64,000 bases of DNA from Prototheca cutis. Lineage: Eukaryota > Chlorophyta > Trebouxiophyceae > Chlorellales > Chlorellaceae. The translations under genes were made by a program, and so were the position numbers. Positions 1 to 64,000 of the stretch are shown here, piece after piece. Under the pieces are notes generated by a model, which was given only the letters and a program-made list of their open reading frames with translations, did no database searches and was not told the origin of the DNA. Every line of letters begins with the position of its first letter. Positions within the stretch are counted from its first letter, which is position 1. The stretch is from assembly GCA_002897115.2 (NCBI GenBank), contig BCIH01000008.1, positions 1,016,980 through 1,080,979 of the forward strand, read 5' to 3'.

Positions 1-289
1 TGTCCGACCACTGAAATAGACCCTGAACACCCCCTCATACACACAAACACAGAGAATTAAATTGACTCATTTTTCATTTCTTTGCTCTCATCAGTATGCT
101 CCTGTGACATGATCACATTTCCCATGCTTATTCTCTCAAGAACGCTCAGCGAAACAAATTGAACGTGACATTGCTTTTAGCGAAACTTGCACATCCAGTC
201 GCCTGCCGCGACGCCGGCGGCGGCTCTAGACTGGTGACAAAAGGGGGCGAGTACCGATTGTCCATGAAAGCGCGACATGTGTCGCCCTT

Positions 290-2740
290 TCATGCCTTCT
301 TGTTTTTTTCGCCCTTTTTCCTGTAAAACCGGTACGTCCAGACCAGGAACATGCTGACGCAGACGGTGCCAAAGACCGCCCAGCCGACCACGATGTGCTT
401 GGGCCAAGGCGCCGGGAACAGCCTGCAAAGGGCGTTGGTCGAGGAAAAGGAGTTGGGTTAGACTGAGGGTGGTGGAAGTGGGGAGATCCACAAGTCTACT
501 CTATAAAAACTCCAAAAAAAAACGCATTGGGACTGACCCTTTGCCAAACTTGATGGATACGAGGCATTCCACGAGCGCCAGCCCCAGCCCCAACCAGGCA
601 AAGGCTCCCAGCTTCAGGACGTCGGCTTGCCCCTGTGGCGAGTTGGAGGCCTCAATGTACTCGTAGCACTCGCGCATGCCCGGCAGCCCGATGCCGAGGA
701 GGAGCACGAGGCGGATGGTGTTGAGCGGGTTGGTCGGCGGCACCCACAGCACGTACTTGAGGAAGAAATGATTCACCTCAAACAGCAAAAACACAGCGAT
801 GGGGAACATGCACTGCAGGCAGCGCTTTGGGCTCTGGAACGCCTGCCAGTGCATGTCTGACAGCGACTTGGGTGTAAACTGGAGCAGGCCCCGGCGAGCC
901 TTGGCAAACAAGCTGGGCTGCTGGCTCATGCCCCGCCAGTCGTACTCCTTGCTCTTGAACAACGAGATGCTCCACATGCCTGTGAGCGGTGGTAGGGTGG
1001 TGTTCATGAGGCGGGAGAAGGTAGTGCTGCTCAGGGGCTGGGCCACCCTGGCGCGTGCCTGCACGGCCAGCGCCTGGTTCGGATAAACAACTTTGCCCAA
1101 CAAGGCCAGTGCACGGAGTGCACGCCTTAAACCTGCCCAAGACAGACCATACCAGCACAGTATTTGTTGTCCAAATCTTAACAGTTAAAAAAACACGAAC
1201 CGAGAGCGATGCCTAGGTTGTTGCAGAGCGCGACGTCCAGGATCCAGCTGTCCCACCAGCACTCGTTGAAATTTGGAAGCCAGTGCTGGAACGTCACCTC
1301 CATCATTTCAAACGCAATGCTGCGGTGGGTGTTGTTGTCGACTTGGTACTGCTCTTTGGGGTGTGCGTGTGGGGGGGGCCAGGGGGGCAAGCAGGGAGGG
1401 TTGAACTTCCAACCCTAAGACCAGGGCACGACCAACCGGGCCCTGGAAATGGACTGGCCAACTATCGCCCCTCCCAGACCAACCTGATGATCCAGAGCAC
1501 GGTCCTGTCCCGGAGCATCAATGTCTTGCCCCACCAGCCCAGGATGTGCGCAAGCACAAACTCGTCAAACAGGGTGTCTTTCAAGATCTGCACACGGGTA
1601 TCAGAGGGTTTTGCGTAACTAGCTTGTCTGTTTGTGTGTCCGCTGTATCCGGGTGCGCTCACGCAGGCAATGCAGGTGCCCATTCAGAGTCGCCCGAAGC
1701 ATGTGAGTGCGGGTCTCCATGCGCCGTGTTCATCGTGCACTGTGCACACTTCCCACAGCAGGCCGACCACAATCAATGCTCACCTTCCAGTTAAAGCCTG
1801 TGCCCGGCTTGTAGAGCGAGCAGTCCACGCCATATGCCCGTTCCTCCAGTGGCACCCCGAGCTCCGGGTACAAGTGCTGCAGGTGCACGGAGCAGTTCGT
1901 TTCAGAAACCAAAAAGAGCCGTGTGATCTTCAGGCGCCGCCTCAAGCATGGGGGCGCCTTTCTCCCCTCCATCCAACGGCACTGGGTGCCCAAAACGCCC
2001 ACGGACCTTGAGTGTCTGGCGCGCACCATCGGCAGTTTGGAACAGAAGGTAGACGTTGCAGAGCGTGTACAGGGTGCACAACCCAAACACAAGCTTCCAG
2101 AAGGCTGGGTGCGGCCTGATCATCTTGGTGTCAGGGCCCTGCACCGTGCTGATGACTGCTTGGCAGAGTGGAAGAAAGGGGGGGGGGGTGGTGTTGGTCC
2201 CGGCCACTAGGGCTGCCTGCTTCCACTCCCTGTGCGCTGGGTCTACAACCCTGCCCATTCAAACCCATCCCCTCCAATCCCTTTGACGCACTGAGGAAGG
2301 CGTAGACCACCGCCCAGAGACCGTTCTTGGCATATTTGTAGTTCTGAGCTGCCGCAAGCTCAGGGTCCACCGGCACCTCGGGCGGGTTGAAGGGTCTGGC
2401 CCACAGGATCAGACCCACAATGGCTGGGGAAGGTGGTCGTGGCAAACAACACGTGAGTTCCAGGCGTTGTCTTGGAGTTGGGTGGATCATGGGTTGGGCA
2501 AAATCTGCCTTCACAGGCGTCCCTCCCCGCCCTGATCCGGGGGGAAGCCGGGGGGTTGGCAGCACATGCGGCGTGCCAGCCATAATCCCCTGCGATCCAG
2601 GCCCGATCGATCAGCCTCGCACCTGCCAGCAGCACAGTCACCGTGTGTGGTGTGTACATGAACCGAGTGGAGGGGTCGAGGGCCTCCTGGCTGCCGTCCT
2701 TGGCGGAGGTGGCCGCATTGCTTTGTCTCCTCCCAGCCAT
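290..2740 (-). CDS. PSS1: Phosphatidylserine synthase, base-exchange type, 8 exons
   Basis: Integral ER-membrane enzyme of the eukaryotic PSS1/PSS2 family, which exchanges the phospholipid head group for serine. Proposed CDS: complement(join(290..422,538..979,1201..1319,1484..1587,1784..1876,2007..2155,2292..2423,2623..2740)), 429 aa. All junctions keep frame. Family blocks seen in order: [11 protein letters not shown] near the N-terminus, [17 protein letters not shown], the hallmark [13 protein letters not shown] (about residues 213-225) and [16 protein letters not shown]. Hydrophobic stretches alternate with loops as in a multi-pass protein, and the C-terminus is lysine-rich (KKGEKNKK). The start at 2740 is the only methionine ahead of the conserved N-terminal block and gives a plausible cytosolic leader. 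Exon 3 could use an alternative nearby acceptor. The fungal/bacterial CDP-DAG-type enzyme is excluded by the motifs. Confidence 0.9.
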
Positions 2741-3339
2741 GACGAGGAACAGCGACCCCTCGCGAGGTCTTCCAAACCGCTATTGTTCAGGCCTTGCAAA
2801 ACACATGTGTCATTGCCACCAATGAACAGTTTCATACGGACCTGTCATGCGCGGAATTTGTGTGAGATGCGCCGAAATGCGTCGGTGATTCCCCAAATTG
2901 TTCCTTCGTCCGGCTGGCCTTGCGTGCCACGTGCTGCACAGCATTCAGCCCGAGCTACCATTTTTTTCAAGAGAAACGCTAATGCAGGCACCGTCCTGAC
3001 CCTCACTCCCCCAAAAAGCAGGCAGGCAGGCAGGCAGGCAGGCAGGCAATGAGCAACGGAAGGGTGGGCATGCAAGTTCAACCCTTGCAGGTGGAATCAA
3101 GTTTCTTGGGACAGTGCAATGTTGGAGGAAATGCCCGTGGAACGGGAGTGCTTTCTGGCATGCGCTGCATGACATGGCTTGGGCGCAGGGTAAAAGTGTT
3201 CCCGTTGTCTAGCAGGGGCGCACGATGTTCTCATTGGAAAGCGTGAAAATGCTGGAGTCCAGGCGATCCACGGCCAGCCTGTGCTGCAGCTGCTCCGCCT
3301 GCACACGCGTTGCGTCAATGGCATTGTGCTGGTTGACTT

Positions 3340-3428
<89 letters not shown>

Positions 3429-3513
3429 GGTTGATCAATGAGAGGCAAAGAACGCCAGCCGCACCAGATGCACTATAGATCCCTCGTCCATCTTCAAACC
3501 AAAAAAACCAGTC
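2741..3513. other. Intergenic stretch with simple repeats
   Basis: No gene supported. It lies between the start of phosphatidylserine synthase and the stop of glutamate decarboxylase. It holds a short GGCA tandem run (about 3019-3049) and a long ATT microsatellite. ORFs here are repeat translations such as poly-Ile or poly-Tyr. Confidence 0.6.
3342..3428. repeat. ATT trinucleotide microsatellite, about 29 units
   Basis: Uninterrupted ATT repeat of 87 bp, strongly AT-rich inside GC-rich DNA, just 3' of the glutamate decarboxylase gene. Confidence 0.98.
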
Positions 3514-4244
3514 TTAATGAGTACTCCATTGACCGACCTGTTTGGTCGTGAAGACGTAGTGCGAGTCCAGCCACTCTATGGCCTTGACCGTGTCATCCAC
3601 CAGCCTGTCTGCCATTTGCATGCTGAGGTCTTCGCGGATCGTGACGCGCATGAGCTTGATGTCGTCGGCTTTGGGCGGCATGGTGTAGGCCGGCACCGTC
3701 CAGCCGCGCATGCGCAGGCGGTCCATGAGGTCGTACTCGTCGTACATGCGGCGATGCATCTTGCCGTCCTTGCCCTTGATCTTGGTCAGCCGGAACGCGA
3801 CGACCGGGACACCGACCTCCGGGGACAGCAGCTCAAAGTGGTCGCTGGCCATGATTGCGCGGCGCAGCCGCTTCTTCACCACCTCCAGGTTCAAGAAGAT
3901 CTTGCGGTAACCCAGGAAACCCAACCGCAAAAACTGGTAATACTGCGCGATGATCTGCGATGCACCCTTGCTGAAATTCAGCGTGATGGACCGCTCCACC
4001 GTGCCCAGGTAGTTCTCCAGGAATACCATCTCGGGGGGAAGGCTCTCTGTGTCACGCCACAGCACCCAGCCCACGCCGGGGTACACCAGCCCGTACTTGT
4101 GCCCGGACACGTTGATGGACGCAACGTTGGACAGCCGGAAATCCCACTCCAGGTCAGGGTACAGGAAGGGGGCCACAAAGCCGCCGCTGGCAGCGTCCAC
4201 ATGGATCTTCACCTCCCAGTTGTTTGCAGCGTTCACCCGATCTG

Positions 4245-4293
<49 letters not shown>

Positions 4294-6045
4294 NNNNNNN
4301 NNNNNNNNNNNNNNNNNNNNNNNNNNNNNNNNNNNNNNNNNNNNNNNNNNNNNNNNNNNNNNNNNNNNNNNNNNNNNNNNGGGGGGGGGGTCCATGTTGC
4401 TTGTTTGCGAAAGCTTGCATTGAATGTTGTTGGTATTGGCGGGGGCATGCATTTTCTCGCGCGACATCCTGGCGCAATTCCACTTCACCCCAGCCCAGGC
4501 CTCAACCACTCACCCAGCATGGCATCGATGGCTGCGACGTCTTCGAATTCGCCTGTGTAAGTACTTCCCAGCACGGCAGCCACGCCGATAGTGTTTTCGT
4601 CGATCAGAGGCTCCATCAGCTCGGCAGTAGCGCAGTACCTGCCCTCCTCCGCATACACATACCGCGCCTCCACATCCCAGTAGTTGCAAAACCTGCAGTG
4701 GGGGCGGCGGTGGAGTGGGTACCAGAATTGGTGCCAATCGATCGATTCATGGAACGCGAGCCCTTGAGCAAAACTGCCCACAGGCGAACACTCAGCCCTG
4801 TGCGCGCCCACCTGGACTATTCATGCCCAACACGACCCTGTTCACAAAGCACTCCAGACGACCGGGCACAGAACCGCCACCCCGACCCCTCAAAACGACA
4901 GTCAATCCATGAATGAAAACCCTTCGGAACCACACGTACTTCTCCCAGCAGACATGGGTCTCGGCCCCCATGACCAGGTTGGGCCTTGACGTGTCCTTGC
5001 CATCCGCACGGCGCCGCTGCTGCCATGCCTTCTTCAGTGCCAGAGCTGTTGTTCATGCGGAATTGGGGAAAGAAGGCAATGGAGGTCACTATGGACCCAA
5101 TAGGACCAGGGTGCAGGGAACCCCATGGAGTGACGAGCAAGCCAACGTACCACCGAGCATGATGCCCTCAGAGGAGCCCACGGTGGCCGTGCCCACCGGG
5201 TCGCCGCGCCCCGGGCCATCCTTGACCGACGGTGAATGAAACAGTTTGGCCAGAATTGCAACACAGCGGTTCTGGATCTCTGTCGAACTGCGATTGGATG
5301 GACGGATGGGGGGATGCAGGTAAGGAGGTTTGAAAAGCTGCCCCAGTGGGCTCCTCTGGGGCACATTCCACCAATCATCAAGCCCCATGGTCTCAAGTGT
5401 CTACGGCTGGCTGAAGACAACGTAGCCCGTGTGCAGAGTCTGCCAGAGCAGATATCCACGCATGGTTTCTCTGACGAAACAAGCAAATAAAAAAAACCAC
5501 CGCATGCCTGGGGTATTCGTCGGTGTCGACGTAGTTGACGTCCAGCGCCTCGTTCATCAGCGCCCTGGCCTCAGGCTCCATCCAGGTGGTCACGAATGAT
5601 GCCAGGTTGAGGCTGCATGCAGGGTAGGAGGAAAGAGTCGTTGCACCGGCTCGTGAACCGTGCCCCACGCTTCCTGAATGCCACGGTTCTCCATACGAAT
5701 GAATGCGCCAGCTTGTCCATGCACAGCTCATGTGTGTATGGCGTCAACCCGTTCAGCAGCGATGCAGCGCTTTGTACCCATCCAACGCCCCACTCACACA
5801 GGCGCCGAGTCGAGGGCACGGACATCCTTGATCATTTGGTAGACCACCGGGGCAGGGGCGCCATTCTGCGCCAGCCTGACAGCAGGAGTGTGTGCAAGTG
5901 TATCAGTGTTTAGTTCATGTTTATGGCTAACATACACGTGCTCTTGCCACGAGGCCCCGACATGAACATGCTGGGCACGTGAGCGAGGAGCAGGCCCTGC
6001 CTGTAGCTTCCGACCCTTGCGCCATCGCGTAACCAACCCTTCCGG

Positions 6046-6099
<54 letters not shown>

Positions 6100-6434
6100 A
6101 CCCGATCGCATCGACGCACTCGTATCGCGGGAGCGGCTCCGACTGCAGTGTGAATAGCAGAAGGAGAGTTAGGAATCAGCCCATCCGACAAAGACCGGGC
6201 CTGCTCGCGCCTTATCGCCGAAGCCTCGTCGGTAGCTGGGATACGCCCCTCATCCCCACGAAACGGATCCGATGCAGCAAGGCCTCTGAGGTTCGGCCTG
6301 CAACCCAAAGCCCATGACATTCTACGATGACGCACCACGTAGCGGGAGGCAAATGTGCTCTCAATGAAGAGGTCCGCACCCGCAATGACGTGCTCCTCCC
6401 CGTAGGTCGGTATGCGCTCCTCCCTCGTCAACAT
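3514..6434 (-). CDS. GAD: Glutamate decarboxylase, 8 exons
   Basis: PLP enzyme converting glutamate to GABA and CO2 in the cytosol. CDS: complement(join(3514..4241,4514..4692,4940..5045,5151..5287,5508..5612,5798..5875,6120..6142,6336..6434)), 484 aa; exon lengths sum in frame. Family landmarks in order: STFASRYV at the N-terminus, [30 protein letters not shown], an HVDAASGGF block, then [10 protein letters not shown] with the PLP-binding lysine near residue 291. The protein ends soon after the conserved fold and has no plant-type Trp/Lys calmodulin-binding tail. The intron between 5508 and 5287 has a GC donor (AG|GCATGC). Exon 2 is only 23 nt. Intron 2 carries a 51-base C run, and the last intron holds a GT repeat plus an 87-N gap. 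The frame across the gap is continuous, so no exon seems to be lost. Confidence 0.92.
4247..4390. repeat. GT microsatellite, 87-base assembly gap and G run
   Basis: A GT repeat runs to 4293, Ns fill 4294-4380, and ten Gs follow. It lies inside the last intron of glutamate decarboxylase. The true length is unknown because assembly failed in the repeat. Confidence 0.97.
6047..6097. repeat. Homopolymer of 51 C
   Basis: Poly-C on the + strand (poly-G in the transcript) within intron 2 of glutamate decarboxylase, between the 23-nt exon and the QMIKD exon. The length may be an assembly approximation. Confidence 0.95.
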
Positions 6435-6820
6435 CTTTCCCTGTCACGGACTCTCTCTCGCCCAGTCTGGATGGTCAGCAAACCCAATTGCTGAAGGATC
6501 GAATTCTTTGTTTATGAGTTTTAGTCTGTGGAGCATCAGCAAGAAGACGGAGGATCTTGCAGGTGAAGATTCTACTGGCAGAAGATCGGATTGCGCTTCC
6601 GATTTCAGGAGGTCGCGTGCGACTTCGTTGCGGCTTCCAGTCATCAGGGAGTTGATTACAAAACTTCAAAGGGGGCACGGCAATACCCCTCACTGCAAGA
6701 CAGATGGACGAGTCTAAGATTGCACTGCACAGGTTCCAACAACTGATTTGTGTCACAACTGCAAGGGAGCGACGGAAAACCCCTTGAGGAAAACTGTCTG
6801 CCACCCCGTCCGCCGGCGGT

Positions 6821-8275
6821 TCAGCCCCGGATGGCGGCAGTGGTCCATGTCTTGGCAGCGTCTGGCACAACAGAGCCTGATTCGAAATAGATGATCAGGA
6901 TGGAACTGCAGAACTTGGGACTGACCATGGTCAGCCCAGGCTTAGCCTAAACAGGAGGAAGGAAGGGGGAGGGGGCTCAAATGCAGCGGGTGGGGTTGAC
7001 CATCCATTTTCCGTTGCAGCTTTGACAGAGCTTTACGAATCAATGGGGCACGTCACCTGATGGTCACGATACTGCTAACTGACTACGGTTGCAAGCGCAC
7101 AGTTCCAGCTGCATGCAGCAATTCTACAAATGCACGCCCACCGACGGACCAGGTCCCGTTTGTTCAGTCGGAGCGCTGGCTGACCCTCCTGCCGCACCTG
7201 GGAAATGTCGGTGCTGGCTCCTGGTGGTGATATCAGGACCTCCACCTCGCCAGTCCCTGTCAGGTGCATCGTCACCACGGTCCCGCTGTCCAGTTTCTGG
7301 CCTGACAGAAACTCCTTGAACAGCGTGAGCGGCACGGTCTCGGTCCTGCGCACGAGATCGTTGTTATGAGGCGGTTGAGAAAGGGAAATGATACCTTTTC
7401 ATTCCCAGCAGGATCTGCGGGGCTGGTCGACAGCCAGCCTGGCTGGCCAAGGTTTGACCAGGGTTGACGGGCGGGATGGCCCACTCAAGATCCCTAGGCG
7501 AGGTCCCTGCTTCACAGACCACTCATAAAGCAGCCAGCCTTCAGCCAGCGCCGTACCCCATGTGTGGCGCAAGGCTCTTGTTCAGTGCATCCACAAACTG
7601 CTCGCCCGTGATGTTGCGGACAAGGTGCCACTGCACAGTTCATGTGTGGACGGAGTTCCGTCGCTAGCAGTCAAAGCTGCCTGTCCCGCAGCCATCCACC
7701 TATGCCATCCATCGTCCTTCCTTCCACCCAACATGCACACGCACACGCACGCACGCACGATTCTTTATTTTTGCATACAAGACACAGACACGTGAACAAT
7801 GACAGCATGCATCACCTGAAGGACTTTGTTATGGGTGCCTCCGCTCAGGTGAGGGACAGCGCCGTTGGCGGGCGCTGGAAGGATGCTCTGGGGCACAAAG
7901 AGAGCCACTGCATAGACCTGTGACTCAAAATGGCGTCCTGAGCATAAGCGTTCACTTTGCAATCCATGCAGTGGGGCGTTGCAGGCCGTCTACTGGCAAC
8001 AAGGTGCGCACGAAGAGAGCACACACCCTGTACGGCACCTTCACTTTGATAAGCGCAACTTTCATGACACGTGGGGCAGCCCCCAAGTTCCGGTGGGTCT
8101 GCCCATCCCTGTGCCCAGTGGAGGCGGTACAATCCATTAGCAACACATTGCAAGCATTCTCGGAGCAGCCTCGGGGCGGAACCGCGTCGTTGGGAAATGG
8201 ATGACCCCCTTCGTACCAGAGTTTCAGGTCGGCGGGGAATGTTGCGCCCGTGACGCCCTCGGTGATGACCGCCAT
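6821..8275 (-). CDS. Chalcone-isomerase-fold protein (FAP/CHI-like), 7 exons
   Basis: CDS: complement(join(6821..6905,7057..7082,7198..7345,7557..7630,7816..7917,8039..8108,8217..8275)), 187 aa; all phases agree. The blocks follow the chalcone-isomerase superfamily: GVTGATFPADLKLW near the start, VALIKVKVYAVALFVP for the central strand, NITGEQFVDALNKSLAP, VVTMHLTGTGEVEVLI, and the C-terminal SGSVVPDAAKTW block, which resembles the usual YxGxxPVSPxAK helix region. In algae this fold is usually a fatty-acid-binding (FAP) or non-catalytic CHI-like protein rather than a flavonoid enzyme; that functional reading is inference. The second-to-last exon is just 26 nt and the least certain. The start at 8275 is the first methionine before the fold; a missed upstream transit-peptide exon is possible. 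Confidence 0.72.
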
Positions 8276-8414
8276 CCCGTGCTCTGGTCTTCGAGGCTCT
8301 TCTAGAAGCTCAATGCGCGATGTTTGTGCAGTGTGAGTATTGGGTTTGCAACTCTTGCCGGTCTCTGTATTTTGCTCTGAAGGGTTGTGGCGAAGGTGGA
8401 ACAGGCCACGTCAG

Positions 8415-9922
8415 CGGCGCGTGCCAATTGTTTTTGCCATCGATCATGCAGGCCAAACACATGGCGACATGCAAGCAATAAACACAACATTGACAGCGCC
8501 CTGGAGCAACCCCTTCTCTGCAACGAATGTGCGTGCAGGGTGGGGGTTATTGATGCCTGCTCAAGCATCAAGGGAGAAGCGAAAGCTTCCTTGGGGACCA
8601 GCAGAAATAAGTAGCTGGACAAGTTTGTGGGGGAATATTCAGGCAGAACTCAGGCACGGGCCGGGCGGGAGCTGCTTGTCAAAAGACTCCAGCCGGACGC
8701 CGTTGAAGATCAGGCCCATCGCCACGTAGCACATGTTTCACGCCGCGTTCTTGTCGCGGTTGTGCACGACGCCGCAGCCCTCGTTCTGACACTGCCCGAC
8801 AAAGCGCTTCTGCGCGGTGGTGGGGCAGTCGCCCAGGCGCAAGGGCTTATTGCACGTCGAGCAAACCTGCGGNGTGGCNCACTTGGCGTAGGNGTGACCC
8901 ACAGCCCGTGGAAACCGTCCGTGCATGGCAATGCGCATACGTGTGCGGCCGTGCACTCGCCCCGCACCCGCACAAGCCCCGCCATCATATAAGGGAGGCG
9001 GTGCAGCAGCAGCGACTGCAACGTCACGTGGGGGCACTGGCCGACGGTGCTTTCCTTGTCGCCCTGCGCACATGCATGCCACGGTCATCTGGCTAACAGC
9101 GTCCATCGTCAATGGCTTGGCCTGGACCCACGTGGGTGGCCTGTCATACTGTGGCAAGCATGCATGCAGTTCTGCCGACTTTCAAGGCAATGGCACCTGA
9201 ACTGTAACCCATAGTCTGCTCTGCGTTGGTGGCTCACCAGAAGCGGTAGTGTCGCTATTTCCGGCGATCCCACAGCAATATCAGCAGCAGGTCAAGGATG
9301 CACGAGCCTTGCCTGCATGTCAACCCCAATGAGAACGCCAGGGCAACAGTCTGAGTGGAAACCTCAGTGGTGCCGCTTACTCTCTCCACGCTCCTGGCAG
9401 CGCAAGTTCACCTCCCAGGCTGAACTGTCTACAACTCCCTGACCAAACGTGCCCTGATTTGGATTGTCAATGCACCAGTGTAATAATCATGCAGAGTGAA
9501 ACCACGAGGAATATCCCCCCAGATTGTTGGGGTTGTACGGAGGGCTCCAAACAAGGCAGAGCCCGGCTCCTGTCAGTCCCCTCGCCGCAGTCATGTTGAA
9601 GTGTCTGTAGAGGTGCTCTTGAAACCACGTCAGTCGCAAATACCAGCTGCTCTTTCCAATTCTTGTTCCTCCAAATTTGTTCAATATACATACTTCTTAA
9701 AGGAACGGGCGTTGCAAAGGCCTATCCACCTATTCAAAATGCCCGATCTTGGGTACGGCGCTCCGCGGGTGCTTTGGACGAGGACTGACTGCGTGCAGGC
9801 ACGCCCACCTCCTTCCCAGGGGTACCCCCCGCAGACTGCGTCAGTGCTTTGGGATAAAAATTGTCGTGTAGCAGGCGAGGTTGGTGGGCGTGGAAGAGCC
9901 CCTGAACTGATTTGTCAAGAAT
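8415..9922 (-). mobile_element. 1.5-kb interspersed repeat, copy A, with Fanzor/TnpB-like nuclease relic
   Basis: This segment recurs at about 51186-52687 in the same orientation with long stretches of near identity, for example the blocks around 8490-8620/51260-51390 and 9470-9720/52240-52490. Similarity starts near GCGCG(T/C)GCCAATT and ends at TTTGTCAAGAATG. On the minus strand at about 8640-8900 it encodes the end of a TnpB/Fanzor-type nuclease: a zinc-ribbon-like pattern CxxC...C, then HNRDKNAA, which matches the RuvC-III D-x-N-A-A motif. In this copy the codon after NAA is TGA (near 8738), where copy B has CAG, so it is a pseudogene. Three ambiguous bases (8873, 8879, 8893) hint at collapsed copies. 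It sits between the CHI-like gene and the 10-kb hypothetical gene. No clear inverted ends or target duplication were identified. Confidence 0.7.
8640..9157 (-). pseudogene. Decayed Fanzor/TnpB-like nuclease C-terminus (copy A)
   Basis: Minus-strand reading shows PQVCSTCNKPLRLGDCP, a second Cys pair and HNRDKNAA, then a stop, then NMCYVAMGLIFNG in the same frame. The order (zinc ribbon, then RuvC-III Asp in an RDxNAA context, then a short helix) is that of OMEGA-type TnpB/Fanzor nucleases. The RuvC-II Glu expected just before the first CxxC is not recognisable, and the upstream part is frame-broken. Described only; probably inactive. Confidence 0.6.
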
Positions 9923-10058
9923 GTGGGCACTCCCCGCCATCCCCCGGAAACTGCGATTAACCTCAGCAGGCAGAGCATGCATGTCGGTGACTTAGGCGAA
10001 CCGGCTCCCGCTTTGCCAATCATTTGCATGAAGAACCTTGGACCCTTCTTTTGCTACC

Positions 10059-11283
10059 ATGGGCCCTCGAAAAAAGCAGAAAAAGGAAAAAGCAAAGGGC
10101 GAAGAGGCGGCTTCCTCGCAGGTGTGCGTGATCCTTTGCCACCGGTTCCGTGTCCAATCGGTCTGATTGGCAAGTGTATTCGGATCAGTCAGATGAGCCA
10201 TGGCCAACACCTGTGCATGCCTTTCCTCTGCCATCACAGGAAGAGCTAGAGAGTAAACTGGGAAGACCAACCGGGCATGAGTTGGCCCAGGAGGCCAAAC
10301 CTGTCCAGGAACTGGAATCTCCAGTTGCCAGCACACCCAGGCAGAGTCGGGAGCATGGTCATGGAAATGGAGCACAGGGTGGGAAGGCGTGACTTGGGTG
10401 TTTTCAGTGTGTGATTCATCTTTCATGATGTGGACAGCTGTTGGCAGCTCCCTTTGGGGATGAAAAATACCATCTACCCCTAAGACCCCCCGCACACTGG
10501 TGCAGAAGAGCATGCCGGAGCGACAGATGTGCAGCCCATCACCATCAACCGTGCTCCGGTGCTCACGCTGTGGGTAGCGGTCGTCGCCATGCACGAAGGC
10601 TATTCGTGGGATGAGGCCGTCACCATTGGAAAGTGAGCCATCCGTATGTTTGGGGAACTGGGGGAAGGGAGGGGGCGATTCATGTTGCAAAAGATTGCAG
10701 TCCCACTCGTTGGAGCCATGCATGGATAGTGAAAATAATGCCGTATGCAATCTGACAAATCTGTGGGCTCCCCATTTCCCACCCACCCTCTTGCCAATCA
10801 ACGAATATAATCCGCCAAACAAGGAAGCACCCCCCCCAACAAAGGTACGTGGCGGGTGTGCTGGCGCACAGCAAGGGCGTGAGTTTGGGCAAGATCCATG
10901 AAAAGGAGCTGACAGAGGCGGAGCGTAGCATGCGCAAGGCGCGAGACGAGAAGATGGGTGTCGAGCACGCCCGCGCCTTTGGCATGTCGATCCCCCTGCT
11001 GCGCAAGGCCGGCAAGCGCCTGGCCTTCAGCCAAGGCAGCGCTGTTTCCCCAAACTCGGTCAAGGGGTACCTGGGGAGAGCCTTCCACGACCGCCTGGAC
11101 GACGCGCGGGAAGCCATGGAGAAGCTGGCCGACGCCGTGCCCAAGGAAGAGCTCCCGCGCGTGTGCTACAGGCTGTACGAGGAGTTTCGGCCCGCCTGGA
11201 AAGGCTGGGGGGCACCGGGGGTGCTCGATCTGCAGCTGATTTGGAGCATGAGCCAGGAAGACTCATGGAGACAGCACACCTAA
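10059..11283 (+). CDS. Conserved hypothetical protein, 3 exons
   Basis: CDS: join(10059..10121,10535..10632,10845..11283), 199 aa. The phases join well. A lysine-rich N-terminus (KKQKKEKAKGEE) is followed by ITINRAPVLTLWVAVVA, YSWDEAVTIGKYVAGVLAHS and a C-terminal helical part containing YRLYEEFRPAWKGWG and VLDL. The block order resembles a family of short uncharacterised bacterial proteins that I remember by pattern but cannot name, so a bacterial-type origin is possible; this is inference. There is no signal peptide or membrane segment. It is convergent with ATG18, whose stop is 460 bp downstream. Confidence 0.65.
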
Positions 11284-11742
11284 GGATGGTTCGTGTGTTG
11301 ATGACCCAGGGGAGACAACCATGACATGGTGGACGTTTCATCATGAGTAAGAAGCCCTTGCTCTGCGCAGAACGTATCTGCGTGCCCCTTTGACCACGCG
11401 TTTTGTTACAGCGGAGGCGATGAAAACGTTCACGACCGAGGGAGAAAATGCTTCTCCCTGGGCGCAGTACCGGGCAATGATGACAACATGCGGTGCATTT
11501 GTAGGGTCGAGCGCGTTCCTGGAGTACAAGCAAGCACTGTGGCCAAAGAGAACCTGGTCATACCAGTTTAGGGCGTGAGCGCGCTTGCGGTGTCGTCGTT
11601 GCGTGAGCGCGCTTGCGGTGTCGCTGCAGGGTTCGCTCGCGGGCCGACAGGGGCATCACCCAGTCAGTGCACCACCGGTGGGCGAACCACCACCATTCGA
11701 TCGCAGGCCTGGCAGCTTTCGGTGACAGCATGCCCACACCTC
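11284..11742. other. Intergenic, convergent 3' ends
   Basis: Between the hypothetical gene and the ATG18 stop. It contains a short direct repeat of about 25 bp (GTGAGCGCGCTTGCGGTGTC, around 11574 and 11602). Nothing else was recognised. Confidence 0.5.
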
Positions 11743-13401
11743 TCAGTATGCCCCCGGGCGCTGCAGGGCGTCCTCCATAAACCTGTGGCAGCTGAGCTGC
11801 TCGCAGGGCCCGCCCTGGGCACTGTCAAAGCGCAGCTTGTAAAAGCAGCCCGAGTGGGACAGCAGGAACAACGTCTCGGCCTCAGCGCCAAAGCCCACGA
11901 GTGTCGGCGCGCCGTCGGGCAGCTTGAATTGCGCAAAGGAGCGCTCTGCCGCAAAGTACTTTGTCGCTCGTCCCGGCAAGTACGACTGCGGTTGAAGTGG
12001 TGGGTGGGTGTGTTTAGGAGGACGAGATGGCTTCATTGGGCGTGCTGGTGCGCCGACAGATACGTGGTGGTGGGGGGCTGCTTGTTTTCCGGGTCAAAAT
12101 TACCAAGCGCCGGCAACGGCTGTCTCTGCACAGGCCATCCCCGCTGACCCACCCGGCACACGACAGCCAACGCACGCTGACAAAGGCAAACTTGGAGGTG
12201 GGGTTGATGGTCTTGGCAGCGACGGGGCTGGCCCGCGGCGACTCTCCCCCACCGACCGCGCCGTCGCGCGGCGAGGCGGGGTCCTGCCGTCCTCCACTCG
12301 TTGCGCCACCCGGCCAATTTCCCTGTCCCTGCTTTGGCTGCAGACCAAACAGGTGCATGGTGCCGTGGCTGCTGGTGACTGCCAGCCAGTCTGGCGGCTC
12401 GACCAGACTGCGACTAGGAACTGCCCAGCCAAATGCCAGGCAATCGATGCGGGCGGGGTCAGCCCCTCGCCGGAGCTCGCGCAGGCGTGTGCCGTCGGCC
12501 GTGGCCCACACGCGGATGAGGGTGCCCTTTTCCGAGGCAGTGGCCAGGTGGGTGCCCGCCGGGGTCAAAGCCAGTGCACCCAACGCGCTGTCATGCGCCT
12601 GCACAAACCGCGTCCGCCGGGTCACCGTCCACTCCAGCCGGACCTGGCCCGCATGCAGGCCCGGGCATGCCAGCAGCTCCGCGTCGGGCCCGGCCGCGAG
12701 CGCTAGGAGCCCCCGTGGGTTGGCCGCCGTCTCGGCGCTGGCGGCCAGCCGCAGGTCTGCAAAGCCGTAGACCAGGACCTTGTGCTCCAGCGCGACAGCA
12801 ACGGCGTTGCGGTGCAGCGCCACGCGCAGCACGTGCGAGCGAAAGGACAGCTCCCCGATGCAGCGGCCCTTGGAGTCGTCCCACACCATCACTTTGGTGG
12901 GAGGGTAGCGGGGGGAAGGGCCCCCCCCCACCAGCGCCAGGATGTTGCTCCGGAACAGCATCTCCACGGCCCCAATTCCGCCGTTGCTGAACTCGCGCCG
13001 AAACTGCAGTGCTCATTGGTGTGTTGTCAAGGTATGTGCTGTGCTGCTAGAGGTACACGTAATGGAATGAGTCAGAGGTGGGCGCGCGGCCTGCCCGCCT
13101 GATGAGCAAGCAGCCTCGCCATTCCCAGGCCTTGCTCCAACAACGCCACTCCCGTGCGCAGCCCACTGGGACCCTGACCCCACCCAACCCCCATCCAGGA
13201 ATTGTCATGCCGTCAAATAGGCACATCATGCCACCCTGCACCCGGGCGCCGACGCCACACGCGCACCGTCTCCTTGAACGGCTCGCAGTTGTACACGCGG
13301 AAGCCATTGTCGGTGCCCACCGCGAAGCAGCCCTGGTCCTGGTTAAAGGACAGGTGCAGCAGTTCATGCGCAAATTTCTTCTTTTCTGGGGACGGTGCCA
13401 T
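11743..13401 (-). CDS. ATG18: ATG18/WIPI-family WD40 protein (WDR45-like), 3 exons
   Basis: PROPPIN beta-propeller that binds PI3P on autophagosome precursors. CDS: complement(join(11743..11985,12176..13003,13267..13401)), 401 aa, all phase-0 joins. The N-terminus [20 protein letters not shown] and the next NCEPFKET match the first blade. The centre has [14 protein letters not shown] followed by RLRELRRG, the LRRG version of the family's FRRG phosphoinositide-binding motif. Next come [16 protein letters not shown] and SFAQFKLPD near the end, typical of the WDR45/WIPI3-4 branch. Between blades lies a Gly/Pro/Ser-rich insertion of about 50 residues (12190-12340), which could also be an unrecognised intron. 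The start at 13401 fits the short leader of the family. Confidence 0.9.
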
Positions 13402-13842
13402 GATTGTCGCAGCGGCAGAGGCCCACGAAGGGCCCTACCCGCACATGCGACAGCACAAAGGTCAGTCGGGCGGAGATACCCGGGCCCGACCGACCCAGCA
13501 GCACACTCGGGCCGGGGGCAGCAGTCCTCACCACAGACCACCAGTGCAAAGATACAATGTACAAAGCAAATCCAAACACGCGATGGGCGCTGGATGAACA
13601 GGTCTCTTCTGTCGACCGAGAAATTCCTTGTTACGAAACACACGCGATGGATGGATCCCCTGGGGACCCGGAATCGAAGCACGGCCCCGGGTTGCGCTCA
13701 TGTTCGTAGTCTCGGTCAACGGGTGCCCCTGGGAGCATGGGGTCACCGCAACAAACACACGGCCAATACAGTGAGTGAGTGAGTCTTCCACAGCGAAACG
13801 CCAATGCATCAGCCTTGTTTCATCGGCAGGCAGACAGTCTCG

Positions 13843-16800
13843 CTACCAGGTGTCGAAATCTTCGGATTTGGATCCCGGCGCAAGCTTTGTCACGCCAAGC
13901 TTCATCCCGCCGGCGCCGGGCCGCCGAGGCGCAACGCCGCCTGTCGAAGCCGGAGCCCGCCTGGCCGCAGCAGGTCGTGGTCTGGGCGCCAGCCGGGCAG
14001 GCGCAGCACCGGCTTCGTCGTCAAACCATCCGGCATCCGGGGGAACTGACACATGGCCGCCGGAGGGGGCGGTCGCCCCGGGGGCTGTCGCCGAGGCCAG
14101 CGACGGGGCAGCCGACGACAGGCCCGGGGACGAACGGCCTGCGGCTGGTCGTCGCGGGGCAGCGCCGGCACCAAGGCCCATGCCCGACAGTCGCTGCCTG
14201 GCACGGAGTTCTTCCTCCAAGCCTTCGTCCACCCCCTCATCTTCATCCCACCCTTCGGCTGCGGCGGGGGTTGACTGCCGGGAAGGCGGCGGCTGCACCG
14301 CCGCCGCTGCTGGCGCTGCGCCGGCTGCGGTGCTGGTGGTCGTGCCAGTGAGAGTGGCAGTGGGTGCTGCAGGTGCCTGTGCTGGGGCGGAGGGCTTGGA
14401 AGGAGACACGGTCGCCGAGCTGGCCGCAGATGGCGCGGCGCCCGCCCGGGACAATCCCAGGCTGGACGCCGCCCAACCAAGCCCCGTCATCAGCGACCCC
14501 CCTGTCGTGGCACTCCCTGCGGTGCCCGTCGCACCGCCTCCGGCCGCGCCGCCTGCCGCCGCAGCTTTTTCCGCATCTCTCGCCCTCAAGACTTCCTGGT
14601 AGTTCCGGATGACGCCCACGAATGTCTCCATGCACTCCATTGCGCTCGCCCGGACCTGCAGGTATTGTCGAGGTGTAGGAATGCCAGGATTGCTGCTGGA
14701 TGAAACGTGCTATGGCCCATGTCTAGGATCCTGGTATGGCATTCAGAATAACAATCCCAAGCATGCTACCCACCCACCCCTCCAGTCCTGGAACAAACTC
14801 ACTCACATCGGGCACTGGGTCCATGCACAGTGGAGCGACGGCGGGCAGGATCCTGCCAGCTGCCTCTTCTGGCGAGTGAAACTTGGCTGTCGCCACCATC
14901 GCCTGTTGCATGGGGTGGGGAGTTTTTTTGGGGGTGGGGTGGGGGGGAGGGGGGGGCCGTCATTCGGTAGAGTTTTGGACTAGGAGAAAGTGCAAACAAA
15001 CAATCGTGTCAGGAAGGAATCCGTTTAACTGACGCAAACCTCCCCCCCAAAAAACAAAAATGATGACTACCCACTCTGAGGCCTGCCGCGCGGGCTGGTG
15101 GAAACCCGTCGCGCAGGGCGCGGGCAAAGGCGTTGAGGAGGACTTTCTTGCACGTGGCTTCCGACAAAGAGGGTGCCAGGGCGCCTAGAAGCACGGTGGT
15201 GTTGGCGCGGATGCTGGGCTCTTCATCTACTTGCAGCTTTGCCAAGTGCTTGAGCAAGCCCTGGCTGAGCGTCTTTTGACCCAGTTTGGGCCCCAGCACG
15301 GCCATTGATTTCAGGGTGAGTTCCCGTAGATAAGGGTTGGCATCGGTAAACCCCGTGGCCAGGTGCCCAAAGATCTGTTCCTCCACGAGCGCGTCGGGCA
15401 GCGCGGGCCCATAGGCGGCGACATTCTCCAGCAGCCCCCGCCGGATGCTTCGGTCCGTGGACGCAAAGAGCTTGGCGATGACGGGCACGACGGCAGCGGC
15501 CCGGCCCGCGTCGTCCATTGTCTCGCCGATGGACAGGAGCACGCCCAGCGCGGACGGCGGGGCGCCGCCATACTCCAGCGCCGCAGCCAGCAGCGGGAGG
15601 ATCTTGCGCTGGCGCACGGGCAACGGGACGCCGGGGAGCACCCCCGGCAGGCGCTTGAAAAAGGCGTCCTTTTCCTGGCTGTCCTTGAGCGCCAGATTTT
15701 CCAGGAACGCGACCGTCTGGACGAGCTGGGTACGTAGCACGCCGGCTTCGCACAGCGCGGCCGGCGACGCGCGGTGGGCGGGGTTGCTGGCCAGCAGGCG
15801 CTGGTACCAGGGTACGAGCGGCTTGGGCACGACGTCGGTGCGGCGCAAATCTTCCAGTCGCTCCAGCGCGTGCCCGCTGTACAGCTCCTGCATCAGGCAG
15901 CCCAGGCCCCACGCGTCCACCGCCCACGCGGGGGCGCCCCGGAGAGCGTCCCAGTCCCCGCGGCCCAGTTCCCCGGGCTTGTACTGTGCGGCAACCAGCC
16001 AAGCCGACGCTGCCAGGGGGCATGCCGGCCCAACGGTGGTATGCTCCGTCAGCATGTCCAGACCCCACAGCTTCCAGTCCAGACGCTCCGTCACAGCCAC
16101 GCTGCCGGCGCAGATGCCGCCGTGCACCAGCCCGCAGTCTATGTTCAAAAAAGCCACAGCCGCAACCAGTGCGTGGAAGCCCATGCTCATGTACTCCTGC
16201 CTGTATTAGGCAGGATTCTTATTGTTCCTAACTCTCTGTGTCTGGGGGGGTCCGTTTTTAGGATTTTCCCAATTCCCGGCCCCCGATAGGGCGTCCCTTC
16301 CACCAAGACCCTGCTGTGCAGGCAGCAGCGGACAATGCATGGCCCATACATGGACATAACCCCGCCTACAATGACAAAACGAAATGATAATAACAGTAAT
16401 ACCTGTCTTGGCCTGTGAGCTCCGTGGTTTCAAGGAAGCTGGCCAGGGGGGTCACGGGTTCGGTGACGAGGTACACAGCATGCTCGCCCTTTTCTTCAAT
16501 CTCCAGGCTCTCCTTGAACACCAGCACATTGGGGTGCCGCATCTAGCGGGTTGCAGGAGGGGGTTGGAAAGTTTTTCCGTTGCCTGGGCATTTGTCATAC
16601 CGTTGCAGGAGCCCAAGTGCCCCTGCCTGATGCCCACCGGTGGGCGACGCCACGTGCAGAACGGCGCCACAGGCCCACGCAAGGCACCGCAGGACCAACA
16701 TCACACTCAAACACAAAGCACGTTACCCACGGACCGTTCGCAGGCGCTTGGTGCCATTGCGGGCGGCGGTGAGCTTGGGATCTGCCGGGTTGCTGGAGGA

Positions 16801-16947
16801 CACCCGGAAAACGGACACCGCCGAGGCATCCGCCTTCCACTTGCCCCGCGCGTGCGTCCAGGAACACCATGCCAGGGTTGCCTCCTCGGTCACATCAAAT
16901 GGCAGCCCCGTGCCGCTGCCGACGAGGGCCGTGAGCCGCGCAAACAT
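13843..16947 (-). CDS. SCYL1: SCY1-like pseudokinase (SCYL1), 5 exons
   Basis: CDS: complement(join(13843..14655,14807..14902,15075..16200,16403..16542,16735..16947)), 795 aa. It has an N-terminal kinase-like domain followed by HEAT repeats. Seen: SVFRVSSSNP in place of the usual glycine loop, RHPNVLVFKESLE, AVYLVTEPVTPL, then LVHGGICAGSVAV where an active kinase would have HRD. The catalytic Asp is missing, as known for the family. DAWGLGCLMQELYSG follows, then HEAT helices from about residue 260 (ERLEDL through SLSEATCKKVLLN). The C-terminal third is a low-complexity Ala/Gly/Pro/Ser tail ending in SKSEDFDTW. SCYL1 proteins act in COPI-dependent Golgi-ER traffic. The start could be 16983, twelve residues further upstream. 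It is divergent from the TLC gene. Confidence 0.88.
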
Positions 16948-17481
16948 GGCTGCAACGCCACAGGGCGGGCGCCTAGGCCGCACGGGTGGCCTCGCCCAAG
17001 CCGTCCAGGTCTCCCGCGGGGTACAGCACGAGCCCCACTGCTACGATGATGAGCTGCAATATATCATGAGATGCTTTGGGTTGGCTTCAAGGCCTGTACA
17101 AGTGCTGCGCCGATGGAGGAACCGTGGGCCTTCCATCTCAGGTGGTTTCAAAATCATCGTGCTATGCACTGGCGAGAGAGAGAGTCGGGGCCCCACCTTC
17201 CGGCGGGGGGTTGACAAGATCCCATTGTTCGGCATCTTCGCGGCCGCACCACAGCCGCCTCGGGATACCTTCAAGAATATCATTTCCCCCGTGCTTCCAT
17301 TAGCGACATTGGAAAGCCTGCAGCTGCAAGTTTGCTTGGGATTACCCCCCGCCTGGGTGGCCAACGCGGCTGTGATCTCGGAGCCCTGTCGCCGGGCACC
17401 CGGGCCCTGGCTGCAGGCCCGACCAGCGCTGAGCCCCCCCTCGGCTGTGGTCTCTTTTCTGGGCACCTGGCACATTTGCAG
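16948..17481. other. Region upstream of SCYL1 and the TLC gene
   Basis: Divergent intergenic space. It probably contains the first exon(s) of the TLC-domain gene, since an open frame at about 17300-17460 looks coding, but I could not join it in frame with confidence. Confidence 0.35.
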
Positions 17482-18564
17482 TCCTAAAGGTGGCCATGAA
17501 ACCCGCGTGCATCCTCCATGACCGGGTCAACCTGGCGGTGCTGCCCGTGGTGGGCTCGCTCATGGTGCTGGGCCTCATGGGCTACGTCAGCACCACCCTG
17601 GTGTCCGCCGTGTTCACCGTCTACGTGGCGGTAGACTTCCTGTGGATTGCCTACATCCCAACGGCCGTGCCCTCCCTGCCGAGTGTGATCCTGCTGCACC
17701 ATGCTGTCACCCTCGTCCTGCTGGCCCACCCGCTGGCCTACCCGGAACTGGGCCGCTACACATGCTGGGTGAGTGGCTGGCGGCTGGCGGGGTGGGAATG
17801 GCATAGAACACAAGGAGATTTGCAAGTTGGACTGCTTGCTTCACTTGGCATGATGGAATGAGGGTAGCAATGGGCGGCCTGGGAACCCGTGTGGGAGCCG
17901 GCGACGGAGCACCCTTGGACAACGCCCCTCTGCATTTCTTCCGCCCCTACCCGGCATACCCAGGACGGCTTGTGCGAACTCAACACGTATTTCCTGATTG
18001 CGCGGCGGCAGTGGAAGAGCCTGCGGCTGCCCTTCTCCATCGCTTACTGGGCTACCTTCTTCCCGCTCCGCATCTTCCTGTACCCATACATGCTTGTCAT
18101 GTTTTGCAGAGAGCTGCAGGTGCACTCGGGGTTGTTTATTGAGTGTGTGGTCGGATTGGGGGAAGGGTTCATGGGTTGATGTGAATTTTGGCTGTACACC
18201 TGGGGCCTGTGCGGATGCCAGACCTGTGCCGACAACATGCAAGGGCGCGACAAGGCATGAAACGCTGATCGCTGCCTCTCGAATCCCCCGACGCTCCCTT
18301 TTGCAGGCACCACAGTACCCATGGTGGACGATGGTTCTGTGCTGCGCCAGCCAGGTCGTGCTCATCGCTTTCAACATGATCCTGTTGTGGCTGTCCGTGG
18401 CAAACTGGCGTCAGCCCCCCCGCAAGTACGCGGAGGACGACACCGAAGTCGTGGTCCAGGCCGAGGACCTCAGGCCGGCAGCAACTGCCGACAGCCCTCG
18501 TGCCAGCCGCCCCGTGGGCTCGGCGTCGGTCGCGGTACGGCTGCGCAGCACCAACAAGCTTTGA
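17482..18564 (+). CDS. TLC (TRAM/LAG1/CLN8)-domain membrane protein, 5' end incomplete
   Basis: Exons supported: join(17482..17768,17964..18119,18307..18564); ATG at 17496. Successive hydrophobic segments (NLAVLPVVGSLMVLGLMGY, an aromatic segment with VAVDFLWIAYIP, SVILLHHAVTLVLLAHP, FSIAYWATFFPLRIFLYPYM, WTMVLCCASQVVLIAFNMIL) give at least five membrane passes. The HHAVTL block followed by ELNTYFLIAR and the YPYM/WW pattern match TLC-domain proteins of the TMEM56/TLCD type. The C-terminal 50 residues are polar and Ser/Ala-rich. TLC proteins include ceramide synthases, but the Lag motif (HHxxT...D) is not seen, so a lipid-related membrane role is the safest reading. A first exon with the first membrane segment is probably missing. 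Confidence 0.65.
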
Positions 18565-18783
18565 GGCGGGGGTGCCTTGCCTTTATTTCCCTGCCGTTTC
18601 CGACGGCCCTGGCACCGTGTGTTGGTGCCACCCGCACAACGTGAGCCCGTGCCTTTTGAGTGACCAGTGCCAGTTTTTGTTCAAGCACGGCTGCCGGAAC
18701 CCCTTCTGACGAACCGACACCACCATTGTCACTTGAGCACAATGCCTCATTTGTCCATATGTGAGAACACTTGCGTGTGTGAT

Positions 18784-20785
18784 TCAAATTGGTGGGTCCT
18801 CGGGCCGCCATGCCTCATACGGGAACCCGGCTGGCATGCAGTCGGGCACATCCCACAGCAGTGAAAACAAAAACTCCAGAGCGTCCACCAGTCGGGGGCC
18901 CGGGCGGTTGAACATCTGTGTGTTGGGGGGGGGGGGGGGNGGGGNGGGGCGCGATTGGGTTCTTGGAGGCAGGGGACAGAGGCCAAGTCGTATGCCCATC
19001 CGTTAGCCTTCTGTCGCCCTCCTAATGAAACACCAGTTGCCTGCCTCCCCAGGGCACCTGGTTGCCATCGACGACTACCACTCGGCCGGCCTTGACTGCT
19101 GTGAGCTCGCTCCTGCATGATCATGAGGGTGTGGACTGTCCTTGCCTCCCTTTTTCTTGGAGGGCGTGCTCTTGACGTTGGCATGCACTGCGCACAGAGG
19201 GACGACCCAAGAAAGGTACGACACACACGCACCACCCTGGGTGCTGCACCAGGGGCTGCATTTCGCGCTTGGTAGTGGGGATGTCGAGGCCGCAGGGTGC
19301 CACGACCAGCCAGTCTGGGTCAGCTTCCTTTAATTTTTCGAATGGCACCGCAAAGCTCCTCCCCGCGCCGCCATCCTTCCTGCTGGATTTTCAGGGCAGT
19401 GGTTAGGGGCTGGTTGCAAAGCGTGCCAAGCACCGCGTCTGGGGGTCGGACATCTCTTTGTAGTAGGATTTCTCGATCCTGGCCCCAGGCGGCAGCAGTG
19501 CTGAGCCAGACCTTGGATCCCATCGACACCCCGGCTCCAATGGCACAGCGCAACCTGGCCAGGTGGCCCCAGCCCAGCCCTCCCCGCCACCACCATCCAC
19601 ACACATAACTCGCCTGCCTGGGTTGATGACATGCTGGCCACCTGCCATGTGCACCAGCTGGGGCGTCCAGTGCCCCCCCACGAAGAGGGGGTCGGTCCAC
19701 TCAGCGACAAGGACTCGAGGCGCCGGTGTGCCTGCCAGCCGCAGCTCCGCGACCCGACACTCGATGGCCCTGACACGGCCCTCCAGTGCGGCCCGTGCCG
19801 TGGCAGCGGCACCGGGGTCGTGCACCGCCGCGCCCACACGCGTCAAATCATCCAAAACTTCGGTCAAGTCCTGAGGCGACAGGTCCACCAGTGTCGGTTC
19901 AGGGCGCATGCCCGCACACAGTGCCTGCACTGCACAGTAGTCCACGCTGCACACGCGACACAGGCTCTGCAGTGCTGGGTGGGCGAGGGGGGTGGGTCTC
20001 CGAGTGCCGCCGAGGATAAGGCCATCAATGGTGAACCACAACCACCACGGCCAGCGCTCGGGTCGCAGGGCCAAAACAGTCCATGCAGTAGTTATACTGT
20101 CAGAAATCAAGGCACTAAACAACCCACTGGACACCCCATTTCCCATTATAGTCCTTTCATTATCTCCAGAAACCATAACACTCCTGCACCGGCAAACCTG
20201 GGTCAGGATAACGTCTGGCTTGAGCTGTTTCAGGAGCTCCTCGTCCACAGAGTACAGGCTCTGGCCTTCATCTAGAGACGCCCGAACTTGGGCATCCACG
20301 TCAGCAGAGGTGGTAAACTTGGTGCGGGCTGCCGTGAGCACAGGGAGAGAGGCCAAGCTCGTGGGGCCATAGTCGCATTCGTGGCTGCATGGCAGTTTCG
20401 GGGCGGCTGTACTAAATATTCCGTTTCAAAAAGTGTAGGGAAGGTGTGCTTGTGTGAATAATGGAAATCAGCTGTGGTAGATCACCATCATTGTTCATGC
20501 AGCTGGGAGTCAGGGGTTGCAGTGAGGTTTTGGAGCTGCTGCTCTCATGGGATGTCCAAGATCTTCGCTGGCCTCCACCCACCCAAAACACCTCCATGTC
20601 TACGCCCTGAACTGCATGCCAACGCTGGCCTGCCATCACCCATGCCACTGCATTGGACATGCCAATCAACACACGCGCCTTTTCCCGACGAGCTGAACGG
20701 TGGCCTCTGGGCCCTGAGCTTGGATGATGCAGGTCGCAATCTCCGTGGCACTGGGCAGCAGCGACACCACCCTGACCGCCTTCAT
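18784..20785 (-). CDS. BtuF-like periplasmic-binding-fold protein, 6 exons
   Basis: CDS: complement(join(18784..18915,19058..19112,19233..19379,19614..19966,20198..20384,20679..20785)), 326 aa, frame kept throughout. The start VRVVSLLPSATEIA followed by QLVGKSHECDYG is the signature of BtuF-type substrate-binding domains (vitamin B12/iron-complex binding in bacteria). Further blocks are LKPDVILTQ, LCRVCSVDY, RVLVAEWTDPLFVGGHW, FEKLKEADPDWLVVAPCG, VVVVDGNQ and FNRPGPRLVDALE. No signal peptide or lipobox is visible, so a cytosolic or organellar soluble protein is likely; the ligand is unknown. Two introns use GC donors: AG|GCGCGT after 20679 and AG|GCGAGT after 19614. Two single Ns (18940, 18945) fall in the last intron in a G run. 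It is divergent from MON2. Confidence 0.8.
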
Positions 20786-21199
20786 CACGCTCGCAGCCAG
20801 CGTCACCACCCCGACCCGACCAGCGATCTCATGACACGATTGTAAAATGGTGCCAAAGTATGGATCCAGAGTAACGGCTGCCTTGATTTCCCTGGTGTGT
20901 GTCCTTTTGGTCGGCGACATATGGCTTGCCACCCAGCATCACCCGGCGATCGGATTGGGCTGCGAAACGAACCAGGCCCGACGCAACAGAGGCAAAAGCG
21001 CGAGCTGGCCCCAATCGTGCCGCGCAGGCAATACATCAAGATCATTTGCTCATTCGGATGAATTGAGCGGCGTGTGGATCGGACGAGATGATTCCACGGT
21101 CTGCCCCCGTGCCAAAGTGATCTGGGCTGCCGCCAGCGCAGCCCCGCCACCCAGCGATCGGGCCGCCGGGCTCATGGAAGTTGAGCTGTGACTCAGAAG
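20786..21199. promoter_or_regulatory. Divergent intergenic region, BtuF-like / MON2
   Basis: 414 bp between two divergent start codons; presumably holds both promoters. No recognisable element. Confidence 0.4.
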
Positions 21200-24100
21200 A
21201 TGACGATATCAAGTCCGTCTTCATTCGTTCCCGCCCTGGAGGCGGACTACCGCCAGCTGTCCAATGAGTCCCGGAGGTCGGAGGGGTTCGTCGGCCTGTT
21301 TGCCTCGGCCGACCACCCCGAGATCAAGGAAGCGGCGGAGCGCGCGGTGCTGAGCATCAGGGCCGTGGCGCACTCCCCCGACCCCATCTCCCAACTGGCC
21401 CAGTGCAAGGTGTATGTTGAGGGGGATGGCTGGGCTGGGAGCGGTGGTGGGCTGCCCGACTCATGGCTGCACTCGGTGACTGCTACTCCTTGGCTTTCTC
21501 TGTCATTACGTCACTGTGCACGACAGCGCGTGTCATGATGCGCCTGCACTCAAAGCAGGATGTGCGTTTGGGGACATGCCAATCGACGATCGCCTCATGC
21601 TGGAGAGCATAGCAGCGGCATATGCTCCACAACCCCCCCCCCCCCCCCAAAAAAACACACAGGACCTGTTCCGGCCACTGCAGCTTGCTGCGGACACGCG
21701 GTCCCCCCGACTGGCAGCGCATGCACTGTCCACGGCGCAGCGCCTGGTTGCCAACGGTGCGGCGTCTGCGGGAGATGGTGAGGCGTTGGCGGGGATGCTG
21801 GCCGCCGCTGCTCGGCTGTCGGACGAGACGGTGCGGCTTCGGGCGCTGCAGGCGGCCCTGACCCTAGCGCAATCGCCCGTGCATCCGACATCCGAGGCCG
21901 GACTGGGTGCGGTCCTGAGCGCCACACTGGGCCTGCTGAGTGCCAAGGGGAACCGCGACGTCGTGACCAGCACCGCCGCGGCGACGGCCCGCCAGGTGTT
22001 GGTGCTCCTACTGGGCTATGCCCCAGAGGGCGACGTCCAAATGGTGGCCATCCGCGCCGCCACCGACATCTGTGCCATGGCCGCTGGTGCGAGCGGCAAG
22101 CGGGTGTTCGCCACTTGTGCCTTTGGTTCTATGTTAAGAGAGGACCGTGGGGCCCGCGATGATTGGTGTGAGGAGATGGTTCCTGACGAATCATTATCCA
22201 GTCCCTGATCTCCCCCCCTCCTCCAAAACAAACAATCAATCACAGGCCAGAGCCCAAGCTGGCTGAAGATCCAGTCCCTGCCAAGGACACAGGTGCTCAA
22301 CCTGCTTGAGTTTGTGACGTCGGCGGCGCCGGGGCCCTTTCAGACCGTGGCTGAGCTGAGGGAGATTGTGGGCAAGACCATGCCTGCCATGCTTCGCCCA
22401 CAACTCCAGGTATTGGGTTTTGACCCTGGCGCAACAGGCCCTGATATGAGCGTTTGTGGTGAGAGTCATGTGCTGTTCGGCACTGCTTGTCATGACATGG
22501 TTATCGAAGCCCCGGCTTCTTGCCGCTCCTGCCATCATCACCACCAACAACACCATGCACAGGATCATTTCGACGCGGGTGTCGCGGCGCTTGGGTTTGC
22601 CACATCGCAGTTCTTGTCGCTCAGGGCCGCGCTGGGATGCACCCGGAGCCTGCTGTCCACCTTTCACGCCGAGATGGGTGCCGAGGCCGGTGCCTTGTTG
22701 CAGAGCCTGCTCGCAGGTACGGGGGAAGATTGGGGTTGTTTTGCCTTGACTTGCATACATGCAGGGGCAGCGATGGATCGCATCTGTGTGCCATGGATTG
22801 CCCACTCCGTCGGGGGGGGAATGCGACGTTTGGAATGTGGCGGGTGGGCCAACTCGCCCGTGACAAAACGCCCTCGCCCCGCCCACCCGCCCACCAACAC
22901 ATCGTTCCTGCGCAATGAAATGCTGCAGGGTTGCAGGGTGGACACCCCGAGTTTCAACGTGTAGCGGTGATGCACGTGGTCGTGCACCTGTTGGGGGACC
23001 GGTTCTTTTTGACCTGGCTGGTCGCCAGCTTTGACTGCAAGCAGGTGTGCTGCCATGACTTGTGTGAGGAGGGTTCACTGCATTGTTGATGGCCAGTGGT
23101 GTGATGTCTTTCTGCGTTTGTGAACCGGGTTGCCTCGAAAGCGATGTCAATGGCAACGTGCAGTCGCCGTTTCCCGAAGTTTGTATGACAACCCTTTTCC
23201 GTCGGGGGCCCTGGTCAGGGTCAAATGCTGGAGGCCGGGCGGTCGCTGGTGGAAGCATGCCTGATGGTGCTGGAGGAGGCCGGGAAGCGAGGCCGCGACC
23301 CTGAGGACGAGCCGCCGGCCGTGGCAGTGGCCCAGGCCCTGGGCGCCGCACCGGGGTCGCTGGAGCCCGACCCCGTGGCTGGGGCCGTGCCAGCCCAGCG
23401 AGCCGCGCTGGGGGCGCTGGCCGCACGCGGCCTGGGCGCCATGGCTTCGTCCCTGGAAACGATGGCCGGGGAGCGTGGTGACATAGGCGTTGGCAATGGC
23501 ACCCCCCATGACAACGGTGCCGCCATGACCGAGAGCAGCGCCGCTGCCAAGCACTTGATCGAGGGGATGGAGCGCTCGCTGCTTCGTGTGCTTCGGGCAT
23601 GGCTGGGTCCCAGTCCGCCCCCGGAACCGTTGCACCAGGATCTCATCCAGGTAAGTCGGTCGTCGATTGACATGTTAAGATGGTGATGATTATGTAATCC
23701 AACCAACAACACAGTTTTCTCCCACGGCCACTCCGCAAACAAACCCGATGGCCCTTCACCCCACCCTCTGCCCTCCTCTCCATCCATGCTAGGTTTTGAG
23801 CACGTGCACTGTGGCGGCTGGGAAGGCGGGGTGCAAGGCGACACGCGATGCCTGCCTTTCGTTACTGTGTGCATTGAGTGGCGGGCCTGGGACGGCCGGG
23901 GGGGGGCACCCGCTGCCCACAGGTGAACCCAGCCCAGCCCCCAGCGAGCTGGCCGCCACACGGGCACTGCTGGGCGTCGTGCATCGTCTGCGCGGCGGTC
24001 TGGATGGCGCCTGGCCGAGTGTCCTGGCGACCCTGGTCTACGCCGACCGCCGACTGGCCGTGGCCCGGGCCTCCGGGGGCAGCGCCGCTGCTGCTGGGCC

Positions 24101-27100
24101 CCACCGCAGCTCCGCCGGCGGTGGCGACGATGGCGTCAGCGCTGACGCGGGGTCGCACACGTCCGACCTCGACGCGCTTTCTTCCAGTCTGACGGCGCTG
24201 TATGCCTCCAGTTCATCGTGGCCCCTGCCCGCGGTGCAGGGCCTGGTGGCGGGGCTCTGCGAGGCGTCGCTCGAGGAGCTGGTTGGGCGCGAGGTTCGAG
24301 CCGGGGGTGGTCCTGGCCGAGCGCCCGTGGACGAGCGGGTGGCGATGGGCGGGAGCTCGGTCGACGCACGTGATGGCTCCACGACGACGGCTATGGCGAC
24401 CATGCACATGCAGCATGCGCATGCGACAGCTGGCCCACACCTGAGTGGCGGCAGCGGCAGTGCCAGCAACAACCCCATGCCTCTCTCGACAGGCAACCGC
24501 CCCCTCGCGCTGGGCCGGCTGGCGGACGTTCTCTTAGCCAACGCAGCCCGGCTGGAGGAACTCTGGGCGCTGTTCCTGGGTCACGTGCTGGAGGTGCGGG
24601 CGAGGGGCGCGCCGGGTGCCCGCATCGCCGCGGTCGAGGCCCTTGGTGCCGTCATTGTGGGAACCCTGTCCCGACAAGCGGCTGTGGCTGCGGCGGGCGA
24701 CGGCGTGGACGAGGCGGCAGTAGTTGACGACCCCGCATCTACAGCCGTCGCTGGCAATGCCAGCGACAGAGCACCAGGGCCCCCCCGCCACCCAACCCAT
24801 GTCGTGGACGAGAACGAGCGGAGCGAGGGCCTGGAGCAGATGCTGCTGGCTGCCTTGGAAAGCGTGCATGGCGACGAGCGCGATCCAGAGGTCCGGCGCG
24901 CCGCGCTGCGGGTGCTCCTGGGCGTCCTGCGGCGATGCGGCGAGCGCCTGGGCGGCGGCTGGGCGGCCGCGCTACGCCTGCTGGCTGGCGTCCCCGGCGA
25001 CGGCGACATGGCCGCGCTGGACCTGGGGTTCCAGGCCGTGCAGCTCGTGGCGGGGGACCACGCGTCGGCGCTGCCGGCGCCCGCGCTGCGGCGCTGCCTG
25101 GAAGTCGCTTCTGCCTATGGCACGCAGCAGACGGACCTCAACATCTCTCTCACCACCATCAGCCTGCTCTGGAATGTCGCCGACGTCGTCGGACGTGGGG
25201 CACCGCTCGGGGAAGGTGGTGACGACGATGATGTGGAAAGTGCGGGCTTGGTGCCCGGTCCGGCGGCAGAGGCCACGACGACGGCGCCGCCACCAGGCAC
25301 CGTCGCCGCCCCTTTGATCACTGAAGCCTTCCCTGCACAGCCGGGCTCGCCAAGTTCGGCGGTTCGGCTCACAGCAGGTGAAGCGACGGGGATTCTGGAG
25401 CTGATTTTCGTCATGCTGCAATCACTGGCTTCGGACGTGCGGCCAGAGGTTCGAAACTCCGGGCTGAGGACTCTGTTTGCGCTGGTGTCCGCGCAGGGTA
25501 GCCGCCTGCCGCGCGCGCGGTGGGAGGCGTGCCTGTGGGAAACGCTGTTCCCGCTGCTGCGGCATGCGGTTCGCATGTCGGCGACCAGCAGTCGCGAGGA
25601 GCGGGGCCCCGCCGCACTGGGCACGCTGCGTGGCGGCGAAACCGTCACGCTCGTCGTGCATCACTCGGCCAATTCGGACGCTAAGCAGTGGGACGAGACG
25701 GTCGCGCTGGCGCTGGCAGGCATGGGCCGCCTGTTCCGGGCACAGCTCCCGCGCGTGCTGGCCTGCCCCGCGGGGCCTGCGGGCTGGGACGAGCTCATGG
25801 CCATTGTCGAGGGGTGCATCGCAGGGGCCCGCAAGCGCGTTGCATTAGCTGCGGCTGCCGTGTTGATGGCGCTGTTGAGTGCACATGGCGGCGACGCGAA
25901 TGCGCTGGATGACAGAGCCTGGAGCCGTGCGCTGCGTGCGCTGTCGGTGGCCGTGGAAGCTATCGCCACCCCGGGCTGCCGCGTGCCTTTGGCAGTCCGA
26001 CTCGAAACCATTGCCCTCGTCAAGAGTGCGGCACAGGCTGCCCGAGCAAGGGGCGATGGCGACGGCTTCAAGCAGTCGCTGCGTTGGCTGGAGCGCGCCG
26101 CGCGGCGGCCGTGGTCGGATGACGATGCGAATACCCAGTCTGTCGCCGGGGGACTGCTGCCTTCAGGAACAGCAGGTCTGCCGCCCGTCCAGCGAGCTTG
26201 TTTGGCCGCGCTGGGCGAGTTGACCCCGGAGCCGGGTGATATCGATCTCTGGTCCGAGCGCCTCAGTGTCCTAGCTGCTTTGCTCAGCCCTCACCAGATC
26301 CTGGAAGCCGCTGCAGAACGCCGCTGTCAGATGTCATGGGGCGGCGAGGGAGGACCCGACGATCACGCCGACGCCCCGGCGCCCCTGGGCCAGGGCACCA
26401 AGAACGATGCGCAGCGGCTGGTGTCCCGCGAAGGGTCCGCCCTGCGCGCCGACGCCAGTCGCGACGGCCAACCCGCGCTGTCCTCCCGTTTTTTGGATGC
26501 GGTGCGGCAGGTGGTGGTCATGGGCGGTGCTTTGGCAATTCCCTGAGTGTTTTCTGGCTTGCATGTCGTCGGGCTGTGCACAGGCACCTTCCGGCAAGGA
26601 ACTGAGAGCACCACGCCCAGAAATACCCAAAGCGATGTCACCCGCAGGTGCTGGGTGCGCTGGTCAAGGCATATGGCAATGCGCCGGGCCGGGCCCAGGC
26701 ACGGATGCTGCCAGACGTGGCGGCAGCGCTGGGCGCCTGCATGGTGGTGAGTGAACATGGGCGCGGGGGTGTTTGTTTCGGGGGTCCAGGATGTTGGTGG
26801 CTGCCGTGTCGGGAGAGAGTGCCAAAAAAATTGCAAGAAGGAAAAAAGGGGACGGGGCTGTGCTGTAAGGCAGGCGCGCTACCACTGCGCCACGGCGACG
26901 GGGGGATTTCCTGTCACCGGTCGGGTTCGAACCGACGACCGACTGCGTTCGTGTCACGGCACCCAGACCGCTAGTGCAGTTTGGAATTTCTCACGAGCTG
27001 CATTCGGTTCCGAGGGTTGTTTTGGTGGGGGGCCGGTCCATTCCGTCAGCACGTGGAGCACAGACGAGCAAACGAGCAGCACAATGCATCCCAATGGAAG

Positions 27101-28463
27101 AGATCCTTCTGAATTACACACCTGCGCCCGCATTCAATAACCGACCCTAACCTCCTCAGGTGCGGTACAGCATCCCTGAGGATGACACGTGGCGTGTGGC
27201 GGCCAAGGCCTTTGTGGCGCTGGTGCCCCTTGGGCTGGGTGCGCTGGCCGAGCAGCAGCCGGATGCCGGGCTGGAGGGCCGGACGTGGGACGCCCTGGCT
27301 GAGGCCCTGGAGGGATTCCTCCTGGCGAGTGGGGTTGTCAACATTTCGGAGAATGGGGCTGTCGGTGACGACCAGGGGCTGCCGATCGAGCCGGGCCACA
27401 TCACGCCACGCACGACCAGTGTGCCTGAAGGAGCGGCGCACGGGGGTTCCAACCCGGGCACTGGCACCGCGCCGCTGGACGTCAGGCAGGAAAGGTAGGT
27501 CTTGGGTGCGTTTCGTTGTCTGAGCTCATTGTATCGCTCCGTCCCCCCTTGGCAACCACTCACGACCCCCATCGACGTCCTGCCCACCCCCCTCGCCCCT
27601 TTGGCAGCCTGGGCTTGGCGTTGGTGTCGGCGCCGGTCACCAGCCTCCCGTTCCCGCCGCCGGCGGCTGCACTGGTGCAAGAAAGCGAGGCCAACCCGGA
27701 GCTGTCGCAGACACCATCGGACGACGAGCTTGAAATCCTGGTCCTCGATTCTTTGGCCGATTCGGTACTGGGTCTGGCAAGTGCAATGCCCGAGCCGGCA
27801 CTGGCACGGTTTGTCTCCATCATCGACCGCGGCGTATGCTGTGCGCCGGTGGTGGCCGGGGCGATGGGCGCCGCCCACCAAGGGAGTGTCGCAGCTGCAG
27901 GGCTGGCCTACTCTCAGGCCTGCCTGCGAAAGCTGTATGTCTTGGCAGCACAATGCGAGCCCGCGGGAATGGCAGAGCAAACGAGAGCATCTGCGACATT
28001 CCCGGCGGCAGTGGCAGCCCTGCGGGCGCTGCTGGCTCGTTGCACGGACATGCTCCGCGCAGCGGCGGCTGGCATGGGGTTTGGGGATGGAAATCCCGGG
28101 CCAGCTCCCAAGGAAGCCCCCACAGCACGCTACGGGGGCTATGATGGGCGCCCGCGACTGGACGAGGCGCTGTGCATGCTGGATGTCCTGGCCACACTAA
28201 CATTAGCACCCGAAGTCATCGATGCCCTGGTGCCAGAGGCCGGGGAGCGGGTCTGTCGTGTCGTAGCCCTGGCGCGGGCACTTGGCAGCCATTCTCCCCC
28301 GCCAGGGACAAAGGAACGCACGCACCTGCTGCTGGTGTACCCGGCGCTCGTGGCGGCTGTGGCGCTACCAGAGGCGAGCCTTCGCGACCGCGTGTGCGAG
28401 CTTCTGAATGCCGTTGGAGAGCAGCTTGGCCTGGCAGACGCACCGCCGGGTGCAGAGGGGTGA
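21200..28463 (+). CDS. MON2: MON2 homologue (DCB/HUS-domain trafficking regulator), 10 exons
   Basis: CDS: join(21200..21409,21663..22086,22246..22409,22563..22716,22929..23044,23219..23650,23793..26510,26648..26746,27160..27494,27608..28463), 1,835 aa; all ten exons join in frame. MON2 is a large scaffold related to BIG/GBF Arf exchange factors but lacking Sec7, acting at trans-Golgi and endosomes. N-terminal DCB block: LEADYRQLSNESRR, EIKEAAERAVLSIR, then SPRLAAHALSTAQRLV and a TAAATARQVLVLLL helix (the family has NTAAATVRQ). The centre has TDLNISLTTISLLWNVADV, very typical of MON2, followed by SDVRPEVRNSGLRTLF. The C-terminal exons continue as helical repeats (DTWRVAAKAFVALV, LAEALEGFLL). 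Low-complexity Ala/Gly insertions occur at about 24060-24480 and 25200-25320. An antisense tRNA-like gene lies in intron 8. Confidence 0.9.
26842..26947 (-). tRNA. Circularly permuted tRNA gene, probably tRNA-Val(UAC)
   Basis: On the minus strand the 3' half comes first (26947..26912) and the 5' half second (26899..26864), separated by 12 bases (26911..26900, GGAAATCCCCCC). Rejoined on paper they give a full cloverleaf. The acceptor stem is GTCGCCG with CGGTGAC (7/7, one G-U), D stem GCGC/GCGC with loop AGTGGTA, anticodon stem CCTGC/GCAGT (4/5), variable loop CGGTC, T stem GTCGG/CCGAC with loop TTCGAAC, and discriminator A. Box A (TGGCGCAGTGGT) and box B (GGTTCGAACCC) are both good. A T6 run (26847..26842) 17 bases beyond the 5' half is a Pol III terminator. 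The loop CTTACA(C) points to anticodon UAC, but the exact join is uncertain. It lies antisense within MON2 intron 8. Confidence 0.78.
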
Positions 28464-28770
28464 TGCAGGCGATGGTTCCCTGGCAACAGAGTGTCAACCA
28501 TCCCATTGGCCCGTGTTTCTTGTGGTATTTTGCCCGGCATGGAGGGTGCTCTGTCCGCTGCCCCGGTGTCCTATTCCTTATCCTTGCTCTGGCACCACCA
28601 GCTCAACTCAGCGGTGCGCGGATGCATTCTCGGCACGGGCTGCAGTGCCCTGAGAAAGAAATGCCTCATCTGTGGGTATATTCTTAAAGTCATCCTCTCT
28701 CCACAAACGGGGGCTCGTTTCATCATTTGCACGCACAAAGAGCCTCCCCAATAAGCAAGCAAGCACATCG
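28464..28770. other. Convergent intergenic region, MON2 / TWD40-1
   Basis: 307 bp between two stop codons. No gene or repeat recognised. Confidence 0.5.
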
Positions 28771-31700
28771 TCACGCGCCGCCAGCAGCAGCCCTGACGAC
28801 GTTTTCAACGAGCTCATCAGCTTCAGCGACACTGGAGCAGCTGGCGAGGATGGCGGCAAAGGCAGAGAGGTCCTCGCCCTTTGGCGCCGCGGCGTCGGTG
28901 TCGCCATGCCGGTCACAGTCGTTCAGCAGCGTTTGGACTGCCTGCGGATCGACGCCCGGCCCGCCAGATGGGGCAGTGGTGACCAGACGCGTCAGCAGCC
29001 CGACGGCAATGCCATAGTTCTTGGCAGCGGCCTGGAACTTTGCCGCTGCCCACAGCACGACCACCAGGTCAGCGCCCTCCAGCGGCACGGCCGCCGCGTG
29101 CCTCGCATACCGGGCAGCTTCCACGGGGTTCCCAGCCTTGTTGGCATCATCGAGCAGGGTAGCGGCTACAAACCGAGCCACGCCGTTTGCATCTCCGGGC
29201 CGGACGCTCGACCGTGCCTCAGCCATGGCCGCCGCCCAGTTACCAGCGAGGAACGCGGATGTTGATGGTTGGGGCTGCTTCGTTGATGGTGGCGGCGGCG
29301 GTGGTGCAATGCCAGTAGTCGTGGTACCAGTACCCGCAGTGCTGGGTCCCCACATGGACTCAAAGTCCTCCCAGCCGGCAAGCAGGTCGCTGCCACCAGC
29401 CGCAGCTGGTGCGGCAGTGGCCGTCGCAGTCCCCCTTGTGCCGCCGGCAGCGACGGCTGGCGGCGCGGGGTCGGCAGCCTTGGGACCAGCGGCAGACAGG
29501 GTCGTCAGGAAAGCAAACGGATCGGCGTTCGTGCTGCCGGCCGATACATTCGACTCGGATCTGGCCAGCGCCGCAAACGGATCGTCCGAGGACAGGGCCG
29601 ATGCAGTCCGGCGAGGCTGGGTGCCCGAAGTGGAGCTGGCCGTCCTTCCAAAACCCTGCGTGGTGTGGATGAATCAAGAAGCATGTGATCGCGACTATCA
29701 TGGATAGAGATCGACTTTGATGCAGGGCAATGTGACGATGCAAACCACAGCCTTAACATTGCCAAAGAGGAATCTCCACAGAAACGATCACGCAACACAC
29801 CACTTGGTTTCCGGCCGGCGACGGCGGCGGGCCCAGACGCAGACCCTGCGTGGTGTCAGTGTGGCCAGAGATGAATCATGGAATCCAGCGCAGAACCAGC
29901 CAAGCATGCCTTATCAGATGCACCTCATGCAATATATGATTCTTGGCCTCAATGATAAAAATGCTCAAGAGACCAGCTGTAGTACCTGCACAGCGGTGCG
30001 GAGACTGGGGGGGGTTGCGGAATCCGATGAAGCTTCGTCGCGGATGCTGACCCTAAACCGCCGGGAGGCCGATCCGCCAGATGGCGTCAACCCCCCGCGC
30101 GACGGCGTGTCTCCTGTGGCTTCGGCGCCGGGTGAGGTCGAGATGAGGGCCGGCGGTGACGATGACGAGGAGGCGGCACCCGGAGCCGTGGTGGGCGACG
30201 CAGCCATGGTCGCCGCCGCCGCAGATACGGGCGGCGGGGTCAGGACCGGCGGGACAGCTGCCGCTGCTCCAAACCCTGCACGCTGGTTTGGTGGCAGCGT
30301 GGCCGCCAGGAATGCTTGGTCGTCGTCAGAATCGAAAAAGTCGTCCGAATCCTCGTCCTCTGCCTCAGGTTGCTGCTGTCGGGGCTGTTGCTGGGAAGAC
30401 GAGCCCTCGGCCACGGGTCGTGCGCCGGGCGTCGTCGCGCCCGCAGCGGGGGAAGGCTTGGCCGCAGCACTCACAGTGCTCTCGGAGCCCCAGTCGGAGG
30501 TGCGGGAGATGGACACGACGGTGGTCCCTCCCCGGCGGCTGGCGTCGCCGTCTTCGCCGCCGCCCCGGCCCAACGCCGCTTCGCTGGCTGAGGGCGAGGG
30601 CGGGCCATGCAGGCCCGAGGAGCCCAGCGCCGCAGACGCGCCGCTGCCGCCAAACGCACGACGCAGGGCCACGGCACCCGGCAGACCCGCGTAATTGACG
30701 AGTCCGCCGTTCTCGAGCGGCGCGATGGGCGCGGCCTCGGTCGCCGCCGCGCCCGTGGCTGCCGGTGCAGCAGCCTCGCAGCCGGACACCAGCACCGACG
30801 CCTCCATGAACGGCAGCCGCCCCGCAGGCGCAATCTCGAATGGGGCATTCCTGCCGGCATCGTCGCCGTCATCCTCCGAAGCGCTGTCAGCCAACCCGGG
30901 CACCGCAGCGGTAGAAGTGGGGCTGCTGTCGCCGTGCGCAGCGCCCTTCCCACCCTTGCCACCACCGCCACCACTGCCCGCACGGACCAGTTGGACGGCC
31001 CAGTCGGCCGCACAGGCCCTGCCGCCGTGGGCACTGCGATGGGCAACGCCGCGGAAAGCGTCCTCGTTCACTGCCAGGAGCTGGTCAGCAAAGCCCCGGA
31101 CGGCGGGCGACCCGGAAGATCGGGCCTGGTCAGACAGACCCGCCCAGTCGCCCTGGAAGGCAGCGAGAGCCAACGCTTCCGTCCGCGCCCCTGCGGCGGC
31201 CAGCAGCCGCCGGGCGTCGTCGAATTTTCCGTGGCGCAGGCATGCCCGCCCCGCCATCGCGAGGCGAGCCGCCAGGCGCGAACCGGGTCGTGCCGGCCCG
31301 GGGAAAGACGAACAAGCGGCGTATTCACCCATCAACAGCCCGATCAACCCGTCCCAGTCGCCTGCCTGGGCTGCAAGCGCGGCGGCAAACCGGGGTCCGA
31401 CCCCGGGGGCCTCGCTGCGCGCGGCCAGCGCCGCAGCAATCTCCGGGAACCCGGCCGTCGCCAGCCGCCGCAGCGTGCCAGCACGCAGCCCTCCGACGTC
31501 ATACGACCCTGCCAAAGTACGCAGCGCTGCACGCACCCTGCGCGAGCCTCCGGGCAAAACCCCGGCCTCTGCCAGGCCCGCCCATCCCTCGACCAGCAGC
31601 TCTGGCAACGGCAAGGCCAGGCTTGCGACTTCGACACCCGCGGAATCACGCGATCCCACGACCCCAGCGCGCCGCGCGAGCAGCACACGGTCCGCCAGTG

Positions 31701-34700
31701 CGCCCAGCAGTGCGGGCGGCGGGCCTTCCAGGGACGCGGCCACGCTTTCCACGCTGCCGTCCCAGCGCGCCGCCAGCACCGCCCCGCCCGTCGTCGCCAC
31801 CAGCGGGCAGGGTCCCGCCCACAGCAGCGAAGCCGGCGTGCCCGGTCCTTGCGGCAGCGCCGCCTCCCCCAGCCGCACAAACCGCTCCGAGAAGAGGACC
31901 AGCCGCTTCGTCGTCAGCGCCGCGCAAGCGGCTGCCGCAATCGTCGCGCTGCTGCCGCGCGTACCACCGCTGCCGCCGTTTGCACCGAGCATACCGGTGT
32001 GGCAGACATCGTGTGACCCTGGCACTCGGTCCCCCGCCAACGACTGCCAGGCAATGTCCACGACGGCTTCGCCGGGTGCAATCGCGAGCGGCAGGCGCGC
32101 ACGGGGCGCCAGCGGCTTGGAGGGCTTGGCTGATGGCATCGCCAGCAAAACCAGGTCGCCGGCAGTGGCCAGGGCCAGGACCGCAGGTGGCGGCTCCAGC
32201 CGCTTCCACTCCCGCATTTCCCACACCCGGAGAGCTTCAGCACGCTTCTTCTCCTCCCGGGTGAGTCCCTTGTCCTGGTTTGCGCTCGCGCCGCCGCCCA
32301 GCGCCACCCCCTCGTCGTCATCGCTGCTGTCATCGTCGCTGGCCACCAGGGGCTCATCATCGTCGTTGTCATCATCCGCCCTACGCCCTCCACCACCAAC
32401 CTCGCCATCGTCAAATGCGGGGCGCGGCTCGGGCGGCGCCGCGACGTGCGCCGGAGGGCCCGGGAACAAGTCTGTCACCGTCATCCCACCGGCCAGGTCG
32501 ACCGTGTACAATGGCTTTGGCGCTGTGGAAGCGCTCTCCGCAAGTTTAACCGCGTCGTAGATGGAAATGCTGCGACCAGACTCCGATAGAACGACAAGTC
32601 GATCGTGCCCGCGGCCGACAAACGCCGCCGCCCTTCCTGGCAAGAACCAACGGCTGCGGTCGTCAACCGCAAGCGCAGCCTCGGCCTCTTGCACCGCCGT
32701 CCACACCCGCGCGGGCGGGACAGCCGCTCCCGGCTTTCCTCCCTCGGCCTCGGCGCCCACACCCGGGGTCGCCGAGGCGACGACGACCCACAGGGCTTTT
32801 GGCGCGGAGCGGATGGCGCGGACCAGCGCGTACGCTGTGCCGCTGGCCCCGGGGGGCAGGACCAGGACATCGGACACAAGGCCATGACTCAAATCGTATG
32901 CGGCGACGCGACCCCGGGACAGCACGTGCACTGCGCGTGGGAACCGCAGGCGGCTGACCGTGCCGTCGCCATCGCGCGGCCCCGTCCAATACTCGAGCCC
33001 CGAATGCAGCGGCAGCGCCGTCGGCACGCCCAAGCTGCTGGGAGTCGCCGCGACGTCGAGCATCTGCACCACGGGAATTACTACCGGTGCGCGAGGCTCA
33101 TTGTCACATGTGGAAAAGGAGCCAGCGACCCCGCCACCACTGCTGGCCAGGGCGGCCAGCGTGGCAGAGGCTGGGTCAAACACGACTTGCGCGGCGTCGA
33201 CAGCAACGCCGACGGCCTCGCCCAACGTGGCGGGCCGCACGGCGGCCGGCACGGCGCGAAAACTGCCGTCGGCACGGGGGGCGAGGCGCAGCGTGCGCAG
33301 CGTGGCATCGCCGCTGGGCAGCCGCCCCGCGGCCGCGAGGACCAGGCCACCCTCCGAAAACCCTGCCCCGGCCAGCTTCCCGCCGGGCGGCGCGGGGAGC
33401 GCCGCGAGGACGTGCGCCTCGCGCAAGCCCTGCACCTCGACGGCCACCGCGCCGCCGCGCGTTATCACAGCGGCCAGTGCCCATCCCTGGCGCAGCGGGT
33501 GCCGGGCGCAGGTCACGGACGACGCTGGCGCGCCTGGCACGGGGGCTGGGATGGGGCCGCCCAGCGACAGGCTGTACCCGAGGGCCCAGGTGCCCTCAGC
33601 CCGGGACACGTGCCCCAGCGTCAGCTGCCCGTCGGCGGTGACGACCAGCAGCGGTGCGCCGTCCCCGGGGGCAACGCCCAGCGCCAGGATTGGCGACTTC
33701 CACTCCGACTTGAGTTTGACCATGGGCCCCTCGTCGCCCGACCCCGTGCTGGATGCAGCGCTCGTGTCCAGCAGCCGAATGCCCGCGCCGCCGCTGGGGA
33801 CGAAATACACCAACGGCCTGCGTCGGCCGGCCTGCGATGCCAGGGCCATGGACACGCCCGTCCAATCACTCTTCCGAGATTTCAGCACAAAGTGCGCCTC
33901 CAGCGCCCATGTCGTCGCCGAGTACACCGCCACACTGTTGGTCTGCATTGATCGCATGTGTGTGTGTGTGTGTGCGTGTGTGTGTGTGTGTGTGTGTGGG
34001 TGGTGTGGACACACAGCATGGAGGCCTAGGTGGTTTGCTTCCGTGGGTTTTTAGGGGGGGAATTCATTCCGGTACTCTGCCGTACACTATACCACCCTGC
34101 CCACATCACCTAACTGACCTTGGCAAAGATTACCAAATAGGCACCGTCAGGTGTCAGGTCTGCGGCTGCGGGGAAGAGGCGACAGTCCACTGCTGCACGC
34201 TGGCACCCCGACTCGGCATCGTATTCGATGATCCGGCTGGCGGTGCTTGACACGGCCGCCACCTGGTCACGGAATGGGCGGGCAAGGCAAACAGCTGTGA
34301 GACAGTGGACACCCGGGTTCCCAATCGCTCCTCTGGGTCCTTCCCACCGACTCATTGTCAGCCACAGCGGGAGCGGGTCGGCAAAACAGGCTCCAGTCTC
34401 GTCTAGATCGCAACCGTGGGATCGTACCAGGATGAGGCTGGGCCTGCCGGGGTGCCACAGAAGTTTCCCTCCAAGGTAGGGGCTATCCTGTGCAAGGGGC
34501 AGGTCAAAGAGAAGCAGATGTGAACGCCGTCTCTGGGGTCGGGGCCCCTCCTGACAACGAATGCTGTACCCAGATCTCCTGTCCACACCGACCCCCCCCA
34601 CTCCCATATCAAGCAGTGCCAGACCGTACCCGAAGATTTGTTGGCACACTCTGTTTCGCCAGCAATATCGTGCTCAATGGTAGCCTGTCCTCTGTCGCGG

Positions 34701-34749
34701 CTGGCTCGACTTGGGCCACCGAGGCCTGGCGCCCAGTGACCTGCGCCAT
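28771..34749 (-). CDS. TWD40-1: TSET/TPLATE-complex subunit TWD40-1 (TTRAY-like), 5 exons
   Basis: CDS: complement(join(28771..29655,29986..33942,34119..34262,34428..34487,34630..34749)), 1,721 aa; frames agree. It has an N-terminal WD40 propeller and a C-terminal alpha-solenoid, the architecture of the COPI-related subunits of the TSET (TPLATE) clathrin-adaptor complex known in plants and algae. Seen: KLLWHPGRPSLILVAAVSS with STASRIIEYDAESG as the first blade, SRWFLPGRAAAFVGRGHDRL ahead of SGRSISIYD, PASLLWAGPCPLVATTGGAV, and LGALADRVLLARRAG leading into the solenoid (ACLRHGKFDDARRLL). A long acidic/Ser linker precedes the last exon, whose helices contain AARYARHAAAVPLEGADLVV. The first exon (34630..34749) is the weakest call. 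A GT microsatellite (33957-33998) is in intron 3. Confidence 0.82.
33957..34000. repeat. GT microsatellite
   Basis: Alternating GT with one GC step, in TWD40-1 intron 3, close to the acceptor of the large exon. Confidence 0.95.
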
Positions 34750-35076
34750 CTCCCGGTGACCAGTGGATCGGTGCGGGACCCCGGGAGACCGAGCTCTCCT
34801 CCGATCTCAGCTCAGCATGTCATCGTCGTGCATGAATGCAATACTAACTGCAGAATGCCTCTGTCATCGGGGCTCACGCGGATTGGGTCAAGGTCGCGTG
34901 AGGGCGAGGTCTCAACCACCCACGGAGCGGAGGACAAAATTGCGATCTGGAGGTGCAACCCTCCGAAATGGTCCTGGACAGACGGCGCAGCGCGACAGCA
35001 TACTGACCCTCCACGTACATGGGGGCTTTTGACGGCGTTCATTTTTGGAATTTATTGCAGAGATCGGCGCCGTATC
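34750..35076. promoter_or_regulatory. Divergent intergenic region, TWD40-1 / orphan gene
   Basis: Separates two divergent genes. A possible acceptor (TTATTGCAG, 35052-35060) in front of the orphan gene's ATG means an upstream non-coding or coding exon may exist here. Confidence 0.35.
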
Positions 35077-35908
35077 ATGGACCCACTCATGCTGCTGGGC
35101 GTGCTCGGCGGGTTCCCCTCAAAGTCTGGTGGCGGGGGGCCCGGTGCCCGTCTGCTGGCCCTCATGCGCGGCATGCACCGCGTGGTGCACAATGCACTGA
35201 TATATTCAATTCGAATGCTCATGGACCTGCGGCGCCGCCTGATCAGCGCCAACACCGTGCAGCGAGCGTCTGCCGCCTTCCGAGCGGGCGTGCTCCGCCT
35301 CCTCTTCCCGCTGCGCAACGCCACTCTGACTGGGGTCAAGCGGGCCCTGATCGAGGCTGTTGTCTTCCGTCTTAGGGCCCTGCGCGGCCGCAGGCGGAAC
35401 GGAGAGCCTCGCAGCCCCGCCCTGCCCGGCACACAGGACCCCACCAAATTCACTGTGCGCCTCTACCCCCTCAGGTATGGCTGACTTTGGCTTTCCCAAG
35501 AGGGCAGTGCGAGGTCCAAACACATGTCCACAACACATTGACCAAGCTCAAACGCACCTTGATGCACACAGGTGGTACGTCTCGCTTCACAACGAGACGT
35601 CATCAGACCCAGCGGCCAGCGCAGGGGAGGCTGCCGGCCCCGCGGTCGTTCCAAGGCGGTTGCCGAGTGGCGAGCAGATGCGAGCTGCAGAACCCAGCCT
35701 GTCTGACTTCAGCGCCCTGGCAAACTACACCAAGCTGGATGGGCCGCAGACAACGCCCGTGGGTCCAACGGTCGCCACCACTGCACCTAGCTTGTGCCCT
35801 GTGCCTTCTCTGCAGCCGCTGACTGCCACAAAGAGGCCAATCCCATCACAGGCCGACATCCAAGCTGTCCTCATACCCGCTGCTCATGCGCGGACACGGG
35901 GGCAGTGA
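35077..35908 (+). CDS. Orphan basic protein, 2 exons
   Basis: CDS: join(35077..35474,35572..35908), 244 aa. I do not recognise the family. The first 130 residues are strongly basic and amphipathic, with repeated Arg-rich helices (MLMDLRRRLISANTV, RALRGRRR) and few acidic residues. The second half is Ser/Pro/Ala-rich and probably disordered. The splice join (CTCAG|GTATGG ... ACACAG) turns an AG/G codon into Arg and continues as WYVSLHNET. Codon use looks like that of its neighbours. The start is the first ATG in a frame that is open further upstream, so an N-terminal extension is possible. Confidence 0.5.
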
Positions 35909-36141
35909 GTGGAGTGTCTCGTTGATTTGATTGGACCGTCCTGGTGGCGGTCGTCACGGAGCCGAAATGGCCCTCATGTTTGGTTATTTTCATGGCCCAC
36001 CTGTAGCCCCTTTTCCTATGTGATTTGACCGTTGCTCCTGCAACCGCAATCGGTTTTGTTTAGCGATTTTCCCTTTGACAGCTTTGACTCGAGATTCCCC
36101 ATGTGCTTGCATTGTTGGTCCAGCACATCCCACTGTGCATT

Positions 36142-36708
36142 ACCGGCAGAAAATGATGAAGCCTTCTCGAGAATCGTCCGCTCCCACCAGCGCAGCAAGG
36201 GCATGCCTCCCAATCAAAATGCCTGTTGGACCGCATTCCCTAGCCGCGTCGCTCAGGTGATTGGGTTGGGCTCCTTCTTGGCAGCAAGACAGGTCGTGCA
36301 AGGGGCAGATGTCCGAGGTGGTGTGCCATCAGCTGGTGCTGCACCAACGAGGAGTGCCACCCCTTGAAGGGCGAGCATCGTCCCTGGAACAGAGACTTGA
36401 TGGCGTGTCTGAACATGAGGCACATCGTGCAGAGCCTGTGGGAGACCGGCCAACGGCTGGAACACTTCCAGCGCCCAGCGCCGCAGTGCTGATGAACATA
36501 CATCCTGGCAGGTTATAGCCTTTCAAACGAGGGTTTCGACCCTGGGAAAAGGAAAGCATCCCCGGAGGTGGTCCATCATTAAGATGGTCATCCACCTTCC
36601 TCTTGCCCTGTGGGGGGCGACAATTCACAGCCACCAGTGATGCCCAGCAACCCCCGGGGTGATGTAATGCTGTTGCTGGCTGAGCTGGTTGCATTATTTT
36701 GGCCCTGC
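36142..36708 (+). mobile_element. Non-autonomous TIR element (MITE-like) carrying a Fanzor 3' end, copy 1
   Basis: About 565 bp. The left end (36142-36165) reads TACCGGCAGAAAATGATGAA. The right end, as reverse complement, reads TACCATGCAGGGCCAAAATA. These form imperfect inverted repeats. Inside, on the + strand (about 36330-36492), it encodes CTNEECHPLKGEHRPWNRDL followed by MACLNMRHI and a stop, the same C-terminus as the Fanzor-like gene at 63.3 kb. The same internal layout and length recur at 41706-42284 in opposite orientation, so both derive from one deleted ancestor. It lies between the orphan gene and TOC75. Confidence 0.72.
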
Positions 36709-37107
36709 ATGGTAGAGCCCATGATGTCGGCAGAGGTTTTTGGAATGGATGCCGCCGCCAGCCAGTCTCAACCGCACCGCAGCGCTCACAGCCATCACCC
36801 AGGCAGGTTCCTGCATGGTAATGTGTCTCCATAAACCGCACCAGCTGTGTCCTTTACACCGCCTAAACAGAGTGTCTGTGTTCAGGGGAGGTGAGAGCCC
36901 TTTGCCGGGATCGAACACCCAGCACGGGATCTGGAGCCTTTGGATGCAGCATTCGATGCATCAGCGACGATCGACGTCTCACCACATCCACCGGCTGCTG
37001 TGCGTGCTCAGTGCCATCGTGGCTGCCAATTCGGCAGCCAATGATGACATTGTCATGATTCCATCGGAAACGCCCACCGGTCGGGATTCCGCTTCCACTG
37101 CCATCAC
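36709..37107. other. Intergenic, between MITE copy 1 and the TOC75 stop
   Basis: About 400 bp without a supported gene. A weak box-B-like motif (36915-36930) has no matching tRNA structure. Confidence 0.45.
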
Positions 37108-39326
37108 TCAAAAGCGTTCGCCGTAGTGCAGCATGACGTGCCACTTGCCCGCGTTGTTATCGCGGACGGCTTCCACACGCATGGCGGAAATTTTGACGCC
37201 CCCGCCGACAGAGGAACCAGCGCCCGCGCGCCGGAAGTAGGCGGTGGGGTTGCCACGCACTTCCTTGGACGATCCAAGGTCCGAACCGGCCTCCGCAAAG
37301 GCATAGACCGTCTTGCCCAGCACTGAAAGCCGTGCCTCGGCTGCAGCCTCGGCAAACCGGCGGCAGGCCGCGAGCTCGCCGACGTTGTACCCCCGGACCG
37401 AGTAGGGTCCGCCCAGGAGGAACGTCTCGTAGGCGGGCAGGTCGCCCAGCGCGGCACCGGCGCGGCCGTGCAGGACGAGAGTCCCCGGTCCCAGCCGGCC
37501 CTTGAGCTTGGGGCCAAACAAGCCCAGGAATCGCGTGGCGGACGCCGTCATGCGGTTGAACAGCGGCGCCCCTGTGCCGATGCCCAGACCCTGGTCGACG
37601 GTGACCACGTCCCGCGCCCCCCGCGTGGCACCGTCCCGGATGTAGGTCGTGTCGCGGACGAGCGAAGCTTGTGCGTGGACAACTCTATCGACACCGTCAG
37701 CGCCGATGGTGGTCGGAGGGCCGTCGGCAACGACGGCCCCCAGGGGGGACACGCGGCCTCCCCGAGCGCAGGGCGCACCCGTTTCGTCCCTGGTCACGAT
37801 TTCCTGGGCCACGAGCGCTACAGCGCCGCGCGATCCGCGGCCCAGCTCCTGCGTCAGGCCCACACGTGCGCCCTGGCGGTCGACCCACACGGGCGGCACC
37901 TCCTCGCCGTCGGGCCCAGGCGTGAACACGCCGCACAGCCGCCGGGCATTGAAGGCCGAGGCCTGGAGCTTGGTGCAGCGCGGGTCGCGCAGCCCCGCCA
38001 CAAACGGACGGCTGTATAAAACACGGTACGACAAGTCGTCCGCGGGGTTCAGAAAGGACTTTGTATTGACCGACGCAGCGACCATGCCCCCCCGGCCGTC
38101 AAGGTTCCGGTTTTCATAGGTAATCGTGCCGCCGGGGACAAAAGACACCAGCGACGGCCGGTTCTTTGCATCTGTGGGTTCGGGTGGGTGCGCGCGCAAA
38201 GGGTTGATCGGGGGGGGGGGGGGGGGGGGGTCGTCTGGGGACTCTGCTTGAGAAATCAAACCCTAAGACCCCATTCCACCCACCTGCAGCGAGGCCCCAC
38301 TCGGCTTCGATATCGGCGGTTTGCATGGGCTTTTCGCGGACCATGATATCGACTTCCACCTTTGTTGGGTCGCGCTCGTTCTGGCGGGGCAGGATCTGGA
38401 CGTTGTCAAACAGGTCCAGGGCAAACACGTTTTGCAGCGTGCGCCGGCCGTCGGCCAGGGAGTACAGCTGCCCCGGCTTGACGGCCGAGAACTTTTGAAT
38501 GTAGGCCGGGTCGACGTTGCCGCGGCCCTTGACGGCCGTGCCGCGCTCATTCATCCACACAACTTGCACGCGATCGGTACGTCCCTCGACCACCTCCACC
38601 ACCACGTTGCCCGAGTTCATGCCCTTGAACTGCGCGATGTACGACAGCCCGTACCCGTGTTTCTGGTACCAGCCATCGATCGCACGCTTGACCAGGGACA
38701 TATCCTGCATCGTAAAGCTGTCGCGCTTGCTGCCCACAAGCTGCCGCCGCAGGCGTGAGACGACGCCCGGCGGCAACGACTTGGCATTCTTCACCTCAAA
38801 ACTCTCGCACTTGGGATAAATCTTTTCCCGAAGCTCAAACAGCACCTGCACCATTGATTAGGTTTTTTTTGGGGAGGGGGGTCTTCCTTTTCTTGTTGGT
38901 ATTGGCCAAGGAGTTACATGCCTGAGGCTTGCCCTGTGAGGACCTGAAGACCCCACTGGGTCCTGCCTCTCACGACCAACCCCACACCACCCCATCCCGA
39001 ACTCCCCCCCCCCAAAAAACCTGCGTACCTTGAACTTGCCCTTCTTCTTGGCGGGCAGGACCTTGGCGTTGACACGCTCAAAGAGGCCCGTGGCGTAGAG
39101 CGTCTTGATGTCGGCGGCCAGCTCCTTGCGGGTGCAGACAAAGCCCGGCTGGCAGTGAAGCCCGCCAAACAGCTCCTGCTCGGTCGGTAGGCCCTCGCCC
39201 TTGGGCAGGCCCTCTGACGTGATCTCGCTGCACTCAAAGGTGTTCTCGTCACGGCGCGTCAGCATGCGATCGGCCTTCTTCAATGGCTGGGCCTCGCCAG
39301 CAAGCGTCGCTTCCCCGTCAACCTCC

Positions 39327-39361
<35 letters not shown>

Positions 39362-40100
39362 CTCCTCCTCGTCGCCTGTGGCCAGGAATGATGCACCGGG
39401 TCTTGTGACACGAAAATTTCACAACAAGAGCAGCAGTAGGGATCCAATGCATGCACCGGCCAGGGCCAGCAGATTCCTGTCCACGGCAGGCACGCCACCG
39501 ACCCAACTATGCAGCTCCAGTCACTAGCAAACACGCCACGGCCTGTAAACCACCATCACCTTCAGCTTCCTCCTCCTCTTCTTCAGGCTCCTCCTCTCCT
39601 TCCTCCTCCTCATCCTCGTCATCTCCAGCGGCTGCGAGCGCCATCACTTCCTGCGGGCCCGCCGATCCACCTTCGGGTGCCCTGCCGCCACCGCTGCCGC
39701 CGCCTCCGCTGCCATTCCAAGAGCTGCCGCCGCCTCCGCCGCTGCCCCCACCAAAGGCCAGGGCAGGAAGGCTGAGGGGCCCGAGCGCCCAGAGAAACTT
39801 TGCATCGCCCAGGGACCAGGGCGACCCTGCGGGCGTGCTGGCATCTGGCAGGATGCTCCCTGGTAAATCATTGCTGCCTGCGCTGCTGAAAGAGCTTCCT
39901 GCTGCCCGGCAGTGTGCAATGGGCTGCTTCCTGGCCTGGGCTAGGCCCTGGGACGAGAAGGCTCGAGGGCCATGCCGGACCCAGCGCCGCTCGATCACCC
40001 CGGGCCCAGCGATGGACCCAGCTGCAAAGACGCGTCCCCCGGGAACTGCATGCGCACTGGAACGCGTGCTGAGCGACGCGCTGCTCCCAAGAGCCGGCAT
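37108..40100 (-). CDS. TOC75: TOC75 chloroplast outer-envelope import channel, 4 exons
   Basis: Omp85-family beta-barrel that forms the preprotein channel of the TOC complex. CDS: complement(join(37108..38171,38284..38845,39029..39375,39560..40100)), 837 aa. Residues 1 to about 130 are a Ser/Ala/Arg-rich transit region ending in a Gly-rich tract (FGGGSGGGGGSSWNGSGGGG). TOC75 is known to carry such a polyglycine envelope-retention signal. A long Asp/Glu tract (39300-39380 and 39560-39630) follows. Then come three POTRA-like domains (RQLVGSKRDSFTMQDMSLVK; NVVVEVVEGRTDRVQVVW; LFDNVQILPRQNERDP) and the C-terminal barrel with LLGGPYSVRGYNVGEL, the conserved L6-loop VRGY motif, ending HYGERF. The start at 40100 is chosen as the methionine opening the Ser/Ala-rich leader. 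Intron 3 holds a run of about 20 Gs. Confidence 0.92.
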
Positions 40101-40485
40101 CGTGTCTGTGCGACCAGTGGGCAGCCCAGGGAAGCCCAGGGGCCCCGCACGCACCCCCCCTGACGACAGTGATGCGGGAGAGGGGCCTCCTATTGCAACC
40201 CCACAATGTATCACTTTTCCGTGATATACATGCATGTGGAGCCTATTGAGGAACTGCATGCATGCGGGGCCATCAGCTCCCCTGCTTCCACCATCCCGGG
40301 CGATGGGCCGCATCGCGATGGCAGTGGACATGCACTGCTCCCAGTCTCCGTGCGCTGGAGGGGTTGCTGGCGACCCATTCCAACGCGCACAAGGAATTCG
40401 GTGCTGTGCACGGAATTTTATTATTTTTAGAAATATAACAACTCGTCTCCTGGGAGTTGGCTGCCAGCCAGTTTGTCCGGGCGCC
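40101..40485. promoter_or_regulatory. Divergent intergenic region, TOC75 / UTP11
   Basis: 385 bp between divergent starts of TOC75 and UTP11; presumably both promoters. An in-frame ORF extends upstream of the TOC75 start, so a longer N-terminus cannot be excluded. Confidence 0.4.
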
Positions 40486-41577
40486 ATGAGCAGCTCGCTC
40501 AAGAACGCCGTCAAGCGGAAGACGCACAAGGAGCGGTCACAGCCGTAAGTCTGCACGGGCAGGTTCCAATGTTGCTCATGTACTTATGGAAATATGTGCA
40601 CCACGCATGCAACGTCACTACTATCGCCCCGCGCAGGGCGGCACGCCGCAAGTATGGCCTGCTGGAGAAGAAGAAGGACTACCTCCTCCGTGCAAAGGAC
40701 TTTCACAAGAAGGAGGATGCCATCCGGGTGCGTGCCTGTTTTTTAATTCCTGTGGGCCTGTGCAGGGCCGTGCTCGTCCCTGAGAGTAACGTGCGCCGTT
40801 GGCATGAGCGACCACCCCCCGTCCCACACACACACGCGCGCGCAATAACAGATCCTGCGTGGCAAGGCGGAGCAGCGCAACCCGGATGAATTTTACTTTG
40901 CCATGGAGCGCCAGAGGACCAAGGATGGCGTGCACCAAGTGCGGACGGCTGAGGCGAACAAATACTCGCAGGAGGAACTACAGCTGATGCGGACGCAAGA
41001 CATAGGGTACCTGCGCCTGAAGGCACAGACTGAAGCCAAGGTGAGGAGGGGTATTTGTTGATGGAAAAAGACCCGGGAAACAGGGACTGATGTCGTGTTT
41101 TGTTATCTGCATTTTCCATCACCTACAAACACAGAACAACAATCGCGAGCAACGCAGAGGGTGGAGCGGATGCGGGAATCACTGCACCTGATTGGCTCGG
41201 GCGGAGCAAAGCATACGGTGTTTGTGGAGGACGAGGCCGCGGTTTCTTCCTTTGACCCGGCGGCCTACTTTGACACGCACCCAGACCTGGTGCAGCGCAG
41301 CTTCAACCGCCCGCGGACGGAGCAGCTGGCGGCACCGCCGCCACTGGCGGGCAGGGACACGGCCGCGGGGGCGGCGGCCCGGGCCGAGCGCCGCCGCGGT
41401 GCGGCCTACCGCGAGCTCCTTCAGCGCGGCCAGCGCCAGCGCAAGCTGGGCAGCCTTGCCGATCGGCTGGCACACGTGAAGGAGGTGGCAGGCAAGGGCA
41501 GGAAGCGTAAACTCCACCCAGCTGAGGCCGGCGGCCAAAAGGGTGTGTTCCGGTGGAAGGCGGAGCGCAAGCGATAA
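40486..41577 (+). CDS. UTP11: UTP11, U3 snoRNP/SSU processome protein, 4 exons
   Basis: CDS: join(40486..40544,40637..40727,40852..41040,41158..41577), 252 aa. Nucleolar protein of the small-subunit processome acting in 18S rRNA maturation. The N-terminus SSLKNAVKRKTHKERSQP and the following RRKYGLLEKKKDYLLRAKDF are diagnostic. RGKAEQRNPDEFYFAMER, KYSQEELQLMRTQDIGYL and SGGAKHTVFVEDEA follow in family order. The C-terminus is basic (GKGRKRKL, WKAERKR). The phases at all three introns agree, and the length matches the usual 250 or so residues. Divergent from TOC75. Confidence 0.95.
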
Positions 41578-41705
41578 AGAATGGCCCGCCTGCTTCCGAT
41601 GAGTCTGTATCTCTGTTCTGATTGCTATTGTGTGAAATTTCCATTTCAGATTTATTGGAAAATAAGCAGCAGGAAGGGGGGCCTGAGTGGACAAGGGAAT
41701 ACCAT

Positions 41706-42284
41706 GCAGGGCAAAAATAATGCAACCAGCTCAGCCAGCAACGGCGTCACATCACCCTGGGGGTTGCTGGGCATCACTGGTGGCTGTGAATTGTCACCCC
41801 CCACAGGGCAAGAGGAAGGTGGACCACCTCAGTGATAGACCACATCCTTTCCCTTCCTGGGGAAGGGAAGGAACCCGGGGCTTCCCACCCCCAGTTGGAA
41901 AGGCTATAACCCCCCAGGATGGATGGATGTCCATCAGTCTTTCGGCGGTGGGCGCTGGAAGCGCAGAGGCCGCTGGCCGGTCTCCCGCAGGCGCTGCACG
42001 ATGTGCCTCATGTTCAGACACGCCATCAAGTCTCTGGAACAGAGACGATGCTCGCTGTTCGGGGGCCGACACTTCTCGTTGGTGCAGCACCAGCTGATGG
42101 CACACCACGGTGGGCGTCTGCTCCTTGCACGACCTGCCCTCCCTTTCAAGAAGGAACCCAACCCATTCTCTGAGCTACGCGGCAAGGGAATGCGGTCCAA
42201 CAGGCACTTTGTTTGAAAAACATGCCCTTGCTGTGCAGGTGGGAGTCGGCGAATCTCGACAAGGTTTCATCATTTTTGCCCTGC
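41706..42284 (-). mobile_element. Non-autonomous TIR element (MITE-like) carrying a Fanzor 3' end, copy 2
   Basis: 579 bp. The + strand begins GCAGGGCAAAAATAATGCAA, and the reverse complement of its other end begins GCAGGGCAAAAATGATGAAA: near-perfect inverted termini. The minus strand (about 41925-42110) encodes CCTNEKCRPPNSEHRLCSRD then LMACLNMRHI and FQRPPPKD, homologous to the nuclease at 63.3 kb. The RuvC-III context WNRD is mutated to CSRD and the upstream frame is broken. Same internal deletion as copy 1. It sits between UTP11 and the SR-protein gene. Confidence 0.78.
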
Positions 42285-42474
42285 CCAGTGCATATCTGGG
42301 ACGGGAGACCATCTCTTGGGTGTGCCCATCTTCCCCGCAATATCGCGCCATCAATCCCGGCGATCCCGGCGCACTCTGAAAGAATCCATGGCCGACAAAC
42401 GCCTTGCCGTCACGCATCGCATGAACATATTACATTACATTGGCTCATTGAAGTGCCACATTGTGAAGAGAGCC

Positions 42475-44307
42475 ATGTCCAGGGAACGTTCTCCGCACCG
42501 GGGGGGTGGCGACAGGGGCCGTCGGGAGCGCATCTCCCTGCTCGTGCGCAACCTGCCCTTGGATGCCCGGTAGGTGTCCAGTTGTGTGTGATGCATGCAA
42601 TATAGATTCAGGACGTTTGGTTGCAGGTTTTCTAGCGCCTTGGGCAAGTGTCAGAGGGAGGCGAGGGAGCTCATCGCACCCTGGGTGCCGCAGGGCCGAA
42701 GATGTCCGCTACAAGTTTGAAAAGTATGGACGCGTGAGGGACGTCTACCTTCCCCGTGAGTTGTGTTGGTCGGGAGATCGGGGCTTGCACCGGATGAATT
42801 GTCCAGCGCTGGGCTCCATGAATGAGGGGGGGAGACTGGCCGACCATTGGGCGATACAGAATTGCTCACCACATGTGCCCCATGGCTGTTGCCACCCCCT
42901 GCAGGTGATTACTGTGAGTAGTGGACGTGGAATTTACACCGAACATTTCGGGTGTTCTTGTGTGGATAGGATTGCTGTTATGGGGCATGCTTTGTCTGTG
43001 CCTCGTCGCCGCCACCGCTGATGCTGATGGCTCCGCCCCAACGGCTCAGCCTCCAGGGTCCAGGCCGCCGAATGCGTGGCTCACGCACCCAAGTTGTCCA
43101 GTTACTGCCAAGCGCCCGAGCTGAGCATGCCTGTTGACCGTGTCCTGCCCTCCCCCCTCGAGCCGAACCTGAGCCGAGTGCCTGGCCCCCCTTGAGCCTG
43201 AGCCGAGCCCCTCCTCCCCCCGAGACGTTCGAAGAGAGCCCACTGACCGAGACCCGCCTCCCTCGCAGACACGGGCCGGCCCAAGGGCTTTGGGTTTGTG
43301 GAGCTGCTCGACGAGCGCGATGCTGACGAGGCCATTTACGGCCTGGACCGCACGACCATGGGCGGCCGCACCATCACCGTCTGCTACAGCCGTGAGGGCC
43401 GCAAGACGCCGCAGGACATGCAGCACCGCGAACGTGAGGCACTTGCTTGGATTGCTGGATTGTTTAGGAAGCGGGCGGTCGGGGTCACTGGCAGTGGAAG
43501 CGCTCATACGGGCAAGGCATGACGGGTCAAGGCTGCATCGGCCAACTCGGCCCCCAGTTTCCAATGTTGCAGGGGCGGAGCGGGACGAGCGTCGGGGTCG
43601 GTCCAGGAGCCCCGGCTACCGCCGCCGGCGGTCGTACAGCCGCTCCCGCTCTGGCGATCGCCGCAGGTGAAGTTGACATCGTGCTGGTTCTCTGGAGACT
43701 GGTGTGGTGACGATGAGGCAGTGTACCTGCCCGGCTGCATGTGCTGCTGCATGGTGGCACTTCATCTACAAAAAAAATGGTCGCTGTGTCACCTACACAT
43801 GTGCATCTGTGCATGGAATGCGCGACCGTGGATTCTCACATCTCTCCAAACGACGTCCACCTGATCCCGTCCAGGCGGAGCTCCTACTCCCCGCGCCGTG
43901 ACGACCGTGGTCATCGCCACCGGCGGCATTCCCCCAGCCCCAGTCCGCGGGGCCGGTCTCCGGTTCGCTCTCGGTCTCGCTCTCCCGCAAGGTCTCGCTC
44001 TCCCCCCCAGTCCCGGTCCTTGTCCCCCGCCGCACGCAGCGACTCCCCTGCGCGGGCCCCATCCAGGTATGCGTAGATTGGGCAGCATGGCAGTTGGTTT
44101 CGGTGGCTGTTGTTAGAGAGCTGGTGAGGCTTGCCAGAATTGCAGCTGTGCCCTACCAATGTTCTGCAAGGGTTCGACATGCAGCTTGCCATTCGACACG
44201 GGCCCTGCAGGGGAAAGGACTCGCGCTCGCCGTCTCCCGGCCGTTCGTTTTCCAGGTCCCCCGCACGATCAGGCAGTCGCAGGACCTCGCCCGAGCGCAG
44301 CTACTGA
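42475..44307 (+). CDS. SC35-like SR splicing factor (SCL30 type), 7 exons incl. 9-nt microexon
   Basis: CDS: join(42475..42569,42694..42755,42905..42913,43269..43433,43573..43666,43875..44066,44211..44307), 237 aa, frame kept across all six introns. It has one RRM (residues about 17-95): RNP2 is SLLVRNLPL, then EDVRYKFEKYGRVRDVYLPR, and RNP1 is PKGFGFVEL. Plant SCL proteins have RDYYTG before RNP1. Here RDY-YTG is only restored by a 9-nt exon, GTGATTACT, with CAG before it and GTGAGT after it. The C-terminal half is a classic RS domain (RSRSPARSRSPPQSRS; SRSPARSGSRRTSPERSY at the end). It acts in spliceosome assembly in the nucleus. An alternative reading that retains the last intron would stop at 44076. 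Confidence 0.88.
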
Positions 44308-44703
44308 GCGTGTGTGAGTGGGCGTGCTCGTCAACGTGCCAACAGTGCTGGCTTGCTGCGTGTGACAGAGTGTGTCCTGGGCACCAAAACATATCGCCAC
44401 ATGGCCGACCATGCGGCACGTGTCACAGCATGTTTGATGCGATGTAACGATGACAACTGACGAAGCTGGAAGGGCGGTGGGATGGGATCCGTGGGGTGGC
44501 TGGGGCCCTTGAACCGACTGGAAGCGATCAGCCCCGTGCGGCCGCCGTCCACCCGCCCGACGATCGATCCATGGAACTCTTTTACACACAAAATCAGCTG
44601 CGACACATCCCCATGCCAACATCCGATGACACGAACATGCTCGACCTCGTAATGGTATAGCAATTCCGACATCAAGAAGCTCTAGCTGCCCGGGAGGCAG
44701 CGG
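44308..44703. other. Intergenic, SR gene to PTH
   Basis: About 396 bp between two genes on the + strand; presumably the PTH promoter. Nothing recognised. Confidence 0.4.
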
Positions 44704-45981
44704 ATGAGGTCGGCCGCCGGCCTGCTGAAGCCCTTGCTAAAGCCGGGGTTTGTCGGGCACTATTACCGTGCCCAGCGGCCCGGCATGGGCCAGGTGCTCG
44801 CGTCCCTTTCCCGCAAGGGATCCCAGAGCCGGATGGCCACAAATGAGGCGGACGCCGCGGGCATGTGGTTGATCGTGGGACTGGGCAACCCCGGGAACCG
44901 CTACGCCGGCACCCGGCACAACGTATGGCCTGGCTTGCCAGTGTCTTCGGGATGGAAGGGGGACGCTCATGAGAGTCCATGCACCAGACCTTTAACCCCG
45001 AAACACACGCACAGGTGGGCTTTGATCTGGTGGACCGCCTGGCAGCCGAGGAGGGCATCCCGCTGGGCAAGACGCAGCACAAGGCCGTCACGGGCCGAGG
45101 TACCATGGCTGGCCGGCCGATACTCCTGGTCAAGCCCCAGACGTACATGAACCTCAGTGGGCACAGCGTGGCGGCGGTGTCACGGTACTACAAGGTACCA
45201 GTAGACCGCATCCTGGTACTGGCCGACGACTTGGATGCCCAGCTGGGTGCCACACGACTTCGGGCCAAGGGTTCTCACGGCGGCCACAACGGCCTGCGTA
45301 GCATCCAGGCATCGTTGCCTGCGGGCGCGGCTTTTCCCAGGCTCAAGCTGGGGATTGGCCGGCCCACCGACGGCACTGACATCGCCGACTACGTCTTAGG
45401 GGTGAGGCTATCTGGGTGTCTGTGTTTTTGGGGGATTATCACCCGGTGTGACGGGGGGCCTGGGCTGATGCAGCTCTGATGGGAGGAGCTGGGCCCCGCG
45501 GTGCAGGCATGTGCCTGAGACTGCAGACCCCATCTGCTCGTCCCTCCAGAGCTTTACACGCGAGGAGCAGGAGCAGGTGTCTGCCATGATGGCGGCAGGT
45601 GCTGACATCGTCCGTGCAGCCGTGACGCTGGACCTCCAACGGGCCATTTCAGGCGTCCGTGTCGACCGCTCCGGCCGACAGTACTCTGCCCAGGAACCAT
45701 CCAAGAAACGGAAAAAGGCGCCAAGCGGCGGGGCACTGGCCGCCGGGCCCAAGCCCAAGGGTTTTGAGAACGTGGCCGCGGTGGATGGCGCACAGCCAAA
45801 GACAGAGTCGGGCAATGATGTCAGTGTGGCAAAGACACCAGTCACTGATGCAGGGCCAACAAAGGCACCAATCACTGATGCAGGGCCAACAAAGGCGCCA
45901 GTCACTGATGCAGGGCCAACAAAGGCACCAGTCACTGATGCAAGGACAACCATCAAGGAGCCAGCTACTACTGCTCAATAA
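44704..45981 (+). CDS. PTH1: Peptidyl-tRNA hydrolase (bacterial Pth type), 3 exons
   Basis: CDS: join(44704..44922,45015..45401,45550..45981), 345 aa. Frees tRNA from dropped-off peptidyl-tRNA; in algae the bacterial type serves organelles. After an N-terminal basic leader of about 50 residues that could be a transit peptide, the fold begins WLIVGLGNPGNRYAGTRHN with the conserved Asn and catalytic His. KPQTYMNLSG, the catalytic Asp in VLADDLDAQLG, and KGSHGGHNGLRSI follow. The C-terminal 90 residues are unusual: a KKRKK basic patch, then four degenerate copies of a ten-residue unit PVTDAGPTKA (about 45839-45950). The repeat is tandem at DNA level (30 bp). The core is the normal length; the tail is an extra. 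Confidence 0.93.
45839..45950 (+). repeat. 30-bp tandem repeat in the PTH coding tail
   Basis: About 3.7 copies of a 30-bp unit with only a few substitutions, in frame, encoding TDAGPTKAPV-type decapeptides at the C-terminus of peptidyl-tRNA hydrolase. Confidence 0.9.
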
Positions 45982-46295
45982 AATGAACGCAGCTCTGGTT
46001 AAGCATGGAAGACTGCAACAAACTTCTGTTCTGCAACACTCTCTTCTTGTTTTCCTCTCTGACATTGTTGGTGACCGAGACGCAGAGTCATGGACTGTGC
46101 AGCACACACGTACAATGCTGTTTCAAAGTCCACAGTTGGGTCATGGGGTTCGTTGGAGGACATGGCCTGAGCCAAGCAGCGGGCATGCCAGGGATCAACA
46201 GAGCAAGCAGCACAGCACCAGTTCCTGGAACGATCGAGGCGCTGCACATCCGGAAACAGGACCCCTGCATGCCAGCCATGCAAACGAGTCAAGGC
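45982..46295. other. Convergent intergenic region, PTH / ARC3-like
   Basis: 314 bp between two stop codons. AATAAA overlaps the PTH stop (45977-45982). Nothing else recognised. Confidence 0.45.
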
Positions 46296-49200
46296 TCAGT
46301 GGCTGTCTTCGTCAGCTTCGCCGTCTTGCCACCCCTCATTCCTGTCCTGTTCGAGGATGTTGACCAGCCGTTGCTTGAGGTTCACCTTGGTCTCCCGTGG
46401 CTTTGACCAGCTTCCCGGCAGCAGCGCAGCCAATCCCCGGGGCGGCTCCTCAGGCTCTGCGCCGGAGTTTGGTACGGTTGATGAGTGAGGGTTGTTGCTG
46501 CTGCCTCGAGAGTTCAAGAAATCCAACCATACTCATGTCGGAATTGCATCGCATGCTCTCTGTATCTCAAAACGAATCTTGGCGACACCCTGGTCGTTTG
46601 CAGATGACGACTCCCAGGCCATGTTCTGATCTCTTCCCCCAAGAACATGCGCACACCTTCCCAGGGCTGCAGCTCGTCAACCTCCCAGACTACCACTTTC
46701 CGCGGGGGTCCGGCCAGAGCCCGCTGTTTCTGGCGCCAGCGCGCGGCCTGCAGAGGAATTGGTGGACCACTGAGAGCGACTGCATGCAAGCAACGAGGCC
46801 TCCCATCCCAATGTCATCACCCATGCACGCCGTACCGCGGGCGGGAGGTCCAACGAGGCAGCGACTAGCGCGTCCGATAAATCGTCGCCAACGGTCATTC
46901 TCTTTTTCTTCTGCTGACTGGGCAGAATGTCGGCATGGTGATGGGGGGGAGGGCCTGTGGCGTTTGACTCAGGCAAGCTCCGTTGTTCCTCTGTGGGTCT
47001 GAACCCCTCAGTTGCACGGCTCCCAGCGTGGTCCACTGCTGGTGAGGAACTGACCAATGCCCGCTGCACAACCGGGCGGTGCACTGGAACCCTTGCTGTG
47101 GTTGATGATGGCGAATTTTGAGCCCCAATGGCAGGGTTGGTCAGCGCTGGTGGGTTGACTGTGGTCGGGGCTGCCGACACCGGTGGCGGTACAGGTCTCG
47201 TCGGGGGAGCAGCAGTCGTTCTGCTCTTGAGTGGCATGGTTGTGGATCGACTGCTTTCACCAGACTCCTGGGTGGGAGGAGGAAAACTCCCCGCCGCCTC
47301 ACCCCGGCGAAGCGTGTTGGCCGCCACGCCAGAGACACCGGAGACGGGCTCGGCCTGCCTGGCCGGCATGCCCACTGGTGGCGCGGCAGAAGAAGGTGCC
47401 CGCCGTTGGCCACCCCTGCCATTACCGCTCCCACTGTCACTGCGGCTGCCAACTGTTCGATGCTGGCTGGCAGACGTACCGCCTGCGAGTGCCGACAGCT
47501 TGCTCCAGGTGGACGAGTCCAGTCTGCCTGTTTGGGGACGGGGACTTGCCGAGGATCGAGCGTCCGGCACGTCCGCTGGCCGACCAGTCGCACAACGACT
47601 GGCACTGCTCTCGTGGCCTAGCAACGGACCAGACACGATCCCTGTCAAAGGTGTGCTCCCCGCCGCGCCGCTGCTCTCGGTTTCCTCCTGCGCCTCCTGG
47701 TGGATGGCCAGCAGCGTCGCTTCCACTCTGAGTGCTGCAGGGTTTGGGGGAAATTGATGGGGTGTTTGGTGCAAAGCATGAGTCGAAATGCATGGCAGAC
47801 CTCGACCGGCCCAAGCATTGATCGACATCGCCTTTATCCACTGTTCACACCCCTTCTTCCCAAGTCCCAGGAACGTAATCAGATCCACAAAAGCCCCTCC
47901 ACAAAATGCACCTTGCTGTGATGAGCCGTTGTCGGGCAGCCGGTCGATGCAGAGCACGACGTCCTGACACTGGGGTCCAACAATCTGCGCCAATGCCCCA
48001 GCTGCAGCCTGCAGCGCCGTCCGCTCCGCTGCCTGTCGGTTTGTGGGTTTTGTGCGTGGGGGTTGTTATTTGAAGTGCTTAAAGCATCGCCATGTGTGGA
48101 GGCGCATGCAGTCCGCATGGCGGTCAGCGCATCAACTCCCGGCGCTGCACAACACCCTCCCAAACCAAAAAGAAAGCGGGGCCCCAACTGCGCAACATAC
48201 ATGGAGAGCCTGCACCGTCTTGGCATCGGTGCACGTGCCGCCAAGCATTGCTGCAGCAGAAGGCAGAGACACGCAGCAGAGCACGCCTGCCGTCGTCGGG
48301 AGGATGCCCTCTAGAAAGGGAGAATCGGCCGCCGCGCGCACCGCGTCCGATGCCAGGTGCATCAGCGCCTGAAAGATTTGGTTTCGTTCATTCGGTGGGT
48401 TCATCAACTCAAGAGGGAATGGGCGGTTCGCTGAAGGCGACCTTGTTGCAAACAACGATGGCGCCCTTACAACTTCCCCACACACATGCGAACGAGTTGT
48501 CATCGCAGTCCGTTCCCAAAGAGCGCGCATGCTGGCTCGCCAAGACCCGAAACCGTGCGTCGACCAATGGCCTTCACACCACGCACCCACCTTGGCAAGC
48601 GACAGGCGCGCAGCTTCGGGCAGGGGCATGACCGCTTGACCCCGGCCTGCAAGCGCGGTGCCGGGGCGCGTGAGCAGCTGCTGCAGCGGTGGCGAGATGA
48701 GGCGCTTGAAGTGCCGCAGTTCCCGCCCGTGCCACATCAGCGCCCCACGCTGCGACTTGAGCACCTCCTTAGCCTGTGGGTCGTTGGGGGGTGATCGGCT
48801 GAGAGTGTTTGGGTTGTTGATGGGGTTTAACGGCCCCATGACTGCCCCTCTTCCCTGGGCCCTCGCTCTCATGACGTCACGGCAAACTGCTCACCTGGAC
48901 TGCACAGAGGACGGCACGAACGGCGTGACTAAGGGCAGCGTCGGCGATGGTCATGGCCTGGCCCGCGGTCATGGGCTCGGCACCCCACCCCTGCATCAGC
49001 ACCTGCTGCTCCACGGCGGTGACAAGGTGTGCGGGGGAGCGGGCATCTTGCACGGCGCCCCGCGCCGCGACCAGTCGCGTGCTGCCCTCAAACTCAAACG
49101 GCAGTGCGAATGCTGCGACGGTAAAATGACCGGCCGCACGCAACGAATTGAGCAACTGCTGCGCCGCCGCGGTGCCGGGCCCGCCGGCCGCTGCGATGAC

Positions 49201-49785
49201 CACTGCCACACCGCCGTCCCCCGAACCGATGTTGCCGCGCCCTGCTGCATCCGATGCGGGACGACCCACGACTTCTCTCAACGTGTCTGCGGAAAGCTCA
49301 CTGCCGCTGTCACGGGGCAGGGAGCGGTATGCAGCACGGCCGCCGGCCACAGCACCACCCGACCCCTCCGCTTCAAAGCTCCACAGTTCGGCAGACAGAG
49401 GCAGCGCCGCTTGCAGCTCCAGCGCACGCACCACAGCAGCGCCCCGTTGGCCGACCCCGATGATTTTGACATCGACTGTGGGAGGTATGGCTGCCTCTGC
49501 CAAAGAGGCGTGCTGCACTGCCAAAGCAGGGCTTGCTCCTCGTGGCCGCGCTGATGCAGCGGAATGCCCCCCAAATGCTTGGGGCAGTATGACACGGTTG
49601 TGTCGCTGCAGCCTTCCTGTCTGGAACACCCTCATTGCTGCCCAGAAGACACTCCCGGGCTGATAGGGATGCACCCCATGGGAACCGGTGCATCGCGCGC
49701 CAACCGCTGCTGTGACGACAGTGGCCCGGGCTGCTGGCGGACACCGCCCAAACGCCGTGACGTTTGATCCCGGTGTTTGTGCCAT
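46296..49785 (-). CDS. ARC3: ARC3-like FtsZ-domain protein, probable plastid-division regulator
   Basis: Exons: complement(join(46296..46456,46657..46747,46836..47734,47807..48008,48201..48773,48895..49785)). The 48201..48773 block may contain a further intron after LSLAK (48590), as its middle looks non-coding. About 880-940 aa. After a Ser/Ala/Arg-rich leader, VDVKIIGVGQRGAAVV opens an FtsZ/tubulin fold. VVIAAAGGPGTAAA replaces the GGGTGTG GTPase signature, followed by FTVAAFALPFEFEGSTRL and AEPMTAGQAMTIADAAL. This degenerate GTPase block with an intact fold is the pattern of ARC3 rather than FtsZ1/2. AVRAAADSPFLEG also resembles ARC3. A Ser/Pro-rich linker and an acidic C-terminal block (NLKQRLVNILEQDRNE) follow. 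No MORN repeats were seen. Confidence 0.6.
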
Positions 49786-49894
49786 CACCTCTTAGTTCCT
49801 GCACCGTGTAGGCCCAGGTGCCACGTCGCTGGGACTAGGGCTGGGACAATTCCGCTCGTGGCCTGGTGCCGCCAACCAGCAAAACACTGGAAGT

Positions 49895-50977
49895 CTAGTG
49901 CTTGAGGTCCCTCAGGAACGTGGCAGGGTTGGGCACGTCACCATTGAACTGCGCCTGTGAAAAGTCAAAGCCTGGATTCTGCAATTTTTTATTTTATTTT
50001 TTTTTTTTTTGGGGGGGGGGGGGGGGGTCGAAAGGGCCTCGCCTGGTGAGTCTGACCTTCTATGGGGGCAAAGCTCCAGCCCCACCCGGCCCCAGTCACT
50101 CCGCAAGAAGACATTTTACCCCGCGCCAACATGCACCATCCATCTCACCTCCGACTGGAACCTCTCCAGCATCAGCCTCCTCTGGTCCTCGACTGCCTCG
50201 GCACCAGCGACCACGTGGCCTGCAATGGCGGCAGTCCACGGCTCGCCCGGGACCAGTTTGGCCAGCTGGAACTCCAAGACACCGTCCTCTGCAGTTTGTG
50301 TGTGTGTGTGTGTGTGTGCGCGCGCGCGTGTGTGTGCGCGTGTGTGCGCGCGCGCGCGCGCGCGTGTGTGTGTATGTTTACGGGGGCAAGATAAGGCACA
50401 TGATGCTGAAGAGTCATGACTGGGATCCATATTCTCAAGGGCAGAGACCCAACGGCGGAAAAAAGGGGAACTCCCCATCAAACACACTCTCACCTACGGT
50501 CCAAAGCGAGTCGGAGACCTTGATCTGCCCAGCCAACTCTTTCTGCAAAGAGGTGTAAATAAGAGGCGCATGGCCATGGATTCCGCCATGAAGAGCATGG
50601 ACTGCTCCAAACATTTGTACTTGATCACCTACCCAGCAGCCACTCACGTCCAGGTATGGCGGGTTGCCCTGCAACCCCACTGAAATCCTAGTTGGAGCAA
50701 TGGAAACTGCCAAGTGCTTGGCACGAGTGCCGGGAGGCAGATCAATGCAGATGTTGACGTCGCTGCATGTGGGCAGGAGGGGAACGTTTTGGTGGTGCTG
50801 GTGGGACAGCCTTGATTCCAGCCCCTGCGACTGGGTCTGGAGGCACCCTTCCCGATACAAGCAAACTCCAGTGTCCTGCAAAGCCAAATGCCGGCACCTC
50901 AATGTCTGATTCCACTCGTATATTTTCTGGCCGTTGTGTAGGTAGGCGTGCTTCTCCGTGGGTGCGATCCTGTCCAT
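49895..50977 (-). CDS. NUDCD2: NUDCD2-type NudC-domain protein, 5 exons
   Basis: CDS: complement(join(49895..49978,50149..50288,50494..50542,50648..50762,50898..50977)), 155 aa, practically the length of animal NUDCD2. A single CS/p23-like domain, Hsp90 co-chaperone type: KIYEWNQTL, VNICIDLPPGTRAKHLAVSI, SDSLWTVGEDGVLEFQL. Then comes the family's C-terminal helix RRLMLERFQSE and PGFDFSQAQFNGDVP. All four introns keep frame. The intron before exon 4 holds a long alternating purine-pyrimidine tract. The start at 50977 gives a short leader as in the family. Confidence 0.9.
50296..50374. repeat. Alternating GT/GC tract
   Basis: About 78 bp of strictly alternating purine/pyrimidine (GT and GC steps), ending within ten bases of the NUDCD2 exon-4 acceptor. 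Confidence 0.95.
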
Positions 50978-51185
50978 GCCCTTCGCGACCCGGCAGACTG
51001 GGAGAGGGGAACAAGGCTCGCGGAGCCTCTGTTCACCAGGCCCCCGCTTCGTCCACGCGATCTGGCGAAAAGCCGTAACGGATATTGTATTATATTATGT
51101 ATTCTGTTCCGTCGTCATTATCGAGCGAGGCCACGTCTCTTTGATCTGCTGTCCGAGGCCCCGAGCGAATGAACCTTTTTGAATG

Positions 51186-52687
51186 GCGCGCGCCAATTTT
51201 TTGACCATTCATCATGCAGGTCAAACACAAGACAACATGCAAGCAATGAACACATTTACGGCGCCCTGGAGCAACCCCTTTCTCTGCAACAAACGTGCGT
51301 GCAGGGTGGGGTTTTCCGATGCCTGTTCAAGCATGGAGGGAGGAAGCGAAAGCCTCCTTTGAGACCAGCAGAAATCAGTAGCTGGACAAGGAGGAAGGGG
51401 GAGGGGTGTTCAGGCTGAACTCAGGCACGGGGCCAGGGAAGGAGCAGCTTGTGAAAAGGCTCCGGCCGGGCGCCGTTGAAGATCAGGCCCATCGCCACAT
51501 AGCACATGTTCTGCGCAGCATTCTTGTCGCGGTTGTGCACGACGCCGCAGGCCTCGTTCTGACACTGCCGGACAAAGTGCTTCTGCACGGCGGTGGGGCA
51601 GTCGCCCAGGCGCAAGGGTTTATTGCACGCCNAGCAAACCTGCGGTGTGGCGCNCTTGGCGTAGGCGTGGCCCACAGCCCGTGGAAACTGTGTGTGCTTG
51701 CTGCGCACGCATGTGCATGTGTGTGCTCACCCTGCACCCGCGCAAGCCCTGCCATCTCATCCGGGAGGCGGCACAGCAGCGACTGCAACGTCACGTGGGG
51801 GCACTGGCCGACGGTGCTTTCCTTGTCGCCCTGCGCACATGCATGCCACGGTCATCTGGCTAACAGCATTCATCGCCGATGGCTTGCCCTGTACCCACGC
51901 GGGTGGCCTGTCATACTGTGGCAAGCATGCATGCAGTTCTGCCGACTTTCAAGGACAATGGCATCTGGACTCTACCCGATAGTCTGCTCTGCGTTTGCGG
52001 CTCACCAGAAGCAGCAGTGTCGCTATTTCAGGCGATCCCACAGCAATATAAGCACCAGGTCGTCGAGGATGCACGAGCCTTGGCTGGATGTCAACCCCAA
52101 TGAGAACGCCAGGGCAACAGTCTGAGTGGAAACCTCAGTGGTGCCACTTGGTCCACGCTCCTGGCAGTGAAAGTTCACCTCCCAGGCTGAACTGCCTGTA
52201 CAACTCCCTGACCAAATGTGCCCTGCCTTGGATTGTCAATGCACCAGTGTGATAATCATGCAGAAGGAGTACCACGAGGAATGTCCCAGATAGTCGGGGT
52301 TGTACAGAAGGCTCCAAACAAGGCAGAGCCCGGCTCCTACAAATCACCTTTCAACAGTCATGCTCAAGGGTATGTAAGGGGTGCTCTTGAAACCACTTCA
52401 GTTGCGAATACCAGGTGCTCTTTCCAATTCTTGTTCCTCCAAAATGTTCAATATACATACTTCTTAAAGGAACGGGCGTTGCAAGGCACATCTACGCTGT
52501 TCAAAGTGCCCGATCCGTGGTACGGCGCTCCGTGGGTGCTTTGGACGAGGACTGACTGCGTGCAGGCACGGCCACCTCCTTCCCAGAGGTGCCCGCCCAT
52601 CGCGTCAGTGCTTTGGGATAAAAATTGTCGTGTAGCAGGCGAGGTTGGTGGGCGTGGAAGAGCCCCTGAACTGATTTGTCAAGAATG
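51186..52687 (-). mobile_element. 1.5-kb interspersed repeat, copy B, with Fanzor/TnpB-like nuclease end
   Basis: Second copy of the repeat at 8415-9922, same orientation and similar length, differing by scattered substitutions and small indels. The minus strand at 51421-51650 has an intact frame: CNKPLRLGDCPTAVQKHF, then QCQNEACGVVHNRDKNAAQN, then CYVAMGLIFNG and a stop. Copy A has a stop codon after NAA. Two ambiguous bases (51632, 51654) fall in the zinc-ribbon codons. Inserted between NUDCD2 and the GPDH gene. The rest of the element is non-coding or decayed. Confidence 0.72.
51421..51708 (-). pseudogene. Fanzor/TnpB-like nuclease C-terminal fragment (copy B)
   Basis: Open for 95 codons. 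It shows CxxC, then C and C spaced as in the TnpB/Fanzor zinc ribbon, then HNRDKNAAQNM, the RuvC-III motif. The N-terminal region, including the RuvC-I Asp and a clear RuvC-II Glu, is not found, so it is a 5'-truncated or heavily decayed copy, though the end reads intact. Confidence 0.6.
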
Positions 52688-53032
52688 AGCCACCCCCTTT
52701 TTGAATCCATTCTCGGTTCCACCTTTCGGGGGTCACCGCCTTGCGCTAGCTGCCTGGCTGCACTACGCCCGACGCAACGCCAAAAAAAAAACACCCAAAA
52801 CCTCCAGTCATTTGTGCCTTTTCCTGTCAAGTACCAGTGCTTTTCACCGCAGTGTGTTTTGTGGAACTGTGCGTGACACATTTAGGGCCTTGCTTTGAGG
52901 AGCCAGCGGGGCGCCGAGGAAGGCAAACCTACCTGCGCTAGGGTGCCAGTCTCAGCCACCTGCATTGCGGGACACATGGCCCCCGCGCGCCCGATCTGAT
53001 ATTGTGGAAGTTTTGGAGCGGCATCGCTCGGC
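52688..53032. other. Intergenic, repeat copy B to GPDH
   Basis: 345 bp. May include the GPDH promoter or an upstream exon. Nothing recognised. Confidence 0.35.
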
Positions 53033-55635
53033 ATGGGAGGCACGGTGCTGGCCTCCCAGGCTGGCCCTCGGGTTTCCAGCGCCGGTCCGAGCGCTGGCGT
53101 CAGGCCCGCAGCCCTGGCGCTGTCTGGTCTGCGCCAGCTGCGCACATCGCGGGGCATGTTTGTGCCATTTCATGACAATGCACAGCCCCGTTGGCACCGA
53201 GGGCGACTGAGATCGGCTGGACAAGCGGAGCAACATGGCCCAGATGTGCCCTGCCTGCAGCCAGTACAAATCTCCAAGACTCCCGTGAGGGAGGGGCAGG
53301 GTCCCAGCTGGGCTACGGCATCAGGTGATGTGGCGACGACTGGAGACCGTGCAGTCATTGGAGCCGAGCCGAGCCAGGGCAACGTGACGGTGATGGCGGG
53401 AGCACAGGCTGGCATGCGGTCGCCTCCTAAATGTGGATCGCCGCCAGAGACGGCCCATTCTGACGCTGCCACGTCAATGTCGTCACCAACGCCCACGCCC
53501 TCCCCCAGCGAGGACCCACCCCAGCCGCCTTCACCAGGCGGCAGGCAGCGGCGGCGAGGGACCTTGCACATGACACCCGAGCAGGTGGCTGCCATCTCTG
53601 AAAGCTTGGAGATTCTGCGTGCTGACGTGGACACATTGCGTTCACTAGTACAACCCGATTTGCCCAGCGAGCGGGAAGGGCTCCTGGACGCCATGACCCA
53701 GCCGCCTGAGGTGGGCCTGGGTCGCGCCATGTCCATGGACCGCCTGACCAAGGACACTGATCGAGGGCCGGGGACTTCACCGCGATCTTCTCCTGGTGGC
53801 AAGGCTGCCACCGGTGCAAGGGCTAGCAGTGCTGGGGGTCATTATGGGGCCAAGGGCAAGGCCTCTGTCCTCTCCGCTGGCACCGGCACTGAGACGACGG
53901 TGACTGGCTACGCAGCGGGTGTCCCGCCTGCAGAGCTGGCTGGGGCGGGGCTTGCAGCCGGGGCCCATGCTGCTGGCGGCACGGCGGCAGCGCCTGCTGC
54001 AGCAGCCCACGTGGGTGGTGCCGCGGCCGAGCCGCCCCATGCCCCCACACACCGGGGCACGAAATCCTTTGTGGGCACCGAGTGGAAGAACATCATGCGC
54101 TGGTCCCGCCTCCTCAGGTTTGTGGCTTTGGCAATTGGCTGTTGGGCGGCCCAGCCGCTTGGGCTGCTGTCATTCTTGAGAAGAGGCTCGGGTTTTCCGA
54201 AGACCATTATCATCACCGTCACCACAACACTATGAACACGGTGCAAAAAAAGAATGAAATGAACAAGCAACCATCACAGGTTCCGCTCACCCCCGCCCAA
54301 TCCCCCCCCCAAAAAAACCGACAGGCTGCGGCGGACGCGGCGCCGGGGCGCGGCCATGCGGCTGCGCAAGGTCGTTGTCTTTGGAGGCGGCTCGTTCGGC
54401 ACGGCCATGGCCACGTGCCTGGCGAGGCGGCACCCCGGGCTGGAGGTCGTGATGCTGCTGCGAGACCCTTATGTCGCACAGGAGCTGAACGAGCGCCACG
54501 TCAACACCAAGTACTTGCCCGCGTGGCAGCTGCCCCGCAACGTGCGTGCGACAACCGCGGCGCGGGAGGCCATCGAGGGCGCGCAGTACGCTGTGCACGC
54601 TGTGCCCGTCCAGCAGACGCGCAGCTTCCTCCAGTCCATCAAGGCAGGCTGTTTTTGGCTTGGGGGGAGGGAGTGGGTGTTTGGCTTGGTTTGATTTGGT
54701 TGCTGCTTGGACGAGCAATTGGGGAATCCTGTCGCATAACTATGAATATGCTCCCACCACCGCCAACAATATTGCAGCCGCTGCTGCCGCCAACGTTACC
54801 TTTAATCTCCGTGAGCAAGGGTTTGGAGGTGGTGTCTGGTCAGGTGCTGTCCGAGGTCATCCCATCCATCCTGGGCCGCAAGCACCCCACTGTGTATCTC
54901 TCCGGCCCGTCCTTTGCCGCGGAGCTCATGGACTCCAAGCCCGCCGGCATCGTCGCTGCCTCCAAGGTGTGGAATGTGTGGGGGGTGTAGGGGTGGGGGT
55001 GGGGATTGGGGGTGGGGGATTGGGGGTGGGGGGGTAGGGGACCCTAGGCAAGCAAAACAAGCAAGCAATAGACCCCATGATCACACACCTAACGTAAACA
55101 TCTACAGGACAAGGCATTGGCGGCGGCGGTACAGGGGGTGCTGGCAAGCCCGACGCTGCGAGTAAACACATCATCGGACGTGGTAGGCGTGGAAGTCTGC
55201 GGCGCTCTGAAAAATGTGCTGGCCATCGCAGCTGGGATCGTGGAGGGTCTGGCGCTGGGGCACAACGCGATGGCGGCCCTGGTGGCGCAGGGGTGCGCGG
55301 AGATCCGGTGGCTGGCGGAACGCATGGGCGCGCGCGGCGCGACGGTCGCGGGACCTGCGGGCCTGGGGGATATCATGCTTACCTGCTACGGCTCCCTGTC
55401 TCGTAATCGCACGCTGGGCGTGAGGCTGGGCCACGGCGAGACCCTGGAAGATATCCTGGGATCTTCCAGCCAGGTGGCCGAGGGCGTGGCCACCGCTGCG
55501 GCTGTCGTCGCGCTGGCTCGCAAGTACCGCGTCCAGCTGCCTGTCCTCACAGCTGTCGCCCACATCCTCGACGGACACATCTCTGCCCGCGAGGCCGTCT
55601 ATGAACTCATGAACCTTCCCCAGGTCGACGAATAG
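53033..55635 (+). CDS. GPDH: NAD-dependent glycerol-3-phosphate dehydrogenase with long N-terminal extension, 4 exons
   Basis: CDS: join(53033..54117,54325..54643,54778..54966,55108..55635), 706 aa. Reduces dihydroxyacetone phosphate to glycerol-3-phosphate for lipid synthesis. The catalytic half (from about residue 375) starts RLRKVVVFGGGSFGTAMATC, the Rossmann motif. HVNTKYLPAWQLP, YLSGPSFAAEL, the catalytic lysine in GVEVCGALKNVLAIAAGIVE, and GLGDIMLTCYGSLSRNRTLG follow; it is bacterial/plastid (GpsA/GLY1) in type. The intron after 54643 has a GC donor (AAG|GCAGGC). The first exon encodes about 360 residues: a possible transit peptide, then Ser/Pro/Gly-rich sequence with one helix (MTPEQVAAISESLEILRADV). 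No HAD-phosphatase domain, known in some algal GPDHs, is seen. The join to exon 1 rests only on splice phase, so exon 1 could belong to another gene. Confidence 0.75.
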
Positions 55636-56248
55636 CAGTTGGGTCTATGTTTTGTCGCTGGTGCTCTTCTCCTCCCGCAGGAACGCTGCCTGCTATTCCC
55701 CGTTAGCCCTCCCTCTCACCGTTCGTTGCTGTCCCCCCGCTTTGCATGCCCCTACCCTTGACACAGCGCCGAGGGCGCCGCCGCCACTACAACTCCCCAC
55801 CGCCGAGAACAGCTTTGCCTAGCCGGAAAGAAACCCTCGTCATGTTCCATTCACTCGCTCGTATGTATGTAGCCCCCTGTAGCTCATTGCCTCTAGAATC
55901 CCTGGCGCCGCGGCCCTGACATACGCGGCGCTGCCTTGCTTTCTTCTTTCACTTTAGTTTTGACAACGGATATCTGACGACTCGCCAGTTTGTGCTGTGA
56001 AGATGTCGAGCGGTAGTTTTTGGGGGGTTTTTGGGTGAGTGGGTGTGGAAAGGGGCGGGGAGAGTTCATGTGGAACATGCCAGAGAGCAAAGGNGGGGGA
56101 ATTCTTTGCGTGGGATGCAAGAACAGACGATTGGGAGGAGCATGCGGACATGGCGCCCTAGCATGGGGAATGACACCTGCCGTACCAGTTGTGCACCACA
56201 GCATTGAACGAAAAAGGCCAGTCGGTCAGTCAACATCAGGCAAGTCCG
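55636..56248. other. Convergent intergenic region, GPDH / release factor 1
   Basis: 613 bp between two stop codons, with one ambiguous base (56094) in a G run. No gene recognised. Confidence 0.5.
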
Positions 56249-58027
56249 TCATGAGGCCTTCATGCTTTCGGCGAGTTCCTGCAGCCGCTCCTGCTGCTCC
56301 AGCGCTTGAACGGCCCGGATGCTCTCCTCGATGTCCCCTTCCAGCACCCTGCCCAAGTCAAACTGCATCTTCGTCCGGTGGTCTGTGCGATGCACATGTG
56401 GAGTGGGAGAGAGATGATGATGATGATGAAAATCATGCGTGTGCAAATTGGGGGGGGGGGGATGTGTCATGGAGGATGAACAGGGCCAGTACACCTGCAT
56501 GCCAGGGTGCCCCAAACGAACCACCCGCCCACAGACACCGAACCGACCCACCAGACATGCGGTTGTCTTTGTAGTTATAGGTCTTGATCTTCTCCCCACG
56601 GCTGCCCGAGCCTACCTGCCGGTTGCGTGGGGCGGGGGAGGAGTTCTGGGTGATGAGCGTGGGCCAAGCAACGGGCCAAGCCGGCGGCTGAGAGGCTCCC
56701 CAGGTTTGTACCAACAAATGTACCCATGTCCCGCACTCCTCCCATCTGCCGAGGTCACAAGCCAGCAAAAGCCACCCCAAACCAACTTCAGGAAACCCCC
56801 GAAACAATCCAGCAACGCGCCTGGCTCCGGCGGCGCCCTGCGGTTTCGGCCTGGCGTCGCTCCAGCTCTCGCTGGAACAGCCGGGCCCGGAGGATCGCCA
56901 TGGCGCGCTCCCGGTTGCGCAGCTGCGTGCGGTCCTCCTGGCAGAAGATCCGGATGCCCGACGGCTTGTGCACCAGGTTCACCGCCGTCTCCACCTTGTT
57001 CACATTCTGCCCGCCCGCGCCCGACGCCCGCGCGGTCGTGATTTCTACGTCCTGTTCATGTCGTTCAATTTTTTCGTGGCGCGGAGCAGTCGCTGGCCTT
57101 GTACCACCACTGTCAATCCTTTCCCTCCCTTTCCTTCCTCCCTCTTGCCCCCCCTAACCCACACATCTCTCTGCCCCGCTACTGCCCCCAACCCGCAATG
57201 CCCAAACCCTACGACCCAAAATTCGAACTTTCCTTTGGATCGATGACGACGTCAACCTCGTCTGCCTCGGGCATGACGGCCACGGTGGCGGTGGAGGTGT
57301 GGACGCGGCCCGCGGCTTCCGTGGCGGGGACGCGCTGCACGCGGTGGACACCAGACTCGTGCTTGAGCCGGGAATACGCGCCTTTTCCATCGACGCGGAG
57401 CAGCGCTTCGCGCACCCCGCCGCCCTCGCCGTGGGACGCTGACTCCATCTGCGTGGACCAGCCCTGGGTCTCGGCATAGCGTGAGTACAGACGAACCAAG
57501 TCGGCGCACCACAGCGCGGCCTCCGCGCCGCCCGCGGCAGCGCGGACTTCCAGCACCACACCCCGGTCGTCCATCGGGTCGCTGGGCAGCAACAGCGCCG
57601 CCAGCGCCGCCCCCGCCGCGTCCAGCGCGGTCCGAAGCTCCGCCACTTCCTGCCGCGCGACCTCTCGCATGTCCTCGTCGCCTTCCGACTCCCTCAGGAC
57701 CTCCGCCGCGCCTGCCAGCTCGTGCTCGAGCGCGCGGTAGCGCCGGTAAGGAGCCACGCGGCCCTCCAGCTCCGCTAGCGACCGCGCCAGGCGCCGGCAC
57801 TGCGTCGCGTCCCCCGCCACGGCGGGGTCTGCCAGCCGGGACTCCAGTTCCACCTGCGTCAGCGCCAGCTCGGCCAGCCGGTCCAACACCCGCGGGTCCT
57901 GTGTGCATGTGGGGTTGGGGTGGTGGGTGGGTGGGTGGGGGCAGCCGCTGGGAAAGGGCATGGCATCTCGACCCAAGACTTGAACCAGGCATGGGATAGA
58001 GGTCAGAGCCGGATCCAAGCGCGCCAT
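56249..58027 (-). CDS. Organellar peptide chain release factor 1 (RF1), at least 4 exons
   Basis: Exons: complement(join(56249..56382,56552..56615,56821..57051,57233..58027)). The conserved protein starts at the [11 protein letters not shown] block (exon boundary possibly 57898), giving about 365 residues, the bacterial RF1 length. Seen: [36 protein letters not shown], then [16 protein letters not shown] with the GGQ motif that triggers peptide release. [20 protein letters not shown] and [20 protein letters not shown] follow. It acts in plastid or mitochondrial translation; which one is not decidable because the transit-peptide exon is uncertain. The intron at 56820 has a GC donor (CAG|GCGCGT). 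The intron at 57232 appears to begin GA (AAG|GAAAGT) if the conserved DPK-DVEI join is right. Confidence 0.85.
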
Positions 58028-58718
58028 GGCAGTGCATACACGCTGGGGGCCTTGTCATGCAGCCAGGCATGACCAGCCTCCCAGAACCCACTCACAGCTG
58101 CGCGGGCAGCCGTGCCGTCTCTCCAGCGTACGCGGTTTGGGAACGTGCATTGTGGCTTAAACGGTCTTATTACTGGGCACCATGAAGGTCGCAGCGCGCA
58201 TGAAGTATCCATGCTGCTCGGACCGCCGTTCCTTTTACAAGACGACGGGGTGGGGTTCGAGCCGTGACCATGGCCCGACAGCGGCCATCAGAATCCAGAT
58301 GCCATGCGTTGGCGATTCAAGCAAGCTCGTCATGAGTCAATGCGTTTTATCCATGTGCGCGCATGTAGCGAGGTGCAGACTCTGCGTCGGCCTGGATGAG
58401 TACCCGAATCATCCCTTCATTCAGACCCCTATCCCCCTTTCCCCAAGACACCCCCCCGGCCCCTTGTCATCTAACGTCTGTGACGACCTGATTTTGGAGT
58501 ATTGCAACATGTATGGAGCCCCGGAGGCTCCCAAGCGGAACGAACAAGGACACTCTAGCTGGACCAGGGTGTCCCGAAGAGTCTCCCAGGGTGGGCATGG
58601 GTGGGTAGGCGGTGCAGCACTCGACCTTCGCAGCGCTTCCTTCGGGAGCGGCAACCGGGCGCGTACGCAAAACCCCTCTCCTGGATGTGGACCATCCCCC
58701 ACGCGACCATGCACAGGC
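58028..58718. other. Intergenic, ATP synthase gamma stop to RF1 5' end
   Basis: About 690 bp. It probably holds the RF1 promoter and perhaps a 5' exon (an ATG at 58150 opens a short Arg-rich frame ending at a GTGAGT donor, but the phase does not fit). Nothing else recognised. Confidence 0.35.
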
Positions 58719-60012
58719 TCAGCCGGCGAGGGCGGTGGCACCCGAGATGATCTCAATGAGCTCGGTGGTGATGGAGGCCTGGCGCGTGCGGTTGTAGGTC
58801 AGCGTCAGCTTGGCAAGCATCTCCTCGGCGTTCTTGGTGGAGTTCTCCATGGCCGCCATGCGTGAGGCCTGCTCGGAGCAGTTGTTCTCCAGCAGCGCGT
58901 TGTAGAGCGTGGCGGCCAGGTTGAACTCGGACAGGTCCTGCAGCAGCTCGGGGCGGTCGGCGCCCTCAATCTCGTACTGGTCCAGCAAGCCGCCGGCCTC
59001 GGCGGTGCGCTCCAGCGCGTCGGGCGACAGCACCGTCGCCACCGTTGGCTTGTAGGAAATCGCGGACGAGAACCGGTTGAACACCAGGCGCGCGACGTCA
59101 AACTCGGTGGCCAGCACCCCGTCGGCGATGGCCGCGGCCTGGGAGTAGGTGATGCGCACCTTACCCGTGTCGGCGATGGTCGAGTGGATGGCCTCGCGGT
59201 TGCTGCGCTGCAGCTGGCTGCGGCCCTTCTCGCCAATCACGACAATCTCCGCGACCTTGTCCTCGCCGGCTTCGGCACGCATCGCACCACGCGTGTACTT
59301 GCACACCGTGGTGTTGATGCCGCCGCACAGGCCCTTGTCAGACGTGATGGGAATGTACACGTTCTTCTTGCCCTGCGCCGCGGGGAGGTCGCCCACCAGG
59401 CGCAGCATCGGCTGCGCGATGCCGCGAGAGTTCTCCGTGTTGACCTGCGCGCTGCGCATCTTGGACGCGGCAACCATCTTCATGGCCTTGGTGATCTTGC
59501 TGATGTTGCCGACAGACTTCATGCGCTGCTTGACTGCAGGGCATTTGCAGTGGGGATTTGCTTTATTGGTTGTTGGTGGTGACAGCACGCAGGCTCACTC
59601 CCAAACCCGATCACCCACACCGGATCCCCCGGCCTCTGCCAGGCCACGGCGGTCCCCATCCCCGCAAACCATGACAAACCCGGGGCTGGAAAGGGGCCCC
59701 GCCCCGCTCGGAGCCCTGGCGTCCGCAGAACAACGAATGGCACCACTTACCAAGCAGGGTGGAGGCCTCGCGGGCACCCTCCACGGCGGTCCTGCGGTAT
59801 GAAGGGCGGGCGGGCCTCCGTCACGCACGGTTCCGCAGGCGTTGCTCGGAGTGCAGGTCCCTGCACCCCAGGATCCCAAGCTCCATTGCGCACCCTACGC
59901 AAACCTACTCTGAGATGGCACAGCTGGGCTTCAGACTAGACAGGACGGCCTCGGTCTGGCCCTGCACGGGCACCAGCCGAGAGCCGAACGTCCTAGCTGC
60001 CTGCCTCAGCAT
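58719..60012 (-). CDS. ATPC: Mitochondrial ATP synthase F1 gamma subunit, 4 exons
   Basis: CDS: complement(join(58719..59533,59751..59791,59828..59859,59968..60012)), 310 aa. The rotor shaft of F1-ATPase in the mitochondrial matrix. MLRQAARTFGSRLVP is a textbook mitochondrial presequence. VKQRMKSVGNISKITKAMKM (the conserved N-terminal coiled-coil helix), IPITSDKGLCGGIN, and the C-terminal helix TLTYNRTRQASITTELIEII follow. The chloroplast form has a redox Cys-containing insertion; this one does not, which fits the mitochondrial type. Exons 2 and 3 are only 32 and 41 nt; their joins keep phase but are the weakest part. The last exon carries nearly the whole protein. Confidence 0.88.
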
Positions 60013-63000
60013 CGTGACAGGCTCCTTGCAACGTCAGTCCCTTGTTTACAAAGTTCGCTGGACTGATCAAAGGGGCGTGCGGGGAGGGTGGGTCAGAAGG
60101 AGTGGCTGGGCACGGGTTCTTGCGCGACCTCTCCTCGACTTTGGTTGTCATTCGCTCCCGGGGTCGAAGGACGAAGGGCGACCTTGCGATCGATTCCCGT
60201 TTCAGCACATCCGGCCCTCCCGTGCCGCACCACCCACTTTGTCCCGCACCACAAAAATGCTTATTCGACACCCAGACAACGGTGCGTGAACAGTACCCCG
60301 CCAGGACGGAGCGCACTTGCGGGCGATCATTCCTCCAAGTTCAGGCGGGGTGCACCCACGGAAGTCCCCCTCCAGACGGCCCGTACAGGCCCTCGCAGTG
60401 CTTGTTAACTACAGGAATAAGTATGATGGACCTTCTTATATGATGCATTGCACAATTTGGTGCTGTATATGTGCAATTGCTTAGGTTTCCCGGCAGGCCG
60501 CCTGAGGTCCTTGTCTGTGACGGCTGAAGTGCCTAAGAGGAGGTGACTGGGTCACACCCAGTCTGGAGCTCCTGAACAAGTGCTTTCAGGGGGGTGTATT
60601 CCACAAGACAGCTTCCCAACCAAGCCTGCATGTACATGTTAAATGGTGCCCAGTCGGGGCAAGGGAAATAATGCACAGACAACGGCTTGTTGGCAGCTCA
60701 GTCTGGACGCCAGCTTCAAGGTCCACAGTGGGCCGTGCACGGGCAACCGTTTGCTTGGGCCTCCATTGTTGGACCAGGTCCCACTGGGGCCCTTTTGGTC
60801 TTTTTGCGGGCCCGTTCCAGCCGTGACTTGTGTCGCTCCCTGTACCCGCTGCCTGGCATTTAGGGAGCTCCGTCGGAAACCCCTCCACGTCCAACTCCGC
60901 CGTCAGAACGTTGAACGTATCCACAGGGATATAATCCACCATGTTGCGAACAATTTGAAGATGCATGCTGCCCAGACATGTCTGGACATTTCTCCACATG
61001 GCACCGCACCATGCCCTTGATGATCTTTACCTCCAGAGGGTGCCGACGGGCCTGGGCCGCAGTCTCTAGGTTTGTCTTCGCCTTGGGTTTCTGCGCCTGG
61101 AGTCAGGCAGACCAGCTGGCTGTCCACAGCTGTGTCTTGGGAGCTGGCCACAAGAGTACACTGTGGTGGCTCCTGCTCGGCATAGCGTGTGGTGGGCCGG
61201 CGCTGGTGGATGCTGATCCGGCGGGCACCCGTCTGGGGCGACGGTCTGTGTTGCGCCTGCAACCCGGACTCCAGCCGACATTTCTCCAAGCCCCAGGCCA
61301 TCCAAGAACCCCTATTCTGTCCGGTCACGTTTCCTACACCTACGCCGCACTCGGCTTACCTTCCCATCCCAGAAGATCACACCATGGATCACATGGTAGC
61401 CTTTCTCACACTACCAAACCCCTTTCCCCAGCTTCATACGGGAGGGGAGATCACTTCTACAATACACGCCTTGCATCCTGTGTAACAAGCTACTAGCGTG
61501 GTGAGCACACAACAATCAGTCTTCTCTGTGCTCTGAGTCGAACGGTTTCGAAAATGGAGGCGGCCTGGCATGAGTAACCGCGTTGCCACGTACCAAGTGT
61601 TCCACGCCGCATTGATGTCTCCATCGCGGTTTTTCGCAGGTGCCATGGTTTGATGTATCACCAACTTGTCACTGGGGAGCATTGGAACCCGAAGCCTTTC
61701 GGATCTATCGAAAGCTGGGCAGCAGTACACGATCGGTTGCACCCATCGTTCTCTGCCCTTTTTGAACAATACTTTCGACCGGACCAAGCGCACACCAAAG
61801 CATCTGGGAATCCGGTCGCGCCTGTTGCGTCCCCATCGACCGGGGCAGCCACAAAATAGGCCCGAGCCGACGACGGGTGCAACAACCCACCCTTCGGGTC
61901 CGTTCTGGCCAGGTGCGTGCGCGATAGGAATTCGTGGTTGACCAGTCGGGCATTTATTTGATGTGTGTGTATGCGGGCAGGGACAGAAGCAAGGTGGGAG
62001 GTGGCCCTTTGGCGTGGGGGCCATCGGTCGCGCGGGCGGTGTGATGTCGCCTCCGCAGTGGCTCCAGCAAACCTTGCCAAAGAAATATGATTTTTATTTT
62101 TTTTTCAATTTTTGTCTTTCGTTTGCTCCCGTTGCAAGTTTGCTCAGGATCGCTATGTCACGTCCACGGGCCGGACGCCTTTGGATCCAAAGGCCATCCA
62201 AAGTCGATCTGAGCAGGTGCTCGGGTGTGCCGTAGCTCCCAGGATTTCTCGGGAAGCTGGGGAGCTCGTGGCTGCTTTTTGTTGGGGCGGGGCATGTGGT
62301 TGGATGTGATGGTGGTGGTCACATCTCAGGTAGTGGGTGACAGCCAGAGTTGCAATGTGGAAGCCAGCCAACCATCCGGGACCTGGGGCTGGGGCTGCCA
62401 ACTCTCAATGACGGCGAAGACCCCATCCAAGCTCAGCTGGCGCCAGCACATGCGTCCCATGTGGAACCTTCCTGTAGGGGTCTGGGCTAAGCCCCTGAGA
62501 CCCCTGTCAATCAAACGGGCGGAGCCATCGACGTTGGGAGGTTATAGACCCTGTAGCCTAAATTCATGGTGACGGTGCCCTTCCTCCAGGGGTCAAAGGC
62601 ATGAGGACGTGGACTTCACATCACGATCGCATTTGGGTCGGGCAAGACTTCCAGCAAATTCCACGTCATTCTAGAGTTGCCTATGTACATGCATGTTTAC
62701 ATGGCATCTCGGGGCTCTCTGGACGTGGAATCGCACCCCAGGATTGGTTGGAGAGGAGTGTGGTAGACAGCTGTACTGTTCCAAGCAAGCATTGTCACCC
62801 TATCACTGCACATGCCCGTGTCCATCGATCCGCAAGACCATCAATGAACCTGTTTTCCTTCCAATTGAGCCTATGGACATGGAGTATTGCAAGCAGTACT
62901 TGGCACCAGCTCTCGTTGGGTGGGTTGTCGGGCATTCCCGGGCGGTTTGGAAGGGAACTGGGTGCCGCCTGGCTGATTGGAAGGGGGCCGGGTGCCACCT

Positions 63001-63044
63001 GGCTGATTGAATGGTTTTGCGCGCCCAATCGCTTGATGTACCGT
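60013..63044. other. Gene-poor accessory region with a possible nuclease relic
   Basis: About 3 kb without a gene I can support. Short open frames at 60586-61330 (minus) and 62112-62300 (plus) show no known family. The minus strand near 61530-61660 contains a third RuvC-III-like fragment, described separately. Confidence 0.45.
61530..61660 (-). pseudogene. Possible third Fanzor/TnpB-like relic
   Basis: The minus-strand reading KNRDGDINAAWNTWYVATRL aligns with HNRDKNAAQNMCYVAMGL of the 1.5-kb repeats (NRD..NAA.N..YVA..L), apart from a two-residue insertion. The preceding Cys pairs are not intact. Short and degenerate; could be chance. Confidence 0.35.
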
Positions 63045-64000
63045 GCAGGGCAAAAATAATGCAACCAGCTCAGGCAGCAACAGTGCCACATCACCCCGGG
63101 GGTTGCTGGGCATCACTGATGAAAATTTTCACTCTGCAGGGCAATAGGAAGGTGGACCATCCCCATGATGGACCACCTCCGGGACTGTTTTCCCTTCCCG
63201 GGCCAAGGAGCCGAGAGCTCGTTGCCCCGGGAAGGGAACCCCCAGGGTTTCGACCCCCGGGGCTGCTTTCCCTTGCCGGGGGAGGGAAGGAGCCCCGGGA
63301 GTTCCCACCCCCGTTGGAAGGCTATAACCTCCCAGGATGGATTTTACTGCGGCGCTGGGCGCTGGAAGCGGTCCGGCCGCTTGCCGGTCTTCCGCAGCTG
63401 CTCCACGATGTGCCTCATGTTTAGACACGCCATCAAGTCTCTGTTCCAGAGACGATGCTCGCCGTTCGGGGGGCGGCACTTCTCGTTGGTGCAGCGCAGC
63501 AGCCCGTGGCACACCACGTCGGGCGTCTGCTCCCTGCGGTACGGGCGTGGGTTGGGCACGCGGAGGAACGTCTCCACCGTGCACTCCTCGTGTTCGCAGG
63601 CCGGGCAGCGCTTGGAGGTGCGGAACTCGTCGATGAGCACGACGTTGAACCCCGCCTTGACCAGCGCCCGCAGCAGCCCGACGTGTGGCATCGGCTCGTG
63701 GTAGCGTGCCGGGCCCGGCGAGCAGTCGCCGACGACCAGCGTCGCGCCGTTCGCAAACTTGCGCAGGCGCGCGATGGCCGCCGCGTAGGCCTTTTGCCGG
63801 TAAATGTACGCCCAAAGACGGAGCTTCCGGAAGATGGGCTTGGCATAGTGCTTGCTGAGCGTCGCCTCGACTTGGCCGAACACGCGCAGGTACGCCAAGA
63901 AGTCTGCCACAGTGCAGGCCTTGGCCCCGTTGGGTGCCTCGGCGGCCAGGCGCTGCAGGGCCTTGCGCACGCCCTTGGTCATGAGCCTCCGGAGCAGCCT
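63045..64000 (-). mobile_element. Fanzor-bearing TIR element, 3' part (runs off the window)
   Basis: One terminus is at 63045: GCAGGGCAAAAATAATGCAA, identical over 20 bases to the terminus of the 41.7-kb MITE and close to that at 36.7 kb; all three are preceded by TACC(A/G)T. About 300 bp of conserved non-coding sequence follows, then the nuclease gene, which continues past base 64000. This is the best candidate in the window for the parent of the 570-bp elements. Confidence 0.75.
63344..64000 (-). CDS. Fanzor-type (eukaryotic TnpB-like) RNA-guided nuclease, C-terminal part
   Basis: Open from the window edge to the stop at 63344 (218 codons). Seen in order: a helical stretch (VFGQVEATLSKHYAKPIFRK), VVGDCSPGPARYHEP, then VVLIDEFRTSKRCPACEHEE, where the Glu of IDEFRTS is the RuvC-II acid and CPAC the first zinc pair. 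VVCHGLLRCTNEKC is the second zinc pair. GEHRLWNRDLMACLNM has the RuvC-III Asp in WNRD. This block order and the (V)HGLLRC..C...WNRD wording are typical of eukaryotic Fanzor proteins, which use an OMEGA RNA made from the element end. The visible part is intact, with no stops or frameshifts. The RuvC-I Asp and N-terminus lie outside. Confidence 0.78.
   Translation of the reverse strand, partial: RLLRRLMTKGVRKALQRLAAEAPNGAKACTVADFLAYLRVFGQVEATLSKHYAKPIFRKLRLWAYIYRQKAYAAAIARLRKFANGATLVVGDCSPGPARYHEPMPHVGLLRALVKAGFNVVLIDEFRTSKRCPACEHEECTVETFLRVPNPRPYRREQTPDVVCHGLLRCTNEKCRPPNGEHRLWNRDLMACLNMRHIVEQLRKTGKRPDRFQRPAPQ

Follow-up and report, generated by a model that had tools for sequence, protein, structure and literature searches.

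A probable circularly permuted tRNA-Val(UAC) gene antisense in a predicted MON2 intron of Prototheca cutis and a census of permuted tRNA genes in its genome

Permuted tRNA genes in algae

A 2014 review (PMC3978253) counts 34 permuted tRNA genes, with at most 11 in one genome and none for Val. The 11 genes of Cyanidioschyzon merolae (Soma et al. 2007, cited via PMC3978253) share with those described here the permuted halves and the T-run after the 5' half, and a circular intermediate is reported for them; they have junctions at several positions, whereas all 22 loci of the present genome are split at 37/38, the only junction sought. Genes of the latter kind, called type II, are known from prasinophytes and nucleomorphs (PMC3978253) and are listed in Table 1 of the review for Ostreococcus, Micromonas and the nucleomorph of Bigelowiella natans (Maruyama et al. 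2010, cited via PMC3978253). They are green-algal genes which resemble ours in having the 3' half first, a 37/38 junction and a short spacer (5–64 nt in the table). As far as this table goes, the green-algal nuclear genomes of Ostreococcus and Micromonas hold 3 to 6 such genes each, whereas we found at least 22, a count that also exceeds the 11 of C. merolae. Val is absent from the table, and the tRNA-Val gene described here is nested antisense in the intron of a protein gene. For another nucleomorph two permuted tRNA genes are reported (PMC4494063).

The closest relative with such a report is the sister genus Auxenochlorella, as permuted tRNA genes are described for strain UTEX 250-A in two papers (PMC12636532, PMC12633428), according to which Auxenochlorella alone among Prototheca's relatives is a photosynthetic lineage. 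There, as here, permuted genes came to light after an ordinary tRNA search had given an incomplete set. In contrast to photosynthetic Auxenochlorella, the genome analysed here, probably that of a colourless alga, gave no match to the chlorophyll a/b-binding (light-harvesting) family; this absence is only suggestive, because exons were searched one at a time and, among 14 prokaryote controls, Synechococcus alone matched. For P. wickerhamii all tRNAs except Sec are reported to be encoded according to tRNAscan (PMC7941945), which says nothing certain on permuted genes in that species. In open-licence literature, a search for permuted tRNA with Chlorella or Prototheca returned only the Auxenochlorella work (PMC12636532 / PMC12633428), and 'circularly permuted' tRNA with Prototheca returned nothing. 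The gene type is thus already known from other algae, a single extra gene being a small addition, and what stands out more is how widespread it is in this genome.

The tRNA-Val locus and its host intron

The window, meaning the whole stretch of 64 kb that was analysed (62% GC), holds no collinear tRNA gene as it stands, neither at the locus of interest nor elsewhere, according to ARAGORN and Rfam at gathering scores. Read on the minus strand from 26967, the locus consists of leader, 3' half, spacer, 5' half, trailer and a T6 run beginning 17 nt past the 5' half (Table 1), which confirms the permuted order, the 12-nt spacer and the T6 of the original prediction together with their coordinates. 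The two halves lie on the same strand with the 3' half upstream and meet at 37/38 in the anticodon loop, as in type II genes, and the spacer falls inside the range of 1–74 nt given in the 2014 review. No CCA is encoded after A73.

Table 1: Coordinates of the tRNA-Val locus and the surrounding MON2 exons in the window.
Feature	Position	Strand	Basis
Leader TCTGGGTGCCGTGACACGAA, able to pair with trailer, putative 5' part of the transcript	26948..26967	(-)	duplex computation
tRNA-Val 3' half, C38 to discriminator A73, first in the transcript	26947-26912	(-)	sequence, rejoining, model
B box / T loop GGTTCGAACCC, within the 3' half	26923..26933	(-)	pattern match, place C8:1043902-1043912
Intervening sequence, 12 nt, links 3' and 5' halves	26911-26900	(-)	sequence
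tRNA-Val 5' half, G1 to A37, anticodon UAC close to its end	26899-26864	(-)	sequence, rejoining, model
A box TGGCGCAGTGG, within the 5' half	26882..26892	(-)	read by eye
Trailer GCACAGCCCCGTCCCC, able to pair with leader	26848..26863	(-)	duplex computation
T6 run, probably the terminator for RNA polymerase III	26847-26842	(-)	sequence
MON2 exon upstream of the intron	26648..26746	(+)	Mon2_C alignment
Predicted MON2 intron, 413 nt, GTGAGT...CCTCAG, tRNA gene inside on the opposite strand	26747..27159	(+)	splice ends, Mon2_C alignment
Start of MON2 exon downstream of the intron, end provisional	27160..27420	(+)	Mon2_C alignment

Rejoining 26864 to 26947 gave a 72-nt tRNA that ARAGORN calls tRNA-Val(tac) with anticodon UAC, the identity that had been proposed, and its cloverleaf has the same stems as counted before: 7/7 pairs in the acceptor stem, one of them G-U, 4/4 in the D stem, 5/5 in the T stem and 4/5 in the anticodon stem, where C27.U43 is the sole mismatch and CUUACAC forms the loop. 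Reading by eye we also found the consensus elements U8, R15:Y48, G18G19, U33 and U54U55C56. An A at the junction on both sides leaves one base of ambiguity in the split, with an identical mature sequence. We regard a nuclear type II permuted tRNA-Val(UAC) gene, matured through a circular RNA, as very probably the right explanation of the locus, and judging from its sequence the gene is probably functional.

According to this explanation RNA polymerase III would transcribe the locus from the leader through the 3' half, the 12-nt spacer and the 5' half to the trailer and would stop at the T6, and a duplex of leader and trailer would form beyond the anticodon loop. After cuts by the tRNA-splicing endonuclease at 37 and 38, a ligase would join A37 to C38 to give a circle, and RNase P and tRNase Z would remove the spacer, after which CCA would be added. 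We infer transcription, circle formation and a mature tRNA-Val by analogy with what has been published for C. merolae and green algae, while the gene anatomy, the rejoined cloverleaf, the T-run, 21 similar loci and two domains of the tRNA-splicing endonuclease (tRNA_int_endo, two places over cut-off in the genome) are observed. The TFIIIC B-block has one weak match in the genome (25 bits), to a family that also matches in bacteria. The 60 nt upstream of the gene contain one CAAA (at -36) and no TATA, and the 50 nt upstream are 46% AT.

The original prediction had further proposed that leader and trailer pair as expected for a bulge-helix-bulge splice site. The pairing itself is possible, its GTGC/GCAC part sitting 11 nt from C38, whereas a strict bulge-helix-bulge was not found at the junction by eye or by constrained folding. 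The best computed duplex combines GTG/CAC (7 nt from C38), GC/GC and GGG/CCC at -12.2 kcal/mol, so that the leader helix begins 7 nt from C38 and differs from the published hBH form. None of 13 other trailers paired as well with this leader, and 7.4% of shuffles did. Folded without constraint the precursor reaches -47.5 kcal/mol compared with -43.3 kcal/mol when the cloverleaf is enforced; the two structures differ, and the stability of the unconstrained fold does not exceed that of shuffles (z 0.14).

The missing strict motif and the C27.U43 mismatch would also suit a silent relic, that is a permuted tRNA gene which is no longer transcribed or spliced. We consider this improbable, as the remaining stems are all intact, the T6 is present and no second Val(UAC) gene was detected by BLAST or arm pattern, with the census of tRNA genes being a lower bound. 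A BLAST search of the rejoined tRNA-Val against the 19.9-Mb genome returned nothing but the gene's own two halves. The anticodon-arm pattern TGCYTNACACGCA occurs at three places in the genome, none with TAC, and at three in the reversed control as well; it would miss a collinear Val(UAC) gene with a different anticodon stem or an intron. One of the three places in the genome, TGCCTCACACGCA on contig C5 (203898-203910), fits the anticodon arm of a possible collinear Val(CAC).

The position of the gene antisense in a MON2 intron had also been predicted. The joined exons align to Pfam Mon2_C in one stretch across 26746/27160 (residues 16–89 of 91; E 2e-05, 23.4 bits, below the Pfam cut-off of 27), and an open frame of the same gene further upstream matches Mon2_C with 100 bits. 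Because both match this family, the sequence supports a predicted MON2 intron that carries the tRNA-Val gene in antisense. From such a position an antisense RNA might chiefly regulate MON2 and be no source of tRNA, which we hold to be very unlikely as the tRNA anatomy is complete, with boxes and T-run. Elsewhere in the window (37108-38262, minus strand) an Omp85/Toc75-like open frame has its nearest named relative, at 54% identity, in [Myrmecia] bisecta, a trebouxiophyte.

Census of permuted tRNA genes

A covariance model in permuted order was built from collinear tRNAs of the same genome after rearrangement in silico, one version (R1) including tRNA-Val in the training set and the other (R2) trained on eight other tRNAs only. 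The tRNA-Val locus scores 78.3 bits with R1 and, in the 64-kb window, 63.3 bits with an E-value of 1.5e-15 with R2, and because the latter is a leave-one-out model the resemblance is not due to chance. The only other match in the window up to E 10 (48960-49050, 16 bits) has no T-loop consensus, looks coding-like by eye and was judged to be a chance match.

A permuted-tRNA search of the genome (19.9 Mb, 23 contigs) had been proposed as a check. T-arm patterns gave the places, and the corresponding loci were then scanned with R1 in sets of 16, 30, 35 (including 10 rescans) and 14. L069, L073, L075 and L078, being one-base-shifted copies of palindromic places, were left out, and the scan took in no L001-L018, L023 or L024. 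This census yielded 21 permuted loci including that of the window: Val TAC, Pro TGG, Ala AGC (two), Ala TGC, Ala CGC, Ile TAT, Arg TCG, Gly TCC, Gly CCC, Gly GCC (four), Cys GCA, Gln TTG, Glu CTC, Ser CGA, Ser TGA, Leu AAG and Leu TAA. Once rejoined, each of the 21 is called as a tRNA by ARAGORN and has 7/7 acceptor pairs; the spacers measure 9–80 nt. For the four Ser and Leu genes we chose the junction that gives U33 and five pairs in the anticodon stem; a second junction is possible in Ser TGA and in Leu AAG, and the latter would read TAA with the junction one base off.

R1 also matched L081 and L083, which were ruled out as ARAGORN reads collinear Asp/Pro genes there. Weak matches of 14–28 bits in L019, L026, L029, L030, L034, L038, L051 and L060, as well as two of the three in L033, were likewise discarded because they overlap or adjoin collinear ARAGORN calls.

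A rule-based scan looked for T arm, acceptor, D arm and anticodon stem in permuted order and then applied ARAGORN to the rejoined halves, covering the window and 109 loci (357,537 bases, with overlaps). Its 31 matches represent 22 distinct loci, namely the 21 of R1 and a permuted Gln(CTG) gene in L033/L009, and the reversed sequences of the window and the same 109 loci gave no match. The Gln(CTG) gene (L033, reverse strand, about 247-360, contig C12), which had been a weak R1 match (247-328, 24.5 bits) and was confirmed as permuted by the scan, has a spacer of 41 nt and a T8 starting 10 nt past the 5' half. Its spacer holds a second T-arm-like stretch (GTGGGCTCGAGTCC).

Altogether there are at least 22 permuted loci on 12 contigs with 18 anticodons (17 if L027 is Leu TAA). 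The count is a lower bound because T-arm places, T-arm types and junctions were covered in part: it comprises T arms fitting the patterns and 37/38 junctions, which models and scan alike were made for, 40 listed places lie outside it, and at least 100 of the 185 places of the pattern GGTTCRANYCC were listed for the census. This pattern was set aside as mostly noise, the control having 151 places.

An ordinary tRNA gene whose halves changed places through misassembly or a local rearrangement is still less likely than a mainly regulatory RNA, as the same 37/38 split recurs at 22 loci on 12 contigs and the same gene class is reported in Auxenochlorella. Least of all do we believe in two tRNA-like stretches alike by chance, which the weak z-score of the unconstrained fold might suggest and against which stand the E-value of a model trained without tRNA-Val and the empty rule-based scan of reversed sequence.

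In all of the first 21 loci a run of four or more T begins within 20 nt past the 5' half, compared with 4.1% of 5000 random window positions, and 15 of the 21 have a run of five or more in this range; in the permuted Arg gene a T4 also lies within the spacer. Leaders and trailers pair better with each other than with swapped partners, as judged over 17 of these 21 loci, four repeat copies being left out. The duplex energies sum to -103.6 kcal/mol, which was matched by 2 of 10,000 swaps, or by 17 of 10,000 with Val removed; at the other two window sizes of this test 26 and 24 per 10,000 swaps were as good with Val and 51 and 84 without it. When each gene was compared with its own shuffles, only five of 14 reached the 5% level, and four of these five are copies of Gly(GCC). 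Pairing no better than average was seen for Pro TGG, Ala AGC, Gly TCC and Ala TGC.

Collinear tRNA genes and the share of permuted ones

An Rfam tRNA search of the genome, with 63 of 246 candidates scored, gave at least 21 matches up to E 10 and at least 17 over the cut-off. ARAGORN reads 17 collinear genes with 10 anticodons: Lys CTT (two), Arg ACG (two), Phe, Arg CCT, Met, Leu CAG (three), Asp (three), Pro AGG (two), Pro CGG and Leu CAA. By our own reading of the T loop the Met gene would be the initiator. The Asp, Pro and Leu(CAA) genes (L012-L018) have anticodon-loop introns of 30, 46–48 and 45 nt, respectively, which is in keeping with an active tRNA-splicing system. Three of the four sub-cut-off matches fall at permuted genes (L020, L021, L022). 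The fourth (L019, 1419-1557, contig C9) is tRNA-like, with a doubtful ARAGORN call of Phe(aaa) and a 59-nt intron, and may be a tRNA whose variable arm is long and whose intron is unusual. In L031 (1454-1522, contig C12) ARAGORN reports a tRNA of no assigned type with a two-base anticodon.

The collinear set detected falls far short of a full tRNA complement, and its 10 anticodons do not overlap with those of the permuted genes. Of the tRNA genes detected, roughly half or more are permuted, with no ordinary backup detected. We think it somewhat more probable than its opposite that permutation is the commonest tRNA gene architecture here, that many isoacceptors come from permuted genes alone and no anticodon is present in both forms, and that this genome is the richest in permuted tRNA genes of those tabulated. 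The underlying numbers, at least 22 permuted and at least 17 ordinary genes, come from two different searches and are both lower bounds. If true, many codon families would rely on circular RNA intermediates for their translation. In such genomes a large part of the tRNA set can escape annotation by programs that look for collinear genes.

Such a genome makes it testable why and how permuted tRNA genes spread, as it offers many cases, the repeated Gly(GCC) gene and sister lineages for comparison. The four permuted Gly(GCC) genes (L091, 1444-1524 and 1760-1839, contig C13; L093; L094) have identical halves and differ in their spacers and leaders, two of them lying about 315 nt apart, and these copies should be useful for seeing how permuted genes duplicate.
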